DNA of 64,000 nt from Marinomonas sp. MED121 (GTDB taxonomy: Bacteria > Pseudomonadota > Gammaproteobacteria > Pseudomonadales > Marinomonadaceae). Where the stretch lies: positions 1,105,079 through 1,169,078 of the forward strand of contig NZ_CH672429.1 in the NCBI RefSeq assembly GCF_000153025.1. The letters are read 5' to 3'. The notes below the pieces were generated by a model. That model had not been told where the DNA came from and did not search any database. It saw only the letters and a list, made by a program, of their open reading frames with translations. Below are positions 1 through 64,000 of this stretch, one piece after another; position 1 is the first letter of the stretch, and each line of letters begins with the position of its first letter. The translations under genes were made by a program, and so were the position numbers.

Positions 1-1086
1 TATTCGGCAGTGAACTGAATGTGTTATATGGCTATATTGTCCATGAATTTCTAAGCTGCCTGTTCGGCAGTGAACTTTTAAACTCGATTTGCGAAATGTG
101 GCGGCAATTTCTAAGCTGCCTGTTCGGCAGTGAACGGTTCATGATGGCAGTATGGGCGGCGCTAGATTTTCTAAGCTGCCTATTCGGCAGGGAACATGCT
201 GATTATGATGGTTATAAACCTGAGACATTTCTAAGCTGCCTATTCGGCAGGGAACAATAAAATTTCTCCTGTGGTTCGCTTGTCGCATTTCTAAGCTGCC
301 TATTCGGCAGGGAACAATTAAACCCGTTTTCAGGTGAGCTTCAAAAATTTCTAAGCTGCCTATTCGGCAGGGAACCACATGATTGCGTCTAAGTGTCGTC
401 ATGGTGATTTCTAAGCTGCCTATTCGGCAGGGAACAGTTATAAAACTAATTTAGTGGTGATGTAAATTTTCTAAGCTGCCTATTCGGCAGTGAACCTCAT
501 CAACTTTGAGGAGTGTTCGCGTACCATTTTCTAAGCTGCCTATTCGGCAGGGAACGTGCTGGTGAGTTTGTTTTCAGAACAGGTAAATTTCTAAACTGCC
601 TATTCGGCAGGGAACTAGCATTCTACCTCTAATGTTTGATTTAGTTTTTCTAAGCTGCCTATTCGGCAGAGAACAAACACTATCACTTCCGGCAATGCTT
701 GCCCTATTTCTAAGCTGCCTATTCGGCAGTGAACAAGACCTAGACACGCCTATGACTAACGCGATGTTTCTAAGCTGCCTATTCGGCATTGAACTGAAAT
801 AATCAACGTTTGGATCAGCATCGTCCTTTCTAAGCTGCCTATTCGGCAGTGAACTAGCTACAGAGGGCACACCCCCAGCAACCCAATTTCTAAGCTGCCT
901 ATTCGGCAGTGAACGTCAGTCTGAACGCCTGCACCGTCGCCATCGTTTTCTAAGCTGCCTATTCGGCAGTGAACCTGGGCGGTGCGTATCTCTACAATGT
1001 CGTTCTTTTCTAAGCTGCCTATTCGGCAGGGAACCACAAAATACAGGCGTAATTTTGCCGTGTGGCTTTCTAAGCTGCCTATTCGG

Positions 1087-1202
1087 GTGAAGCCAGTTTC
1101 TTTAGGTGCAACGCACCGTCTGGCTGAACGAAAAAACACGGATGTTTTTTCCGGGTGACGCTCATCAAGGATGTGTTAACAAACCAACTAATCTACACCG
1201 TT
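1087..1202 (-). repeat. Array insert copy 1 (116 bp, structured)
   Basis: It follows only the first 20 nt of a repeat (1067-1086) and runs straight to the next intact repeat at 1203. It contains AGCCAG...CTGGCT enclosing the hairpin GGTGC-AAC-GCACC, then a 9-bp hairpin GAAAAAACA/TGTTTTTTC with loop CGGA. The left junction can also be read as a repeat that lost CA in its stem (CGG-GTGAAG for CGGCAGTGAAC), which breaks the Csy4 hairpin. Flanking spacers differ from those at the other two copies. Its origin is unknown. Confidence 0.95.
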
Positions 1203-2002
1203 TTTCTAAGCTGCCTATTCGGCAGTGAACTGATAGAGCTTAACGATGCAATGTTTTATGTTTTTCTAAGCTGCCTATTCGGCAGTGAACCTACGCGGCC
1301 GCTGACAAAAGTATCCTCAATGTTTCTAAGCTGCCTATTCGGCAGTGAACGTCACTACGGATTTTAAGTTCATTTTTCCCTCTTTCTAAGCTGCCTATTC
1401 GGCAGTGAACGCAAGGACAAAAGATAGGGAGTGTTGCGTAATTTTCTAAGCTGCCTATTCGGCAGTGAACATCTGTTAGGTCTATCTCAACTTTGTTCTT
1501 ACTTTCTAAGCTGCCTATTCGGCAGTGAACCCGATGCGCGTATCAATGCTGTGTTGATTGCGTTTCTAAGCTGCCTATTCGGCAGTGAACTAAGTGCTGA
1601 ACCATCCAATGCGTACTCACCTTTTCTAAGCTGCCTATTCGGCAGTGAACAATTAAAGGGTCAGGAGAAGTGAAGGGCTTCTTTTCTAAGCTGCCTATTC
1701 GGCAGTGAACGTCGTTGCAAAGTCAGGCTCAACTCGAATACTTTTCTAAGCTGCCTATTCGGCAGTGAACGACAAAATCAGAATTTTCAAACGTACCAGT
1801 TTTTTCTAAGCTGCCTGTTCGGCAGTGAACTCTTTCTTGAACCATTTTTTGTTAAGCATTACTTTCTAAGCTGCCTGTTCGGCAGTGAACGCTAATCGTG
1901 AACCTCAGTTTCACTACACAATTTTCTAAGCTGCCTATTCGGCAGGGAACTGCATTTGATCGACCTTAGCACACACTTAAATTTTCTAAGCTGCCTATAC
2001 GG

Positions 2003-2118
2003 GTGAAGCCAGTTTCTTTAGGTGCAACGCACCGTCTGGCTGAACGAAAAAACACGGATGTTTTTTCCGGGTGACGTTCATCAAGGATGTGTTAACAAAT
2101 CAACTAATCTACACCGTT
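2003..2118 (-). repeat. Array insert copy 2 (116 bp, structured)
   Basis: Same length and same position relative to the repeat as copy 1, after a damaged repeat at 1983-2002 that has CTATACGG instead of CTATTCGG. It differs from copy 1 by only two substitutions (TTCATC for CTCATC, AAATC for AAACC). All hairpins are conserved. Confidence 0.95.
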
Positions 2119-3398
2119 TTTCTAAGCTGCCTATTCGGCAGGGAACAATTCGACGACGCGGTCGACTCCATAAACCAATTTCTAAGCTGCCTATTCGGCA
2201 GGGAACCGCTGCAGCGTGTTAGCTGACGCCGCCTTCAATTTCTAAGCTGCCTATTCGGCAGGGAACGCGGTTGCCAGGTTAATTCGTGAAAGCCTAGATT
2301 TCTAAGCTGCCTATTCGGCAGGGAACCATTAGAAGTTGAAATAGGTGATGGTTCTGAATTTCTAAGCTGCCTATTCGGCAGGGAACGGCCCCGAAGGTAT
2401 AAACCGTCTTTTGAGTTATTTCTAAGCTGCCTATTCGGCAGGGAACACGATACTATTAACGCTGCTTTTTTTATTTAATTTCTAAGCTGCCTATTCGGCA
2501 GGGAACGTGCTAAAAGCCTGATTTTCACCTTTTAAACTTTTCTAAGCTGCCTATTCGGCAGGGAACTGAAGGGTCGTACTTCAAAGCACCTTCGGTTATT
2601 TCTAAGCTGCCTATTCGGCAGGGAACTTACGGGTGATTTAGCCACACTTGATAACTTATTTCTAAGCTGCCTATTCGGCAGGGAACGCGTATGGGTCTGT
2701 TGCGTGTGCAAAAGTATATTTCTAAGCTGCCTATTCGGCAGGGAACACGGTTTTTACTGGAATCACGCGATTGGTGACTTTCTAAGCTGCCTATTCGGCA
2801 GGGAACCTTTAGATGTAACCCTTTTACAGGGCATTGTATTTCTAAGCTGCCTATTCGGCAGGGAACGAAGGTGAGGGTGAAATTAATAGTAAAACAGATT
2901 TCTAAGCTGCCTATTCGGCAGTGAACTGTTTGGTATGTCAGGATTAATTGATGCTCAATTTCTAAGCTGCCTATTCGGCAGGGAACCAGAATGAGGACGG
3001 TGATGTACTCGAGAGCGTTTTCTAAGCTGCCTATTCGGCAGGGAACATTCTTAGCGGCATAACCCACAAAAACTAACTTTTCTAAGCTGCCTATTCGGCA
3101 GGGAACTCTGTTATGTGGCTGTCAAAACTAAATTAAATTTTCTAAGCTGCCTATTCGGCAGGGAACAGTATAACTTAGTAACAAATGATGCCGCGAACTT
3201 TCTAAGCTGCCTATTCGGCAGGGAACAAAAGGTTTCATGTTCCCTTTTTGAATCCTTTTTTCTAAGCTGCCTATTCGGCAGGGAACATAATCACAATGGC
3301 TGATGGTAACGGTAATGATTTCTAAGCTGCCTATTCGGCAGGGAACGTTGTAGTCATTGTAGTGTCGATCAGCGTACATTTCTAAGCTGCCTATTCGG

Positions 3399-3514
3399 GT
3401 GAAGCCAGTTTCTTTAGGTGCAACGCACCGTCTGGCTGAACGAAAAAACACGGATGTTTTTTCCGGGTGCCGCTCATCAAGGATGTGTTAACAAACCAAC
3501 TAATCTACACCGAT
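3399..3514 (-). repeat. Array insert copy 3 (116 bp, structured)
   Basis: Third copy, after the damaged repeat at 3379-3398 and close to the leader end. It differs from copy 1 at about two positions (GTGCCG for GTGACG, CCGAT for CCGTT). It separates the two leader-proximal spacers from the 21-spacer block. Confidence 0.95.
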
Positions 3515-3662
3515 TTTCTAAGCTGCCTATTCGGCAGGGAACCTTTTTCAGATAATACCGTTGCTTGGATTGATTTTCTAAGCTGCCTATTCGGCAGTGA
3601 ACTTGAAGTGGAAAACGATTCACGCATTTACCCATTTCTAAGCTGCCCATTCAGCAGAGACC

Positions 3663-3768
3663 AGACACACAAAAATGAGCTGCAATAGTAAGTTAGATGA
3701 GAAATATCACCTTTATTATCACTATCACAACCCACTGATTTCTTTATGTATTTTTAAAGAGCAAACCA
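3663..3768 (-). promoter_or_regulatory. CRISPR leader with boxA-like antitermination site
   Basis: This 106-bp AT-rich stretch lies between the csy4 stop and the first repeat in the direction of array transcription. On the minus strand, right after csy4, it reads TGCTCTTTAAAAA (3751-3763), close to the boxA consensus TGCTCTTTAACA used by the Nus antitermination complex; boxA elements are known in CRISPR leaders. No separate strong promoter is obvious, so the array may be read through from the cas operon. The adjoining repeat (3635-3662) is degenerate. Confidence 0.6.
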
Positions 3769-4407
3769 TTAGAACAAGGGCACTGCCCCTAGATTCTCGG
3801 CAGTATTTGATTTGGAGCTGAGTCCATAACAATCAAAAAAACCCGATTGTTTTTTGTCTAATAGTTTCATTTCAATAAATAGTGGAAACTTGCTGCTTTT
3901 CTCAGGAGATCTTTGTTTAGTTTCTTGACTATGCAAATAAATAAAAGGCAATTTACTTTCATATTGAGGTTTGGTTTTTTCTAATTCCTCAAAACACTCT
4001 GCCAAAGGTTTTCCTGACTTTAACGACCATAGCTCAGCCTTCTTTTGCATCTCTTTGTCGATACGCGCCGGACTTTTGACACTTTTGCGCGTATAGGTCA
4101 CATAAGACACATCAGCAGGCACGGGCTTCACCCCTTTAACATGCGCATAATCCTCTAAACGTACCAACCAATTAGTGATATTAAGCTGTTCTAATTGTTC
4201 AGCGTCTTCAGCAAAGAGCCTGAGTTTATTCCCTAATGGAAATTTGACTTTCTTGTATTCGGGAAACCCTACCGCTATTTTTGACTGATTCGCAGCCACC
4301 TTGTTTTCAACAAGGGCAATATGCACTTGTTGAAAGACATTTTGCCAAATAAACCCAAGTGAAATCTCAGCATCTGGTAATAGGGTAATTTCTTGGTAGT
4401 AGTTCAT
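3769..4407 (-). CDS. cas6f: Type I-F crRNA endoribonuclease Cas6f/Csy4
   Basis: This enzyme cleaves the precursor crRNA at the 3' base of the repeat hairpin and stays bound to it in Cascade. The family is recognised from the N-terminal MNYYQEITLLPDAE segment and from its place as last cas gene before the array. With the ATG at 4407 the histidine in QQVHIAL is residue 29, matching catalytic His29 of the characterised Csy4, so I prefer it to the GTG two codons upstream. The protein is 212 aa, slightly longer than usual (about 187). The gap from csy3 is very short, so translation is probably coupled. Confidence 0.95.
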   Translation of the reverse strand: MNYYQEITLLPDAEISLGFIWQNVFQQVHIALVENKVAANQSKIAVGFPEYKKVKFPLGNKLRLFAEDAEQLEQLNITNWLVRLEDYAHVKGVKPVPADVSYVTYTRKSVKSPARIDKEMQKKAELWSLKSGKPLAECFEELEKTKPQYESKLPFIYLHSQETKQRSPEKSSKFPLFIEMKLLDKKQSGFFDCYGLSSKSNTAENLGAVPLF

Positions 4408-4416
4408 ACTCACCGC

Positions 4417-5448
4417 CTATTTGTCACTTTCACCAAAGACACCACCTCGCACTAGCACCGCCATGACATAATGTTCATCTTCGTCACGTTGAAGTTCTTC
4501 GCCACGGGCCCATTTATCAAAATGCGTATAGAAGTCTTGTTTCTCTTTAGGGGTTCGATACGCCTTACCTAAATTAGTAACGGCTCCAAATGGCTCTATG
4601 GCTATTGGCCCTGCCGTTGCTTCTTCATCGTCAAACTCAGGGTACCAAGTATCAATGGAACGAAGGGCATTCCCTAGTTTTTGTGAATGCATTGCAGCCT
4701 GTTCATTAACAGAATATAGGATTTTGCTCTTCTTGTTTTTGCTATTGCCTTTATCAAGCACCAGCTCTTCACTTGGGTAAACTTCTTGAGCCTTACCGAC
4801 TTTAGCAAAGCAGTTAATTTCTAACATGAGGTGATTGGATTCACTGGATAATACTTGCGCTATACGATCCGCTAGGCTGTGCACTTGCTCATCATTATGG
4901 TCAAAATGACGTGTACTCAATTGAGTAGCGTCAAATGTCCAACTTTGTTCTGCCCCTTTATTTAGTGCTTTTATTTGAACTTCAATCTCTTCAGCGCCGA
5001 CTCGGTTACGCCACATAAAACGACCATTTGCTAAGTTAGTGGCATACCGTTTCGCGAGCTCATAGCAGCTATGTTTTTCAATATAGTTTTTTACCGCCGC
5101 GCTGTATGTTTGTTTAAACTGGGCGTTATTACAAGCCGATGGCGTTGCCAATCCACCTAATACTTTCAGGGTGAAGTGGAGCTTTAAAGTATCTTGCTCT
5201 GGCTCCAGCGCACAAGCATCTACACGTTGTAAATTCGCTTTTTCTACTTCAGCATTTAACTTAGCAGGGTCATTCTGCACCGCCGCTTTTTGACGATTTG
5301 AAATGGTGCCTCGTACTGATTTTTCTTGTAATTTCAAAGGACTGCTTTGTTCTTTATCATTCCATTTAGTACCGTAAAAGTAGCCATCTGATGGCACGAG
5401 CTTCTTTTCGAATGCTAATACGGATGCGATGTCTTTGTTTTTAGCCAT
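4417..5448 (-). CDS. cas7f: Type I-F Cascade backbone Cas7f/Csy3
   Basis: A 343-aa protein of normal family length, beginning MAKNKDIASVLAFEKKLVPS and ending with the typical EHYVMAVLVRGGVFGESDK-type tail. Cas7f subunits form the helical backbone on the crRNA spacer; their thumbs kink the guide so that every sixth base is unpaired, which matters for the regulatory RNA described upstream of cas3. The gene lies 11 nt after csy2 and just before csy4 in the same operon. No lesions are visible. Confidence 0.96.
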   Translation of the reverse strand: MAKNKDIASVLAFEKKLVPSDGYFYGTKWNDKEQSSPLKLQEKSVRGTISNRQKAAVQNDPAKLNAEVEKANLQRVDACALEPEQDTLKLHFTLKVLGGLATPSACNNAQFKQTYSAAVKNYIEKHSCYELAKRYATNLANGRFMWRNRVGAEEIEVQIKALNKGAEQSWTFDATQLSTRHFDHNDEQVHSLADRIAQVLSSESNHLMLEINCFAKVGKAQEVYPSEELVLDKGNSKNKKSKILYSVNEQAAMHSQKLGNALRSIDTWYPEFDDEEATAGPIAIEPFGAVTNLGKAYRTPKEKQDFYTHFDKWARGEELQRDEDEHYVMAVLVRGGVFGESDK

Positions 5449-5459
5449 TATGATGTTCC

Positions 5460-6359
5460 TTATTCATATGAGTTAATTGGGTTATTTTGTTGGCAAAGGT
5501 AAAGGTCATTTTCCAAATCAGGGTAGTAATGCCATAGCATGTCATCAAGATGTCTAATCTTATGAGCCATGACAAATTCACCTAAAGTGATAATGCTTTC
5601 AGCAAATCGGTGGGGCACATCTGGATCTCTTTGATTCTTCGCCTTGCTAGGGTAAGAAAGCCCTTGAAAGCCAGTGGCAATCGGCACTATCCAGCCTGTC
5701 ACTTTTCGTTGACTGCTCCAGACAATGCTCTCATCTTCAAGCTGCTCACAAGTATGATTGACAGTTAAGTAACTTAGCATGGCATCTAAGGCATCTTCAC
5801 CTTGTGCCATAGTGTCTGCCATAAGGTCACGTCGTTCGATCAGAGCATATCCCGGCATGAGTTGACGCAACACTTGAGCGGTCTCTTTATCATCATTAAT
5901 ATCGATAGATTTAATTTCTGGCATTTGCATGCTGATTAAGTCACCACTGGCGACTTTCATTCTGGCTATGATATTTTGTAATTGTGTTATGACATCTTGC
6001 TGATCATAAATACCTGCTTCTTCATCACCTTCAAGCTCAATCACTAATGAGACATCAAGGTGACAACGAGCCTCTTCAATAAAAGCAGAACGAGTGCCAT
6101 CTTTATCTAATGGGTTTGCCGTTCCGATAATTGAAGAGACAAAGTCACCCTCTCCTTTATGCGTTTGTAGATCAAAGTCATGACTGATCACGGCGGTACT
6201 CGAAAAAGTTAAAGCTTTAAAGCCTTGATCATGCAGTTTACGCTCCAAAGCATGACTAAAACCCAACCAAGCGGTCATGGCAGGAAAACCTATGGTAAAA
6301 GGGCTAGATAGAGCATTCGCATTATGAATTTTCAGATGCGGTAAAATAAGCAGATTCAT
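5460..6359 (-). CDS. cas5f: Type I-F Cascade subunit Cas5f/Csy2
   Basis: The 299-aa product starts MNLLILPHLKIHNANALSS with the family segment FTIGFPAMTAWLGFSHALER. Cas5f caps the crRNA 5' handle together with Cas8f. The start codon overlaps the end of csy1 by 4 nt, indicating translational coupling. The conserved GFQGLSYPSKAKNQRDPDVPHRF-type region near residue 230 is present. The reading frame is intact. Confidence 0.95.
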   Translation of the reverse strand: MNLLILPHLKIHNANALSSPFTIGFPAMTAWLGFSHALERKLHDQGFKALTFSSTAVISHDFDLQTHKGEGDFVSSIIGTANPLDKDGTRSAFIEEARCHLDVSLVIELEGDEEAGIYDQQDVITQLQNIIARMKVASGDLISMQMPEIKSIDINDDKETAQVLRQLMPGYALIERRDLMADTMAQGEDALDAMLSYLTVNHTCEQLEDESIVWSSQRKVTGWIVPIATGFQGLSYPSKAKNQRDPDVPHRFAESIITLGEFVMAHKIRHLDDMLWHYYPDLENDLYLCQQNNPINSYE

Positions 6360-7642
6360 CTTAACCCCTCCTTGTTATTTGCCACTATTTTTTCGATAGC
6401 CAATAATTCTTCATCCGCTAATGAAACTGGCTTAGCAATTACTTTTTGGTAGCTCTGAATAAAGCTGCGCGAGATTTGACGTATTATCACCTCTAACCAT
6501 TCATCTGATTCCAGTCTTAAATCCTCGTGCTCTGGATACAACCATTTTTTCTGCTCAAGGTTTAATTCGCTCGATACATCTCCTTTATAATCTTTTAAGC
6601 AGAGACGAACTTGCCACATGGCTTGGATGACATGATCCATATAGGCTTGAAAAAGATTATCCCGAGCTGTGCGAAGGTTGCGGTTGGGTAATACAGACTT
6701 GTCATAAGAGGTACTAAGTAGCTGATGAAAAGCCGTGAATATAGACTTAGCTGACCAAGGGTTTAAGGTCTCTTTAAAAAATTCTTGCTTAGGTAATCTA
6801 ATATTTCTGTTTGAAAGCGTCGGGGGTACTGACGCTAATAGATGAGCTTTACCCGCATTTTGATTATTTAGCACACTTATGTTTTGTGGTTTAGTGCCAC
6901 CAAAACCGATTGTGGTTAAGCCATAAATTTCACGATAGCCATCAACATGGTATTGATTCGCTTTTTTACAAGCTCGCGCTGTTTTAACCTCTTCTGCAAA
7001 CCTCAAATTATCCAGTCGCTTTCTTAACTCAAATAAGTGGCCTGAGTGGGTTAACAAAGACAATAAATGGTATTCCCCTTCATCAACAGGAAAGTAGACC
7101 TGTTTTATCTTGGAACTAGTAATTAGCTCTTCATCAGGTTCCACCATTTTTAAAAAGCCTTTACGAAGCGCTTGGTAGTCACCATTAACTTGGTCTAACA
7201 AGCTTCGCGCTAGAGTCGTTTCTTGCTCAATATGTTCTAATAGTGTATTCGCATCACCCATAATTAAAGTAAGAAATTTATACACATCTAATGCGGCCGC
7301 ATTTCCCAAGGCATCGAGTTTCACATTAAGATTCCCCGATCGAACAAAGCCATCTGCTCTGCTATCACAATGCGCAATAATAGAAGACACATAGCCATTT
7401 TTATTTTTTCTCGCACTTGGATGGCTGAAAGTACAAGGATGTGAAGCAATAGAGATCTGACCCGCTCTTTTTGCCGCATCAGGTAACCAATTTGCTAGGG
7501 TAAAATTAGCTTCACATTCGTGCTCTTTCTCTAGTATTTCCCATTGCTCCATGTCCGATTTTAAATTTTTCTTAAGCCAAGCCTCTTTTCGTTCCGTAAA
7601 AAATTTCGTTATTGCTGGATCTATCACATTCCTGTCCTCCAT
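6356..7642 (-). CDS. cas8f: Type I-F Cascade large subunit Cas8f/Csy1
   Basis: This 428-aa protein matches Csy1 in length and carries the family hallmark GGTKPQNISVLNNQNAG near residue 250, followed by the helical C-terminal region. Cas8f recognises the CC PAM and, with Cas5f, holds the 5' handle. The start overlaps the cas3 stop by one base. It is the subunit that would read the CC flanking the regulatory target at 11016-11017. Confidence 0.95.
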   Translation of the reverse strand: MEDRNVIDPAITKFFTERKEAWLKKNLKSDMEQWEILEKEHECEANFTLANWLPDAAKRAGQISIASHPCTFSHPSARKNKNGYVSSIIAHCDSRADGFVRSGNLNVKLDALGNAAALDVYKFLTLIMGDANTLLEHIEQETTLARSLLDQVNGDYQALRKGFLKMVEPDEELITSSKIKQVYFPVDEGEYHLLSLLTHSGHLFELRKRLDNLRFAEEVKTARACKKANQYHVDGYREIYGLTTIGFGGTKPQNISVLNNQNAGKAHLLASVPPTLSNRNIRLPKQEFFKETLNPWSAKSIFTAFHQLLSTSYDKSVLPNRNLRTARDNLFQAYMDHVIQAMWQVRLCLKDYKGDVSSELNLEQKKWLYPEHEDLRLESDEWLEVIIRQISRSFIQSYQKVIAKPVSLADEELLAIEKIVANNKEGLR

Positions 7643-10600
7643 TATCGCGTCCTCACCAGACCGAACTGGTCGTTATAACTGTATTCACCTTGCTCACCAC
7701 GATCAGTAAAGTTAATTTCACCAAATTTTAAGGAGGTGATAAATTCTCCTTCCTCACTTTGACTGTATTGACTCACTAAAGCGCTATACTCACGCCTTAA
7801 CCAAAGCCGACTCTCCTGCCTATCATCCATGGGGTGATGCTTGATATTGAAAATAAGCTCAATAGGGTTATACCCGCCATGATCGTCTCTTTGATGAAAA
7901 GCAGTAACACCCTCTTTTTTAATTAAATAGAGCTGTACGCTAGGTTCACTCTTCCTAAAACGTTTGAAGTATTGTGGTAAAGCAGTTAGCCACCAGTAAC
8001 CTACTAAATGCCCTTGTAGATGATTACTCCAAAAGCTTTGTGACTCTCCTGCACGAACTCTTCGGTTAAATCGACCTTGCTTTTGCTTAATTAAACTTTG
8101 CTCTTTATTAATGTCAGCTATGCCTAGTGTTCTTGCAGTCGCAAAATGCTCAAGATCAGCCAAGCTGCTATTAGGGTCTAAATTTTGATGTTTTTGAATA
8201 CGGGGCACAGCATCTAGAGAATGAAGTAAACTTTTCTCATCAAGTAGTTGTTTTATATCATGGCTAATAAGTTGTGTAGCCCTGTCTGTTTCGTAACCGG
8301 GTCTATTAAAAACACGCTCTTCCTTATCTTGATAACCCCTGTAGTTGTATTGAAGCAAACCGACATTTGCTTGCTCAATGGGTCCTTCTCTATGACGCCG
8401 AACACGGCCTGCCATTTGAATGATTGAGCGATAAGACGAAGGTTCAATGATGGCCCAATCAAAGTCATGGTCACGACCCACCTCTTCCACTGGCGTTGCC
8501 ACTAAGATAAAGATGATATTGTTACTATGGCAACTAGAAAGGTGTTGACGAATAATGGGATCACTAAAAGCTGCTGGCGTTTCTCCTGCTTTTTCTTTGC
8601 GCTTTAACACTTGGTCAAGGTGCTTTTCTTGCTCATGCCTAAGAAGTAAGACTTGCTGACTATGGTAAGCCATACATCGTATTTCAATTTCATCAGGCCA
8701 TTCACAGCCTAAAAGGTGTTGTGTCAATTCCATACAGGGTCGAATATTTGCAATCCGAACCACACCAAATGACACTCGAATTTGGCTTTGATTATCTATC
8801 GTTGAATGTTGAGAATGCTTAATTAAAATCGCTTGTTTAACATGCTCAAAATACTGCTCTCCTAGATCAGCACCTTCCACCCTATTACAGGGAATAATAT
8901 CCGCCTTTCGCTTAGGCGTTTGCTGTTTCAGCTCATTAACACGCTTTTCAATAAAGTGATGCTGGAAAGTTTGAAATTGGACTATTTCTTTACTACCGCT
9001 CTCGACAAGTTCACATTGAGTATTAAACTCGTCAACATAAACACAGTTTATTTTTGAGGACTGTTCACGACTCGCTGCGAACACATTCCACCCTTGCTGA
9101 TAGGCATTGTAAAACCCTAAAGCAAGGTCTGGTGAAATAGTTGCCGAGGAAATCATGACTTTTCGACCTAACATACCAGCAAGGTGCACTAAGCGACCAA
9201 TAGCAATTAAATCATCACCAGAGAAGTCATCGATTTCGTCAATCACCAGATCAGAAGACATTAGCCTTAAACAGGGTAAAATATAGCGGCCTCCTCGTTT
9301 AGTCTCAGTGGCGGCCATAATATGATCTATGGTGCAGGCAAGAACAGGAGCATGAAGGAGTTTTCGATCTTTCTCTTTAGTCAGGACTGTTGACAATTTA
9401 TCTTCTGGCAATACCCCTTGCCAATGCAGAACATCACTTTCATCTTGCAAGCTCTCCAAAGATTCAGAACCTTGATTAGCACCTTCAAAACAGCCTTCAT
9501 CCTTATCAAGATTGTTACCTGATTTATGCAATTCAAAAACAGCTTTAGAGCCAATCAATACTGCCAAATCACTTTTTTCTAGATTTAGTCGATTGCGATA
9601 TTCATCACCTGTTTGCAATGTTAGGGTTCTTAGCCCAAGCGCTAAAATAAAGCGTAAGCTTTGCTGATCTTCAGATACAGCTTGCATAATTTTGGCATTA
9701 GCAATGGTTTTACCACTACCAGTGCTAGCCATATTCACTACAAAATAGCCTTGGCTTTTATCTTTTGTTCTCGCACGCCAATTAACAAGACTCATCACAG
9801 CATTATCTTGCCACCTAAACGACCTTGGGGTATCAGATTGAACCGATAAAGCAGCTAAGCCTTTTACTTTTAAAGGGTTAGATTCAAAGTAAGGCAACAG
9901 GCTTGCTGTAGTCGTTGCAGTCTGGGCAACATTCACTAAATGCTCATCTAACTTCTGTTTAAGTGCTTTCGTTTCTCTATTTGTATTGGCATACAAATCA
10001 ATTGAACTTTGCCAATTTTTATCTTTGTCCTGAGAAGAATAGTAATGATCCCCTAACATCAAACTTAAGCGAGCATGATGTAAAACGACTCTCCAACTTC
10101 CATTCTTCATTATCTCTGCTACTAAAGGCAGTTGACGCCTTAACGCTTCAGCTTGAAGCTTAAGTTGTGTAATCCACTGCTCTGATTCTGATAGCAAGCC
10201 TTCGGGAAATTTAAAGCATTTTGGCAATAACACATTGTAAATTTCGGAAGGGTTCTCGTAGCCCCAGGCTTGAGTCATTCTGTTTAATAGATCAGACAAA
10301 GATGCATTTTTTTTATCTCTTTGTTGGTCGCATAAGTGCCTATCGCGAGGTAAAGGTAATCTATGATGGGACACAATCAACCAAGCAATTAATGAAGCCG
10401 CTGTTGGAAGAGCGACTAAAGGCTTGTCTATATTTTCTAAGCCTTTTTGCTGAAAGTCAGCATCTTTAATGCCATCACTAATAAGTGTTGATAACCACTC
10501 TTCATCGGAACCTTCTTTAGCAGAATTGGTGACGAACACTTTAAACAAAATACATGATATCCATTCGTGGCGAATGGGGTCACCTTTGAATTTTGTTTTA

Positions 10601-10728
10601 ATTTCAGGGTCTAGTTTTTGTTGAAATAGGAGTGAAGCCTTTCCCCAGTCATGAAGAAGAGCAGCCATCGCAGTCAATGATTTGATCACAGGAAGGTACT
10701 TCCAGCTGTTATCAGATACTCTATTCAT
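7642..10728 (-). CDS. cas3: Cas3 nuclease-helicase of type I-F, without the Cas2 domain
   Basis: Degrades DNA bound by Cascade. Visible motifs: HD-nuclease LLHDWGK (about 25-30) and SHHRLP (120-125); helicase Walker A STGSGKT (335-341), DEID (497-500), SSAT (527-530) and the motif VI region QMAGRVRRHR (771-780). I-F Cas3 normally begins with a Cas2 domain of about 95 residues. Here the ORF opens directly in the linker before the HD domain (MNRVSDNSWKYLPVIK), and no cas1 or cas2 lies upstream. The start overlaps the stop of a 19-codon ORF (TAATG). The 1028-aa frame is otherwise intact. Confidence 0.95.
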   Translation of the reverse strand: MNRVSDNSWKYLPVIKSLTAMAALLHDWGKASLLFQQKLDPEIKTKFKGDPIRHEWISCILFKVFVTNSAKEGSDEEWLSTLISDGIKDADFQQKGLENIDKPLVALPTAASLIAWLIVSHHRLPLPRDRHLCDQQRDKKNASLSDLLNRMTQAWGYENPSEIYNVLLPKCFKFPEGLLSESEQWITQLKLQAEALRRQLPLVAEIMKNGSWRVVLHHARLSLMLGDHYYSSQDKDKNWQSSIDLYANTNRETKALKQKLDEHLVNVAQTATTTASLLPYFESNPLKVKGLAALSVQSDTPRSFRWQDNAVMSLVNWRARTKDKSQGYFVVNMASTGSGKTIANAKIMQAVSEDQQSLRFILALGLRTLTLQTGDEYRNRLNLEKSDLAVLIGSKAVFELHKSGNNLDKDEGCFEGANQGSESLESLQDESDVLHWQGVLPEDKLSTVLTKEKDRKLLHAPVLACTIDHIMAATETKRGGRYILPCLRLMSSDLVIDEIDDFSGDDLIAIGRLVHLAGMLGRKVMISSATISPDLALGFYNAYQQGWNVFAASREQSSKINCVYVDEFNTQCELVESGSKEIVQFQTFQHHFIEKRVNELKQQTPKRKADIIPCNRVEGADLGEQYFEHVKQAILIKHSQHSTIDNQSQIRVSFGVVRIANIRPCMELTQHLLGCEWPDEIEIRCMAYHSQQVLLLRHEQEKHLDQVLKRKEKAGETPAAFSDPIIRQHLSSCHSNNIIFILVATPVEEVGRDHDFDWAIIEPSSYRSIIQMAGRVRRHREGPIEQANVGLLQYNYRGYQDKEERVFNRPGYETDRATQLISHDIKQLLDEKSLLHSLDAVPRIQKHQNLDPNSSLADLEHFATARTLGIADINKEQSLIKQKQGRFNRRVRAGESQSFWSNHLQGHLVGYWWLTALPQYFKRFRKSEPSVQLYLIKKEGVTAFHQRDDHGGYNPIELIFNIKHHPMDDRQESRLWLRREYSALVSQYSQSEEGEFITSLKFGEINFTDRGEQGEYSYNDQFGLVRTR

Positions 10729-10787
10729 TAATCTTTCTCATCCATAGAAATCAACGCTTTATCAACATGCGTTAACTTTAATTCCAT
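10728..10787 (-). CDS. Possible 19-codon leader ORF coupled to cas3
   Basis: A short ORF (MELKLTHVDKALISMDEKD) ends in TAATG, sharing one base with the cas3 start. The cas3 start itself has GAGAAAG at a plausible ribosome-binding distance, so the ORF may be fortuitous or may couple cas3 translation to upstream ribosomes. It does not resemble the end of a Cas2 domain. Confidence 0.2.
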   Translation of the reverse strand: MELKLTHVDKALISMDEKD

Positions 10788-10796
10788 TAATCAAAA

Positions 10797-10952
10797 CTAA
10801 TAACCTAGAAATTTTTTTATCTCATTTACAAGTTTGACCAACATAACAAGAGTACCCAGAAACTCTGTACGCTTTAAAATATTAAATAACCAGCAACGTA
10901 CCTTTACTAATACTCTATTTATTCCAAATACGAGCGCTATAAGCTTTTTCAT
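10797..10952 (-). CDS. Candidate 51-aa cationic hydrophobic peptide (CreT-like toxin?)
   Basis: This 51-codon ORF begins MKKLIALVFGINRVLVKVRC and ends NEIKKFLGY. It has about ten Lys/Arg, two Glu and long hydrophobic stretches, as expected of a membrane-active peptide. AAGGA lies 11 nt before the ATG. It sits in the roughly 280-nt untranslated leader of the cas operon, downstream of the promoter targeted by the crRNA-like RNA at 11070-11144. That is the layout of CreTA modules, in which a crRNA-like antitoxin represses a toxin through Cascade. I do not recognise a homologue; toxin function is inferred from context only. Confidence 0.45.
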   Translation of the reverse strand: MKKLIALVFGINRVLVKVRCWLFNILKRTEFLGTLVMLVKLVNEIKKFLGY

Positions 10953-11017
10953 AGATAAAACAGTCCTTAATTTTTCCCTAGACTGTATACTGAATGATCA
11001 AATTAATTTTTTCAACC

Positions 11018-11046
11018 ATTATAGATTTAATAATAAACTTTTATAA
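11018..11046 (-). promoter_or_regulatory. Promoter of the cas operon, covered by a Cascade target site
   Basis: On the minus strand a perfect -10 box TATAAT (11023-11018) lies 17 bp from a weak -35 TTATAA (11046-11041) in AT-rich DNA, giving a start near 11011. The -10 is immediately followed by GG, which is the CC PAM at 11016-11017 on the plus strand. The protospacer of the adjacent crRNA-like RNA starts at 11018 and runs across the -10 and spacer toward the -35. Cascade bound there would block RNA polymerase. Confidence 0.7.
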
Positions 11047-11061
11047 GTTTTTAAAATTCGC

Positions 11062-11067
11062 TATGAT
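11062..11067 (+). promoter_or_regulatory. -10 box of the crRNA-like RNA gene
   Basis: TATGAT lies seven bases before the expected start near 11074, at the foot of the first degenerate repeat. The -35 region (about 11039-11044) is weak and overlaps that of the divergent cas promoter. Confidence 0.5.
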
Positions 11068-11069
11068 TA

Positions 11070-11144
11070 CAGGACTGCTAACTAAGCAGCTTAGAAAATT
11101 ATTGATTTGATAATTTATTTACTACCAAGCAGGTAGCTAATGGC
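11070..11144 (+). ncRNA. creR: crRNA-like regulatory RNA (CreR/CreA type) upstream of cas3
   Basis: Degenerate repeat 1 (11070-11097) keeps a 5-bp/5-nt hairpin CTGCT-AACTA-AGCAG and the exact 8-nt handle CTTAGAAA of this system's repeats. Degenerate repeat 2 (11117-11144) keeps CTACC-AAGCA-GGTAG, with a compensatory base-pair change, but its handle has decayed. Between them is the 19-nt pseudo-spacer ATTATTGATTTGATAATTT. The guide matches a CC-flanked site at 11018 on the same strand at positions 1-5, 7-11 and 13-17; 6 and 12 mismatch, the positions Cas7 leaves unpaired. The target covers the cas -10 box. Csy4 could process both hairpins. The symbol reflects type, not proven identity. Confidence 0.85.
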
Positions 11145-11168
11145 ACTCTTAAAGGGTGCCATTTTTTT
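11140..11168 (+). terminator. Intrinsic terminator of the crRNA-like RNA
   Basis: ATGGCACTC pairs with GGGTGCCAT around the loop TTAAA (9 bp, one G-T wobble) and is followed by seven T. It starts just after the second hairpin of the crRNA-like gene. No protein gene on the plus strand lies upstream for it to serve. Confidence 0.9.
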
Positions 11169-11301
11169 CTAAAGCGTTTTTTTAATCAATCATGCATTAG
11201 CTATAAGTAATTCATAAGACTCTTTGGAGTCAACGGATTATTCTAAAAGCTAAGCTTTATAAGGCATGTGCACCTAGAAGTCTCAACTTCAGCGAAGCCC
11301 T

Positions 11302-12063
11302 CTAAACCACCCCGCTCTGATAAATCATCTTGCCAATCAAAATAAAACACACACTGATCAACATGGGTTTGACGATTTTACTGCCCTTGAGGTGAACCAT
11401 TTTGGAGCCGTAGTGGCCGCCTATCCATTGGCCTATGGCCATGATAAAACCTATTTGCCAGATTATATGCCCACCTATGATGAAGGTGATGATGGCAGCA
11501 CCATTGGCGAAGAGTAATAGGAGCTTAGTGTGGGCCACAGCTTTGGCGGTGCTAAAGCCGAGTAAGGCAATGAAGGAAATGGAAAAGAAGGAGCTGGCGG
11601 CGGGGCCAAAGAAGCCATCATAGAAGGCGAGAAAAGGTACAATGATAAAGCTGAAAGCCGCAATGGTCAGGCGTTGGCTGGTGTCTATGTCCGCCATTCT
11701 CGGAGAGAAGATGGTATACAAGGCGACTAGCCCTATCATCCAAGGGATGTACAAGACGAGGTCCTGATTAGGAATCAGCTGTACCGCATAGCCACCAAGG
11801 CCTGCACAGATAAAGGTGACGACTATCGCCAGCCTGAACTTCTTCACGTCTATTAAGCCGTGTTTTAGAAAATACCTTACGGAAGATATCTTGCCAAAGA
11901 TGGCCTGAAACTTGTTGGTGCCTATGGCTTGTACTGGGCTTAAGCCAGCTAGCATCAAGGTGGGCAAGGCGATCAAACCGCCACCGCCGCTGACGGAGTC
12001 GATAAAGCCTGCTAACACGGCCACGCAAAAAAGCATGGCGAGTAGTTCTGGGGTGATGATCAA
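11302..12063 (-). CDS. TSUP-family permease (TauE/SafE, YfcA-like)
   Basis: An integral membrane protein of 253 aa with about eight hydrophobic segments. It carries two family hallmarks near the N-terminus: GFIDSVSGGGGLIALPTL (about 19-36) and GTNKFQ (48-53). The family exports or imports sulfur-containing or small organic anions; the substrate cannot be told from sequence. It is a single gene with its own upstream gap. Other frames over this gene are shadows. Confidence 0.88.
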   Translation of the reverse strand: MIITPELLAMLFCVAVLAGFIDSVSGGGGLIALPTLMLAGLSPVQAIGTNKFQAIFGKISSVRYFLKHGLIDVKKFRLAIVVTFICAGLGGYAVQLIPNQDLVLYIPWMIGLVALYTIFSPRMADIDTSQRLTIAAFSFIIVPFLAFYDGFFGPAASSFFSISFIALLGFSTAKAVAHTKLLLLFANGAAIITFIIGGHIIWQIGFIMAIGQWIGGHYGSKMVHLKGSKIVKPMLISVCFILIGKMIYQSGVV

Positions 12064-12317
12064 AACGTTTCCTTGTCTTTGTCCTATTTGAGAGCTTTTG
12101 ACGACTTCTGCGCACGACTGTTAAGCGCGCCAAGATAGAGTTAAAAGGAAGGAGAGTTTAATCCTTAAAATAGTGAATGCCCATGCAGCATATTGTCGCG
12201 GGGGAGTTAAAAAGTGTCATTGACCCCTAGTTCCCTTCGGTCCTCCGTGGAAATTTATTTTAGCTAGTTTGGCTAGCGTTTTTTGGACAGTTCATTGAGC
12301 TGAAGCTCAAGGGTATG

Positions 12318-12341
12318 CCTTCCCACGCAAGCATGGGAAGG
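12318..12341. terminator. Hairpin between the NlpC/P60 and TSUP genes
   Basis: CCTTCCCA and TGGGAAGG form an 8-bp stem around an 8-nt loop just downstream of the NlpC/P60 gene on the minus strand. No strong T-run follows, so it may be a repeat-type hairpin rather than a terminator. The rest of the 12064-12358 gap shows nothing recognisable. Confidence 0.4.
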
Positions 12342-12358
12342 TGAGAAAACAAATACGG

Positions 12359-13723
12359 TTAATTGAGCGCCAAGCTATCTACTGGTCTATCAAGAATAAC
12401 CATGCCTTGAATTCGGTTTATCAAGCTGGCTTCTTGTACTAGGTTATCCAACTCTTTGCCTGGCTCTAAGGTGGTGATAACGGCGCGTCCTATGATGAAG
12501 CGGCCTATGCTATCGTCTTCTTCTAGGGTACGTAAGCCCCAGATATTATGGAAAACAAGAGGCTCACCCGCTTGCTCGCCGGCGCCTTCACCCACATACA
12601 GCATGATGTGACCTCGCATATAGATAAGGGTCATAAAGGGAATCGCGTCGTCTAAAATACGTTGTTTTTTATCATCAGCATCTAGGGCTTTAAGCTCAAT
12701 ATATTCGCCAGCTTCAAGTTGTTTAGAGGAGTTGCGTTTTAAATAAATACCAAAGGGTGTGAAGAAGTCCTTAGTAAAAGCCGAGCAATCTCGATTCGCT
12801 AATACGCCCCCCCAGCCGTAGTCTTCACCAATTAGGGCGTTTGAAATTTTAGCCAGGTTCGTCCGATTAAACGCCAAAGGCTTTTGCGCCACTTGGTTTG
12901 AATTGATGTCAGAATAGACCAGTCTCGCGCCTTTTTTAGATTCATTAATCAGGGAGTTACTACTAGAAAAGCTGGCTTTAACACTGACTAATTTACCATC
13001 AATAATGGGGAAAATGGTGCCAAGTTTGATGTATGCGATAAAGTATTTATCTTGATCAAAAAGCGCAAATTCATCTTGGGTAGCCACATAATACTGACCC
13101 GATTTAAACCGTTCTCGCTGGGCTTGATCAATAAAGGTGATGTCATTAACCGGCAGCCAGCCAAAAAGCGAGTTAGCCTCCACATAAACCCAAGCTTTAT
13201 CCAGAGAATAGTGAGAAATAAATAAGGGGGTGTTTATCTTGATATGTGAGTTTTGGTTATAGTCGAACGGAAAGCCTTCACCCGGAGAATCAGGGTTGTA
13301 AAAAATGACACTCTGGGTGGGAAACACCCTTAAATTAGAGTTGCTGGTGGTAATGCCATAGTCTCTGACAGTGTCATACGCTTCAAAATTGGAGCGTCTG
13401 ATGTGCTCTTCATACCATTCTTTTTTTCTCAGTTTATGGTTTTCCCCATAGGTTTCTTTTTGCAGGTAAAAGTTGCCCCAGCTGGCTTGCTCAAGGTCAA
13501 CTGACATTTGGGTCAATTCCCATGGACTAAAGAAGATTTCATCAAACTTCCGATTAAGCTGCCCTTGCTCACTAAATTCATAAGGGGCTAAGGCTTGAGT
13601 ATAAGGCTCAGCTGTTTGCGGTAAGCTTTCTAGGTCAGCAATGTCTGTCATTTTGCTGGTATGGCTACAAGCACTGAGAAATAAGCTGAACAGCATTAAT
13701 CCCGTCACGTATCCTAGCTTCAT
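12359..13723 (-). CDS. SH3-domain NlpC/P60 lipoprotein (cell-wall peptidase)
   Basis: A 454-aa protein with a lipoprotein signal ending LSAC (Cys19), SH3-like segments in the middle (about 120-250) and a C-terminal NlpC/P60 domain with catalytic Cys313 in NRDCSAF and His372 in RGHIMLYVG. The family cleaves bonds in peptidoglycan stem peptides from the periplasmic face of the outer membrane. It matches the SH3/NLPC_P60 architecture of gammaproteobacterial hydrolases. It stands alone on its strand, divergent from the MATE gene. Confidence 0.88.
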   Translation of the reverse strand: MKLGYVTGLMLFSLFLSACSHTSKMTDIADLESLPQTAEPYTQALAPYEFSEQGQLNRKFDEIFFSPWELTQMSVDLEQASWGNFYLQKETYGENHKLRKKEWYEEHIRRSNFEAYDTVRDYGITTSNSNLRVFPTQSVIFYNPDSPGEGFPFDYNQNSHIKINTPLFISHYSLDKAWVYVEANSLFGWLPVNDITFIDQAQRERFKSGQYYVATQDEFALFDQDKYFIAYIKLGTIFPIIDGKLVSVKASFSSSNSLINESKKGARLVYSDINSNQVAQKPLAFNRTNLAKISNALIGEDYGWGGVLANRDCSAFTKDFFTPFGIYLKRNSSKQLEAGEYIELKALDADDKKQRILDDAIPFMTLIYMRGHIMLYVGEGAGEQAGEPLVFHNIWGLRTLEEDDSIGRFIIGRAVITTLEPGKELDNLVQEASLINRIQGMVILDRPVDSLALN

Positions 13724-13895
13724 GTTTTGCTCCTAAGTGCTTATTTTGATTCCAGATAGAATTTCATTTTAGAAGATAATATCTTGTTCTACCTTAAGAA
13801 TGTGGCGTAAACATGAAGTAATGAATTATTATTCAATCGAGGCGTTAAAATCTTTTTAGTCGCCTCTCCCACATACCGCTCAAAAAGAGACAATC

Positions 13896-15641
13896 ATGAA
13901 TGCACAAACCGCAAAATTTGTAGAAGGCTCTACCATGCGCCACATTTTGGTCATGTCGGGTTCAGGCTCGGTGGGCTTAATGGCACTTTTTGCAGTCGAT
14001 CTGCTGGATATGCTCTTTATCAGTATGTTGGGACAAATCGAGCTTGCTGCTGCCGTTGGTTTTGCTGGCACCTTGATGTTCTTTTCCACCTCAGTTTCTA
14101 TTGGTACTTCCATCGCCATGGGCGCCTTGGTCTCTAAAGCCATAGGTGCCAAGGAGTTTGATAAGGCAAGACAGCTAAGTGGCAGCGTCATGCTCACCGC
14201 CTTTGCCATTAGTTTAGTTTTCACGGTTCTGATGTTTGCTTACATCCCAGAGCTTTTAGCCTTAATTGGTGCAGAAGGACATACCGCGGAACGAGCCGAA
14301 GCCTATTTACGTATTATCGTCCCCAGTGGCCCCATTTTAGCCGTTGCCATGGCGGCAGGTGCCGGTTTAAGGTCAGCGGGTGATGCGAAGCGCTCTATGT
14401 GGGTGACCCTGTCTGGCGGTATTGTTAACGCTATCTTAGACCCTATCTTTATTTTTGGTTTTAACTGGAATGTGGAAGGGGCCGCATTGGCCTCTGTTAT
14501 TTCACGTTTTGCGGTTTTGTATTTTTCTTTATACCCCTTGATTAAGCACCATAACTTGGTCAGTCTGCCTAGCCTTAGCCAATGGCTAACGCATATTAAG
14601 GCCATTTTAAAGATTGCTGTACCGGCTATTTTTACCAACACAGCGACCCCGATTGGTAATGCCATAGTCACCACCAGCATCGCCCAATATGGGAATGATT
14701 TTGTGGCAGGTTATGCGGTCATTGGCCGATTAATTCCTGTGTGTTTTGCGGTTATCTTTGCCTTGTCGGGTGCGGTTGGGCCGATTATTGGCCAAAACCT
14801 TGGAGCCAAACGCATAGATAGGGTGAAAGAGACCCTTTATAACTCACTACTCGTCACCTTTATCTACACCTTATTTGTTTGTAGCCTGCTCTTCTTTGTA
14901 CAAGATTACATCGTTCAAGGTTTTACCTTAGAAGGGGATGCGGTACTTATCGTGCAGGCTTTTTGTACCTATGTGGCCATTACCTTTATTTTTAATGGTG
15001 CTATTTTTGTCGCCAATACCTCTTTCAATAATCTGGGTAAACCTATCTACTCCACCATACTTAGCCTAGGTCGTGCCACCATAGGTACATTACCTTTTGT
15101 CTACTTAGGCTCACTTTGGTTTGGTGCTTTGGGTGTACTTTATGGACAAGCCCTGGGCAATATTATCTTTGGGGTCATTGCTATCTTGGTATTACAAAAA
15201 CACATAAAAGAGCTAATGCAGAACGCAGCCCCTCAGAATGAGCTTGAAGCTGATATCGCTCAAGAAGCGGCGAGCCAAGAAGCTCAAGTCACGTCAGAAA
15301 TCGCTGTAGAACAAGCTGGCAAGGCAAGTAAAACCACAGATAGCCAGAAGAACAATGAGAAACCAGACACTTCTAGCCCTATTCCTGCTCCAGCGTGTGA
15401 ACAAGCGTTAAAAGAAGAGGATGAAATCCCGCTTTCTTGCCTAAATACCCAGCCCTTTTGCACACTGGATGCTGTCCTTATCGATGACCTAGCTTCGCAC
15501 AAGGATGAGCTTGTGACTGCGCCCTTAATTAACAGTGATGTGATTAACAATGACGTGACTAACAATGACGTGACTAACAATGACGTGACTAACCCTGATG
15601 TGATTAATAACGAAGACGGGAAAGAGTTAAAGGAAAAGTAA
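13896..15641 (+). CDS. MATE-family multidrug/Na+ antiporter with long repeat-bearing tail
   Basis: Residues 1-440 form a typical MATE transporter of twelve membrane segments, beginning after AGAGACAATC. An extra acidic, low-complexity tail of about 140 residues follows, absent from normal MATE proteins of about 450 aa. The tail ends in 5-residue repeats (NNDVT) from a 15-nt tandem repeat at about 15528-15612. MATE pumps extrude cationic drugs and dyes; the tail's role is unknown and it should lie in the cytoplasm. Confidence 0.92.
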   Translation: MNAQTAKFVEGSTMRHILVMSGSGSVGLMALFAVDLLDMLFISMLGQIELAAAVGFAGTLMFFSTSVSIGTSIAMGALVSKAIGAKEFDKARQLSGSVMLTAFAISLVFTVLMFAYIPELLALIGAEGHTAERAEAYLRIIVPSGPILAVAMAAGAGLRSAGDAKRSMWVTLSGGIVNAILDPIFIFGFNWNVEGAALASVISRFAVLYFSLYPLIKHHNLVSLPSLSQWLTHIKAILKIAVPAIFTNTATPIGNAIVTTSIAQYGNDFVAGYAVIGRLIPVCFAVIFALSGAVGPIIGQNLGAKRIDRVKETLYNSLLVTFIYTLFVCSLLFFVQDYIVQGFTLEGDAVLIVQAFCTYVAITFIFNGAIFVANTSFNNLGKPIYSTILSLGRATIGTLPFVYLGSLWFGALGVLYGQALGNIIFGVIAILVLQKHIKELMQNAAPQNELEADIAQEAASQEAQVTSEIAVEQAGKASKTTDSQKNNEKPDTSSPIPAPACEQALKEEDEIPLSCLNTQPFCTLDAVLIDDLASHKDELVTAPLINSDVINNDVTNNDVTNNDVTNPDVINNEDGKELKEK

Positions 15642-15650
15642 GACAGGCTT

Positions 15651-15690
15651 AATGACGATAGATAATGATAAAAACGTATCTATCGTCATG
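15651..15690. terminator. Hairpin between convergent genes
   Basis: ATGACGATAGATA pairs perfectly with TATCTATCGTCAT (13 bp). It lies between the MATE gene and the convergent binding-protein gene and probably works in both directions, though the T-runs are weak. Confidence 0.6.
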
Positions 15691-15721
15691 AACAAACGCA
15701 GTGGCTTTAAGGAAGATAGGC

Positions 15722-16465
15722 TTAATACCAACGAGATAAAATCTCATCGTACACTCCATTGGCTTTAATCTTATCCATGGCAAGTCGTATCTTTTTGGTC
15801 ATTTCAGGTGGAAAATCCAATCCAGCCCCAAGGTAAATATAACCGACACCACCCACATTAGGTCCAGCGATCAAGCTCTTCTTGTCATAGCCTAATTTTT
15901 GCCATTGATAAGTGTCGACCAATTTTGATTCCACCATGGCTGCCAGCCTCTTTTTAACGAGTAAGCCGATGAGTTGCTCTATATCGTCCGCCTCATAAAT
16001 ACTTTTAAAACCAGTCTCTTCTAATTCAGGGATAATAGAGGAACCTTGAATCACGCCCACTGACATCGTCTTGATTTGCGCTAGGCTGAGGTTACTTTTT
16101 GGTGACTCACTCCTCGCGAACTCATCAAACAAAGTAAGGCGTATTTGATTTGGCACCAAGGACACTATCCAAGTGTAATAAGGCTCTCTGGCTGCTGTTC
16201 GTGTAAGGGGAATGATGAGTGAGCCCTTGGTAGTGTGCACCATTTTTTGAGCTCGCGGCCAAGGCACAGATTTATAACGAAAGCTGGGGCCACCATGCAA
16301 GGTAATTTGCTCTAAAATGTCCACCGTTACGCCAGCATCTCGTCCATCGACAGTACCACACCAAGGCATGGTTTCATGACGATAAACTAACACTTCATCG
16401 GCGTAAGATAAGTTTGAGAAGAAGTAAAGGATAACCAAGGAGCACAGTATTAAAGACAGCTTCAT
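15722..16465 (-). CDS. Periplasmic solute-binding protein, family 3, orphan
   Basis: A 247-aa exported protein with a signal peptide ending near SNLSYADE and the SBP family-3 fold: PWCGTVDGRDAGVTVDILEQI followed by KSVPWPRAQKM. No permease or ATPase gene accompanies it, so the ligand and partner are unknown. Three similar orphans occur elsewhere in the window (18784, 30215 and 61157). Such proteins can serve ABC importers or act as sensors. Confidence 0.85.
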   Translation of the reverse strand: MKLSLILCSLVILYFFSNLSYADEVLVYRHETMPWCGTVDGRDAGVTVDILEQITLHGGPSFRYKSVPWPRAQKMVHTTKGSLIIPLTRTAAREPYYTWIVSLVPNQIRLTLFDEFARSESPKSNLSLAQIKTMSVGVIQGSSIIPELEETGFKSIYEADDIEQLIGLLVKKRLAAMVESKLVDTYQWQKLGYDKKSLIAGPNVGGVGYIYLGAGLDFPPEMTKKIRLAMDKIKANGVYDEILSRWY

Positions 16466-16848
16466 ATCACTCTAAACCTATATTAATCAAAGAGACTAGA
16501 GATAATTGACTATAAATTATAGACCAAATTTAACAGAGGCACCCATCAGCCCCTCCTAGCTTAGATAGCATAACCTAACGTTTACCCTGACTTTAACGTG
16601 GCTAAAACCCTTACTCACATCGCCTTTTTGATAGGCCTCTTAACTTCTACTCTTAACTTCTACTCTTAGCTTCTACTCTTAACTTCTATAAGAATCTTAT
16701 AGGCTGAGCAAACCTTGAGAACACTTTCAGGACGGAGTACGAATATAAAAAGCCCCATCAAACTGACAGGGCTTTCAAGGTAACAGAAGTAAGGCTTTAA
16801 ACTAATATTTTAAGACAAATACTTTTGACAAATACGTTAGACAAACGC
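16466..16848. repeat. Gap with four 13-bp tandem repeats and a terminator
   Basis: Four copies of CTTAACTTCTACT (one with G for A, the last ending ATA) lie at 16639-16690. A hairpin at about 16746-16776 serves yhhQ. Nothing coding is seen. Confidence 0.8.
16746..16776 (-). terminator. Intrinsic terminator of yhhQ
   Basis: On the minus strand AAAGCCCTGTC... folds with GGGGCTTTTTA: a GC-rich stem followed by T residues, about 75-100 nt downstream of the yhhQ stop codon. Confidence 0.75.
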
Positions 16849-17511
16849 TTAGGCTTTCTCTAAACGCTCACCCAGTTTGTTTAATAACACACCGTAGAGA
16901 GGGACAAACATACACAGGCTAATAATCAATTTAAAGCCATAGTCTACGAGGGCAATCTCGACCCAGTTCTCTGCCATAAAGGCATCGCTACTTTGATAAA
17001 AAGCAACACCAAAGAAGACAAGCGTATCAATCGCATTACCTACAATGGTAGAAAGTGAAGGGGCTATCCACCATGCTTTAGCTTGTCTTAGCTTATTAAA
17101 GACAGTTACATCCATGACTTGGCCAACCACGTAGGCGGCAAAGCTGGCTAACGCAATTCTGGCAACAAAAGTATCAAGCTGAGCCAGTTTATCTAACCCT
17201 TGAAAACTGCCTTGATAAAAGAGCACAGAAGCAACATAGGAGACTAATAGAGCCGGCAACATCACAGTTAAAATGATGCGTCGTGCAAGTGCGGCTCCGT
17301 ATAGGCGCACCGTTAGGTCAGTGGCTAAAAATACAAACGGGAAGGAGAATGCTCCCCAAGTGGTATGTAAACCAAAAATCGTAAAGGGAAGTTGTACCAG
17401 ATAGTTACTCGATGCCAGAATCAAGATATGAAAGCCAGCAAGGATCAATAGTGCTTTTTTAATTTGTGAAGCAGGCCTAGACGCCGCTTCAAACGAAGAA
17501 GTCATTTGCAT
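16849..17511 (-). CDS. yhhQ: YhhQ-family queuosine-precursor transporter
   Basis: A 220-aa inner-membrane protein with six hydrophobic segments and the family pattern FVFLATDLTVRLYGAALARR (about 60-79) plus GNAIDTLVFFGVAFY. Characterised members import 7-cyano-7-deazaguanine (preQ0/preQ1) for queuosine synthesis. AAGGAA lies seven bases before the ATG. Just upstream is a small pseudoknot-like element in which that sequence could pair with a hairpin loop. The gene is monocistronic. Confidence 0.9.
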   Translation of the reverse strand: MQMTSSFEAASRPASQIKKALLILAGFHILILASSNYLVQLPFTIFGLHTTWGAFSFPFVFLATDLTVRLYGAALARRIILTVMLPALLVSYVASVLFYQGSFQGLDKLAQLDTFVARIALASFAAYVVGQVMDVTVFNKLRQAKAWWIAPSLSTIVGNAIDTLVFFGVAFYQSSDAFMAENWVEIALVDYGFKLIISLCMFVPLYGVLLNKLGERLEKA

Positions 17512-17516
17512 TCTTA

Positions 17517-17566
17517 TTTCCTTTTTATAAAACGCCAGGGGTGAGGGAACCCTGAATCAGGCGCGC
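17517..17566 (-). promoter_or_regulatory. Candidate preQ1-type riboswitch before yhhQ
   Basis: On the minus strand CAGGG (17554-17550) pairs with CCCTG around the loop TTCCCTCAC. An A-rich stretch follows, ending AAAAAGGAA, whose GGAA is the yhhQ ribosome-binding site and can pair with TTCC of the loop. This resembles the H-type pseudoknot of preQ1-I riboswitches and the downstream gene fits. The linker is longer than in classic examples, so this is tentative. Confidence 0.35.
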
Positions 17567-17682
17567 ATTGTCCATAATTTGAGCAGGCCTGTAAAGTCAG
17601 ATTAGAGCTTATTTAACCGATCGGTCAGATAAATAAAAATTTAGCTTTCACATTATAAAAACACAGATTAACCTAAGCTTGC

Positions 17683-18156
17683 CTATCCTCTAGGGAAGAC
17701 CCGCTTAAATCGTTCTAACACCAAGATCATATCTTCTTGTGGAGTAATCTTTAATTCATCACATTCTTGGCTGAAAAAATCCCAATGGGCTTCACGCCAC
17801 CAGCTTAGGCTTTTATCCCCTTCTCCTTCTGCTGCAGCAAACTCAGGTGTGACGTCTTGATAAGCGCATTGGCTCACTGAGGTAATCTCGATAATACAGA
17901 TAGGCTCGCCGTCCCAGTTGGTGACGACCTGCAAGGCACCCACTTCTGGCATAGGGTCATTCTCATGCTCGTACCAATAAGCCATGCTACAACTGGCTGT
18001 TTTCTCATCCTTTAAAATAAGCTCAGCACACACGTTGGCATTATATTCATCAGCGCAAAAATAATCGGCGCTGACCGCTTTTATCTTAGCTTGCTGAGCT
18101 TTAGAAAGGCTTTTGAAATAAGTATCGTAAAAAGTTTGAGCTCTGGCTTCCATCAT
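17683..18156 (-). CDS. ASCH-domain protein (PUA-like RNA-binding fold)
   Basis: The 157-aa product shows the ASCH pattern of the YqfB/COG4405 type: DEKTASCS (about 50), GEPICIIEITSV (84-95) and the EGEGDKSLSWWREAHWDFF segment near 110-130. The fold is related to PUA and usually binds RNA or modified nucleosides; some members are amidohydrolases for acylated cytidines. It is followed by no operon partner. The precise substrate is unknown. Confidence 0.82.
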   Translation of the reverse strand: MMEARAQTFYDTYFKSLSKAQQAKIKAVSADYFCADEYNANVCAELILKDEKTASCSMAYWYEHENDPMPEVGALQVVTNWDGEPICIIEITSVSQCAYQDVTPEFAAAEGEGDKSLSWWREAHWDFFSQECDELKITPQEDMILVLERFKRVFPRG

Positions 18157-18236
18157 GTCTCCCTGACGATTTAATGCGGTAAATATGGCTTAAATTAATA
18201 ACGCATATAATACAGAGAGAAAGCCCAAAATGGCGA

Positions 18237-18617
18237 CTAAACATGTTGATCAAATAAAATAACATTGCCATCTGGGTCTTTAACCGTAAAACTAGCAGGC
18301 CCCTGTTTAGCATAGGCTTGCAAGTCCGGCACCTCTAGCCCCTGCTCCTTAAGCTGTTGATGGATAGAACGGATATCTGTTGCTTCACTCACCCCATCCG
18401 CATTTTGATCCCAACCTGGGTTAAAGGTCAGCATATTAGTGTCAAACATGCCCTGAAATAAGCCAATAATGTGATCGCCATTTTTCATCACCAACCAATG
18501 CTTTGCCTGATCACCTGCAAAAATACTAAAACCCAGTTTTTCATAAAACTCTCGCGAAAGCTGAATATCTTTCACCGTTAAACTCATTGAAAAAGCCCCT
18601 AACTCCATACTATTCAC
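18237..18617 (-). CDS. VOC/glyoxalase-fold protein
   Basis: A 126-aa single-domain VOC protein: SMSLTVKDIQLSREFYEKLGF at the start and SFTVKDPDGNVILFDQHV at the end, one beta-alpha-beta-beta-beta pair. Members are lyases, dioxygenases or drug-binding proteins. It is not diagnostic of a substrate. It sits upstream of the ASCH gene on the same strand, separated by 80 bp. Confidence 0.82.
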   Translation of the reverse strand: MNSMELGAFSMSLTVKDIQLSREFYEKLGFSIFAGDQAKHWLVMKNGDHIIGLFQGMFDTNMLTFNPGWDQNADGVSEATDIRSIHQQLKEQGLEVPDLQAYAKQGPASFTVKDPDGNVILFDQHV

Positions 18618-18783
18618 CTCAAATCAATCAGTTGTTTCCATTTATTTTTTTAAAGTATAGCTGCGAAATTTTATTGCTTAGAAAAGCCTTGAGGAAATAG
18701 CGAAATCTAAAGACTAGAGCTAGCTTTAAATAGTCAAAGATCATCACTTTATTCTTATTCAAAGCTTTGCTTGGAGATTAATC

Positions 18784-19557
18784 GTGTCGGTGATATGCCA
18801 GCGTCTTATTCACTTCCTCTTTTGCTTGCTCCTGTGCGTCCCAGTGAGCTCGCTCTTGGCAAACTCTATTGAAGCGTTAGATTATATTACCGAGCAATAT
18901 GCGCCTTATAATTACCAAGATGAATCAGGCATTCCCCAAGGTATGGCTGTCGAAGTGCTTAACAAGGTTTGGGAAGTGTTGGACATTCCCCCACAAAAGA
19001 TTGATATTTTCCCATGGGCCAGGGGCTACTCATTGGCCCTTAATAAAAAAAACACCCTACTTTTTTCCACCACCCGCAGCCCCTCAAGAGAAGACTTATT
19101 TAAATGGGCTTGCCCTATTATTGATATCAGAATCGTCCTCATTTCACTTAAAAAAAACAAGATGAATATTCGCTCAATTGAAGAGGCAAAGCAATTTAAG
19201 GTGGTGGCGATTAAATCTGATATTGGTCAGCAGCTCTTGCTAGATAAAGCCTTTGAAGACGATCAGATTTACCTGTCCAACTTTTTAGCAAGTGCGATCA
19301 GAATGTTGAAATACGGCCATGTGGATTTACTATCAAGCGCCGAAACAACCACGTTTTCAAAGCTAGAGGAAATGGGTGAGAAGCTTGATCAGTATGAAAC
19401 CGCTTGGGTATTAGAAACCAATCCATCTTGTTTTGCCTTTCATCATGAAGTGGATGACAAGCTAATCGCAAAGTTTCAAACAGCCCTTGATCAGGTCAAT
19501 GCCATCCCAGGTTTTATTCAAGGCCTAAAGCAAAAGTATCAATTAGAAGACCACTAA
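18784..19557 (+). CDS. Periplasmic solute-binding protein, family 3, orphan
   Basis: A 257-aa protein starting at GTG, with GGAG nine bases upstream, a signal peptide ending around SSLLANS and the SBP3 core (YAPYNYQDESGIPQGMAVEV, then IFPWARGYSLAL). The FPWARGY-type segment is shared with the other orphans here. No transport partners adjoin. It may be a ligand sensor or serve a distant ABC permease. Confidence 0.85.
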   Translation: MSVICQRLIHFLFCLLLCVPVSSLLANSIEALDYITEQYAPYNYQDESGIPQGMAVEVLNKVWEVLDIPPQKIDIFPWARGYSLALNKKNTLLFSTTRSPSREDLFKWACPIIDIRIVLISLKKNKMNIRSIEEAKQFKVVAIKSDIGQQLLLDKAFEDDQIYLSNFLASAIRMLKYGHVDLLSSAETTTFSKLEEMGEKLDQYETAWVLETNPSCFAFHHEVDDKLIAKFQTALDQVNAIPGFIQGLKQKYQLEDH

Positions 19558-19680
19558 ATATGTCATTAAAAGCCTTGCGCTCCTTCCTCTTAACTCATCC
19601 TTATGTGATGACGAGCTTAAATTAGCAGCACGCACTGTTTCGATATTTTTGCCAAATTTGATCTAACGAAGGTCTTGTTG

Positions 19681-20145
19681 TCATAGGGTTTGAGGCTCCA
19701 AACTCATGGAAATAAACCATTTAGGCTGCATATTCTCAAAGTCTTTTCTTAGGTGTGAAGTTAAAGACTGAGATGAATCGAGCACATAACCTTGTCCATT
19801 AACACGCTTAAACACAACCCAGTGCCAAAAACCTTCACCAGCCTCTTCGTAGTATTTAATGGCTAATAAAGCGAGATCTGGCAAGGCCTCCCAACTCGTA
19901 AAAGGGGTCTCTTCCGTATGTGTTTTTATATTATATTGAGCCAATAATGTACGAACATAGCCCGTATCCGAAAAGAGTTTTGTATCATCCGCAAAGATGC
20001 CTAATTGATTCGCTTGGGCTTTTACTTCCTGATAACTAAGGCCCAAAGTATTCGCAACACTGGCAATACCACAGCCTGTTTGCTCATCTTGCCTGATCGG
20101 ATTCAGACTCATGAGATTTGGCGATTTTATGTTTTGTTTTACCAT
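19681..20145 (-). CDS. C39-like papain-fold cysteine peptidase
   Basis: About 154 aa from the ATG at 20145, chosen because AAGGA lies nine bases upstream; a longer frame running into ada is unlikely. A catalytic triad is visible: Cys25 in TGCGIAS, His108 in FWHWVVF and Asp123 in VLDSS. The family resembles the bacteriocin-leader C39 peptidases, but no ABC transporter is fused or adjacent, so it is a stand-alone enzyme of unknown substrate. Confidence 0.78.
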   Translation of the reverse strand: MVKQNIKSPNLMSLNPIRQDEQTGCGIASVANTLGLSYQEVKAQANQLGIFADDTKLFSDTGYVRTLLAQYNIKTHTEETPFTSWEALPDLALLAIKYYEEAGEGFWHWVVFKRVNGQGYVLDSSQSLTSHLRKDFENMQPKWFISMSLEPQTL

Positions 20146-20191
20146 TTGTTGCATGTCCTTTTTTAACTGATTTTCTCGTGATGACAGCTTG

Positions 20192-21262
20192 TTATTCAGA
20201 TACTGAAACTGCACGCCTCTCTGCATCCAGAAGAGTACGTTTTCGCTCCAATCCCCAACGATAACCACCCAAACTGCCATCCCCTCTTAAGACTCGGTGA
20301 CAGGGAATCAAAACACCTATAGAGTTTTTGCCACAGGCTGTCGCTACCGCACGAAAGGCTCTGGGTTTGTCTATCCCTTGTGCTACTTCTGAATAACTCA
20401 GTACATCTCCCTCTTTAATACTTAAAAGGAACTGCCACACTCGCATCTGAAAGGCTGTGCCTCGCATATCTAAAGGTAAGTCAGGTCTAGGGGCGCCTTG
20501 GCTAATATGCTGATTAAGCGCCTCTATCCAGTTGGATAATTCGATCGAATCTTGGGCATCACTTGGGGTTAATTCGGCCTTAGGAAACTCCGCCTGCATT
20601 TGCTCGATTAAGCTTTTTTCATCTTCACCAAACTGCGCGAAACAAACCCCTTTTTGCGTGGCGGCCATGGCAATTAACCCTAAAGACGTGGACGCAAAAC
20701 CATAAGAGATATGCTCCCCTTTTCCACCCGCTCGATAGGCTTTTGGACTCATACCAAGGTGTCTTGATGCTTGCCCGTATACGCGACTAATAGAGCTATA
20801 ACCTGAAGCAAAAATAGCATCGGTTATCGGCTCTCCAGCTTGTAAGGATTGCTTGAATTGTCCCATACGTAAGGCATCTTGATAGGCTTTAGGGGTTACT
20901 CCAAATGCTAATTTAAAACGACGTTGTAACCAAGACGCTGAGAGCCCAACCACCAGAGCCAGTTGCTCTAGAGAAAGGCTTTCTTCCAAGTGATTTTGAA
21001 TATAACGTGCCACCTCCACAAGCTGGTTGAGTTCCGTCATATCTTCGTTGGCAAGGCAGCGTTTACAAGCACGAAAGCCTGCTAGTAAGGCGAGTTCTTT
21101 TGAGGAAAAGTAGCGGATATTTTCGGCTTTCGCCTGACGCGATGGGCAAGAGGGCTGGCAAAAAATACCTGTGGTCACGACTCCATAAACAAATTTTCCA
21201 TCATAACTTGTATCACGGTCTTTAACGGCTTGCGCCATCTTTGATTCAGTTAGCTTAGACAT
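20192..21262 (-). CDS. ada: Ada: adaptive-response activator and O6-methylguanine-DNA methyltransferase
   Basis: Full-length Ada (356 aa). The N-terminal Zn site has Cys35, Cys39, Cys66 and Cys69 (GIFCQPSC...CKRC), which takes methyl groups from phosphotriesters; an AraC-type HTH spans about 85-185. The C-terminal methyltransferase has the PCHR motif with Cys321, matching the E. coli numbering. It repairs alkylated DNA and activates alkylation-response genes. It lies just upstream of the C39-like gene; AlkB-like genes are distant (35860). Confidence 0.96.
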   Translation of the reverse strand: MSKLTESKMAQAVKDRDTSYDGKFVYGVVTTGIFCQPSCPSRQAKAENIRYFSSKELALLAGFRACKRCLANEDMTELNQLVEVARYIQNHLEESLSLEQLALVVGLSASWLQRRFKLAFGVTPKAYQDALRMGQFKQSLQAGEPITDAIFASGYSSISRVYGQASRHLGMSPKAYRAGGKGEHISYGFASTSLGLIAMAATQKGVCFAQFGEDEKSLIEQMQAEFPKAELTPSDAQDSIELSNWIEALNQHISQGAPRPDLPLDMRGTAFQMRVWQFLLSIKEGDVLSYSEVAQGIDKPRAFRAVATACGKNSIGVLIPCHRVLRGDGSLGGYRWGLERKRTLLDAERRAVSVSE

Positions 21263-21397
21263 AGAATCACCTACCCTCTTACTTAAAGCGAATTAAGACT
21301 GACACCCAAAAGTGGGTAAGTCAGCCTTAATCATTAAGCATACGCTAACATGAAACCATCCAATTCTTGTTTCGTAATTTCACTCTTTCTAAAAAAG

Positions 21398-22597
21398 TTA
21401 AATCACACTCATCATGCTAGCAAACACACACCAAGCCACAATGAACAAAGGAGATTTCTTCCAGAAAGTCAGTAAGCCATAACCTAGAATCACAATAACA
21501 AAATCCAAATTAGAACTAATCGCCGAAGTAAAAATAGGGTCGTAAAGAGCCGCAGCCAAAATGCCCACTACAGCAGCGTTAATACCTGCAATCACATAGG
21601 CAAGGTTTGCCTTATGACTGATGCTTTGCCAAAGAGGCAGCACACCTGCAAGTAATAGAAAGCCAGGTAAAAACATAAAGATCAGTGCACTAAACGCACC
21701 CGCTAGATAACCAAACTCAGTGGGAATCAAAGCGCCTAAATAAGCGGCAAAGGCGAACATAGGCCCAGGAATCGCTTGTGAAGCACCGTAACCTGCTAAG
21801 AAGTTTTCGTTAGTTACCCAACCTGTGGCCACTACTGATTCTTCAATCAAGGGTAGCACCACATGGCCACCACCAAACACCAAAGCACCCGCCTGATAAA
21901 AGGCTTGCGCTATGGCCATAAGCCCTTCTGCTGGCACTAGGATGAAAAAGGCTAACAGTGCAAAAAACACGGTTAAAAGACTTAAACCTAAGCGCTTACC
22001 ATAAGGTACTTGCAGTTGAGAGTGAGCTTCTAGATTAACACTACGACATAAGAACAAACCGGCAACACCTGCAAGTAGGACCACAAGAATTTGCGCCCAA
22101 GCAAAGCCACTTAATAAAACAGCACTCGCTGCAAGTATGGCGATACTTGCCCTTTGCTTATCAGGGCAAAGCTTTTTACCCATGCCTATCACGGCATCAG
22201 CCACCACAATACAGGCAACCAATTTAAGACCATGAATTAAGGCTTCACCATAGGTATTGGATAACAAAGGCAATGCGCTGGCAAAGCCAATTAAAATAGC
22301 GACAGAAGGTAAGGTGAAGGCTAAAAAGGCTGCAATAGCACCCAGCCAACCGGCTTTTAATAAACCAATTGCAAAACCTAATTGGCTACTAGCAGGGCCG
22401 GGTAAAAACTGGCAGATAGCAAGTAATTGACCAAATTGACTTTCGCTAACCCAAGCTTTTTCTTCCACAAAGGTTTTACGGAAATAGCCGATATGGGCAG
22501 CTGGGCCTCCAAAAGAAGTTAACCCTAATTTTAAGAAGCTTAAAAAGACTGTGAAAACAGATACTTGCGCATTCTCACTGGCGACTTGACTAGACAT
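21398..22597 (-). CDS. chrA: Chromate transporter, two-domain ChrA type
   Basis: The 399-aa membrane protein has two homologous halves, each with a CHR signature: GLTSFGGPAAHIGYFRK with LCQFLPGPASSQLGFAIG-like residues in the first, and GALVFGGGHVVLPL with SQAIPGPMF in the second. ChrA effluxes chromate. It is monocistronic. The start ATG at 22597 is preceded by GAGCAAAC. No chrB regulator is adjacent. Confidence 0.92.
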   Translation of the reverse strand: MSSQVASENAQVSVFTVFLSFLKLGLTSFGGPAAHIGYFRKTFVEEKAWVSESQFGQLLAICQFLPGPASSQLGFAIGLLKAGWLGAIAAFLAFTLPSVAILIGFASALPLLSNTYGEALIHGLKLVACIVVADAVIGMGKKLCPDKQRASIAILAASAVLLSGFAWAQILVVLLAGVAGLFLCRSVNLEAHSQLQVPYGKRLGLSLLTVFFALLAFFILVPAEGLMAIAQAFYQAGALVFGGGHVVLPLIEESVVATGWVTNENFLAGYGASQAIPGPMFAFAAYLGALIPTEFGYLAGAFSALIFMFLPGFLLLAGVLPLWQSISHKANLAYVIAGINAAVVGILAAALYDPIFTSAISSNLDFVIVILGYGLLTFWKKSPLFIVAWCVFASMMSVI

Positions 22598-22721
22598 TGT
22601 TTGCTCTTCCTATGTTACGAGCCCAAGAGTCTATTAAGAAGTTGTTACAAAGTATATTGCGGCTCAAAATAAATTTTAGTTTTTGTCACTTTTCACCTTT
22701 TAACCTTTAACCTTTAACCTT

Positions 22722-23288
22722 TCACAGTTCAAGCACAAAATAATCTAGCCCAGATGAATCATAAAGAGAGACCGCTGACACAGGGCGCATGCCCAGTTTA
22801 TGTAAAACCTTTTTAGAGGCATGATTCTCTGTTACAGCGACACCATATACCTTTTTATGGGAGGTATTCTTACTCATAAAATCTAAGGCTAAAGCTGAGG
22901 CTTCAGCAGTGTAACCCAGCCCTTCATACTCCTTTATTAAGGCAAAACGAATATCAAGTTCACCACCTTTGGGAGTGTATTCAATTCCCACAAAACCGAT
23001 CGGTGTTAGAGCATAGGCAAGCTCGTCTAGGTTTGAGCCTTCTTCCTTTGAACATTGGCTTTTCAGCTCATCGTAATTTTCATCTTTTAAGCCAATCACA
23101 AAGGTGCCAAATCCATGGTCATGCCAATGCTGAAGTCGCTTGTGCAGATATTTTTCACGTTGAATCAGACTTAAAGGAGAGCCTGAGGGTAAAAAGCGAG
23201 TCTGCTTAGGACAGGCCAATATTTCACTAAATAAAGCAAAATCTGCAATTGATGGCTGACTTAAAACCAGCCTTTCGGTGGTTAACAT
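22722..23288 (-). CDS. GNAT acetyltransferase, RimJ/RimL-like
   Basis: A 188-aa enzyme starting at the ATG at 23288, which has AAAGGAGAGG six bases upstream; a start seven codons earlier would lie on that site. The sequence MLTTERLVLSQPSIADFALF and the acetyl-CoA loop YEGLGYTAEASALALDF, followed by NHASKKVLHKLGM, are typical of N-terminal protein or small-molecule acetyltransferases. The upstream gap holds a MITE. Confidence 0.85.
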   Translation of the reverse strand: MLTTERLVLSQPSIADFALFSEILACPKQTRFLPSGSPLSLIQREKYLHKRLQHWHDHGFGTFVIGLKDENYDELKSQCSKEEGSNLDELAYALTPIGFVGIEYTPKGGELDIRFALIKEYEGLGYTAEASALALDFMSKNTSHKKVYGVAVTENHASKKVLHKLGMRPVSAVSLYDSSGLDYFVLEL

Positions 23289-23371
23289 CTTACGCCTCTC
23301 CTTTAGCATGATTTAAATCGGTATCCATTAGCCTAGTGAAATTAACTCACCAGATAGGCTTGAGCAAGTTA

Positions 23372-23688
23372 AGGAACCTGCGATTAAGTCACCTCTTCAC
23401 AGTCTGCTTTTTAAAGTTATATGGGAAAAAAGTGACAAACAAGGCGTTACTTTGCGTTTATTAATAGAAAGTCATTGTAGGTACCTTTCGAGAAGTGACA
23501 ACACAGGGTGTTACTTTTTCTGAAATGCCGTTTAGGTATTCTTCAAAGACCCGAAGGGCGTGGTCTAAAAGCCCTATCTTTATGTTGAGGCCCTTATCAA
23601 TAGAATAACTATTAAGTAGCGCTCCTCGCCATAAATCTAGCGGCTTTTATCCACACGCTGAGGCGGGAGGACTTATTCGCAGGTTCCT
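23372..23688 (+). mobile_element. MITE-like element, copy A (317 bp)
   Basis: Ends are AGGAACCTGCGATTAAGTC on the left and the inverse GACTTATTCGCAGGTTCCT-like sequence on the right, flanked by TA on both sides. The interior is non-coding. Close relatives lie at 27170, 37118 and 61982. The right end abuts the stop codon of the GNAT gene, which needs the flanking TA. TA duplications and short inverted ends suggest a Tc1/mariner-IS630-type transposase acting in trans. Confidence 0.9.
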
Positions 23689-24137
23689 TAAACATTCTCA
23701 TTGCTTGAAGCATTGAAGGAATACATACGGATTTCGTCCCGTGCAAACCAGCCCAGCTTTTCATAAAAAGCTTGGGCTTTGAGGTTGTCTTGATGCACAA
23801 ACAAGTGGGTTTTAGGTATGCCGATTTCAGCCAGTGCACCAATAGATTTTTCCACCAACTGATAGCCAATTTTCTGGCCTCGATGCGCTTGAGAGACAGC
23901 AAGGTGTTGCAGGTATCCACGACGACCATCTGTACCAACGAGTACAGCACCAATTAACTTAGTTTGATGCGTATTTCCTTGGTCTAGGGCGACAAAACTC
24001 AAACCTGCGTTTCGTTCTAGGTAATAACCAATACTTTCTTTCGAATCACAATCCCGTAATGACATGCTCTCTGTTTGCTGCCAAAGGCTGATAACCTCTT
24101 CATAGTCCTTTAATTGCATTTCACGAAGTATAATCAC
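23688..24137 (-). CDS. GNAT acetyltransferase, YpeA-like
   Basis: 149 aa, with VLVGTDGRRGYLQHLAVSQAHRGQKIGYQLV as the acetyl-CoA binding region (about 67-95) and QAFYEKLGW near the C-terminus. It resembles the YpeA/PhnO group. The stop codon lies exactly at the MITE junction, but the flanking sequence would give the same TAA without the element, so the protein is not truncated. Confidence 0.86.
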   Translation of the reverse strand: MIILREMQLKDYEEVISLWQQTESMSLRDCDSKESIGYYLERNAGLSFVALDQGNTHQTKLIGAVLVGTDGRRGYLQHLAVSQAHRGQKIGYQLVEKSIGALAEIGIPKTHLFVHQDNLKAQAFYEKLGWFARDEIRMYSFNASSNENV

Positions 24138-24246
24138 TTTAGCCCCATCCTTTTTAGCAAGCTAACCTATTGAAACATAAAGTTAAGTTAACAAGGCAAG
24201 CAAAAAACAACAAGACAAACAAAAAAACAACAAGGCAGAAGACGCT

Positions 24247-24276
24247 AACTGAGAACAAAAACGGTTTTGCTCTCAG
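24247..24276 (-). terminator. Hairpin downstream of aspA
   Basis: ACTGAGAgCAAAACCGTTTT... folds back onto TTCTCAGT about 20 bp after the aspA stop. There is no long T-run, so confidence is moderate. Confidence 0.5.
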
Positions 24277-24295
24277 TGTTTAGCATGAAAAATCA

Positions 24296-25696
24296 CTAAG
24301 CAATTAAGGCGGGAGCTACCATGTTTTCTGGGCTTAATAATTGGTTTACTTCGTCTTCACTTAAAAGCGCTTCTTCTATAATCAAGGCTTTCACCGTATT
24401 ACCCGAATGCAACGCGGTATTGGCAATACGAGATGCATTGGCATAACCGATATGAGGCACAAGGGCGGTGATGATACCAATACTGTTTTCCACATGGGCA
24501 GCACAGGTTTCTTCATTGGCTTTGATGCCTTTTATGCAGCGGTGTTCCATCATCTCACAGGCTTGAGTCAGCATTTTCAGTGAGTTAAGCAGGTTGTAGA
24601 TAATCATGGGTTCCATGGCGTTAAGCTGTAATTGTCCTGCTTCTGCGGCCAATGAAACCGCCATATCTGAGGCCATCACCTGATAAGCAGTTTGGTTCAT
24701 CGCCTCTGGAATCACAGGGTTCACTTTGCCCGGCATAATGGAAGAACCAGGTTGCATGGCTGGTAATTGGATTTCACCTAACCCAGTTCTTGGGCCACTT
24801 GAGAGTAACCTAAGGTCATTACTCATCTTGCTTAGCTTGATCGCAAGGCGTTTTAGTATGCCTGAGAAGAACACAAACGCCCCCATGTCGGAGGTGGCTT
24901 CTACCAAGTTAGAGGCAGGCACAAATGGCTTAGCCGATAATTCGGCAAGGTTAGCCACAGCGAGGCTGGCATAACCTGCGGGGGTATTAATGCCTGTTCC
25001 TATGGCAGTGCCACCTAGGTTTACCTCGCATAACAGGGTGCAGGCTTCACGAATTCTATCTATGTCTTCACCAAGATTGACGGCAAAGGCATCAAATTCT
25101 TGTCCTAAGGTCATAGGCACTGCATCTTGTAACTGAGTGCGGCCCATTTTTAAAATATGAGAAAATTCACGGCCTTTTTCTTCTAGCGCACCTTTAAGAG
25201 AAGCCAGGCTTGGAATAAAATTTTCAGCGGCATATTGAATTCCCAAGCAAGCGGCGGTGGGGTAAGCATCATTCGTTGATTGGCAGCAGTTTACATCATC
25301 ATTTGGGTGTAAATACTGATACTCCCCTTTTTGATGCCCCATCAATTCAAGCCCAATATTAGCAATGACTTCGTTAGCATTCATGTTAGTGGAAGTACCC
25401 GCGCCACCTTGAATCACATCCACAATAAATTGGTCATGATAATTGCCAATGATGAGCTCTTCACAGGCACCCACTATGGCTTCGGCTTTATTTTCTGGAA
25501 TCAGGTTGAGAGCTTGGTTGGTTCTAGCGGCCGCGGCTTTAACCATGGCTAACGCCACAATCAAGTCGGGAAAATGTGAAATAGGGACACCTGTAACAGA
25601 GAAGTTTTGCGCCGCTCTTAAGGTTTGAATTCCATAATAAGCATCGGCAGGTACATCCATTTTACCCAGCAAGTCATACTCTAAACGCATTGTCAT
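24296..25696 (-). CDS. aspA: Aspartate ammonia-lyase
   Basis: Converts L-aspartate to fumarate and ammonia. The fumarase/aspartase signature GSSIMPGKVNP is present around residue 325, with GGAGTSTNMNANEV near 100. Length (about 466 aa from the ATG at 25696) is normal; an ATG six codons upstream also exists. The 5' region holds an intrinsic terminator on the same strand, and the divergent gene is an XRE-type regulator. Confidence 0.95.
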   Translation of the reverse strand: MTMRLEYDLLGKMDVPADAYYGIQTLRAAQNFSVTGVPISHFPDLIVALAMVKAAAARTNQALNLIPENKAEAIVGACEELIIGNYHDQFIVDVIQGGAGTSTNMNANEVIANIGLELMGHQKGEYQYLHPNDDVNCCQSTNDAYPTAACLGIQYAAENFIPSLASLKGALEEKGREFSHILKMGRTQLQDAVPMTLGQEFDAFAVNLGEDIDRIREACTLLCEVNLGGTAIGTGINTPAGYASLAVANLAELSAKPFVPASNLVEATSDMGAFVFFSGILKRLAIKLSKMSNDLRLLSSGPRTGLGEIQLPAMQPGSSIMPGKVNPVIPEAMNQTAYQVMASDMAVSLAAEAGQLQLNAMEPMIIYNLLNSLKMLTQACEMMEHRCIKGIKANEETCAAHVENSIGIITALVPHIGYANASRIANTALHSGNTVKALIIEEALLSEDEVNQLLSPENMVAPALIA

Positions 25697-25731
25697 CTTA
25701 GTTAACCCTTTCATTCAAAACACTGAACTAG

Positions 25732-25769
25732 CAAAAAAGCCCTGCTCTGACCTTAATCCAGAACAGGGC
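25732..25769 (-). terminator. Intrinsic terminator in the aspA leader (possible attenuator)
   Basis: On the minus strand GCCCTGTTCTG pairs with CAGAGCAGGGC and is followed by TTTTTT, 36 nt before the aspA start. Since the next upstream gene is on the other strand, it must act on aspA leader RNA or stop antisense read-through. Confidence 0.65.
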
Positions 25770-25847
25770 AAACGCTGTATTTCAAGCAAGCAGAGTTAAT
25801 GTAACGTGAGCGCTATCCCTTTAGGTAGTTTGTAACCTGTATCATTT

Positions 25848-25886
25848 TAGTGCTACTTGATGCTAAATTAGCATCAAGTAGCACTA
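25848..25886. promoter_or_regulatory. 39-bp near-perfect palindrome between aspA and the XRE gene
   Basis: TAGTGCTACTTGATGCTAA is followed by one A and then its exact reverse complement (19-bp arms). It lies 34 bp before the XRE-type regulator start, so it is a likely operator, or a cruciform/terminator-like structure without a T-run. Confidence 0.6.
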
Positions 25887-25920
25887 TACATTTGATCTAA
25901 ACACTCTCTGGGTAGATGAT

Positions 25921-26739
25921 ATGAATCACGATTTTCAAGCCAACCTAAAATTACTTTGTAGCTTTTATAAGTCTATTTCTGAAGTTTGCCGCCGACTCGA
26001 CATTAATCGTGCACAATTTAATCGCTACCTTAATGGCACAACCTTTCCCTCAACAAATACCCTGCGACGCTTTTGTGACTTTTTTGGCGTGGAAGTTGAA
26101 GAAATAAAGCTGCCCCACCAGCAGTTTCAACGTCTTGTTCAAGTAAAGCCTGAGCCTTTAAATACAAGCGCTAGCCAAGCCTCTGACCCCGCGCTTATTT
26201 ACCAGCAAAGAGTGATGCAAATGGGACAAAAAGGCTTAGATAAATATCTGGGTTATTATTTTGAGTATTATCTTTCTATGGCTTACCCCGGCAAGATATT
26301 AAGAACCCTGGTGTGTCTTGAAAAACACGCGGGTAAAACCTATTTCCAACGCACTGAACGTATCCAGAAAAAAGGCAGACGCCATGTGTTCCATGGTAAA
26401 TATAAGGGCATGGTGCAATACCTATCTGATCGTATTTTTATGATGGATTTTGAAACCCTCACCGAATATGAAATTACACAAACTATCCTCTTCCCTTCGT
26501 TTAAGAATCGTATTGATTGCCTAACAGGCCTAAGATTAGGGGTTTCTGGTAGCGGAGAGCGCATGCCTTGCTGTACCCGAGTGGTCTACGAATACCTAGG
26601 TCAAGAAGTGAGCTTTCGTAAGGCGTTTAAACTATGCGGCCTTTATGATCTAGATTCTGATGAGATAGAAAGTGGCATTCGCCAAAATATTCGAAATGAT
26701 ATTAAAGAGGATGAATGGCATTTTAGAGCCCGTTTTTAA
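25921..26739 (+). CDS. XRE-type helix-turn-helix regulator with novel C-terminal domain
   Basis: 272 aa. The first 65 residues form an HTH of the Cro/CI type (ISEVCRRLDINRAQFNRYLNGTTFPSTNTLRRFCDFFGV). The remaining roughly 200 residues are a conserved-looking but unrecognised sensor domain rich in aromatic residues, with CC at MPCCTRVV. The 39-bp palindrome lies immediately upstream, suggesting autoregulation, and aspA is divergent. The ligand is unknown. Confidence 0.78.
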   Translation: MNHDFQANLKLLCSFYKSISEVCRRLDINRAQFNRYLNGTTFPSTNTLRRFCDFFGVEVEEIKLPHQQFQRLVQVKPEPLNTSASQASDPALIYQQRVMQMGQKGLDKYLGYYFEYYLSMAYPGKILRTLVCLEKHAGKTYFQRTERIQKKGRRHVFHGKYKGMVQYLSDRIFMMDFETLTEYEITQTILFPSFKNRIDCLTGLRLGVSGSGERMPCCTRVVYEYLGQEVSFRKAFKLCGLYDLDSDEIESGIRQNIRNDIKEDEWHFRARF

Positions 26740-26793
26740 TGGGCTCATACTGACGTTTGATGATCTGCTCACTCTAATGCCTTACGCAGAGCT

Positions 26794-27156
26794 TTAGCCC
26801 AATAAGGTCAAGACATTACCATCAGGGTCTTTAAAATGAGCAAGGCTTGCCCCCCATTCTTGCTCTTCGGGTGACCCTTGAAAAATAACACCTTTCGACA
26901 CTAGTTCCGCATAAGCGTCATTCACGTTTTCAACTTGTAAACTGATACCAAGAAAGCGGCCTACTAAAACGCGGGCTTCCTCATCACTTGGGTCTTGCTG
27001 CTCTAGGGCAAGCGTTCCGCCTGTTAAGCTAAACTCAGCCCAACCCAATTCATGATTCACACTCTTTAGAGGAAGCCCTAAAGTATCTGAATAAAAAGCG
27101 ATACTTTGCTCAAAATTAAAACAAAAAATCCTATGACAATAGAGAGTGTATTTCAT
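26794..27156 (-). CDS. VOC-family protein, glyoxalase/bleomycin-resistance-like
   Basis: A 120-aa protein with FEQSIAFYSDTLGLPLKSV at the N-terminus and LAHFKDPDGNVLTLLG at the C-terminus, a single VOC domain. The enzymatic role is unknown. Its promoter region was displaced by the MITE at 27170, whose end lies 14 bp before the start codon. Confidence 0.82.
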   Translation of the reverse strand: MKYTLYCHRIFCFNFEQSIAFYSDTLGLPLKSVNHELGWAEFSLTGGTLALEQQDPSDEEARVLVGRFLGISLQVENVNDAYAELVSKGVIFQGSPEEQEWGASLAHFKDPDGNVLTLLG

Positions 27157-27169
27157 TGCTGGTCTCCTT

Positions 27170-27421
27170 GGGAACCTGCGGATAAGTTCTCCCGCCTCAG
27201 CGTGTGGATAAAAGCCTCTAGATTTATGACGAGGAGCGAAACTTAATAGTTATTCTATTGATAAGGTCCTCAACATAAAGATAGGGCTTTTAGACCACGC
27301 CCTACGGGTCATTAAATAATACCTACTCATCATTTCAGAAAACGTAACGCCTTGTGTGATACTTTTCCCCATATACCCTAAAAGAGCAGACTGAGAAGAG
27401 GAAACTTATTCGCAGGTTCCC
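27170..27421 (-). mobile_element. MITE-like element, copy B (252 bp)
   Basis: Ends GGGAACCTGCGGATAAG and CTTATTCGCAGGTTCCC, inverted relative to copy A by its interior. The right flank is TA, the left TT (probably a decayed TA). The right end supplies the C of the CTA that forms the stop codon of the nucleotidyltransferase gene. Internal deletion relative to copies A and D. Confidence 0.88.
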
Positions 27422-27903
27422 TAGCCTATTGCCTGGATATCGAACAGATCGACATCTCTTGCTAACAAGGTTTTGTACTGGATAAGTTGTGTTTTAGGCA
27501 TTAAAGGGACTCTTATACCCTCAAATTCAGACATCACCGAGGTGGTGAAATCGATATTTTGATTAACCCAATCACCGTCTTTTTGTCTGATTTTTACCCC
27601 TGGCACTAAGCCAATTTCAATTTTCTGATCTTGATAAATAAGTTGTAGGTATTCTAGATCCCATTCGCCTTCTAGGTAATGGGTTAGAGGTTTGGAGATA
27701 AAAGGGGCAAGTTCTTGTTCCAGTTTAGCCGCATCTTCTTTTGGAATATAAAGGTCAATATCTGCAATCGGCCTTTGAGCACCATAAATATAGGCCGCTA
27801 GACCACCGACAATCTGATAAGGCACATCAGCGTGCTCTAAAATGGATTGAATCCAAAGCAGTGCATTTTTTACCTTATCTAAATCCATTTTATAATTTTT
27901 CAT
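27421..27903 (-). CDS. Nucleotidyltransferase-fold protein
   Basis: 160 aa with the pattern IVGGLAAYIYGAQRPIADIDLYI (about 26-48): GG, then a D-x-D metal pair, as in MNT-domain and aminoglycoside nucleotidyltransferase-like proteins. The stop codon TAG is formed at the MITE junction; with the MITE removed the frame would still end there (TAA). Substrate unknown. It may form an operon with the small lipoprotein and MEKHLA genes upstream. Confidence 0.72.
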   Translation of the reverse strand: MKNYKMDLDKVKNALLWIQSILEHADVPYQIVGGLAAYIYGAQRPIADIDLYIPKEDAAKLEQELAPFISKPLTHYLEGEWDLEYLQLIYQDQKIEIGLVPGVKIRQKDGDWVNQNIDFTTSVMSEFEGIRVPLMPKTQLIQYKTLLARDVDLFDIQAIG

Positions 27904-27918
27904 GCCTTTGACTCCTCG

Positions 27919-28233
27919 CTAAAGTGGATTAGCAATACAGACTTTATAAATCTTAAGCCATGTCTGATAGTTTAGTTGATCCGTGAAATCCTGTTCATTT
28001 ACCTTGTTATCACTATGTGATTGATTGCATTGATTTTGGGTACCACACACGCTTTCTTTAAGGTCAGCAATTTCTTCTGTCACGCAACCTGAGTAGAATT
28101 CATGCTTTGCTATCATGTTATCAAGCTGACGCCTTTCTTTTGCATTTAGCCCTGTTTTAGCTGGGCCATTATGGGTTGAGCAGCCAAGATTGAATAACAA
28201 ACCAAGTAGGGAGAATGTAAAAAGGAGTTTCAT
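27919..28233 (-). CDS. Small putative lipoprotein
   Basis: 104 aa with a lipoprotein signal peptide ending LLFNLGC (Cys18). The mature part is short and polar with three further cysteines (SGCVTEE, SVCGTQNQC), suggesting disulfides. I do not recognise a family. It lies between the nucleotidyltransferase and MEKHLA genes on the same strand. Confidence 0.65.
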   Translation of the reverse strand: MKLLFTFSLLGLLFNLGCSTHNGPAKTGLNAKERRQLDNMIAKHEFYSGCVTEEIADLKESVCGTQNQCNQSHSDNKVNEQDFTDQLNYQTWLKIYKVCIANPL

Positions 28234-28263
28234 ATCAGATTCTTCATACCCTATCCATTTGAA

Positions 28264-28755
28264 CTAAAGAAAATCCCATTGTGAGAACACCGCCGCCTGT
28301 CCATAGTAATTCGCCTTAGCATCAATAATATTCCACACGATTGCCTGTTTTATCATAAAACGTTTTCCCTTAGCAGAAATACGCACCCCCGAATAATCAT
28401 CAATATAACCTTGGCGTGACACCGTATTTAAAAGGTATTCCCTATCGGCCTGATTAATGGTTTCAGCGGATAAACGAGAGGGCATTTGAGTCAAGTCTTG
28501 CCAGCTTATTTCAAATAATTCGAGGGCGCTTTTATTACCAAAATTAAAGATAGGGTCGTCACCCAAACCATGTGATAGCAAGACAAAAGGCGCTGTGTCT
28601 AATTGCTCGATAATACTTAATGACGCGTCACTATTCATGCCGTTATAGACAAGCAAATCATTGCCAGTTAAACGCTGAAAGCTTTCAACCAGTCGAGCAC
28701 CATGCTCAAGATAAAAAGGGTTTGTTAAAGGCTTATCCATCATAATTTGCTTCAA
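28264..28755 (-). CDS. MEKHLA-domain (PAS-like) protein
   Basis: 163 aa. Residues about 53-160 match the MEKHLA pattern: FVLLSHGLGDDPIFNFGNKSALELFEISWQDL, then GYIDDYSGVRISAKGKRFMIKQAIVWNI. The domain is PAS-related and usually a sensory or light/redox module, in bacteria often as a single-domain protein. No output domain is attached. Confidence 0.78.
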   Translation of the reverse strand: MKQIMMDKPLTNPFYLEHGARLVESFQRLTGNDLLVYNGMNSDASLSIIEQLDTAPFVLLSHGLGDDPIFNFGNKSALELFEISWQDLTQMPSRLSAETINQADREYLLNTVSRQGYIDDYSGVRISAKGKRFMIKQAIVWNIIDAKANYYGQAAVFSQWDFL

Positions 28756-28798
28756 AGTTAATCAGTTATCAGCAGAATATAACAAATTTAAATCAAGT

Positions 28799-29470
28799 TT
28801 AACTGAGGACAAGTGCGCTTAACTCGTCCAACTGACTTAGGGTCATACTCGCTGTCATTCCCCAAGGGTCGAATATGGCCTTATCTGAGCGCTTTACCCA
28901 AGCCGCATTTAAACCAAAAGAAAGTGCCCCAATAAGGTCAAAACTATTACTTGAAACCAACCAGGTATTGGCTTTATCAGCGCCAGTTTTATCCAAGAAG
29001 AGTTGGTAAACGCTAGGGTTAGGCTTAAAGGTTTGAAGCTCATCAACACTGACAATATCAATAAAATAATCATCTAAGCCAGCATGCTCAAGTAACCGAG
29101 CGACAGCCGCTTTTGTGCCGTTAGAAAAAGCATATACTTGGGTACCAGCGGCTTTTAGCTTTGTTAAGGCGGGTTTTACATCGTCAAAGGCGGGTAAGCA
29201 TCCATAGGCTTGAATTAGCTCGTCTTTTTGCGCTTGAGTTAAAGTCGTCTCCATCTCAAGACAGGTATATTCAAGGGCTTCTTTGGTACAAACAGAAAAG
29301 TCTTGGTAAGACTGCATCAAGCCTCGCCTAAAAGCATATTCTAGCTGCTTTTCTCGCCACCTCGTTGAAAACCGGGTCGCGCTCTCGCCTATCATACTTT
29401 CAATTTTGGGTACTAAACCCTGAGTATTAATTAAGGTGCCATACACATCAAACGCAAATACTAACGACAT
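28799..29470 (-). CDS. Type II haloacid dehalogenase (HAD superfamily)
   Basis: 223 aa with nucleophile Asp8 in FAFDVYGTLIN, motif II SNG near 116, motif III Lys in FKPNPSVYQ and the SSNSFDLIGA segment that marks the (S)-2-haloacid dehalogenase branch. It would hydrolyse the carbon-halogen bond of 2-haloacids, although many such proteins act on other substrates in vivo. Confidence 0.85.
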   Translation of the reverse strand: MSLVFAFDVYGTLINTQGLVPKIESMIGESATRFSTRWREKQLEYAFRRGLMQSYQDFSVCTKEALEYTCLEMETTLTQAQKDELIQAYGCLPAFDDVKPALTKLKAAGTQVYAFSNGTKAAVARLLEHAGLDDYFIDIVSVDELQTFKPNPSVYQLFLDKTGADKANTWLVSSNSFDLIGALSFGLNAAWVKRSDKAIFDPWGMTASMTLSQLDELSALVLS

Positions 29471-29542
29471 GATCTAATCTCAGTAAGTCATCCTAGAAAC
29501 CTTAAAATTAAAGAAAACACTCGCCCCTGTCTATAAGACTTA

Positions 29543-29597
29543 AGGAGCCTGCGAATAAGTTACCCGCAAAGATGAGAGGATGTATTCGAAGGTTCCT
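29543..29597. mobile_element. Remnant MITE, ends only (55 bp)
   Basis: AGGAGCCTGCGAATAAGTT...TATTCGAAGGTTCCT with TA on both flanks: the two ends of the family with almost all the interior lost. It lies just before the SoxR-type promoter. Confidence 0.75.
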
Positions 29598-29667
29598 TAA
29601 ACAGAGTGTTAAATCACCTTTAAAATTTTAAAAAGTGAAAACAGGATAAAAAAAGTTAAAAAAACAC

Positions 29668-29698
29668 TTTACCTCAAGTTAACTTGAGGAATTAACCT
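29668..29698 (+). promoter_or_regulatory. SoxR-dependent promoter
   Basis: TTTACC, a 19-bp spacer containing the perfect palindrome CCTCAAGTTAACTTGAGG (29672-29689), and a weak -10 at 29693. As remembered, this matches the E. coli soxS operator and its overlong 19-bp spacing, which SoxR needs to activate. It lies 44 bp before the VOC gene start at 29742. Confidence 0.92.
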
Positions 29699-29741
29699 TG
29701 TGTCATTCCAAACACTCAACCCTTTTTGCAAGGAAGACATC

Positions 29742-30161
29742 ATGATACAACTCGAACACATAAACCTAGTCGTTAAAGATATCCCTGCCATGCTCAATTT
29801 TTATCAAGCGGTTTTCCCCCATTGGCGAATCCGCGATGAAGGGAAAGGAGAATGGTATGGCAAGCCCAGAAACTGGTTACATTTTGGTGATGATTATCAC
29901 TACATTGCCCTAAGTGATCATGGTGAAGGGGAAAATCGAGATCTTGAAGGTCATCAGCTTGGTTTGGCGCATTTTGCTTATGTCACCAATAACCTAGATG
30001 CCGTGATTAATCGTTTACTTGCTGCTGGCTTTGAAATCGCCAAAAATGGCGCACAGGACCTTTATCGTAAGAATGTCTACTTTTTGGACCCCGCAGGATT
30101 CGAAGTAGAGTTTGTTGAATATTTAAGTGATGATCCAAAAGAGAGAAATCTATCCAGCTAA
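29742..30161 (+). CDS. VOC-family protein under SoxR control
   Basis: 139 aa from the ATG at 29742, which has AAGGAAG upstream; a GTG fourteen codons earlier is less likely. The sequence MIQLEHINLVVKDIPAMLNFY and YRKNVYFLDPAGFEVEFVEYL show one VOC domain. Controlled by the oxidant- and drug-sensing SoxR box, it is probably involved in tolerance of redox-cycling compounds, perhaps by drug binding or by isomerising an electrophile. The soxR gene is not in this window. Confidence 0.85.
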   Translation: MIQLEHINLVVKDIPAMLNFYQAVFPHWRIRDEGKGEWYGKPRNWLHFGDDYHYIALSDHGEGENRDLEGHQLGLAHFAYVTNNLDAVINRLLAAGFEIAKNGAQDLYRKNVYFLDPAGFEVEFVEYLSDDPKERNLSS

Positions 30162-30214
30162 ACTTAGACTTTTATAAAGTAAAACCTAGTCTAAAGGCAC
30201 TCACTTTCCATGTT

Positions 30215-30958
30215 TCACTCATCCCCAAGCTCTGGGGCCTGATATTTAAAGCGGGGGATTTCTCCCGCTTCAAGTAAGTCTTGATAAGCCTTGCGTACTT
30301 TTTCAACCATGGCTTTAGGGGTTTTATTGCTCATGGCCATATAAGGTCTTGAGACTTTAAATGAAATCAGCTTTTCAATTTTTTCTATGGGCTGACCTAA
30401 CGCATTAAACGCCTCGACTAAAACAGGGTAAGAGCCCAAAATCAGATCGATTCGATTACGCATGAGCATCTTAATGCTTTGACTACGCTCTGACACCGCA
30501 TTGATATTGGTAAAGCCTTCCGACTTTAGAATCTCATGATTTACATCCAAGAAATTGACACCGATGGCATACTTTTTCGCGTCTTCAAGTGTGTTCGCTC
30601 GAATATGTGGGTTAGTTTTCAAACGATAAAGCGCCGAGTTATGCTCCTCTGATGCTAGCAAGCCTATCCATTGAAATTTTGCTTCTCTCTCTGCCGTGCG
30701 ATTAATAGTATAAATTAAGGTATTTTTATCATGCTGAGCCATCGCATAAGCCCGTGCCCAAGGATAAACCTGAAAATTTGCCGTCAAACCCGCTTCTTTT
30801 AAAACCATACGAACCAATCGGGTTGCTGTCCCCTTCACTTCCCCTCCCTCTAAATAATTTAGTGGTTTGAGGTTTTCGGTAACCACCTGAATATCATCAT
30901 CCGCATAACAAGATAAAGTGGTACTCAAGATCAAGACTAAAGGAGCAAGGGGTTTCAT
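30215..30958 (-). CDS. Periplasmic solute-binding protein, family 3, orphan
   Basis: 247 aa with a signal peptide cleaved near CYADDD and SBP3 features: LKPLNYLEGGEVKGTATRLVRMVL and FQVYPWARAYAMAQ. The PWARAY segment matches the other orphans. No transporter genes adjoin. The ligand is unknown. Confidence 0.85.
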   Translation of the reverse strand: MKPLAPLVLILSTTLSCYADDDIQVVTENLKPLNYLEGGEVKGTATRLVRMVLKEAGLTANFQVYPWARAYAMAQHDKNTLIYTINRTAEREAKFQWIGLLASEEHNSALYRLKTNPHIRANTLEDAKKYAIGVNFLDVNHEILKSEGFTNINAVSERSQSIKMLMRNRIDLILGSYPVLVEAFNALGQPIEKIEKLISFKVSRPYMAMSNKTPKAMVEKVRKAYQDLLEAGEIPRFKYQAPELGDE

Positions 30959-31076
30959 GTGAGATTTAGGTCTAATTAGGCTAAGTGGCGATTATAATTT
31001 ACCCTCTGCATCTGACACTAGGTAATCGATCACAAATTCAGCGCTTTTTTACACTAATGAGCAATTAATTGATCTA

Positions 31077-31270
31077 GGGAGCCTGCGATTAAGCCATTTC
31101 TGCTAAGTCATCTCTTTTTAGACGTCTGACAAATGACAGACAAAACGGCACCTTTTCTAAAATGCCGTACAAGCATTAATCAAAGACCCGAAGGGCCTGA
31201 TCTAAAAGCCTTACCTTTAACTGGAGAAGCGGACCAATAGAGGAACAATCAATAGAACAAGGATTAAATC
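31077..31270 (+). mobile_element. Left part of a diverged MITE
   Basis: Preceded by TA; begins GGGAGCCTGCGATTAAGCC and retains internal segments of the family (AAAGACCCGAAGGGC, then TCTAAAAGCC). The other end is missing nearby. The closest counterpart is the inverted end at 33720-33739. Confidence 0.7.
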
Positions 31271-31367
31271 GCGTCCTCACTTTTCTCACTCTTTTTTCTC
31301 ACTATTAAAGATAAGTAAACTTGATTCATCAAGAGACTAACAAATAGGGTTAGTCGTTGATAAGTCT

Positions 31368-32999
31368 TCATGAGACATAATTGCCTTTGAGATTGGAGAT
31401 AAGGCGAGAATGTCCACTTGCTTCCAGCTCTTTTGCTATGCCTTGTTCTAAATCGCCTAAATGAATTTCAAAGTCAGGTGTTTTTGGTGCTTGTCTATCA
31501 CCTTCAAGTTGAATGCCGGCATAGCCTCTTTGAATGGATTGCATTGATGCAAAACGCACTACATTCATTATGCTAGCGCCAGACAAAGGGTATTTGTCCG
31601 CAAGATGGGTTAAATCTATTTTGTCTTCCAGCTTCGCTTTATCTGAAAAGCTTTTTTGCCATAGGGTTAAACGCTCTTGAGCGGCTGGGACAGGAAAATA
31701 GATAATCGATTCAAAACGGCGAAAAAATGCATCATCAAGGTTATCTTTCAGGTTTGAGGCTAATATCGCGATACCATTAAAAGTCTCAATACGCTGCAAT
31801 AAGTAAGCAACATTTTGGTTCGCAAATTGATCGTTGGCACTCTTTGCCTGATTACGTTTTCCAAACAGGGCATCGGCTTCATCAAACAATAAAATCCACT
31901 TTTTATCTTCTGCCAGATCAAATACCTTGGCTAAATTCTTTTCAGTTTCGCCAATGTATTTCGACACCATTAATGACAAATCTATTCGATAAACATCATG
32001 CCCAGAAACCTTGCCTAGAAGGCTGGCAGTTAATGTTTTCCCCGTGCCTGGCGGGCCATAAAATAAAGCGCGATAACCAGGACGAATCTTGCCTTTGAGC
32101 CCCCATTCTTGCATCAGACGCTCGCCATACAAAATATGATGCTGAATATCTAACACTTGCGCCATGACGGCATCAGGCAAGATAAGTTGCTGCCAATCAA
32201 GGTCTGTAAAAACATATTGAGCAGGGAAGTTTTGATTCGTTTCGGGCCTTAAAGCGCGGCCAGTGGTAAATCGATACAGGGCCTCTTCGGTTAAGCCTAT
32301 TGGCATGGACATGAGGTGATTAGACTCGCTACGCTCTAACCTTAGCACCTGACTTAGGCCCTTAAGGCTCAATACTTGCTCTGGACTAAGGCTCTGACTT
32401 TCTCCTTCACTTTCTTCTTCAACAATGGCTTGTAGCCAGTTTTGAATATCAAAATGCGTCTCTAGCCTTGCACCAGATAATATAAATGCCAGTGTCATCC
32501 CACTCGCGTAGGGTTTATCTTGCTCAAGCTGAACACCAAACTCAAAGTAGGTTAATCCTGTCACCTCATTTCGCATCAATAAGGGATCAAATAAGCTTGG
32601 CCTAATCTCACTCGCGAGAGCCAAAACCAGCGCTAATCTATGTTCAACAGACAACTCAAACTCAAGGACAAAGTTGGCATAAGCACTCAAGGCCTGATGT
32701 CTATGATGGCCACTTCTCTCATTAAACTGACTGGATCGCCCCCAATTCTGCGCCTTTAAAATAGGAGGGCTAGGTAAATTAAACGACTTGCCTTGTTCAA
32801 GGGTTAAGCCTGCTTTCTCTGATTGATTTAATGCTTGAAAATAAATACTTAAACGGGCTTGTATCAAAGCCTCACACCAAGCAAATTCTTGCGTTAAATC
32901 TTCTGCACTTAAGCGAAGATAGGCCTGATCACGCTCGGGCAATTCAAGCATATGATGAGAAAGTGTTTGCACCTGATTTGAGGAAGTCTTATGTCTCAT
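31368..32999 (-). CDS. AAA+ ATPase of the eCIS-associated type
   Basis: 543 aa. An N-terminal helical region (1-270) precedes one AAA+ module: Walker A GPPGTGKT (315-322), Walker B LLFDEAD (370-376), sensor 1 ASN (414-416), arginine finger FFRRFE (425-430). This architecture is seen in ATPases of extracellular contractile injection clusters, but no sheath, tube or baseplate gene is present. It follows the eCIS-core peptidase gene by 67 bp and is likely cotranscribed. Remodelling or loading of a partner protein is inferred. Confidence 0.8.
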   Translation of the reverse strand: MRHKTSSNQVQTLSHHMLELPERDQAYLRLSAEDLTQEFAWCEALIQARLSIYFQALNQSEKAGLTLEQGKSFNLPSPPILKAQNWGRSSQFNERSGHHRHQALSAYANFVLEFELSVEHRLALVLALASEIRPSLFDPLLMRNEVTGLTYFEFGVQLEQDKPYASGMTLAFILSGARLETHFDIQNWLQAIVEEESEGESQSLSPEQVLSLKGLSQVLRLERSESNHLMSMPIGLTEEALYRFTTGRALRPETNQNFPAQYVFTDLDWQQLILPDAVMAQVLDIQHHILYGERLMQEWGLKGKIRPGYRALFYGPPGTGKTLTASLLGKVSGHDVYRIDLSLMVSKYIGETEKNLAKVFDLAEDKKWILLFDEADALFGKRNQAKSANDQFANQNVAYLLQRIETFNGIAILASNLKDNLDDAFFRRFESIIYFPVPAAQERLTLWQKSFSDKAKLEDKIDLTHLADKYPLSGASIMNVVRFASMQSIQRGYAGIQLEGDRQAPKTPDFEIHLGDLEQGIAKELEASGHSRLISNLKGNYVS

Positions 33000-33066
33000 A
33001 AAAACCTATTTTATTTACAAATAGTCAGTGAATGGATACATGAAAGGTCATGATAGAGCACAGATA

Positions 33067-33522
33067 TCATTGAAAAGATTGCAGCTGAGCTATCTGCTTA
33101 TCTTGCTGAAACATCGATTTATTGTTACTCGCCTCTAAAGCCAGTTGACCCAGCTTAGTCGCATGCTCTTCAAGCTTAGGATCATCATTAACGGCAACCC
33201 CATTAACTTGAGTCGTGGCTTCTACCATGCCCCACATTTGCTGAACCACATGGCCTAATTCATGGGGTAAGTGGTGCTCTTGCCCTAGGGCCAAATAAAT
33301 TTGATTTCCTTGGGCATAGCCATGGGCTTGAACCAAAGCAGGTAAAGGTGAGGCGTAATGTACTCGCACCTGATTAAGGTTCAGCCCAGTCAGTTTTTCC
33401 ATGCCTAATTTAAGCTGGGTAGGTAACCTGACACCGATAGAGCGCGCAGGAAATTGCGTCGGCCAATCCGCTACCTCACTAAAAATGACCATATCTTGTT
33501 TACGTGCTGTCTTATTAAACAT
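33067..33522 (-). CDS. eCIS-core (DUF4157) metallopeptidase-like protein
   Basis: 151 aa from the ATG at 33522 (GGAAAGGAC just upstream; the longer frame starts at TTG). It has the DUF4157 pattern LTGLNLNQVRVHYASPLPALVQAHGYAQGNQIYLALG, then zinc motif HELGH (87-91). This domain, usually a short cassette in eCIS toxins, is here a free-standing protein. It lies upstream of and in line with the AAA+ gene. Substrate unknown. Confidence 0.85.
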   Translation of the reverse strand: MFNKTARKQDMVIFSEVADWPTQFPARSIGVRLPTQLKLGMEKLTGLNLNQVRVHYASPLPALVQAHGYAQGNQIYLALGQEHHLPHELGHVVQQMWGMVEATTQVNGVAVNDDPKLEEHATKLGQLALEASNNKSMFQQDKQIAQLQSFQ

Positions 33523-33540
33523 GTCCTTTCCTTTCAACAA

Positions 33541-33849
33541 TAAACAATGAAGAGGACTAATTTAAGCCGTAATCAGACTGAGTACTGAGCATAAACGAGG
33601 GAAAATTCGGCCTAAAAAGGGCGAAGTGAAATAGATAAATTACTCAAGGAAGACTAAAACTAGATGCTTTTTTCTCGTTGCTTTTATCTAAGCATTTTCA
33701 TCTAAATAGTCTGGTGAGAAGCCTTATTCGCAGCCTCCCTAGAAAAGACCGTAGATTACATTATTTCTACCGCTCTCCTTTGCTTTTATTGGATTAGGGT
33801 TATCACCTTTATCAAAGTATTAAAACCATCATGGTTTAGGAGAAGTTAA
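33541..33849. other. Divergent promoter region with a MITE end
   Basis: The 309-bp gap between the DUF4157 gene and the PatG-domain genes. At 33720-33739 it carries the inverted MITE end CTTATTCGCAGCCTCCC followed by TA (33740-33741). Beyond AT-rich sequence no other element is clear. Confidence 0.6.
33720..33739 (-). mobile_element. Right MITE end, partner of 31077
   Basis: Reads GGGAGGCTGCGAATAAGGC on the minus strand, matching the left end at 31077 at 16 of 19 positions, and is followed by TA. Together they would delimit a 2,663-bp unit (31077-33739) carrying the AAA+ and DUF4157 genes. Confidence 0.55.
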
Positions 33850-34800
33850 ATGAGTGATGTACAAACAAACAATGCATTAGGCCCGACAGAGAGCCCTGCA
33901 CAAGAGGTGCTAGCCGAAGAAACAACTCATACCGCGCAGCGAGTAATGAGCCAATCAGAAACCGCTCTTCCCTTAATCGAACCAACAAATCATATCCTAA
34001 AACCCAGTTATATTTATGTGGCCGGAAAACTAAGACCTCACTTTCCAACCCGCGGATTAGAGAAAGAGTATGATGCGGCATCACAATCATTGGGCGCTAA
34101 TCCAAGTGATTTTAATAAGGTATTTACTTACCAAGAAAATAATCAAACACCCTATCGTTATATTGCCGAGCAAGTAAGTTGGATTTTAAGTGTCAGTGGA
34201 CAAGATGTTTATGTCCTTCTCCCTAACAGTAGTGATGAGCTAAATGAATTTATTGATTCTCTTATTTTTGATGCCGACAGCAATTTGGCAGATGAAACCT
34301 ACTCGGTGGCAATTGGTTCAAAAGGGCCATTAGCACCAGAGGAATATAGCAATGGTGAGCCTTTACCTATGGTAAATTGCCATCACCTTTATCATTTCAC
34401 CACCGCACAATTACAAGATGAATTGAATGATAAAAACACCACAACCATAGCCATCAGCAATGTATTAGAAGCCCTAACCAAACAGCCTAATACGGGCGCA
34501 AGTGATTTTGATAGGGCAAAGAATTTTGCAGCCTTTCGTTATCCCAGCATTTACGCCACTCGACTGGCATCTAATCAGAGCAGCAGCTATTCATCGAGCA
34601 ACCCTGATGACGAACAGTTTCTAGAAAACCTGGAGCTTAAACATTCCAATGTGGCCCCAGGTCGAAAAATTGTCGATATTATTTTGACCTATCAAAAAAA
34701 CATCAGTGGCCGTCAAACAAGCTATTACGCGAGCATAGATGTGACTGACCTCTACCCCTTTTTACATAGCAATCTCACCATTTACATTCCCACAAATTAA
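33850..34800 (+). CDS. Free-standing PatG C-terminal-type domain protein, paralogue 1
   Basis: 316 aa; a polar N-terminal 50 residues precede a domain with YIYVAGKLRPHFPTRGLEKEY, RYIAEQVSWILSVSGQDVYVL, VAIGSKGPLAPEEYSNG and GRKIVDIILTYQKN...DVTDLYPFLHSNL. This is the pattern of the C-terminal domain of the cyanobactin protease PatG, whose function is unknown; the subtilisin domain is absent. A tandem paralogue follows. The two are divergent from the DUF4157/AAA+ pair. Confidence 0.7.
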   Translation: MSDVQTNNALGPTESPAQEVLAEETTHTAQRVMSQSETALPLIEPTNHILKPSYIYVAGKLRPHFPTRGLEKEYDAASQSLGANPSDFNKVFTYQENNQTPYRYIAEQVSWILSVSGQDVYVLLPNSSDELNEFIDSLIFDADSNLADETYSVAIGSKGPLAPEEYSNGEPLPMVNCHHLYHFTTAQLQDELNDKNTTTIAISNVLEALTKQPNTGASDFDRAKNFAAFRYPSIYATRLASNQSSSYSSSNPDDEQFLENLELKHSNVAPGRKIVDIILTYQKNISGRQTSYYASIDVTDLYPFLHSNLTIYIPTN

Positions 34801-34842
34801 GCCTGTGACTGCTACCTAATTAAGTTCAAGAAGGAGAAAAAA

Positions 34843-35754
34843 ATGACAAATCACATGCCGTATCAGCCATCACAACCAGGCAACTTGGGCGCGCTAGATT
34901 ATATCTATGTCGGCGGTTACGTTCGGGCAGAGTTTGATAATCTAGGCTTAGAAAAAGAGTTTGAGCGTAGTTTTGCATCCAGTAATGAGCAAAATGACAA
35001 ACTGCTCTTTATGCCAGACAACCAAATTCAAGTATTAGAAAATAAAAACTGGTTTAGTGACAGGGACTATTGTCTCTATAAGCATTTATCCAATCCCAAA
35101 AATCGCTATATTGCGAGGCAGATGAAGTGGTCTTTGATTAATGCTTATCGGGATGAAATGTATTTTTTAGAGCCTAATACCGAGCAAATAAACACATTAA
35201 TCAATGCCCTAAAGCCAGATGAAAACAGTAACAAGTGTAAAATCCACACAACATCTGACACCTTAACGCCAATCAATGTTATCGGCTCTTATCAAATCAC
35301 CCATACTGAGGATTTACCTCGTATTCATATATTGAAGCTAGATACAATTCGACAAGCGGATATAGTGAGAAAGATTCATGCTCAACATGCAGGTTTTAAT
35401 GATAGCAAGCTAAGAAAAGTCGTTGCAGACTTGTTGTCTTTAGCAGGTAATAATGGCGATACGGATCAAGATCGCGCACTCAATTACACCCTTAAATATA
35501 ATCTTGAAGTCTATATGGGCGCCTATGAACTCATTTATAAGCATGCAAATAGTCATTCAGATAGGGAAACCGCACAACTAAATAATGTCACTGTTCTCAC
35601 TGAGATTTGTGGTAAACGCAAAATCGCCAAAGTCATTTTTGATTTTCAAAATGTGGAAAATAGCATCGGCCAACATTGGTACTGCGCGATTGATGTTACC
35701 CATGAGTACCCATTCTTACTGACTAAATTTAAGCGTTACTTACCGAGATACTAA
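34843..35754 (+). CDS. Free-standing PatG C-terminal-type domain protein, paralogue 2
   Basis: 303 aa, related to the preceding gene over its whole length: DYIYVGGYVRAEFDNLGLEKEF, RYIARQMKWSLINAYRDEMYFL, KRKIAKVIFDFQNV...DVTHEYPFLLTKFKRYLP. It starts 42 bp after paralogue 1 with AAGGAG upstream, so the two form an operon. It has lost the GPLAPEE segment of paralogue 1, suggesting divergent roles. Confidence 0.68.
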   Translation: MTNHMPYQPSQPGNLGALDYIYVGGYVRAEFDNLGLEKEFERSFASSNEQNDKLLFMPDNQIQVLENKNWFSDRDYCLYKHLSNPKNRYIARQMKWSLINAYRDEMYFLEPNTEQINTLINALKPDENSNKCKIHTTSDTLTPINVIGSYQITHTEDLPRIHILKLDTIRQADIVRKIHAQHAGFNDSKLRKVVADLLSLAGNNGDTDQDRALNYTLKYNLEVYMGAYELIYKHANSHSDRETAQLNNVTVLTEICGKRKIAKVIFDFQNVENSIGQHWYCAIDVTHEYPFLLTKFKRYLPRY

Positions 35755-35778
35755 AGTGAGTAAGCACAAACGAAAAGC

Positions 35779-35806
35779 GCCTATTGATACAGGCGCTTGT
35801 TTTTTG
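35779..35806 (+). terminator. Intrinsic terminator of the PatG-domain operon
   Basis: AAGCGCCT and AGGCGCTT form an 8-bp stem around ATTGATAC and are followed by GTTTTTT, 25 bp after the last stop codon. Confidence 0.88.
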
Positions 35807-35859
35807 CTTTTTTATCAAACTCTCTTTTTTTAAACTCTCCTTTTAAAACAAGAGAAGCG

Positions 35860-36474
35860 CTAATCATAGGTTTGTATGGTTCGAAAGGTCAGATTGACTC
35901 TAGGTCCATGATACATTTTTGTAGGCGGCAATCTATGTAACCAATGGGTTTGTGTTATCCCTTTCATAACCAGTAGGCTGCCATGATCTAACACTTGAGA
36001 GATGACTTCTTTGGTTTTTTTATGCTTAAACGCAAATTTACGTTCAGCGCCTAAGCTAATCGAGGCAATAGCACCATGGTTTTTTAAATCCTTTTCGCCA
36101 TCACTGTGCCAAGCCATACCTTCACTGCCATCGTGATAGAGGTTTAACAGACATGAATTATAGGTTTCTCCACTCTCGGCTTCTGCCATCGCTTTCAGCG
36201 CCATCAGTTCCTGAGTCCAAGGCAATGCCGTTTTGGTGGTATTTGAATAGGTATAGGTAAAAGGCTTTTCGCCATACCAAGCAACTTTGCGCTTGGTGAT
36301 AATCTTTTTCCCATAAATAACGGCTTCATCATTTTTCCACTCTATTGTATTAAATAGTGCTTCAAAAAAATGATCCGCCTGGGGCAAAGGCATGATGCAG
36401 CCATAGTATTCAACACTGCCATCATGGGGCAGTAGCTCTCTTGGCCATTCTTCTAATTGATCAAAGAGATCCAT
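35860..36474 (-). CDS. AlkB-like 2OG-Fe(II) dioxygenase (DNA alkylation repair)
   Basis: 204 aa. Iron ligands are His123 and Asp125 in MAWHSDGEK and His180 in HWLHRL; the 2-oxoglutarate Arg lies in PRVNLTFR (about 192-198). The sequence SCLLNLYHDGSEGMAWHSD is typical of the short AlkB homologues that demethylate DNA or RNA. It is followed on the same strand by two other 2OG oxygenase genes, one of them broken. Confidence 0.88.
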   Translation of the reverse strand: MDLFDQLEEWPRELLPHDGSVEYYGCIMPLPQADHFFEALFNTIEWKNDEAVIYGKKIITKRKVAWYGEKPFTYTYSNTTKTALPWTQELMALKAMAEAESGETYNSCLLNLYHDGSEGMAWHSDGEKDLKNHGAIASISLGAERKFAFKHKKTKEVISQVLDHGSLLVMKGITQTHWLHRLPPTKMYHGPRVNLTFRTIQTYD

Positions 36475-36525
36475 TACTTAACCCTTCACCTCTAAACAAA
36501 TTAACCTATGTTTTCTTAGCTTTTT

Positions 36526-37503
36526 TTAGCTAACAGCATCATGGAAGATAATGCCCATGGCATACCGTTCGCCACTTAACACCTCACTAATACCATGCTT
36601 CATATTGACCCTATAATACCCTCTTACTCCCTGTTCAGGTTTAAAATTCGTGGTAAATATAATCATATCGCCCCGATCTGGGGTTAGCACTATGGCTTGA
36701 GATTGAGCTCTTGGCACCTGCCTTGTCATAACAAACTCGCCGCCTTGATAGTCTTCACCCTTTTGACTTAACACTATGGCCGCCTGAATGGGAAAATAGA
36801 CCTCCCCATATAAATCTTGATGCAAGGTATTAAATCCTGTTGGTGGGTATTTAAGGATCAAGGGGGTGGGTTTCATCTGGGCATTGGCTTCACATTGCGC
36901 GCTTAAGCTTGGCAAATGCTTGGGAAAACGTGTCTCTAGATTCAAGCATTGCATCCAAGCATTCGCCACAGGCGCTAAATGCGGATACAAACCTTCGCGC
37001 AAGTCTTTCACTATATCGGGTAAAGGGTAGTCCCAATATTTATACTCGCCAAAACCAAAGCGATAACGCTTCATATCCACGATTTTACGATACTCACTTT
37101 CATTGTTATAACGCTTAAGGAACCTGCGAATAAGCCCTCCCACCTCAGCGTGTGGATAAAAGCCGCTAGATTTATGGCGAGGAGTGCAACTTAATAGTTA
37201 TTCTATTGATAAGGTCCTCAACGTAAAGATAGGGCTTTTAGACCACGCCCTTCGGGTCTTTCAGAAAAAGTAACACCCTGTGTTGTTACTTCTCGAAAGG
37301 TACCTACATTACTTCAAAGTAACGCCTTGCGTGACACTTTTTCTGTAAAGACTGAGAAGAGGTGACTTAATCGCAGGTTCCTTAACCAGGCTCTGACATT
37401 GGCTATCTGACAAAAAATTAGAGACGAGGGCATAGCCTTTTTCATGCAAGCTGTGACAAATTTGCTGCCAATCTAATTGATTGATTTGATGATTCAGACT
37501 CAT
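36526..37503 (-). pseudogene. 2OG-Fe(II) oxygenase interrupted by a MITE
   Basis: The N-terminal 41 codons (37503-37383) and the rest (37115-36526) are separated by a 265-bp MITE at 37118-37382. Removing the MITE and one TA restores an uninterrupted frame, LVKRYNNESEYRKIVDM, which aligns with LIKGYLSNQGYRKKVEM of the intact paralogue at 37634. The downstream part retains the iron ligands (TLHQDLYGEVYF) and MKHGISEVLSGERYAMGIIFHDA. As it stands the N-terminal frame runs into MITE sequence and stops after 64 codons. Confidence 0.93.
37118..37382 (-). mobile_element. MITE-like element, copy C (265 bp), inserted in a gene
   Basis: Ends AGGAACCTGCGAATAAG and CTTAATCGCAGGTTCCT; TA at 37116-37117 and 37383-37384. 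It has the same orientation as copy B. The target gene's uninterrupted frame gives direct evidence that the element is mobile and duplicates only TA. Confidence 0.95.
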
Positions 37504-37633
37504 ATCACTCCTTAAATAAATTGTTCTGACATCAAGTTAGCAAGTACCAATGGGTAAAAACATCTGATTCTTGCCTGCTATTTTCAAAGGGTCATTTACT
37601 TAGATAAGAAGTACGCTTTAAAACTATTTCAAT

Positions 37634-38350
37634 CTAGTGCGTCGCATCATGAAAGATAATCCCCATGGCATAACGCTCTCCACCAAGCACTTCTTTCACC
37701 CCATGCTTCACCTTCACTTTGTAATAGCCTTTCCCCCCTATTTCAGGCTTGAAATTAGTAGTGAAAATCAGCATATCACCTCTCTTGGGAGCCAACTCTA
37801 TCGCCTTAGTTTGACCGCTCATACCTTGCTTTGTTAATACAAAAGTACCCCCTAGATAATCTTCATCTTTTTGATTGAGAGGAATAATAGCCTGCAATGG
37901 AAAATACACCTTGCCGTATATATCCTGATGCAAATTGATATAGCCGCCTTCAGGATATTTTAAAATAAGTGAACTTGGGATCAGCTGACCATTGGCAACA
38001 CACTGGGCTTGTAAGCTGGGTAATAAATCAGGAAAGCGGGTATTGATGTCTAACGATTGCATCCAAGTATTCGCCACAGGAACAAGCTTTTGATAGAGAG
38101 TTTCTCGTAACGTTTGTATCAGCTCAGGCAAGGGGTAATCCCAATTTTTATATTCTCCAAAGCCAAAGTTACTAGGCTGCATTTCAACCTTTTTACGATA
38201 ACCTTGGTTGGACAGATAGCCTTTTATTAAATGCTCACAAAGCATTTTGGACATAAAGCTGGGGATCAGAGCATAACCATGGTGATTGAGTTCGGACAAT
38301 ATGGGCTGCCAATTTAGCCCTTGGATTTTATGTTTGATTGATAAAGACAT
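37634..38350 (-). CDS. 2OG-Fe(II) oxygenase, intact paralogue
   Basis: 238 aa from the ATG at 38350 (AGGG upstream; an in-frame ATG 11 codons earlier is less likely). The double-stranded beta-helix ligands are His141 and Asp143 (NLHQDIYG), distal His216 (VKHGVKE) and the 2OG-binding Arg226 in GGERYAMG. The two paralogues are about 55% identical by eye. The family (COG3826-like) hydroxylates unknown substrates. Confidence 0.82.
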   Translation of the reverse strand: MSLSIKHKIQGLNWQPILSELNHHGYALIPSFMSKMLCEHLIKGYLSNQGYRKKVEMQPSNFGFGEYKNWDYPLPELIQTLRETLYQKLVPVANTWMQSLDINTRFPDLLPSLQAQCVANGQLIPSSLILKYPEGGYINLHQDIYGKVYFPLQAIIPLNQKDEDYLGGTFVLTKQGMSGQTKAIELAPKRGDMLIFTTNFKPEIGGKGYYKVKVKHGVKEVLGGERYAMGIIFHDATH

Positions 38351-38635
38351 GTTTTTCCCTAAACAAGATATTTTGCCAAACACTTTAACAAAATTTGATT
38401 AGAAAAAAGAGTCACAGCTTAAATTGGGTCACGAGGAAACCTTCGATTAATTCAGGTTTCTAACTTGATCAAAGATTAAAATATAAAAACCATATTTTAA
38501 TAAATATAAAGTCGAAAAAATTTAAAAATTAAGTTCTTTCTCTTTCGTTAACTATAAATAAACTCGATAGGTTTTATGTTATTTAAACAAGAAAGCCATT
38601 AACTAAAAACAAATCACAAAGTAACTCATGAGAAA

Positions 38636-39121
38636 TCATTCAACTTCTTTAGCTATATCAACACCAAACTCTTTTTTAAATAACATTTTTGTATTTTCAA
38701 ATGCCATTTCCAAATGTTTTCTATCCTCTTCATCACGGGAACCAAAATAAGGGAAATGATGTAAGTAATGACCAAATACAGCTTGGCAGTCTTGAACGTA
38801 TTTTCTAGTATCTAAAATATGGTTATGCCACACAGCATCTATAGCAAGGGTTGGTGAAATATTGGTATCGTATTTTCGAATAAGAAAAAGGTATTGGCGG
38901 TATTGGTTAATAGCAAAGGCGGCATCCTCTTCATCCCAAAGAAGCCCTAAGTCTCCTGCGCACTCTTCGTCAGTCATCTTAAAAAAGATCATGGACATGT
39001 CCATATTAAAGATATAATCCTTTATCTCCTCTAAAGTCTTTAGTTTTGGCACATGTGGAAATGAAAGAGGTAAACCTACATCATCTTTTAAATCTTTAAT
39101 ATCAAATTCTTTAAATTCCAT
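38636..39121 (-). CDS. GRDP-like (DUF1399) protein
   Basis: 161 aa from the ATG at 39121; the longer frame starts at TTG inside a hairpin. It carries the motif AIDAVWHNHILDTRKYVQDC then FGHYLHHFPYFGS, typical of glycine-rich-domain-protein-like (GRDP) domains. The spaced His and Cys residues look like a metal or catalytic site, though no reaction is known to me. It follows the 47-codon peptide gene on the same strand. Confidence 0.72.
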   Translation of the reverse strand: MEFKEFDIKDLKDDVGLPLSFPHVPKLKTLEEIKDYIFNMDMSMIFFKMTDEECAGDLGLLWDEEDAAFAINQYRQYLFLIRKYDTNISPTLAIDAVWHNHILDTRKYVQDCQAVFGHYLHHFPYFGSRDEEDRKHLEMAFENTKMLFKKEFGVDIAKEVE

Positions 39122-39170
39122 TTTAATACCTGCCAGTTTAATACCATTAACAATCATAAATATAAGAAGT

Positions 39171-39210
39171 AAGCACCTTATTAGTTTCCCTATCAATTAA
39201 TAAGGTGCTT
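39171..39210 (-). terminator. 13-bp hairpin between the peptide and GRDP genes
   Basis: AAGCACCTTATTA (39171-39183) pairs perfectly with TAATAAGGTGCTT (39198-39210). It lies after the 47-codon ORF stop and before the GRDP start and has no strong T-run. It may lower downstream expression relative to the peptide, as seen in operons where a peptide is needed in excess. Confidence 0.6.
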
Positions 39211-39226
39211 AAATTAACGCTAAAAG

Positions 39227-39370
39227 CTACTTAGGTGTGTGTAAACACAGTTTGCCGCAGAAGGCTTTCTTATCGCTTTCTAACTTCATTTTGAATTGTG
39301 TTTTCTTATCACCTTTTTGAGCTGTTTGAAAAAAGGCTTTTTTAGCAAGACTAGCATTTACTTTATTCAT
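39227..39370 (-). CDS. 47-aa basic peptide with paired cysteines
   Basis: Begins MNKVNASLAKKAFFQTAQKG and ends KKAFCGKLCLHTPK. The ribosome-binding site GAAGGAA is eight bases before the ATG, which is unusually good for this AT-rich segment and argues that the ORF is real. The two cysteines (FCGKLC) sit at the C-terminal end after a lysine-rich leader-like half. I know no homologue. Its position next to the GRDP-like gene suggests a substrate or partner. Confidence 0.6.
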   Translation of the reverse strand: MNKVNASLAKKAFFQTAQKGDKKTQFKMKLESDKKAFCGKLCLHTPK

Positions 39371-39686
39371 AACAATATTCCTTCATATTTGTTTTTAATA
39401 TTTTTATAGTTTTCCAACTAATTGGAAATATTATGTAAGCAACCCCTATAAAAACTGTCAAGACATTAGCGCCATTTATTATAAATAAATGCAAAAAAGC
39501 TATATTGTAATAAGCCGTAATTGATAAGTTAATACTTGAAAGAGATGATTTAAAACATTTATTTTTTATCAAATAACTTTAAAAAGTGCTAATTTCTTGT
39601 GAAATTAAATTAATAAAACGACATTTTATTTTTTAATTTTAAAGCATTTAAGAGAAAAAGAGACGCCGTTTACAAAAACAGGTGGC

Positions 39687-40106
39687 TTAGTCAAATTCTA
39701 AGTGCTCTGGCAGTTGACTATTTATTTCATACCAACTGGCTTTTTGAGATGTCCAAATATGGTTAATTTCTTTACTAGAAATATCATCATCAAGTGAACC
39801 TAGCCGTAAAATAATATGCTGTGCACCGCCTCTTTTTGCATAAATCTGGGTGCCACAATTTGCACAAAAATGTCTGACTTTACCTGGGGAGGACTCAAAC
39901 TGGCTTAATTCTCCCGCACCAGACAATCGAAAATTAGCTAATGGCACTGACGCAACACTAGAAAACGCAGCACCATGAGCCTTTCGACAAGTAACACAAT
40001 GACAGTGAACGATATCGCCTACTTCGCCCGAAATTTCATAAGTAACATTGCCACAAAGACAGCTTCCTTTAATCACCGACTCTCTCCTATTAACACGCTT
40101 AAACAC
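39687..40106 (-). CDS. GFA-domain (CENP-V fold) protein
   Basis: 139 aa with the paired zinc cysteines CLCGNVTYEI, HCHCVTCRKAHGAAF and FCANCGTQIYAKRGG of the glutathione-dependent formaldehyde-activating fold. Members are often annotated as aldehyde-detoxifying but function is rarely proven. It starts only 1 bp from the end of the GNAT gene, so they are cotranscribed. Two further GFA genes occur at 59606 and 59964. Confidence 0.88.
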   Translation of the reverse strand: MFKRVNRRESVIKGSCLCGNVTYEISGEVGDIVHCHCVTCRKAHGAAFSSVASVPLANFRLSGAGELSQFESSPGKVRHFCANCGTQIYAKRGGAQHIILRLGSLDDDISSKEINHIWTSQKASWYEINSQLPEHLEFD

Positions 40107-40107
40107 T

Positions 40108-40569
40108 TCATTCTGTTAAGTTTTTTTCCATAAACACACTGTATGGGTCTGCTTGATATCCACCAAAGGGCCCACATTCTTGATACCCTAAAGACTGATA
40201 AAGACCAATTGCTTCTGGCTGGCTAATGCCAGTTTCTAGCTTGGCACTTAGAATACCCTCTTGGATGAGGAGTTGATGTAAGTGCGACATAATCACTTTT
40301 GATAGGCCTTTTCCTCTTTGCTCTTCTGCGACAAAAACACGTTTAATTTCGCCGTATTTTTCATCTGTGGAAAGGCGTTTTACTGCACCGATACCAACTA
40401 AGCTGTCTTCTTGGAAGACACCAATTAAATCGATGTGATCAGCAAGCAAAGCAGATACAGACTCCATATGATTACTTTCATCTGGATAGAGAGCTTGCAT
40501 GTATAGATCAGATTCATTTAAGAGGTGCTGAACATCTTCTCTTTCTTCCGTTATTTTTCGAATTTGCAT
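40108..40569 (-). CDS. GNAT acetyltransferase
   Basis: 153 aa with EIKRVFVAEEQRGKGLSKVIMSHL as the acetyl-CoA loop (about 76-99) and EAIGLYQSLGYQECGPFGGY, a pattern shared with small acetyltransferases of the YafP/ElaA-like type. It forms a tight group with the GFA and second GNAT genes. Confidence 0.85.
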   Translation of the reverse strand: MQIRKITEEREDVQHLLNESDLYMQALYPDESNHMESVSALLADHIDLIGVFQEDSLVGIGAVKRLSTDEKYGEIKRVFVAEEQRGKGLSKVIMSHLHQLLIQEGILSAKLETGISQPEAIGLYQSLGYQECGPFGGYQADPYSVFMEKNLTE

Positions 40570-40580
40570 AATTCTTAGCC

Positions 40581-41018
40581 TTAAATAGCAAGTTCATAAT
40601 AAATATCAAACTCATCTTCATGGGTTTGAATGAAACCATTCTTTTGGTAAAACGCATTGGACAGGCTTCCTTTCAAAGCCCCTAGACGCAAGGCTAAGTC
40701 CTTTCCTTTCGCTAGCTCGATCACTCTAGTAAGGGCCTTTTTACCAAGCTGTTTATTTTGATGCTCAGGTTTAATATATAAATGATCCAACCAGATATGA
40801 TCGCTACGCTCTCGCACAGCATAAAAGCCAAGCAGCTCACCCTCAAGGGTAAGCTTTATCGTATCTTGCGGGATAAAAGTCTCTAAGAACCGACTCCTCA
40901 CTCTGTTTTCATCAAACCGCCCTAAAGCAACTAAACTAGGTTTCATCGCCATTGCTCTAATTTCAGCTAAGATTTGTGCATCTTGAGGCTCCACCACTTG
41001 ATACTCTACTGCTTCCAT
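40581..41018 (-). CDS. GNAT acetyltransferase
   Basis: 145 aa with IWLDHLYIKPEHQNKQLGKKALTRVIE (acetyl-CoA loop, about 73-100) and SNAFYQKNGFIQTHEDEFDIYYEL at the C-terminus. It lies 11 bp upstream of the next GNAT gene and 18 bp downstream of the oxidoreductase gene. The substrate is unknown. Confidence 0.84.
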   Translation of the reverse strand: MEAVEYQVVEPQDAQILAEIRAMAMKPSLVALGRFDENRVRSRFLETFIPQDTIKLTLEGELLGFYAVRERSDHIWLDHLYIKPEHQNKQLGKKALTRVIELAKGKDLALRLGALKGSLSNAFYQKNGFIQTHEDEFDIYYELAI

Positions 41019-41036
41019 TGCCTCTATGCCTCACCT

Positions 41037-41600
41037 TTAATCTACTGTTTCTAATGCTTGAATTCGCTCTTTTAACGCAACACCATAGGCCCTTGCTCTT
41101 TGGGCGACCTCTTCCTTTTTGTTCACCACATCTGGTATGTATAACATATTGCCACTGGCCATAGGCGATAACCAGTGCATACCACAAAAAGCGGCGGTTT
41201 GTTGCAAGGGCGTCAATAAGGTTTCAAGGCGAAAGTTGTTATGCCCACCCACTTGATACGAGGTAATCTCTCCTCCTAATGTTGTTGAGATGAGCAAACG
41301 CTTGCCTTTCAGCTTGTCTCCGCTACTGCCATAAGCAAAACCATACAAGAGCACCTGATCCATCCATTCTTTTAACAGGCCAGGCACACTGTACCAATGG
41401 ATAGGGAATTGAAAAATAACCAAATCTGCCGCAATTAATGCTTGCTGCTCATTGGCAACATCAATTTTAAAATCAGGGTATAGCTGGTAAAGGTCACGTA
41501 TTTCCAAACCTTCTATCGAATTTAGGCTTTCCACTATGGCTTGGTTAGCAATGGAACTTGTTGCTAGGTGTTTGTGGGCCACTAAAACAAGGGTTTTCAT
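41037..41600 (-). CDS. NAD(P)H-dependent quinone oxidoreductase, flavodoxin-like fold
   Basis: 187 aa; MKTLVLVAHKHLATSSIANQ at the FMN site and IFQFPIHWYSVPGLLKEWMDQVL (about 60-85) place it in the MdaB/KefF/YheR group. It reduces quinones by two electrons and protects against electrophiles. It is divergent from the HxlR gene, its probable regulator. The downstream genes are GNAT, GNAT and GFA. Confidence 0.86.
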   Translation of the reverse strand: MKTLVLVAHKHLATSSIANQAIVESLNSIEGLEIRDLYQLYPDFKIDVANEQQALIAADLVIFQFPIHWYSVPGLLKEWMDQVLLYGFAYGSSGDKLKGKRLLISTTLGGEITSYQVGGHNNFRLETLLTPLQQTAAFCGMHWLSPMASGNMLYIPDVVNKKEEVAQRARAYGVALKERIQALETVD

Positions 41601-41765
41601 CTACTTTCTCCAATCTACTTTTTCAATCTAATGTCTTCAAAATATGACTATCAATTTCTCTTGCGAGAGCATGAGCTTGGGAGCAGAATAAACAAAAAAT
41701 TTGGCCGACATAAGAAGGCACTTTTTAAGAACTCAGTACCTTTTTGTATACCTTTGGGAGTAAAA

Positions 41766-42125
41766 ATGCCGCACACAGATTATGACTGTAACCTTGGTTG
41801 CCCAGTAGAAAGAGCGCTCGAAATCATTGGCGGAAAATGGAAAGGGGCGATTCTTTATCACCTACTAGATAGTAGCAATCAAGGTGGCTCCATCCGCTTT
41901 AACGAACTGCGCCGTATCATGCCCAACATTACCCAAAGAATGCTAACCAAGCAGTTAAGAGAGTTAGCAGAAACAAGCCTGATTTCACGCACGGTTTATC
42001 CTGAGGTCCCCCCTAGGGTGGAGTATGCCATGACTGACTATGGCAAAACGTTAGCACCTGTTATTGATTCCTTAAGGGCTTGGGGCATTTCTCATCTAGA
42101 GAGCAATAACATTCGTCAAGATTAG
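41766..42125 (+). CDS. HxlR-family regulator
   Basis: 119 aa from the ATG at 41766 (GGGAG at the right distance; the frame opens earlier but lacks such a site). CPVERALEIIGGKWKGAILYHLL and FNELRRIMPNITQRMLTKQLREL form the winged helix; Cys in NLGCPVERA is typical of redox or aldehyde sensing. It is divergent from the quinone oxidoreductase gene and probably represses it. Confidence 0.88.
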   Translation: MPHTDYDCNLGCPVERALEIIGGKWKGAILYHLLDSSNQGGSIRFNELRRIMPNITQRMLTKQLRELAETSLISRTVYPEVPPRVEYAMTDYGKTLAPVIDSLRAWGISHLESNNIRQD

Positions 42126-42183
42126 CATTAGAAGCGATTCATTTTTCTCTTTACAAGTATTCAAGTTTTTTCTAACATTCAAA

Positions 42184-42206
42184 ACATACCATACTGTATG
42201 GTATGT
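42184..42206 (+). promoter_or_regulatory. TetR-type operator palindrome
   Basis: ACATACCATAC, one central T, then GTATGGTATGT: an 11-bp perfect inverted repeat 63 bp before the DUF2867 gene. The next gene but one encodes a TetR-family regulator, the probable ligand of this site. Confidence 0.75.
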
Positions 42207-42269
42207 AAATTTATTTATTAGCTTTGTATTTTTAACTTCATACTCTCAATATGAAACAAAGGAATGACC

Positions 42270-42782
42270 ATGGCGTTGCTTTTTTCCAATATTCAAACTT
42301 TAGATGAGCCCAAACTAGATAATCTGGCAGCTAAAGCTAACGGCCACTATTTTCGTGATGCCCTTTCAATGCCATTAAACAAGCCTTCTTTGAGTCCAAG
42401 CCAAGTACAGCACGCTATTTTTGCTCACATGCCTAGCTGGGTATCCAGATTAATGAGAATACGTAATCGGATAGTCAAACTATTTGGTTTTGAGGTAGGC
42501 GCAGATAACTTAGCCCCTAGCAGTGACGAGCTTGCAATAGGTGATAAAGCAGGTTTCTTAACGGTTATTGAAAAGACTCAAGATGAGATCATCTCCTTTG
42601 CTGAAGACAAGCATATGATCTTCTATATCTCTGTGTTAAAACAAGCTGATCACGTCATCGTTTCGACCTTAGTGAATCAAAAAACATTGATAGGTAGGCT
42701 CTATGTAAATAGCATTTTGCCCTTCCATTACATCATCGCACGTACTGTGATGAATAACGCCCTTAAAGCTAAAAGACTATGA
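42270..42782 (+). CDS. DUF2867-family protein
   Basis: 170 aa starting at the ATG at 42270, preceded by AAAGGA. The sequence has the DUF2867 pattern: PSWVSRLMRIRNRIVKLFGFE, AGFLTVIEKTQDEIISFAEDKHMIFYISVL and HYIIARTVMNNALKA. Function is unknown. It ends 4 bp inside the TetR gene, so the two are translationally coupled. Confidence 0.78.
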   Translation: MALLFSNIQTLDEPKLDNLAAKANGHYFRDALSMPLNKPSLSPSQVQHAIFAHMPSWVSRLMRIRNRIVKLFGFEVGADNLAPSSDELAIGDKAGFLTVIEKTQDEIISFAEDKHMIFYISVLKQADHVIVSTLVNQKTLIGRLYVNSILPFHYIIARTVMNNALKAKRL

Positions 42783-43384
42783 ATACAAAAACAACTAAGA
42801 AAAACTTAAACAAAGCCCAATTAGATAAAAATAAAGATAGCAAAAACAGTCAGTTAGATTGGCTAGAATTTGCCTTAGAAACACTCGTTAAAAAGGGTCC
42901 TGATGCCTTAAAAATTATCCCCCTATGCGAATTAAAAGGCGTGACTAAAGGCTCTTTTTATCACCATTTTAAAAATAGAAACGTATTTATCGATACCTTA
43001 ATGACACACTGGTATCAAAAAAGAACACTGGATTTTATCGAGCAAGCCAATACCCAAAGTTCTCCCATGGAAAAGCTAAATAAGTTAGACCAAGTGATCG
43101 CAAGTCAACAAAGTGAAGCCGAAATGCACATCCGAGCTTGGGCACTTAAAGAAGCCAATATTAGCGGACACTTAGAAAAAATAGACCAGCAAAGACAAGA
43201 TTATTTAGCCCAATGTTATGCCGAACTTGGCCTTCCTAAAGAGGAAGCTGAAGATATCGCATTAATGGCCTATGCCAATTTTTTAGGCATGCAACAGATA
43301 CATCCAAGACCCTCTATCGAAACCGTATTAAGGGTCACGGCAATGGCATCTCAAGCCTTTTTGCCAATGCCCAAGGATAACTGA
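42779..43384 (+). CDS. TetR/AcrR-family regulator
   Basis: 201 aa with an N-terminal TetR HTH (LEFALETLVKKGPDALKIIPLCELKGVTKGSFYHHFKNRNVFI, about 29-70). The C-terminal ligand domain is typical in size. It overlaps the DUF2867 gene by 4 nt and the operator is upstream of both, so it is probably autoregulated. The DUF6463 gene follows. Confidence 0.86.
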   Translation: MNTKTTKKNLNKAQLDKNKDSKNSQLDWLEFALETLVKKGPDALKIIPLCELKGVTKGSFYHHFKNRNVFIDTLMTHWYQKRTLDFIEQANTQSSPMEKLNKLDQVIASQQSEAEMHIRAWALKEANISGHLEKIDQQRQDYLAQCYAELGLPKEEAEDIALMAYANFLGMQQIHPRPSIETVLRVTAMASQAFLPMPKDN

Positions 43385-43415
43385 TTTTAAATTGAAACCT
43401 TAAGGATAGAAGACT

Positions 43416-43820
43416 ATGAAATATTCAGGATATTACCTAATCGCAACAGGCATACTTCACAGTGCAATAGGCCTAGCTCTTGGCTGGAATACACTTTTAG
43501 AAATGCATCAAGATAATTGGTTAGCCAGCACCATGGCTGGCGATCAGATTTTATTTGATCGAGAGGCAATTTCTTGGTTTTTACTGTCAGGTATTTTCTG
43601 GATTTTATTTGGTTTGATGCTTCAAAAAGCCTTAGACGAAGGCTTTATACCGCCTATATCTTTAGCTTGGGGCTTTATCCTAATAGGTATTATTGTCGCC
43701 ATCATAATGCCTGTATCTGGCGCATATCTCTTTATTATTCAAGGTATTGTTTTAATGCGAGGTTGCCTAAAAGCAAAAACATTAACACCTTTGAGAAAGC
43801 GAGTAGTTAAGCCTTATTAA
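43416..43820 (+). CDS. DUF6463-like small membrane protein
   Basis: 134 aa with four hydrophobic segments, starting MKYSGYYLIATGILHSAIG and carrying LQKALDEGFIPPISLAWGF. A close paralogue is encoded at 45943 (same start MKYSGYYL and same LQKAL segment). It is the third gene of the DUF2867-TetR unit and overlaps the convergent LysR gene by 14 bp. Confidence 0.78.
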   Translation: MKYSGYYLIATGILHSAIGLALGWNTLLEMHQDNWLASTMAGDQILFDREAISWFLLSGIFWILFGLMLQKALDEGFIPPISLAWGFILIGIIVAIIMPVSGAYLFIIQGIVLMRGCLKAKTLTPLRKRVVKPY

Positions 43821-44694
43821 AAATCTCAGCGAGCCAATCAACAAAAACACCTGTGCGCTGAGAAAGATGCTTTTTATGGGGATATAAAGCGGAGACAGGC
43901 ATGCTTGGCACAGAGAATTGAGTGAGTATAGGCACCAATTCACCTGTTTCTAACTCATGCCTAATCCGGTATTTAGGGACTTGTATCAGGCCTAACCCAG
44001 CTTTGGCGCTCGCGGTATAAACCTCAGCGCCTGAGACGGCCACCAGAGAATTCAAATTTACTGAAACCAACTTATTTTTCACAAGAAAATCAAATTCTGA
44101 AGGTCTGGCTTTTACATCTAATGAATAGGCAATACCATTATGGCCCTGCAAAGCGTTTAAATCTTTGGGCGTGCCATATTGATCAAGATATTCAGGACTC
44201 GCCACTGTCACAATTTCCAGTTGAGTTAAAGGTTTCACAATTAAACTGGAATCCTGTAACTCACCCGCTCTTAATACACAGTCGATTCCCTCTTTTACAA
44301 GGTCAATAAGTCGATCATCCTCAGCAATATGAATTTTAATATCTGGATAACGCTTTAAGAAATCAGGAAGACGAGGAATGACAAAATGTTTAGCAAGTGT
44401 CCCTTGTAAATTGACCCTTAGCACACCTTTAGGAGAGTGTTTTAAGAAACTATTTTCAACCTCTTCCAATTCCCCAAGCAGTTTGATGCATTTTTCATAA
44501 TACTGCTCTCCATCTAAAGTTAAGCGCACTTGGCGAGTGGTTCGCTCTAGCAGCCTGACCCCAAGACGGCTTTCTAAGCGCTTGATACCATTAGTCACTG
44601 TGGCACGTGGTACGGCTAAATCTTCTGCAGCCAATGTAAAACTATTACGCTCTGCCACTCGAGAGAAGATCAGCATTTCTTTAAATTTATCCAT
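43807..44694 (-). CDS. LysR-family transcriptional regulator
   Basis: 295 aa from the ATG at 44694 (AAAGGG upstream). The winged HTH is FSRVAERNSFTLAAEDLAVPRATVTNGIKRLE (about 9-40), followed by the family's ligand-binding domain. It is divergent from the SDR gene at 44903, its likely target. Confidence 0.88.
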   Translation of the reverse strand: MDKFKEMLIFSRVAERNSFTLAAEDLAVPRATVTNGIKRLESRLGVRLLERTTRQVRLTLDGEQYYEKCIKLLGELEEVENSFLKHSPKGVLRVNLQGTLAKHFVIPRLPDFLKRYPDIKIHIAEDDRLIDLVKEGIDCVLRAGELQDSSLIVKPLTQLEIVTVASPEYLDQYGTPKDLNALQGHNGIAYSLDVKARPSEFDFLVKNKLVSVNLNSLVAVSGAEVYTASAKAGLGLIQVPKYRIRHELETGELVPILTQFSVPSMPVSALYPHKKHLSQRTGVFVDWLAEIFNKA

Positions 44695-44902
44695 TTCTTT
44701 CCCTTTAGTTAATGAACATGAGTTGAGCGACAAAAATTAAGTTACCCCAGTTAAGTTAACGCCATTGAACTATCACAAATGAAAACAAATGCTTATATTG
44801 TTATTAAAAATGGAATTGTCTTATCAATTTATAACTAATTATTCACTTTAGCATAAAGGTCATACTCACCCTCATTCTAATCAGCTTAATCGAGGTAAAA
44901 GT

Positions 44903-45637
44903 ATGTCTAATCCAAAAGTCGCCATCATAACAGGTGGATCACGGGGTATTGGGGCCAGTATTAGTAGAAGACTGGCGATTGAAGGTTTTAATATTGCAAT
45001 TAATTATGTCTCAAACTCAGAGCAAGCCATCAATTTAGTCAAAGAGTTAACGTCACTTGGCCATAAAGCAATCGCAATTCAATGTGATATTGCAAGCTCA
45101 GATTCAGTCAAACACCTTTTTAACCAAGTAGAAGCTCGCCTGGGTAAGGTGGATATCCTGGTTAATAATGCGGGCTGTATGCAATTAGCCTCGATTGCAA
45201 ATAGCAGTGATGAATTATTCGAAAAGCAAATCGAAACCAATTTAAAAGGTACTTTTAACACCTTAAGAGAAGCCTCCAAAAGGTTAAATCAGGGCGGGCG
45301 AATTATTAATATGTCTAGCAGTGTGTTGGGGTTAAAACTAGAAGAGTATGGTATTTATAGCGCAACAAAAGCAGCCGTTGAAGCGCTAACCAGTATTTTA
45401 GCCAAAGAGTTAAAAGGCACTGAGATTACCGTCAATGCGATCGCTCCTGGACCCACTGCCACTGAGCTTTTTTTGCATGGAAAGTCAGCACAGCAAATCC
45501 AGCATTTGTCACAGATGAACCCGATGCAGAGATTAGGCAGCCCTGATGACATAGGAAATATCGTCGCTTTTCTGTCCAGTCCTGATAGTCATTGGATTAA
45601 TGGACAAGTTATCAGAGCCAATGGTGGCATGATTTAA
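44903..45637 (+). CDS. Short-chain dehydrogenase/reductase, FabG-like
   Basis: 244 aa. Cofactor motif GGSRGIGASISRR (about 11-23), NNAG near 89, Ser in NMSSS and YSATKAA (catalytic Tyr/Lys around 152-156) are all present. It is a classical SDR reducing a ketone with NAD(P)H; substrate unknown. It is divergent from the LysR gene. Confidence 0.88.
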   Translation: MSNPKVAIITGGSRGIGASISRRLAIEGFNIAINYVSNSEQAINLVKELTSLGHKAIAIQCDIASSDSVKHLFNQVEARLGKVDILVNNAGCMQLASIANSSDELFEKQIETNLKGTFNTLREASKRLNQGGRIINMSSSVLGLKLEEYGIYSATKAAVEALTSILAKELKGTEITVNAIAPGPTATELFLHGKSAQQIQHLSQMNPMQRLGSPDDIGNIVAFLSSPDSHWINGQVIRANGGMI

Positions 45638-45942
45638 TCTAAAGGCGTTATAAGAAGAAATATACCTTGATAAATAAATCAGTAAACTCACGTTTAAACA
45701 CTGATGGAATGAATTGGTTTTATATCTTATCTATGTTTTTTGGGATATTTCCTTCAGCTTTGACATGCTAAAATATGCGCGCTTTATTTCGAGCGCTCAA
45801 ACATGATTTTTAGTGTTTTCTCGCTAAGCTTATAAGGGGCGTTAAATCCCCTACTTAGTACTTAGCCTAAGCAAGGCGACTTGTTCAAACCGAGGTGACA
45901 TAAAAGCATCTCGTTTTATTAAAAAAATGGAAGGAAGGCAAA
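45638..45942 (+). promoter_or_regulatory. Long leader with promoter before the DUF6463-like gene
   Basis: TTGACA (45760-45765) and, 17 bp on, TTTATT form a likely promoter; the leader to the gene is then about 150 nt, with GGGG/CCCC around 45836-45851 as a possible stem. Nothing else is recognised in this 305-bp gap. Confidence 0.4.
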
Positions 45943-46353
45943 ATGAAATTGATGAAATATTCAGGCTACTATCTCGTTTTGACAGGTATATTTCATTGCT
46001 TAATCGGTATCTATTATGGCTGGCAACCTTTAGTAAATATGCATAACGATCATTGGTTTTCGAGTATTTTTATCAATGACGAACCCATTTTTGACCGTTT
46101 AGCCATCGTTTGGTTTTTGATCTCAGGCGTGATGATAATCATGTTAGGCTTATTCTTACAAAAGGCACTTCAAGAAGGCTTTATTCCGCCACTTTCTTTA
46201 GCTTGGGGCTTGATAATAATAGGGATTATTTTAGTTTTCCTTTCGCCTTTTGAGACTGCCTATTTATTGCTTATCCAAGGTTTTATTCTCTTATTTGGTA
46301 TTCCGGATCTTATCAATCAAAGAATCGAAAAGAAGCTGCAAGAGAGCCGCTAA
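45943..46353 (+). CDS. DUF6463-like small membrane protein, paralogue
   Basis: 136 aa, about 50% identical by eye to the protein at 43416 (YSGYYL start; FLQKALQEGFIPPLSLAWGL). Four hydrophobic segments; GGAAGG lies four bases before the ATG. Its end overlaps the AraC gene by 4 bp. It probably arose by a duplication that placed the SDR/LysR pair between the copies. Confidence 0.78.
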   Translation: MKLMKYSGYYLVLTGIFHCLIGIYYGWQPLVNMHNDHWFSSIFINDEPIFDRLAIVWFLISGVMIIMLGLFLQKALQEGFIPPLSLAWGLIIIGIILVFLSPFETAYLLLIQGFILLFGIPDLINQRIEKKLQESR

Positions 46354-47126
46354 TCAACAAAATATGAGGCTGGGTTGGTATCAAACACTTGTTTAAATGC
46401 ATAGGTAAAAGCAGACGGTGATTGATAACCAACCTCTAACGCGACCTGAGTCACAGACAAACCTTTTTCTAATAAGTTAATCGCTTCCAATAATCGCACT
46501 TTTTGTCGCCACTCCTTAAAGCCCATTCCCACTTCTTTAGTAAAAATTCGAGTAATGGTTCGACTTGATAAATTTAATGTCTGAGCCCACTCTTCTAGGC
46601 TAACCCCATTACTGGGAGTATGAATTATCTGTCTGACTAATTCAGCTAAACGCTTATCTGAAGGGATTAGAATCGAGAGCGCACTATCCGCCTGCAAACT
46701 CAGCTGATCAATCAATACTTGGGTGAGTCGCTTATCTTTATCATCCAGTTCTTTATCTTCATGAGTCATTTCACCCACAGCTAAAATCAGCTCACGGACC
46801 AATGGGGTAACGCTTAACACCTTACTGGTATTTCCAAGAGCGGTAACCGTATCAGGCCTAAAATAAACACTATGAAAATGCGCACCTACCGGCACTCTCA
46901 CCCTATGATCACAATTAGGGGGTAACCAAATCGCTTTTTGTGGTGGCACAAACATGATCTGATTCTGGTACTCAACATTTAATACCCCACTTGAGGCATA
47001 CATAAGCTGATACCAAATATGATGATGAAGCTGCCCTTTATATCCAGCAGGCATGTCGATCTGATGAGTTAGAACGAACTTATCACCTGCGTTTTCAATT
47101 TTTTCGTTTGACGTTAACTTCGCCAT
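46350..47126 (-). CDS. AraC-family regulator with cupin N-terminus
   Basis: 258 aa; N-terminal cupin-like region (GQLHHHIWYQLMYASSGVLNVEYQ) and a C-terminal pair of HTHs (SLEEWAQTLNLSSRTITRIFTKEVGMGFKEWRQ...ALEVGYQSPSAFTYAFKQVFDTNPASYF). The NimR-like group of these regulators usually represses an adjacent efflux gene; the divergent MFS gene is the likely target. Confidence 0.88.
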   Translation of the reverse strand: MAKLTSNEKIENAGDKFVLTHQIDMPAGYKGQLHHHIWYQLMYASSGVLNVEYQNQIMFVPPQKAIWLPPNCDHRVRVPVGAHFHSVYFRPDTVTALGNTSKVLSVTPLVRELILAVGEMTHEDKELDDKDKRLTQVLIDQLSLQADSALSILIPSDKRLAELVRQIIHTPSNGVSLEEWAQTLNLSSRTITRIFTKEVGMGFKEWRQKVRLLEAINLLEKGLSVTQVALEVGYQSPSAFTYAFKQVFDTNPASYFVD

Positions 47127-47297
47127 GATCTCTCACTTTGTGATTTAGTGGACTTTTTTTATCTACTCAATAGCTTTTAGTAACACTCATTTCAATATTG
47201 TCCGTTTATCGACATTGATCGTCATAACATAGAAGGTAAGACTAAAAAATAACGAATAGACTGTCTCATATCAATTTATTTAACAAGAGATTAAACA

Positions 47298-48485
47298 ATG
47301 TTACTCAATAGAAATGCTTATTCTTGGCAAACCCCCAAGCATCTCCTCATGCTGGTATCCATTATTGTACCTATGGCATTTGCTAGTTGGCAGGCACTAC
47401 TGAATAATTTTGTCATTGAAAAAGCACACTTTACCGGCGCTGAGATTGGCCTATTACAAAGTGTGCGTGAGATCCCAGGCTTTTTAGCCTTTACCGCCAT
47501 CTTTGTACTCTTATTTTTAAGAGAACAAAAATTCATGTTGCTCTCACTCGTCATGCTTACTTTAGGTGTCGCGATTACGGGCTTTTTCCCTTCGGTGGCA
47601 GGGCTTTTATGCACGACCTTGTTGATGTCTATTGGCTTTCATTATTTTGAGACCTTAAAGCAGTCATTATCACTGCAATGGCTCACAAAAGAAGAAGCGC
47701 CAGAGGTATTAGGCAAGCTTATTTCCGTTGGTGCGCTCGCCTCACTCATTACCTATTCTGGGCTTTGGGTACTGTTAGAAATATTCCAGCTTGAGTTTAA
47801 ATGGGTGTACCTGATTGCAGGAAGCTTATCTCTCGCGATAGTGCTCTTTATTTGGGCCGCTTTCCCTAACTTTGAAGCTAAGGTGCCACAAAATAAAAAA
47901 TTAGTACTGCGCAAACGTTACTGGCTCTACTATGCCCTAACCTTTATGAGTGGCGCGAGACGTCAGATCTTTGTGGTGTTTGCAGGCTTCTTAATGGTCG
48001 AAAAGTTTGGTTATTCTGCCGCTGATATTACCTTACTCTTCTTGATTAACTACGCCTTTAACTGGTTATTCGCAAAAAAAATTGGCAAGTTGATCGGACA
48101 CTTTGGCGAACGTAACGCCCTTATTTTTGAGTACCTTGGCTTGATACTGGTATTCGTAGGTTATGCTTTTGTAGATTCAGCTATCATGGCAGGTAGCTTA
48201 TATGTGATAGATCACTTGTTCTTTGCTTTGGCGCTCGCCATTAAAACCTACTTTCAGAAAATAGCGGACCCAGCGGATATGGCCTCTACTGCTGGTGTGT
48301 CTTTCACTATCAGCCATATTGCCGCTGTAGTGATTCCAGTGACCTTTGGTTTAATCTGGTTGGTGTCCCCTGCCAGTGTATTTTTAGCAGGAGCTGCGAT
48401 GGCGGCTGCCTCTTTGGTCTTAGCCTTTAACATTCCAGCCAAACCAGATGAAGGCAATGAAGTACGCCGATTTAAGTGGGCTTAA
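47298..48485 (+). CDS. Major facilitator superfamily transporter
   Basis: 395 aa with about twelve hydrophobic segments, starting MLLNRNAYSWQTPKHLLMLV and ending EVRRFKWA. The pattern (LLQSVREIPGF; LTFMSGARRQIFVVFAGFLMVEKFGYSA) is of a drug-type MFS pump. It is divergent from the AraC gene. Its last 58 codons are duplicated at 50226-50401. Confidence 0.87.
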   Translation: MLLNRNAYSWQTPKHLLMLVSIIVPMAFASWQALLNNFVIEKAHFTGAEIGLLQSVREIPGFLAFTAIFVLLFLREQKFMLLSLVMLTLGVAITGFFPSVAGLLCTTLLMSIGFHYFETLKQSLSLQWLTKEEAPEVLGKLISVGALASLITYSGLWVLLEIFQLEFKWVYLIAGSLSLAIVLFIWAAFPNFEAKVPQNKKLVLRKRYWLYYALTFMSGARRQIFVVFAGFLMVEKFGYSAADITLLFLINYAFNWLFAKKIGKLIGHFGERNALIFEYLGLILVFVGYAFVDSAIMAGSLYVIDHLFFALALAIKTYFQKIADPADMASTAGVSFTISHIAAVVIPVTFGLIWLVSPASVFLAGAAMAAASLVLAFNIPAKPDEGNEVRRFKWA

Positions 48486-48555
48486 TAAATACTTTAAAAA
48501 GTAACACTCAAACTAAGCGCCAATTAATTTGCTTAATTTTATAATTTATTCATAG

Positions 48556-48591
48556 CGTCTTGTTCGTCACAATTTTGGCTGACAAGACGCG
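48556..48591. terminator. Hairpin between convergent MFS and LysR genes
   Basis: GCGTCTTGT and ACAAGACGC form a 9-bp stem with an 18-nt loop between two convergent stop codons. A terminator working in either direction is likely. Confidence 0.65.
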
Positions 48592-48608
48592 TTTAAAGAA
48601 CAAGAGTA

Positions 48609-49508
48609 TTACAGATGTTCTTTAAACCAAGCCTTAATAAAATCAATAAAAACCCTCGTTTTAAGGGGTAAAACGCCTTGATAAGGATAAACAAGATAAA
48701 TTGGGTCGGGTTCAAGTTTAAAGTCAGATAAAACTTCACATAAGCGCTTCTCGATCAGGTCTTGTTTTACTAAATAGCTAGGCAAGCGAACTAGCCCCTT
48801 GCCCTCAATGGCAGATTCACGAATCAATGGATAGTGATTAATCGATAGGTTCCAATTAATCTCGGTTAGTACCACTTCCCCTTCAATCAGTAATGGCCAA
48901 CGATGAAACTTATCAACACTTGAATGCAGCACTCCAGTATGGTGACACAGATTTTCTGGGCAAATAGGTCTCTCATACTTAGCTAGATAAGTAGGGGCTG
49001 CATAAACCCCCATATCTAAACAACCAATTTTGATAGCAACAAGATCTTCATCCAGCTCAGAACTCATTCTGACAGCCATATCAAGGCTTTCAAATTTCAA
49101 ATCTTTAACACTATTGTGTAGCTCTAAGGCTACCTTTACGTCAGGATACTTAAGCTGAAACTCAGCAATAACTTGTGTCATAAATACTTGGCCAAAAGAG
49201 ACAGGTACAGACAAGCTAATCACACCTTGCATGTCCCCCTTTAGAACCTCTAATGCTCGCTCAGCTTCATCGATAGTCGCTAACAGTTGCTCACAGTAAT
49301 CCACGTAAGCTAGGCCAGATGGCGTTAATTCAAGACGTCTTGTCGTTCGAAACATTAACTTAAGTCCAATGGCGTCTTCCAATCGAGACACCTGCAGACT
49401 CACATAAGTTTTAGATTTACCCAATACTTTCGATGCTTGGGTAAAACTCCCCGTTTTTGCGACGACTGCAAAGGTAGTCATTTCTTCAATCATGCTTCTC
49501 ATTGTCAT
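48609..49508 (-). CDS. LysR-family transcriptional regulator
   Basis: 299 aa; HTH FAVVAKTGSFTQASKVLGKSKTYVSLQVSRLE (about 13-44), then a type 2 periplasmic-binding-like domain. Divergent from the SDR gene at 49599, its probable target. A small inserted module with that gene lies between the MFS gene and the MFS fragment. Confidence 0.87.
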   Translation of the reverse strand: MTMRSMIEEMTTFAVVAKTGSFTQASKVLGKSKTYVSLQVSRLEDAIGLKLMFRTTRRLELTPSGLAYVDYCEQLLATIDEAERALEVLKGDMQGVISLSVPVSFGQVFMTQVIAEFQLKYPDVKVALELHNSVKDLKFESLDMAVRMSSELDEDLVAIKIGCLDMGVYAAPTYLAKYERPICPENLCHHTGVLHSSVDKFHRWPLLIEGEVVLTEINWNLSINHYPLIRESAIEGKGLVRLPSYLVKQDLIEKRLCEVLSDFKLEPDPIYLVYPYQGVLPLKTRVFIDFIKAWFKEHL

Positions 49509-49598
49509 TTTTTAATAACAATCCTTTTAGTAAATTGGGACTAATCCGCTTATCACCAAGAGATTATCATTAAAAGTATAAACAATAGGAGAAATTAG

Positions 49599-50201
49599 AT
49601 GCGTATTATTTTAGTTGGAGCCTCAGGTACAATTGGCACAGCGGTGAAAGCAGAACTTGATCATCGTCATGACGTAATTACTGCAGGGCGTAATTCTGGT
49701 GATTTATATCTGGATATAACGGACACAGATTCCATCCACACAGCATTTACTAAAGCAGGAAAATTTGATGCAGTTATAAGCTGCGCCGGACACACAAAAT
49801 GGGCCCCTTTTACTCAAATGACAACTGCAGATTATGAAGTGGGTCTCAAAGATAAACTTATGGGGCAAGTAAACTTAGTACTCATAGGTCGTGAATATAT
49901 TAATCAGGGCGGCTCTTTTACCCTGTCCACCGGAGTCACTGATCATGACCCTATCCCTATGGCGAGCTCAGCTTCTATGGTAGCAACAGCCCTTAATGGC
50001 TTTGTTATGGCAGCAGCAATTGAAATGCCCCGCGGCATTCGCCTTAATGCGGTAAGCCCGGGAGTAATAGAAGAAGCTATGGAAAAGTATGCGCCCTATT
50101 TTAGAGGCCATAACCCTGTTCCAGCCGCCAAGGCTGCTCTTGGTTACGCTAAGAGTGTAGAAGGTTTGCAGACAGGACAAACCTTTCGCATCTTATCTTA
50201 A
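49599..50201 (+). CDS. Short-chain dehydrogenase/reductase, short type
   Basis: 200 aa; starts MRIILVGASGTIGTAVKAEL (Rossmann GxxGxxG-like) and contains NAVSPGVIEEAME near the C-terminus. The catalytic Tyr/Lys pair of classical SDRs is not evident (SASMVATALNGF in that position), typical of the atypical SDR group. It is divergent from the LysR gene. Confidence 0.82.
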   Translation: MRIILVGASGTIGTAVKAELDHRHDVITAGRNSGDLYLDITDTDSIHTAFTKAGKFDAVISCAGHTKWAPFTQMTTADYEVGLKDKLMGQVNLVLIGREYINQGGSFTLSTGVTDHDPIPMASSASMVATALNGFVMAAAIEMPRGIRLNAVSPGVIEEAMEKYAPYFRGHNPVPAAKAALGYAKSVEGLQTGQTFRILS

Positions 50202-50225
50202 GGCTAACTCATTTAAATCAATATA

Positions 50226-50401
50226 TCAGCCATATTGCCGCTATACTGATTCCAGTGACCTTTGGTTTAATTTGGCTTGTTTCCCCTGCAAGTGTCTTTT
50301 TAGCAGGAGCTGCGATGGCGGCAGCCTCTTTGGTCTTAGCCTTTAACATTCCAGCCAAACCAGATGAGGGCAATGAAGTACGCCGATTTAAGTGGGCTTA
50401 A
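50226..50401 (+). pseudogene. 3' fragment of a duplicated MFS gene
   Basis: Repeats the last 58 codons of the MFS gene at 47298 (ISHIAA...EVRRFKWA then TAA) in an open frame but with no start of its own. Substitutions relative to the full gene are mostly synonymous plus VV to IL. It begins about 25 bp after the SDR stop codon; the rest of the copy is missing. Confidence 0.9.
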
Positions 50402-50443
50402 AATAGCAAAGATTAAAGCGCTTCTGTCACATAGCAGTAGCGC

Positions 50444-50947
50444 TTATTTTTTCTTATCCAAGCGCTGACTTTCATCCGTTTTTTTAATCACGGCTTTTTG
50501 AAGAATCAAAGTATTAGGATAAGTAATCAGATCGTCACCTCGTTTTATCAGCACATGAAACAAGGCAATCTCAACGATCACACCACGAATGTCATCGTCT
50601 TTATCCACTACCTGTATCTGATCACCCACCCGATAAGGAAAGCCAAAGAAGATAATCAAACTCGCGGTAATATTGCTCAAAATGGACCATTGGGCAAAAA
50701 GCGCGACGCCCAATACCGCAAATAAAGAGGATAAAAAGATAGAAATTTGAGAGTACTCGATCCCTAAGAAGGTCACGAGTAATATCAGATAAAAAACAAT
50801 CAATGAAAGGCTAAGAGTCTTAGTAATATACTTAATTCGAAAGGGGCTTACCGAACGGCTGATGCCAATTTTCTCGATGGTTTTAGTGGTGATTCGAAGA
50901 CTGATAAAGAGTGCTAATAAAATGGCTGATGCAATCAGGGTGTTCAT
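50444..50947 (-). CDS. MscS-like mechanosensitive channel protein, short
   Basis: 167 aa, shorter than full MscS (about 286). Three hydrophobic segments precede FLSSLFAVLGVALFAQWSILSNITASLIIFFGFPYRVGDQIQV, the pore helix and beta-domain start of MscS. The C-terminal vestibule domain is largely missing. It may be a small YbdG/MscS-type channel. Confidence 0.82.
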   Translation of the reverse strand: MNTLIASAILLALFISLRITTKTIEKIGISRSVSPFRIKYITKTLSLSLIVFYLILLVTFLGIEYSQISIFLSSLFAVLGVALFAQWSILSNITASLIIFFGFPYRVGDQIQVVDKDDDIRGVIVEIALFHVLIKRGDDLITYPNTLILQKAVIKKTDESQRLDKKK

Positions 50948-51053
50948 TTAGATTAAGCCTTTTAAAGGAGCAAGTTGTGATATCAAGATACCGTCTAAAA
51001 AACTGACAAACAAGCCTTTCCCTAGCGAATCAATTAATTAAAACGCTTTCTCT

Positions 51054-51755
51054 TTAATCTTCAAACCCAGCCACTTCACCCACAGCAATAAAACTGCCCA
51101 TGCCAAATAAAATCGAGCCGGAGACCTTATCCTGTATCACTTGTGCATTCTTATGCTTTAGCAACCAACTGGCCACCTTACTGGATGACACTGCCACTAA
51201 AATATCACAAGGCAAGGCTGTTAATGCTGCAATCATGCCTAAAACAAAAAGCTGTAGCGCAATCGGGCCTGACTCGGGCACCACAAATTGAGGCAAAAGG
51301 GCAATAAAGAACAAGGCGGTTTTTGGGTTAGTGACTTCAACAATAATACTTTGAATAAACACCTTTTTTAGAGGCATGCTTTTTGTCTTTTTAACCGATA
51401 AAGCCTCATCATCAGACTTGCCTTCAGAACCTGAACCTGAACCTGAACCTGAACCTGAACCTGAACAAGAATGAGCACGCCAGTAACTCACGCCCAAATA
51501 AATAAGATATAAAGCACCGCTTAACTTCACTATCATATACAGGGTCGGCGAATGGCTAAACAAAACTGACAAGCCCAAAACAGCCGCTGCCACATGGATT
51601 AAGCTACCAACACCAAGGCCCGCAGCTGCCACTAAGCCACCTTGCACTCCTTGAGCAATGGATCTTGCCATCACATATAAATTAGAAGGGCCTGGAGAGA
51701 GACTCATTAATATTGAAGTCAGGGTAAAAGCTAATAAAATTTCGATTGATGGCAT
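51054..51755 (-). CDS. LysE-family translocator with Gly-Ser repeat
   Basis: 233 aa with the LysE/RhtB pattern (MSLSPGPSNLYVMARSIAQGVQGGL; NPKTALFFIALLPQFV). A hexanucleotide repeat (51427-51466; about 6.7 copies) encodes SGSGSG in a loop between membrane segments. The unit is 6 bp, so copy changes keep frame. The family exports amino acids. Confidence 0.86.
   Translation of the reverse strand: MPSIEILLAFTLTSILMSLSPGPSNLYVMARSIAQGVQGGLVAAAGLGVGSLIHVAAAVLGLSVLFSHSPTLYMIVKLSGALYLIYLGVSYWRAHSCSGSGSGSGSGSGSEGKSDDEALSVKKTKSMPLKKVFIQSIIVEVTNPKTALFFIALLPQFVVPESGPIALQLFVLGMIAALTALPCDILVAVSSSKVASWLLKHKNAQVIQDKVSGSILFGMGSFIAVGEVAGFED
51427..51466 (-). repeat. Hexanucleotide tandem repeat (GAACCT)
   Basis: Six full copies of GAACCT plus GAAC, inside the LysE-family gene; minus-strand reading gives alternating Gly and Ser codons. 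Confidence 0.95.
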
Positions 51756-51919
51756 TCATCATTCTCCGCAGCAAGGCATTGTCAGGTCATCATTTTCTGA
51801 ACCTGATCTAATAAGAAAGAATGAAGGTTATCTGAGAAAATAAAATTAGTTAAATTAATATTATTAAATAGTCATTAATTATTTTACTAATTTCTCACTA
51901 AGAAGAGTCTAATAGATAG

Positions 51920-52828
51920 CTATGAAGAACTCACACCACCATAAACATCAATGGTAAAACCTCTTTCTTTCGCATAACGCTTTGGCGTTTGCCCTAGCTG
52001 CTTTTTGAGGTGTCGAATAAGATGTGGCTGATCACTAAAACCAAATTCAAAGGCGACCTCAACCCAATCTATGTCTTGAGCTTGTTTTTGATATAAATGC
52101 TCAAGTAAAACCTCAAGCTTATTAATTGCTTGGCATTGCTTTAAACTTAACCCTGTCACCCTGATAAAACTGCGTTCTAAGGTACGCTGTGAGCAATTTA
52201 AGCTCTTTCCTAATGCTGAGATATTCCTTGTTGCAAGCATGGTTAGCGCTCTACCTACAAGCAGGCTATGCCTATCCTCTTTCACTTGACTAAGCCAGGG
52301 CAGTAAAAGCTTATCTAATTGATCACAACAGAGCTGCGGCTCTTCACGCGCTAATGAGATGAGCTCCTGAACGAATAGATTTTCTTTCGTAAACAGCTTC
52401 TCTTTAATGAGTACCTGCAACTGAGTTGCTTTAGCTTGATTTAGTACCGCTTGGCTATCGAACTCATCATTCTCATTGAGGTTCAAACGATATAAAGCGC
52501 CTGGGCGGAATTTGATACCCAAATGAACAAATGCCTGCCTATGATCAAGTTGTAAAGTTTGCTGGTGAGGATATAACCAGTGGCTTCCAAAGCCAAATGA
52601 AGCACCTTTATGCCTGAATGCCAGAGGCTCTGTTACATCCGCCTCATGTAGATCAAGCCCATAAAAATAGGCCTGATCCGAAGGCGATAATATCAAGTGT
52701 GCGCTTGGGTCTGGATTGAGTTTTGGATACGGGTAACTTGCGGCATCTTTGGTTTTTTCGATAAACCAATAACACGCTATCAAGTTACTTAATACCTCTG
52801 ATTGAGGGGCTTGAATCCAATTAATCAT
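51920..52828 (-). CDS. AraC-family regulator
   Basis: 302 aa with a C-terminal double HTH (SALGKSLNCSQRTLERSFIRVTGLSLKQCQAINKLEVLL...VAFEFGFSDQPHLIRHLKKQLGQTPKRYAKE) and an N-terminal sensing domain resembling DUF6597-type. Ligand unknown. It is the only regulator in this part, next to LysE and GNAT genes. Confidence 0.87.
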   Translation of the reverse strand: MINWIQAPQSEVLSNLIACYWFIEKTKDAASYPYPKLNPDPSAHLILSPSDQAYFYGLDLHEADVTEPLAFRHKGASFGFGSHWLYPHQQTLQLDHRQAFVHLGIKFRPGALYRLNLNENDEFDSQAVLNQAKATQLQVLIKEKLFTKENLFVQELISLAREEPQLCCDQLDKLLLPWLSQVKEDRHSLLVGRALTMLATRNISALGKSLNCSQRTLERSFIRVTGLSLKQCQAINKLEVLLEHLYQKQAQDIDWVEVAFEFGFSDQPHLIRHLKKQLGQTPKRYAKERGFTIDVYGGVSSS

Positions 52829-52899
52829 GTCTTTTCACACTCAACTTTTTATCCTGACTAATACTCCAAGCTGACATTATATTTTCCACCTAAAAAAGA

Positions 52900-53712
52900 T
52901 TAAAACTCAAATTGAACAATACGGTGAGAGGCTGAAAGTCCCGCGTTGGATATGGCTTTTTGTGCCGCTAAATTACCAGCTTCTGTTGAACAAATGCAGG
53001 TTAATCCTTTGTCTAAAGCCATATTAGTTAAGCATTTAAGTACTTGAGTCGCGAGCCCTTTTCCTCGATGAGATTGGCCGACTATCATGCCTAAGTCAGC
53101 ATACTGGGTTTGTATCTCATCAAATAAACGACACTCTCCTGTTGCAACCAGTTCACCATCAAGCCAGTAACCAAACAACTCATTACGGGCAATTAAATTC
53201 CCATAATAGTCGTTTAACCAAGCTTCTGGTGCGCCAATATTAGTCGCTGCAAAACTTACAAAACGGGGTAATTCAGACGTGTCAGCTAGCTGCATCTCTA
53301 ACTCAGTTTCAAACACCTCTTTTACTTCTTGACGGTACATAAGGGCATTAACCTGATAACTAATCCCGTTATCTAAGCATAGGTTTAAATATTGTATTTC
53401 CGCTGTGCTGACAAAGGCCCCTTTTATTCCACCAATCACTGAGCTATTACCTTGGCTGATTAATTTGAATAAATCAGGACCATGAATTTTCGATTTTGGA
53501 GAAAGGTAAAATTGAATAAGGTATGACTCACTATTTACACAGCAAAAACCTTCTAACTCATCCTCAAAGTAAAAGCCAAAATGAGCACTCATAGGTGCAA
53601 AACCAAAGTGCCACATGCCGTCTAAAGGGCCATTCGCTTGCTCAAAAAAGCTTCGTTTTAAATTACTCAATTCAGGGTGAGTAAGGTCGTTTATAGGTTT
53701 GATTTTTAACAT
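52900..53712 (-). CDS. GNAT acetyltransferase, two-lobed
   Basis: 270 aa; the C-terminal GNAT half has DLGMIVGQSHRGKGLATQVLKCLTNMA and NLAAQKAISNAGL, while the N-terminal half (MLKIKPINDLTHPELSN) is a diverged domain of the same fold. Substrate unknown. Cys residues are few; the frame is intact. Confidence 0.82.
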   Translation of the reverse strand: MLKIKPINDLTHPELSNLKRSFFEQANGPLDGMWHFGFAPMSAHFGFYFEDELEGFCCVNSESYLIQFYLSPKSKIHGPDLFKLISQGNSSVIGGIKGAFVSTAEIQYLNLCLDNGISYQVNALMYRQEVKEVFETELEMQLADTSELPRFVSFAATNIGAPEAWLNDYYGNLIARNELFGYWLDGELVATGECRLFDEIQTQYADLGMIVGQSHRGKGLATQVLKCLTNMALDKGLTCICSTEAGNLAAQKAISNAGLSASHRIVQFEF

Positions 53713-53800
53713 GCTGTTTTCCTATTATCTGAAAGAAATCTTGATAAGGAAATAATAAAAAAACAGCCTTTAGAATGATTGAATAAATACGACAATTAAT

Positions 53801-54463
53801 TTATTTACTACTAGCCAAGCGCACCGCTAGACCAATAAAAATCACACCTAATACACCATTTATATGCTGTCCTAATGTTAACTTTTTGCCCAGAAAACGC
53901 CCTAGCTGGCTAAAAGCAAAAGAAAAAGCCAGATTAATAACAAAGACGAACAGGCTTAAAATAAGACCAAGCATCAGAATTTGTGTGGTGAGATCAGGGC
54001 CTTCATGGGTGAACTGAGGTAAGAATAAACTAAAAAACAAGAGCGCTTTTGGGTTTAATAAGTTATTGAGTAACCCCTTATTTATCAGGCTCAAACTCGA
54101 TAATTTTATGGCTTTAGAGCTTCCTTCAGCACGAGCCTGAATGCCTTGGTTTTGCTCATAATGAGAGACGCTTTTATACCAAGCAATGAGCATCTTAATG
54201 CCGATATAAGTTAGATAAGCTGCCCCGACTAATTTCACCCCAAGAGCGATAATTGGCATGGCCATCATCAGCTCTCCCAAGCCAAAGGCAACCAAGCTCG
54301 TTTGCACAACACCAGCGAGTAACACACCAATAGACACCATGGTACCCGCCATAAACCCCTTACTTGATGAGTAGCTAGATAGCAGTAATAAGTCTGGTCC
54401 TGGGGAAATCGCTAAAAAGAAAATAGCGGTAAAAAAGAAAGGTAACACGCTGAGGTCTATCAT
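53801..54463 (-). CDS. LysE-family translocator
   Basis: 220 aa; ISPGPDLLLLSSYSSSKGFMAG, MVSIGVLLAG and LLNPKALLFFSLFLPQF identify RhtB/LysE exporters. Six hydrophobic segments. It is divergent from no gene; the LysR at 54596 lies upstream on the same strand. Confidence 0.86.
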   Translation of the reverse strand: MIDLSVLPFFFTAIFFLAISPGPDLLLLSSYSSSKGFMAGTMVSIGVLLAGVVQTSLVAFGLGELMMAMPIIALGVKLVGAAYLTYIGIKMLIAWYKSVSHYEQNQGIQARAEGSSKAIKLSSLSLINKGLLNNLLNPKALLFFSLFLPQFTHEGPDLTTQILMLGLILSLFVFVINLAFSFAFSQLGRFLGKKLTLGQHINGVLGVIFIGLAVRLASSK

Positions 54464-54595
54464 AAGGCTCCCTGATATTGTTAAAGACTAACTCACACCA
54501 AGGGATTGCATTTAGCCATTAACGAAAAAAAGGAGCAAGTATTAAAGCCTACTCCTTAAAATCAGCGCCTCAAAATCAGCGCCTTACAAGGAAGG

Positions 54596-55480
54596 TTAGA
54601 TATCAGCTTTGGTAAAATAATCTTCTATATAAGCCAATAAACGCTTGGCTCTCACATTCATCAAACGACCACTTGGCCAAACAGCATAGATAACCCTATC
54701 TAACCCTTGCCAATCGGCTAGCACTCTTACCATTTCCCCTGTGTTTAAATAGTCTTGAACCTCGGTAGTCGGTAACAGGGAGATACCTAGGCCATCACGG
54801 ACAAATGAAGCCGCTATATTTACATCATTAACCAAGGTAGAAAGCGCCGGTGATAGACTCGTTTTTTCTTGTCCACCTGGCTTTTGGAGTGTCCAACTCA
54901 TAATCGCTTGAGAAGCAATTAACTTATGATGGCTTAAATCAGCTAGGTTTTTAGGCTCACCAAACTTAGTAAGATAATCAGGTGAAGCAACTAACATAGT
55001 CGCAACTTCACCCAACCTTTTTTGATAAAAAGCAGAATCAGGCTGGGGGCCAACACGTATGGCTAAATCGGCTTTCTCCGCGAGCATGTCTTCAAGTTGG
55101 TTGCTCAAACTCAATTCTAATTGAATGTCTGGAAACGCTTGGATAAAGCCAGACCACATAGGTTGTAAAAAACCTGCTGATAGATTGATAGGCGCCATGA
55201 CTTTTAGACTTCCACGCATATCATTTAGCTCGCCACTTAAACTCTGTTGAGTTTGTTCAAATTGATCTACCAAATGACTATAAGCTCGAAAGTATATTTC
55301 ACCTTCAGAAGTAAGCTCAAAACGTCTCGCTGTACGATGAATTAAGCGGCATCTCACTGAGTTTTCAAGCCGTTGTAACCGCCTAGTGACAGTCGCAACA
55401 GGCATATCTAACTCCCTTGCAGCAGGCGCTAATCCTTGTTGCTGAACAATATGAATAAATAACACTATGTCGTCTAACAT
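54596..55480 (-). CDS. LysR-family transcriptional regulator
   Basis: 294 aa; HTH FIHIVQQQGLAPAARELDMPVATVTRRLQRLE (about 8-39). The divergent genes at 55584-56119 are probable targets. Ligand-binding domain is full length. Confidence 0.87.
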   Translation of the reverse strand: MLDDIVLFIHIVQQQGLAPAARELDMPVATVTRRLQRLENSVRCRLIHRTARRFELTSEGEIYFRAYSHLVDQFEQTQQSLSGELNDMRGSLKVMAPINLSAGFLQPMWSGFIQAFPDIQLELSLSNQLEDMLAEKADLAIRVGPQPDSAFYQKRLGEVATMLVASPDYLTKFGEPKNLADLSHHKLIASQAIMSWTLQKPGGQEKTSLSPALSTLVNDVNIAASFVRDGLGISLLPTTEVQDYLNTGEMVRVLADWQGLDRVIYAVWPSGRLMNVRAKRLLAYIEDYFTKADI

Positions 55481-55583
55481 GATTCCATTTCCGGAATTTA
55501 AGATTGATTAATAAAGCATACACACCATAAGCGAAACAATACAAACTGATCCTATCTTAATTATCTAGACCTTGGAGCTTTTC

Positions 55584-55895
55584 ATGACTGACTCTCACCT
55601 TTCAAATACATCTTTTCTATGGGTTAGCGCTGGACTAACTGTCCCTGAAGATAAAAACCCACAAACAGCCAGTGAGGAATTAGCGAAACTAAGATTAGCC
55701 ACGATAGAGGAAGTAGGATGTTTTCAATTTGAGGTAAAGCCACATAATGACAACCCTCGTAAATTCACCCTATGGGAGAAATGGACTGATCAGGAAGCTC
55801 TCACTCAGCACTTTCAAGAGCCCCATACTTTGCATTATTTATCCCTAGAGCTGACCCAAGTGGATTACATCGAAAAGCTCGGAGATACCCTATGA
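55584..55895 (+). CDS. ABM-domain (antibiotic-biosynthesis-monooxygenase-like) protein
   Basis: 103 aa from the ATG at 55584, preceded by GGAGC. LWVSAGLTVPEDKNP and FTLWEKWTDQEALTQHFQEPHTLHYL give the dimeric ferredoxin-like fold of the ABM/YgiN group, in which small quinone monooxygenases are common. It overlaps the next gene by 4 bp. Confidence 0.82.
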   Translation: MTDSHLSNTSFLWVSAGLTVPEDKNPQTASEELAKLRLATIEEVGCFQFEVKPHNDNPRKFTLWEKWTDQEALTQHFQEPHTLHYLSLELTQVDYIEKLGDTL

Positions 55896-56119
55896 AACAA
55901 CGAATTATATTCGCCTTGCTCATGTCACTTTTGCTCTCTTCGCTTATGAGTTGTTGGGTGACTTGGATTAACCTAGGATTCAGCCATGAATTCTTATTAG
56001 ATTGGCGACAAGCCTTTCTTGGCGCTTGGCCTGTCGCAGCTATCATCGCCTTTTTTATTGGGCCAGAGATCCACAAGCTATCAATAAAATTAGCCTGTAA
56101 ATGGGAGGCACTAAAATGA
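55892..56119 (+). CDS. DUF2798 small membrane protein
   Basis: 75 aa with two hydrophobic segments (IIFALLMSLLLSSLMSCWVTWIN; AWPVAAIIAFFIGPEIHKL), matching DUF2798. It is translationally coupled to the ABM gene (4-nt overlap). Function unknown. Confidence 0.75.
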   Translation: MKQRIIFALLMSLLLSSLMSCWVTWINLGFSHEFLLDWRQAFLGAWPVAAIIAFFIGPEIHKLSIKLACKWEALK

Positions 56120-56283
56120 CCAATAAGGAAGTAACAAACAGAAAATCTTAAAAATGAAATTATTGAAAGTGACATGATGGAAAATGAGTAGTAGTTAAAC
56201 CTATTAACTTTCCTGAACTTGGCCTTCCTGCTGGGCCCTATAGCCACGCAGTCATTCACGGCAACACACTTTATACCTCTGGT

Positions 56284-56562
56284 ATGACAGCCTTTGGCAC
56301 TCAAGCTCAAGAAGATTCAATATCAGAACAAACAAAAGAGGTCTTCAGACAAATTGAATTTATGGCAAAAGCTGTTGGCAGTAGCTTAAGCAAGCTGATT
56401 AAAGTGACAATTTTTGTGACTGATTTATCTGATATGCAAGCACTAAGGCAGACCCTTTCAGATATTTATCAAACCCACCTGCCTGCAAGTTCTCTAATCA
56501 AAATAGAGTCTTTATTTTCAGCAGATCTAAACGTTGAAGTAGAGGCCATTTTAGCGATTTAA
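56284..56562 (+). CDS. RidA-family (YjgF) protein with disrupted 5' end
   Basis: The ATG gives 92 residues. Upstream in the same frame, VVKPINFPELGLPAGPYSHA and NTLYTSG encode the missing first strand of the Rid fold, but no usable start codon precedes them: TAGTAG and a frame break separate them from a likely ATGATGGAAAATGAG start (about 56174). So this is probably a frameshifted gene. Rid proteins remove reactive enamine intermediates. Confidence 0.7.
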   Translation: MTAFGTQAQEDSISEQTKEVFRQIEFMAKAVGSSLSKLIKVTIFVTDLSDMQALRQTLSDIYQTHLPASSLIKIESLFSADLNVEVEAILAI

Positions 56563-56587
56563 GAGAAGAAGAGTCATGTAAGAATAG

Positions 56588-56620
56588 AAAGAGCCCAACG
56601 GATTACTCAGTTAGGCTCTT
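56588..56620. terminator. Hairpin between RidA and the convergent mutase gene
   Basis: AAGAGCC-AAC... pairs with GTT-GGCTCTT. It lies between convergent stop codons and may terminate both. Confidence 0.6.
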
Positions 56621-56638
56621 CATCTAAAACTAAAATAG

Positions 56639-58057
56639 TTAGATTAATTGAATTTGTTTTAAAGCGTGATCAACTAAAGACTTAGCCTGATCAATCGATA
56701 CGGACTCTGCATAGCAGCGTAGCTCTGGCGCATTACCAGAGGGACGAAAGTGCACCACATCATCATTGGCGAATGTCATACGCAGTCCATCTGTCGTATC
56801 AAGAGCAGCAAGCTTGGCATCAGAAAAATTTAGGCTCTGTAAAAATACCTCTGGTGCTTCTTTCGCTTGGGCTAAAATCCCTTGGCTTTTTTGTGTGGCA
56901 AAGTTTTGAATTCGATCACTGTGAGTGACTCTTTGTGGCAGCGCATTCACCAAGCTTGCTATTCCCGTTTCTTTTGCTGCTGCAAGTAGCATAAGTGCAG
57001 GCAATACGGCATCACGGGTTGGTAGTGCTTTAATGGTTTTACCATTCACTATGGCATCAGAGCCTAATAAAAAACCACCATTTGCCTCAAAACCCGCAAC
57101 AGAAGCATAGTCTTTCGCTAATGCTTCAAACTCTGCAATCACATAAGGCGAACCAACCTTAGTGCGGGTAATATGTTCAAACGCTTGGTTTTTTTCAATC
57201 GCAGTATTACAACTGATAGGTACGGCCAAGGCTTCAATATCCATGGCATCAGCACAGATTAGACCCAGTACATCACCACGCAACCAATTGCCTTTTTCAT
57301 CCGAGACTAAAGGACGATCACCATCCCCATCGGTGGAGAAAATAAAATCTAAGTTAAATTCTTTCGACCAATTTTTCGCTTTTCGTTTATCCGCCTCAGA
57401 AACCGCTTCGGTATCAATAGGCACAAACTCATCGCTACGCTCCAGCGCAATGACCTCAGCACCTAAAGCTTTAAACATGTCAGTATATAAATCTCTACCA
57501 GCACTGGAATGCTCATAAATACCAACACGTTTGCCTGACAATAAAGAAGAATCAAACAAAGACGTATAACGCTCAATATAAACAGAAGCGGCTTTATGGT
57601 TAACCACCAGCTCAGGTAGATCGCTAATGGACTCGAACTCAGCCTCGACGGTTAAAATGCCTTTTTCATCTGCCTTACTAATTTCCCCATCAGGGCGATA
57701 AAACTTAATCCCATTACGGTCAAAAGGAATATGGCTACCGGTTACCATAATACAAGGGATGCCATCTTGCATTGAGATGTAAGCCAAAGCGGGAGTTGGC
57801 ACCACACCATAATAAATGGCTTCTAGGCCTAGTTGCTCTAGCGCCTTCACACAGGCTTGTGCCATAGCAGGGCTGCTTGGTCGGTTATCAATCGCAATAG
57901 CGACCTTGTCAAAATGAAACACCCCTTGCATACAAGAAATAAAAGCATGGGTAAACGCCGCACAGGCATTAGCGCTAAACTGGGTCACTAAGCCTCGTGC
58001 ACCACTTGTACCAAATTGAATACCAGACTGCTGTATTTCTGTTGTACTTAGTAACAT
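56639..58057 (-). CDS. Phosphohexomutase (phosphomannomutase/phosphoglucomutase)
   Basis: 472 aa. Active-site phosphoserine loop TGSHIP (106-111), Mg site DGDGDRP (243-249), sugar-binding EANGG (about 325) and phosphate-binding RPSGNAPELR. Members interconvert the 1- and 6-phosphates of mannose or glucose for nucleotide-sugar synthesis. It is monocistronic; the specificity is not decidable by eye. Confidence 0.9.
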   Translation of the reverse strand: MLLSTTEIQQSGIQFGTSGARGLVTQFSANACAAFTHAFISCMQGVFHFDKVAIAIDNRPSSPAMAQACVKALEQLGLEAIYYGVVPTPALAYISMQDGIPCIMVTGSHIPFDRNGIKFYRPDGEISKADEKGILTVEAEFESISDLPELVVNHKAASVYIERYTSLFDSSLLSGKRVGIYEHSSAGRDLYTDMFKALGAEVIALERSDEFVPIDTEAVSEADKRKAKNWSKEFNLDFIFSTDGDGDRPLVSDEKGNWLRGDVLGLICADAMDIEALAVPISCNTAIEKNQAFEHITRTKVGSPYVIAEFEALAKDYASVAGFEANGGFLLGSDAIVNGKTIKALPTRDAVLPALMLLAAAKETGIASLVNALPQRVTHSDRIQNFATQKSQGILAQAKEAPEVFLQSLNFSDAKLAALDTTDGLRMTFANDDVVHFRPSGNAPELRCYAESVSIDQAKSLVDHALKQIQLI

Positions 58058-58314
58058 TTTTAATTTAAGTCTTATTTAATAGATGGCTTCTAGGTATAGC
58101 TGGAATGATTTATTTGTAGGCCCCTAGCGTTTTTAACTTTGAGGGGCGACACTTTTACAAACTTTAGTTTAAAGGTACTATTTATTTTACCTAGACAAAA
58201 AGTAAATTGATAAGGGACCTTTCATATTGACTCTAATCTTATACCTTGTATTGTTTGATTATTATAAGTAACAGGCAGTTACTAGAACCCATTATTTTTT
58301 ATGAAGTCTGATAC

Positions 58315-58710
58315 ATGAAGTACCTACTAATAAGCCTCGGCAGCAATATACAGCCACAAGATAATCTTCCCAACGCACGGTATCAAATAGCCAAACACTA
58401 TAAAATACTATTCACGTCTCACATTTTAGAAAATCCCCCCTGTGGCGATAGCTTTAAATCTGATTTTCATAACCAATTATTGATCATCAGGAGTGACAAA
58501 GAACAAGCCGACATAAAAGCTGAATTTGAGCAAATAGAACTGCTGCTTGGACGAGAGCCTAAAGCCCCCGCTCGCAAGCTCAATGACAGAACCATAGATA
58601 TTGATATTTTAGGGCAAGGAGATAGCCCCAAAGAGTGCTGTTTAATTCCATTAAAAGACAGTTTTAATCAAAGCATAATGCAAGATTGGAAACTCGAACT
58701 TTCAGACTAA
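58315..58710 (+). CDS. folK: HPPK (2-amino-4-hydroxy-6-hydroxymethyldihydropteridine pyrophosphokinase)-like
   Basis: 131 aa, short for FolK (about 160). It has LLISLGSNIQPQDNL, ENPPCGDSF and the signature DRTIDIDILG, so the core enzyme is recognisable; the C-terminal extension is missing. It catalyses pyrophosphoryl transfer in folate synthesis. The convergent gene is folM-like. Confidence 0.78.
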   Translation: MKYLLISLGSNIQPQDNLPNARYQIAKHYKILFTSHILENPPCGDSFKSDFHNQLLIIRSDKEQADIKAEFEQIELLLGREPKAPARKLNDRTIDIDILGQGDSPKECCLIPLKDSFNQSIMQDWKLELSD

Positions 58711-58738
58711 GCCGGTCCGATAATCAAACGCGAAAACC

Positions 58739-59497
58739 TTAAATAAAAGATTGTTCATATTTATTGGCAACAAAGCGGCCACCATCAACCCTCATCACGC
58801 TTCCGGTTACTGCCTCAGCATGAGCTAGATATTGAACCGCGTCTATGATGGCTTGATACCCAAGCTCTTTACGCAAAAGACTTTGAGATAATACTTTTTC
58901 TCGGTATTCAGCCTGATGCTCAGGCAAAAACTGAATGGGGCCAGGTTGAATAACATTGACCCGATATTTTGGCGCTAACCTTTGGGCTAGGCTTAACATT
59001 AAATTTTGTAAGCCTGATTTTGAAGCACAATAACTTGCAAAACGCTCATTTGGTAAGTCGGCATAAATATCAGTAATTGCGACCACATTAGCCTTGTCAG
59101 CAAAAATAGGTAAGAGCTGCATAGTGAGATACTGGGGTGCTGCAACATGTACATTCATCATTTTAGACAAAGTTTGCCAACTATCATCCTCCTTTGTATC
59201 AGGGAAAAAGCAAGAAGCATTATGTATCATCAGATCCACTTTCCAACCTAAAGACAGTATCTCTTCAGCAAGTTGCTCAACCGCTTTTTTATCATCAAGG
59301 TTCGCTTGAATACTATGATAAGTTAATGAGTTTTTTTGCTCTAACTCATTATTCGAATTGAAGTGCGCAATGACTCTCCAGCCCAAATTCAAATAAAATT
59401 GGGTCAACTTTAATCCTAAACGCTTACCCGCTCCGGTAATAAAGACGGTTCTTAGGGACTCATTTTTATCTAAATTCAATTTTTCACCTTCACTCAT
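58739..59497 (-). CDS. folM: FolM-like dihydromonapterin reductase (SDR)
   Basis: 252 aa. TVFITGAGKRLGLKLTQFYL (cofactor motif GAGKRLG), NASCFFPD near 95, and YCASKSGLQNL (catalytic Tyr/Lys) are present. FolM-type SDRs reduce dihydromonapterin or dihydrofolate; genes next to folK are common in marine gammaproteobacteria. Confidence 0.82.
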   Translation of the reverse strand: MSEGEKLNLDKNESLRTVFITGAGKRLGLKLTQFYLNLGWRVIAHFNSNNELEQKNSLTYHSIQANLDDKKAVEQLAEEILSLGWKVDLMIHNASCFFPDTKEDDSWQTLSKMMNVHVAAPQYLTMQLLPIFADKANVVAITDIYADLPNERFASYCASKSGLQNLMLSLAQRLAPKYRVNVIQPGPIQFLPEHQAEYREKVLSQSLLRKELGYQAIIDAVQYLAHAEAVTGSVMRVDGGRFVANKYEQSFI

Positions 59498-59605
59498 ACA
59501 AAAGATTATCGGACTAACACTGTTTTCGACTCATCGCTTTGACACTCCCCTTCAACCCGCTCAAGCAAACGAAGAAACTTATTCAAAACAAACAAAAACG
59601 AGAGA

Positions 59606-59947
59606 TTAATAAGCAGCCCCATCAATTTTTCGAACAGGAATCCTAGCCTTAATCTCATTCTCTGCCATACACATATTGATAGCCGTCACATTGGTATCAC
59701 ACTTATCGGTTGTCACATAGTGGGTAATACAGCCACATAAAGTACAGTGATGAAAAGCCACTTCTTTATCGCCCCAAATATAAGCGCCTGAGGCTTTTTG
59801 GGTGTGGGAGATACTCACATCCTTCGGCTCGTAATAGGCCCAAGAAGCCGCATAACGGCGGCAAATGGAGCAATTACAATTGGCTATTTCTTTAGGGATA
59901 TAAGCCGCTGTTAATTCGATATTGCCGCAATGGCAGGTTAGCTTCAT
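59606..59947 (-). CDS. GFA-domain protein
   Basis: 113 aa with zinc cysteines in LTCHCGNIEL, NCNCSICRRYAASW and HHCTLCGCITHYV. It is a short GFA form. It lies 16 bp downstream of another GFA gene; the two are likely cotranscribed. Confidence 0.86.
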   Translation of the reverse strand: MKLTCHCGNIELTAAYIPKEIANCNCSICRRYAASWAYYEPKDVSISHTQKASGAYIWGDKEVAFHHCTLCGCITHYVTTDKCDTNVTAINMCMAENEIKARIPVRKIDGAAY

Positions 59948-59963
59948 TGATTCATTCCTTTAA

Positions 59964-60374
59964 CTAGTTTTCATTTCGTCCTTGCAGAAATGAAGGGATA
60001 CCTTGCTGTAATTCACACCAGTTAGCTTTATATTCCGTATAAATTTGAGCATCAATTTTAATAGGAATATCCTCATCAAATGTTGAGATTGCTAACTCAA
60101 TCTCATCAATGCCCGCATTTTTAATTCTAAAGCCTAAACTCGTGCCACAGTCTTGACAGAAGCTTCTTTGAGTTCCGTTCTCTGCTGTAAAGTGCTTCAA
60201 TAACTCAAAGCCTTTTAACCAAGTTAAGCCAGTCACACTAACCAGTGTTCCGTATGCAGCGCCATGGAATTTTCGGCACATAGTACAATAGCAATTTGCC
60301 GCTTTTTTACTAAAACCAGTAACATTAAAACTAATACCGCCACATAAACAAGAACCATAATATTTATGAGTCAT
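59964..60374 (-). CDS. GFA-domain protein
   Basis: 136 aa from the ATG at 60374 (GGAGG five bases upstream). Zinc cysteines lie in GSCLCGGISF, NCYCTMCRKFHGAAYG and FCQDCGTSLGF. Related to the gene at 39687 but more distant from 59606. Function unproven. Confidence 0.87.
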   Translation of the reverse strand: MTHKYYGSCLCGGISFNVTGFSKKAANCYCTMCRKFHGAAYGTLVSVTGLTWLKGFELLKHFTAENGTQRSFCQDCGTSLGFRIKNAGIDEIELAISTFDEDIPIKIDAQIYTEYKANWCELQQGIPSFLQGRNEN

Positions 60375-60444
60375 AATTACCTCCACTAAAAAAAGAGTTC
60401 ATGATTTAGATAACGCTAGACTAGCTTTACAGAAATATTTAACC

Positions 60445-60981
60445 CTAAACTCTCTCAAGCTTTTGATAGGGTTTTTCAGGTAATTCAACCTTAATATTAT
60501 CCTCTATTAAAAGCTGTCCGCCTTGCACGACAATCGCCATGATGCCAGCTTTGCGTATAAGATTGCCCTCCTCATCTTTATCCAACACAGCTTGAGTCAA
60601 ACCTTGCTGATAGTGATCCAATTGGGCACAAGGGTTTCTAAGCCCTGTAACTTGCAATACCACCTCATCACCTAGATGGAGTAAGGTATCTTTTGGCAAA
60701 GAGAGTAGATCGACACCTTGAGTAAGAATATTCTCACCAAAAGAGCCGGCTTCAACATGAAAACCCTTTGTTTGCAGCTCAGTAAGAAGCTCTGAATGAA
60801 TCAGGTGAACTTGACGTAAATTAGGCTGGGTTGGGTCTGCTTTTACACGCGATCTATGTTTAACGGTTTCACCACAATGGGCATCACCTTCAACGCCTAA
60901 ACCTGCGATCAAGGTAAGCTGTGTTACAGGCTTTTTAGAAAACCCATGCTTATTGTCATAACTTAATGAAATGAGTTTCAC
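60445..60981 (-). CDS. MOSC-domain protein
   Basis: 178 aa with GVEGDAHCGETVKHRSRVK, GSFGENILTQGVDLL and LRNPCAQLD (conserved Cys), the MOSC pattern. MOSC domains bind molybdenum cofactor and act in sulfur transfer to it or in reduction of N-hydroxylated compounds. No partner genes adjoin. Confidence 0.86.
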   Translation of the reverse strand: MKLISLSYDNKHGFSKKPVTQLTLIAGLGVEGDAHCGETVKHRSRVKADPTQPNLRQVHLIHSELLTELQTKGFHVEAGSFGENILTQGVDLLSLPKDTLLHLGDEVVLQVTGLRNPCAQLDHYQQGLTQAVLDKDEEGNLIRKAGIMAIVVQGGQLLIEDNIKVELPEKPYQKLERV

Positions 60982-61156
60982 TGTGCTGTCCTTAGCCGTT
61001 TATTGGTAGATTTTTTTGGAAAAGTCTCCGTATCTTATTTGTCTTAAACATTGAGACGATGAGATTAAGATACTAAGGTAAAAATGGATAAAATAACACG
61101 GAGAGGATTTACACTTTTGCTCTATCAGGCCCCTATTTCAACTAAGCTACTTATTG

Positions 61157-61924
61157 CTAATTGGCTTGTTCGTACCAACCTTCAATCATTTTCTGCTCGT
61201 ATTCTTGCAATATGCCTTGTGCTTTAATTTCCTTTATCCCTTTGTTATAAATCTTCAGTAATTCATGGGATTGTTCATTCACTTTAGGAAAAAGAGGATG
61301 TCCCGTGGGCGTAGATAAAGCCCTAGAGTGATAAGTGATTTTTTGCGCTGATTCAGGGGGAAAGCGATTATTTATTAAATATAAACCTTCAAGGAGCGTC
61401 ATGGGAAAAATATCAATACGACTGGCTAATAGCATATTCACATTATCTATATCACGTGTTGTTACATGGCTATTAAGTTCACCTGCATTAACCAATACAT
61501 CAAGCTCAGGTGAATAGTGATAGCCTGCCGTTAAGCCGACAAAGTAAGGCTCAAGATCATCATAGTCTTGCCAATCAAAGTTAAGCGTTTCGAGGTGAAA
61601 AAAATGTATATTGGACTGAATTAAAGCATCGCCATAGTAAAAACTTTTTTGCCTTTCTTCAGAGAAGAACCAATAAAAGGAAAGATCATAATCTCCCTTT
61701 TGCGTACTCACCAAGGCCCGTTTCCAAGGCATATAATCGACATCTAAGCTGATTCCTTGGCTTTCAAAAGCCAGAGTCATCATATGAGTTGCATAACCAC
61801 CGTGTTTTAAATTCGATCCAATCGTTGGAGAGTACTCTCCTGTCGCCACTTTGAGTGTCTGCGAGAATCCGTTTACGGTAGGAAAAAAAATCAGAATGAC
61901 CGTTAGGAAAAAATTACTTTTCAT
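61157..61924 (-). CDS. Periplasmic solute-binding protein, family 3, orphan
   Basis: 255 aa; signal peptide cleaved near NGFSQT, GGYATHMMTLAFESQGISLDV and VDYMPWKRALVSTQKGDYDLSFYW. The PWKRAL segment corresponds to PWARAY of the other orphans. No transport partners. The upstream gap holds a MITE 58 bp from the start codon. Confidence 0.84.
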   Translation of the reverse strand: MKSNFFLTVILIFFPTVNGFSQTLKVATGEYSPTIGSNLKHGGYATHMMTLAFESQGISLDVDYMPWKRALVSTQKGDYDLSFYWFFSEERQKSFYYGDALIQSNIHFFHLETLNFDWQDYDDLEPYFVGLTAGYHYSPELDVLVNAGELNSHVTTRDIDNVNMLLASRIDIFPMTLLEGLYLINNRFPPESAQKITYHSRALSTPTGHPLFPKVNEQSHELLKIYNKGIKEIKAQGILQEYEQKMIEGWYEQAN

Positions 61925-61981
61925 TATTTCGCCTTTAATTCACAACCCCTTCATACTTATAAAGAGGTTAGCAGCTTATTA

Positions 61982-62305
61982 AGGAACCTGCGATTACGTC
62001 ACCTCTTCTCAGTCTTGACAGAAAAAGTATCACACAAGGCGTTACTTTGCGTTTATTAATAGAAAGTCATTGTAGGTACCTTTCGAGAAGTGACAACACA
62101 GGGTGTTACTTTTTCTGAAATGTCGGATAGATATTATTAAAATGCCGAGTAGGTATTATTTAAAGACCCGAAGGGCGTGGCCTAAAAGCGCTGTCTTTAG
62201 GTTGAGGACCTTATCAATAGAATCACTATTAAGTTGCGTTCCTCGCCATAAATCTAGCAGCTTTTATCCACACGCTGAGGCGGGAGGATTTATTCGCAGC
62301 TTCCT
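61982..62305 (+). mobile_element. MITE-like element, copy D (324 bp)
   Basis: Ends AGGAACCTGCGATTACGTC and ATTTATTCGCAGCTTCCT; TA at 61980-61981 and 62306-62307. Very close to copy A in the interior (about 85-90% by eye), same orientation. It inserted between the SBP gene and the gene at 62603. Confidence 0.92.
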
Positions 62306-62602
62306 TAAGCATTCTGATTGATTATTGAATATTTAAAAAACACAGAAGACTTAAAATACAAGCTCAAAGCCTCTCTCGATGGCTTCCCTGAATAGAAAAC
62401 ACAAAGTAAACCTTTTGTAACAAAACTGAATAGGCGAGCAATTATTCACTCCCTGAGAGTTATTTAAAGCCAATTTACTCATATCACCGCTATGATAGTA
62501 TTTATTTGTAAAACAACTCTCTCTTATTTAAAAAGGCTTTGCTTAACTTATTACTTTTCTATAGCCTCTGTTTTTTTATAAAACGTTAAACAAGGATGTA
62601 TA
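62306..62602. other. Region between MITE copy D and the next gene
   Basis: About 295 bp of AT-rich sequence with no recognised gene, repeat or terminator. Confidence 0.5.
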
Positions 62603-63196
62603 ATGAACGTTATCTCAAGAAGTTATAAAATTGATGAAGACTTGTGTAAAAAACTAACTAATGAATTTGAAAAAACAAATTTAGAGTTAGATTATAATTT
62701 TTTCAAATCAGGTAAAAAAGATTCTAAATGGTTTGATGGATGTTTTGGTTTAGAGGTAAAACTTAACGGCGATACTGTTTTTTTGGTTTCTAACACGATA
62801 GCCAATATTAAGCTTAATAGCTTACCTCAAGAAAGTCGTGATATTTTCCTAAAGGCGATAGATACCGCAGGCCTACTTGATAAAAAAGGATCATCCTTAG
62901 CAAAGCCTTTAGGTATAGTGTTTTTGCTTATATCGGGCTTAGTCACATTTCCTTATCTATTTAAGGAGTCAATGAGTTTAGGCTACTTCGCTTGTGCTTC
63001 ACTATTATTATTAATTGCAGGGGTAGCACTACTTAACAAAACAAATTTCACATTAGAAAAGAACGTCTCTTATACCTCAGGCCTAACAATATTTTGTATC
63101 GGAGCATTACCATTTGCACCACTATCACTGCTATTAAAGCCATTTATCATTTCAATCATTGAAAATAAATTATTTGAGTATTTAGAGAGAAAATAA
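62603..63196 (+). CDS. Unknown AT-rich membrane protein
   Basis: 197 aa; a soluble N-terminal half (MNVISRSYKIDEDLCKKLTNE...) and four hydrophobic segments in the second half (LGIVFLLISGLVTFPYLF; GYFACASLLLLIAGVALL; TIFCIGALPFAPLSLLL). No family recognised. GC is lower than in most neighbours and MITE sequences lie on both sides, so it may be acquired. AAGGATG precedes the ATG. Confidence 0.65.
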   Translation: MNVISRSYKIDEDLCKKLTNEFEKTNLELDYNFFKSGKKDSKWFDGCFGLEVKLNGDTVFLVSNTIANIKLNSLPQESRDIFLKAIDTAGLLDKKGSSLAKPLGIVFLLISGLVTFPYLFKESMSLGYFACASLLLLIAGVALLNKTNFTLEKNVSYTSGLTIFCIGALPFAPLSLLLKPFIISIIENKLFEYLERK

Positions 63197-63210
63197 TTAA
63201 TTTTATTTAG

Positions 63211-63241
63211 GCCTAATATAAAATTAATTATATTAGGCCAC
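63211..63241 (+). terminator. Hairpin after the unknown membrane protein
   Basis: GGCCTAATATA pairs with TATATTAGGCC around AAATTAAT. No T-run, so confidence is moderate. Confidence 0.55.
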
Positions 63242-63277
63242 CTATAACATTAATTAGAGCAAAGATTGATATTATTA

Positions 63278-63300
63278 AGGAACCTACGAATAATTAAATC
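63278..63300 (+). mobile_element. Solo MITE end
   Basis: After TA comes AGGAACCTACGAATAA, one base different from the family's end. The other end is absent. It abuts the 3' end of the last gene. Confidence 0.6.
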
Positions 63301-63306
63301 AATCTG

Positions 63307-64000
63307 TTACAAAACACAACTCGCATTTTTAAAGAAGTACTTCACTTCATAGTCGTCACAACCATCTTGACCATTATCATCATGCCAACAAGCAAAGCCA
63401 CTCGCCTCGTCATAACTTATGATGTCACGGGTCAAACTCACATCCAGTTTGTCACTAGCACGACGCGCCAAATAACCTGAAATATCTTCAGCGGTACAAT
63501 TGCTAGCAATGCTGCCCTCTTGCTGATGTTTAGTGAAAGACTCATTTTCGTCATCGTCACTATCATTCGCGGCATTTCGATTTAACCAAGCCGTAGAAAA
63601 ATAGCCACTATCTATTAAGGAATTTGAAATTTTGTGAATGCCTAATGATTCCAGCTCAGTGTTTGTATTGCCATGAAACGCAAAAACTTGCTGAGAAGAA
63701 GTAGAAGCATAGGTAGTACAGTCACTTGTACTGTTACCACCATTAATACTAGAACCTGTACTAGAAGTGAATTTGAGATAATAAACGGTGTCATAGCCAT
63801 ACTTAGCATCATCAATGCAAATTTTAACATCACTCAAATATTCGCCATTACTCGAATCAAAACTCAGAGTATTACCCCAGCTACCACCATCGCCACCATA
63901 GGTTCGACAAAACTCAGATTCGCCCACAGTTGCCATGCTGACACCTTGTGTATTTTCATAACACACCTTAAATCCATCAATTCGATTCCCTGATCGAATT
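63307..64000 (-). CDS. Secreted-looking, Cys-rich protein, possibly lectin-like; 5' end outside the window
   Basis: The frame is open to the right edge and begins upstream of it, so this is a 3' portion of at least 231 codons. Visible features are IDGFKVCYENTQG, EFCRTYGGDGGSWGNTLSF and VYYLKFTSSTGSS, followed by a polar, Asp/Ser-rich, Cys-containing C-terminus. The GGDGG segment resembles jacalin-type lectin repeats, but this is weak. Six or more cysteines suggest disulfides and export. Confidence 0.5.
   Translation of the reverse strand, partial: IRSGNRIDGFKVCYENTQGVSMATVGESEFCRTYGGDGGSWGNTLSFDSSNGEYLSDVKICIDDAKYGYDTVYYLKFTSSTGSSINGGNSTSDCTTYASTSSQQVFAFHGNTNTELESLGIHKISNSLIDSGYFSTAWLNRNAANDSDDDENESFTKHQQEGSIASNCTAEDISGYLARRASDKLDVSLTRDIISYDEASGFACWHDDNGQDGCDDYEVKYFFKNASCVL

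Follow-up and report, generated by a model that had tools for sequence, protein, structure and literature searches.

A mini-CRISPR unit in the 64-kb stretch of DNA analysed here (the window) encodes a guide RNA that is predicted to be released by Cas6f and taken up by the Csy complex and that probably represses the divergent cas operon without cutting the DNA. Two degenerate repeats around a short guide keep their Cas6 hairpins, and the first of them, psiR1, keeps the 5' handle, which in sequence and predicted fold is the anatomy of CreA/CreR. As for these RNAs, a PAM-flanked, partly complementary partner site is present near the unit within the cas locus. A chance origin of the match between guide and site is very unlikely. 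We infer that the guide is transcribed and processed, that it represses, and that the peptide gene and the cas genes behind the site share a single transcript.

Anatomy of the mini-array and its cas locus

The whole unit occupies 11070-11144 on the plus strand and points away from cas3 (Table 1). An earlier note on this DNA had described two hairpin-keeping degenerate repeats, an exact handle and a strong terminator behind them, and all were present when the sequence was audited by script. The same audit identified psiR1 as the sole case in the 64-kb window, outside the array, of a perfect 5-bp hairpin combined with CTTAGAAA. The predicted fold of the guide RNA with its terminator beat 200 of 200 shuffles (z -4.3), and RNA fold prediction indicates that the guide is able to fold on itself. 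Cas6f is predicted to cut after 11136, a position taken from I-F processing, which would yield a 47-nt RNA. At gathering thresholds, Rfam gave 53 matches, every one an array repeat, and left the mini-array unmatched.

Table 1. Features of the mini-array, the target site and the cas locus (window coordinates).
Feature	Position	Strand	Remarks
CC PAM (11016-11017) and 17-nt target ATTATAGATTTAATAAT (11018-11034)	11016..11034	+	15/15 non-6n positions match guide
psiR1, degenerate I-F repeat	11070..11097	+	stem CTGCT/AGCAG 11075-11089; 20/28 positions as in array repeat
psiR1 handle CTTAGAAA	11090-11097	+	exact copy of array handle
psiS, 19-nt guide	11098..11116	+	read from sequence
psiR2, degenerate repeat	11117..11144	+	stem CTACC/GGTAG 11122-11136; 16/28 positions as in array repeat
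Intrinsic terminator of guide RNA	11139..11163	+	11-pair stem ahead of a T run; 1 found, shuffle mean 0.2
Predicted guide-RNA promoter TTTATA-16-TATGAT	11040..11067	+	weak; 1 found, shuffle mean 2.9, not above shuffles
Predicted divergent promoter	10987..11015	-	-35 TTGAAA 11015-11010 abuts PAM; weak -10 CAGTAT 10992-10987; geometry as in relatives
51-aa ORF (MKKLIALVFG...)	10797..10952	-	cationic, amphipathic; longest ORF between site and cas3
19-codon ORF	10728..10787	-	one-base overlap with cas3 start codon
cas3f, 1028 aa	7642..10728	-	without N-terminal Cas2 domain; TIGR02562 from model position 103
csy1 (cas8f)	6356..7642	-	profile match
csy2 (cas5f)	5460..6359	-	profile match
csy3 (cas7f)	4417..5448	-	profile match
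cas6f	3769..4413	-	profile match
I-F CRISPR array	1..3662	-	runs past first base of window; repeat GTTC[AC]CTGCCGAATAGGCAGCTTAGAAA

Guide and target agree at positions 1-5, 7-11 and 13-17 and disagree at 6 and 12; from position 18 onward the match is lost. This bears out what the earlier note had described, a crRNA-like RNA partly complementary to the DNA ahead of the divergent cas operon, with mismatches within positions 1-17 at 6n only, as in CreA/CreR. The site ends 55 nt ahead of the CTTAGAAA handle of psiR1 and lies 290 nt upstream of the divergent cas3 start. Its exact pattern (0 mismatches) occurs once in the 5.15-Mb genome. With up to two mismatches the pattern is found at three places in the genome, the guide itself included, and a reversed control also at three; the weight rests on the exact match only, because the loose pattern is no commoner than the reversed control. 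Beyond the exact target, the genome holds one other CC-flanked site, with two mismatches.

The type I-F1 gene set is complete for csy1-csy2-csy3-cas6f, Cas3f and an I-F repeat array. The Cas2 domain (PF21384) is not matched in the window Cas3, while P0004 and L102 do match it, and the window protein starts within what is, in relatives, the linker between the Cas2 and HD domains. Among the best 120 Cas3f proteins listed, the domain is absent from six, that of the window included. Neither the I-F Cas1 family nor PF01867 had a match in the genome (97% complete, 13 contigs), in which the array repeat forms one array only. The closest Cas3 relatives among the fetched loci are found on the Vibrio plasmid pMBL287 (66%) and in another genome (65%); both have cas1 and a full Cas2/3, with no unit in the stretch examined. 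Since these relatives have the former without the unit, cas1 and the Cas2 domain have apparently been replaced by the mini-array and the 51-aa ORF. The earlier note mentions neither this loss nor the 51-aa gene.

The cas-proximal repeat of the array (3635-3662) is itself degenerate (CTGCTGAATGGGCAG). The newest repeats of active arrays tend to be perfect copies, and a degenerate repeat at this end would fit a loss of adaptation. The array also contains three 114-nt non-spacer elements with inverted repeats (1087-1200, 2003-2116 and 3399-3512), which are 98-100% identical; each takes a spacer's place beside a truncated repeat, and no further copy was found in the genome.

The 51-aa ORF has a single homolog in the protein collection, P0002, which is 69% identical over the full length and identical in the last 24 residues. 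P0002 is encoded on an 8883-nt contig, as is a Csy1 84% identical to that of the window, and the two presumably share one contig; none of the best 120 Cas3f proteins listed comes from an 8883-nt contig. The peptide has a net charge of +8 and a hydrophobic moment of 0.57, and structure prediction returned one long helix (pLDDT 81, pTM 0.39), with a pTM too low for a search by fold. At E <= 1 neither Pfam nor PHROG gave a match to it, it has no KilA-N domain, and no relative of P0002 was found on the viral contigs. The order-level search with the ORF retrieved its own copy and one match at E=0.0096 that carries a stop (2/390 genomes). The terminator scan found none between the 51-aa ORF and cas3.

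Related units in other type I-F loci

The survey covered 130 loci: 80 from named genomes (the best of 93), 15 from the genus, 28 from the order, 4 viral, 2 from plasmids, and the window. In the order sample 52 of 390 genomes matched, and the genus sample yielded a Cas3f match in 15 of 48. The window duplicates L001, L082 and L104 were omitted, as was L105; no locus was dropped for being without a Cas3 match, and L087 and L097 represent one genome. Hairpin-handle units near cas3 were paired with CC-flanked partners at most 500 nt away and scored at the 15 non-6n positions.

The resulting scores were bimodal, with 29 of 136 candidate units matching a nearby CC site at 13-15 of the 15 positions and the remainder peaking at 8. 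A score of at least 13 was reached by none of the reversed guides (0/136), none of the complemented guides (0/136) and one of the shifted sequences (1/271). An earlier run with other exclusions had given 29/142, and the later run excluded a wider stretch beside the unit; this change removed L013, L019 and L081 and added L039, L051 and L103, so that the two runs together comprise 32 loci. The published creA unit of Acinetobacter LoGeW2-3, which the first scan had excluded as an array, both of its repeats keeping the handle, was recovered at 14/15 in the second. The four viral-contig Cas3 loci (30-37% identity) had no counted unit. One unit scoring 14 (L098) was dropped, its 'guide' running into an array-like repeat.

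In a cross-locus test of 23 candidates, the guide matched its own flank at 13 or more positions in 18 cases, and only 2 of the 506 other pairings did so, both with the guide of L023, a locus that was entered twice. The five candidates without such a match were those of L010, L014, L078 and L095 and one of the two in L023. The window guide, which scores 15/15 on its own flank, averaged 8.9 on the flanks of the 22 others and never exceeded 11 there. Across the 29 loci of the earlier run, the match was 0.83-1.00 at positions 1-5, 7-11 and 13-17, a rate partly selected for; the low rates in the same loci at positions 6, 12 and 18 (0.45, 0.28 and 0.38) and over positions 20-32 (average 0.29) were not selected for.

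The covariation of guide and target that the earlier note had proposed to look for in relatives was seen in two homologous module pairs. In L033 and L039, from two Acinetobacter species, guide positions 9-10 read CG or TT, and the sites likewise. In L090 and L095, from the genus of the window, the repeat flanks and a 67-aa ORF are conserved, and guide and site both differ. The match has not decayed behind retained hairpins in the 28 other loci, which keep at least 13/15; it has partly decayed in L095, where positions 1-5 and 7-11 match and of 13-17 only 16 does, a total of 11/15 that taken alone lies within background. L095 is not counted among the 29 loci. Within the genus, three of the 15 genomes with a Cas3f match carry a unit scoring at least 13, that of the window included, and similar or larger cas3-csy1 gaps without a detected unit were seen in L014, L017, L021, L030 and L057.

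What lies behind the site differs between loci. At 12 of the 29 loci, 63-152 nt lie between the end of the site and the start of csy1 homology, and the csy operon is therefore the natural target there. These 12 loci favour a self-limiting role over an antitoxin, the two functions that the earlier note had proposed; the window's 51-aa ORF, with its homolog, speaks for a possible guard role. L009, L013 and L019 share a ATACTGAATAAGTA motif in the csy1 leader, between target and csy1. Elsewhere, other genes occupy this position: a HAD-family hydrolase gene (PF12710; L052:9359-10207) and the conserved 67-aa ORF (L090:4757-4960 and its L095 equivalent) lie between the mini-array target and csy1. 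Homologous 36-aa hydrophobic ORFs (L033:5402-5512 and the L039 equivalent) follow the target between cas1 and cas2-3, and a small-protein guard is possible for these.

The relatives also bear on where the promoter lies. At the 21 sites oriented as in the window, a -35-like hexamer is found beside the PAM, with a mean score of 1.92 at offsets 0-2, against a mean of -0.46 (sd 0.58, maximum 0.92) over 57 control offsets; with the window removed, the mean is 1.79 and the control maximum 1.08. TTG begins at offset 0, 1 or 2 from the PAM in 12 of the 21, and in the window GG is followed by TTGAAA. A PAM context effect could be an alternative cause of this CAACC preference. Sigma-70 scans of the window made no single promoter stand out, with scores overall not above shuffles, and found no strong promoter on the minus strand (best score 5.8, shuffle mean 7.7). 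The earlier note had the site cover a perfect -10 of the cas promoter. A minus-strand TATAAT does lie inside the site (11023-11018), but its role as the cas -10 is doubtful, its partner -35 being weak and the -35 of relatives being adjacent to the PAM. We have set that assignment aside, as the geometry of the relatives points to a promoter starting where the site ends. We therefore consider the Csy complex likelier to sit against the -35 than on the -10, and either placement would hinder RNA polymerase.

Probable autorepression and its alternatives

Under autorepression, the mini-array RNA would be excised by Cas6f and then loaded into the Csy complex. The 17-position match, open at 6 and 12, would yield too short an R-loop for Cas3 licensing; the site is predicted to be bound and not cut because 17 positions are in register with little match beyond. 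In the account given in PMC7296934, type I-F1 R-loops of wild-type length or longer are needed to trigger Cas2/3, and short ones bind only. Acinetobacter CreA, as described in PMC10097628, pairs at 17 of its 20 guide positions; it represses via the Csy complex, which it needs, whereas Cas1 and Cas3 are dispensable. In the window, a bound Csy complex would abut or cover the promoter and in this way block RNA polymerase; the repressed transcript is predicted to carry the 51-aa peptide gene and then cas3-csy1-csy2-csy3-cas6f. Such a loop may set the level of the Csy complex: excess would repress, and occupation by array crRNAs or anti-CRISPR inhibition would release. A 32-nt footprint would extend as far as the -35 predicted for the guide RNA's promoter, and the guide may thus limit itself. 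Several features count against autorepression. The site is 290 nt from cas3 with the 51-aa ORF between, unlike in the 12 csy1-near loci; sites in some relatives precede a 36-aa ORF, a 67-aa ORF or a HAD-family gene; the minus-strand promoter is weak; the closest fetched relatives are without the unit; few of the genus genomes with a Cas3f match carry one (3 of 15), and comparable cas3-csy1 gaps occur without it; and the guide can fold on itself.

Some of these features suit a guard module similar to CreTA or CrePA, where the guide would silence either a toxic 51-aa peptide or a toxin RNA encoded by the 290-nt leader, and Csy loss or inhibition would poison the cell, creating addiction. We regard this as possible, if rather unlikely. 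The 51-aa ORF is the longest between site and cas3 and has a full-length, 69% identical homolog; it has no Pfam or PHROG match, however, and with no terminator before cas3 in the scan, a toxin would probably be co-expressed with the cas genes. The peptide is charged (+8), amphipathic and modelled as one long helix, and P0002 and the 84% identical Csy1 both come from 8883-nt contigs. Homologous 36-aa hydrophobic ORFs stand behind the site in two Acinetobacter species, and the published I-F CreTA, in the layout described for it, is similarly divergent; yet in 12 of the 29 loci the 63-152 nt between site and csy1 homology leave little space for a toxin gene. The two functions could also be combined, in an I-F system that loss of cas1 and the Cas2 domain would have left with a fixed memory and with all that remains of its operon under a single RNA-guided switch. 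Its Csy-mini-array complex would repress a membrane-active 51-aa peptide of a new family together with cas3-csy, acting as throttle and addiction at once. Csy loss or inhibition would then boost Cas synthesis and free the guard toxin. We consider this combination unlikely.

That the unit is a functionless leftover of a decaying array, or a chance similarity of AT-rich sequence, is highly improbable. Both repeats are degenerate (20/28 and 16/28), but stems and handle are kept amid decay elsewhere and the terminator follows directly. In favour of such readings are the AT-rich, almost palindromic sequences of guide and site, the lack of the unit in the closest relatives fetched, and the homologous L095 unit, which is down to 11/15, within background; against them stand the 15/15 match, the single exact site in the genome and the controls (0/136, 0/136 and 1/271). 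We give equally little credence to the idea that a Csy complex beside the -35 targets the promoter of the guide itself, or that it activates the cas transcript instead of repressing it. The site does lie between two divergent predicted promoters, and the 32-nt footprint reaches the -35 of the guide at 11040-11045, but we know of no activator surface on Csy, and the CreA/CreR cases, as described, act through repression.

If autorepression is true, RNA-guided self-control extends to an I-F operon presumably unable to take up new spacers, and adaptation is excluded as the reason to keep such an operon regulated. The survey adds a simple rule that can be checked: pairing falls on guide positions 1-5, 7-11 and 13-17, and many loci have a -35-like element directly against the PAM. 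It also suggests that the first gene behind a switch of this kind recurrently encodes a small protein. Should the 51-aa gene prove toxic, dosage control and addiction would depend on one and the same switch.

Comparison with known systems

The unit is of the known CreA/CreR kind, since autorepression in types I-B, I-E and V-A, the I-F CreTA, and the reported I-F1 mini-arrays precede it. Shmakov et al. (2023, Nucleic Acids Res.) reportedly described standalone I-F1 mini-arrays aimed at cas8 promoters and cargo genes, with one I-F1 case tested. As reported, these share with the present unit the subtype and the logic, and with many of the relatives surveyed here the favoured cas8f/csy1 promoter.

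CreR, in the accounts available of Liu et al. (2023, Cell Host Microbe), is a mini-CRISPR with limited complementarity to the cas promoter (PMC13131331, PMC12737573, PMC12948488), and RNA-guided cas autorepression is described there for I-B, I-E and V-A (PMC13131331; review PMC12737573). The present unit is likewise a partly complementary mini-CRISPR near a cas operon, with Cas autorepression predicted. It differs from CreR as described in being of type I-F, in having a 51-aa ORF before cas3, and in belonging to an operon that has neither cas1 nor the Cas2 domain.

The nearest system by subtype is the Acinetobacter I-F CreTA, reported from three strains, LoGeW2-3 among them (Wang et al. 2023, PMC10097628). 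In that description it has two degenerate I-F repeats with kept hairpins, a CC PAM, mismatches at or near 6n and a divergent target, as in the window, and its guide is 20 nt long, against 19 nt here. The Acinetobacter module is flanked by cas3 and csy1, and what it represses is an RNA toxin containing a 33-bp mini-ORF. The window unit, in contrast, stands upstream of cas3, with the 51-aa peptide as the longest ORF behind its site. In CrePA, as outlined in PMC12737573, a KilA-N protein toxin is under CreA; the logic would be common if the 51-aa gene is toxic, although the window ORF has no KilA-N domain or Pfam match. What appears new here, judged against open-access papers and the mini-arrays as reported from Shmakov et al., is the kind of operon, devoid of cas1 and the Cas2 domain, the unit's place ahead of cas3, and its link to the 51-aa gene.
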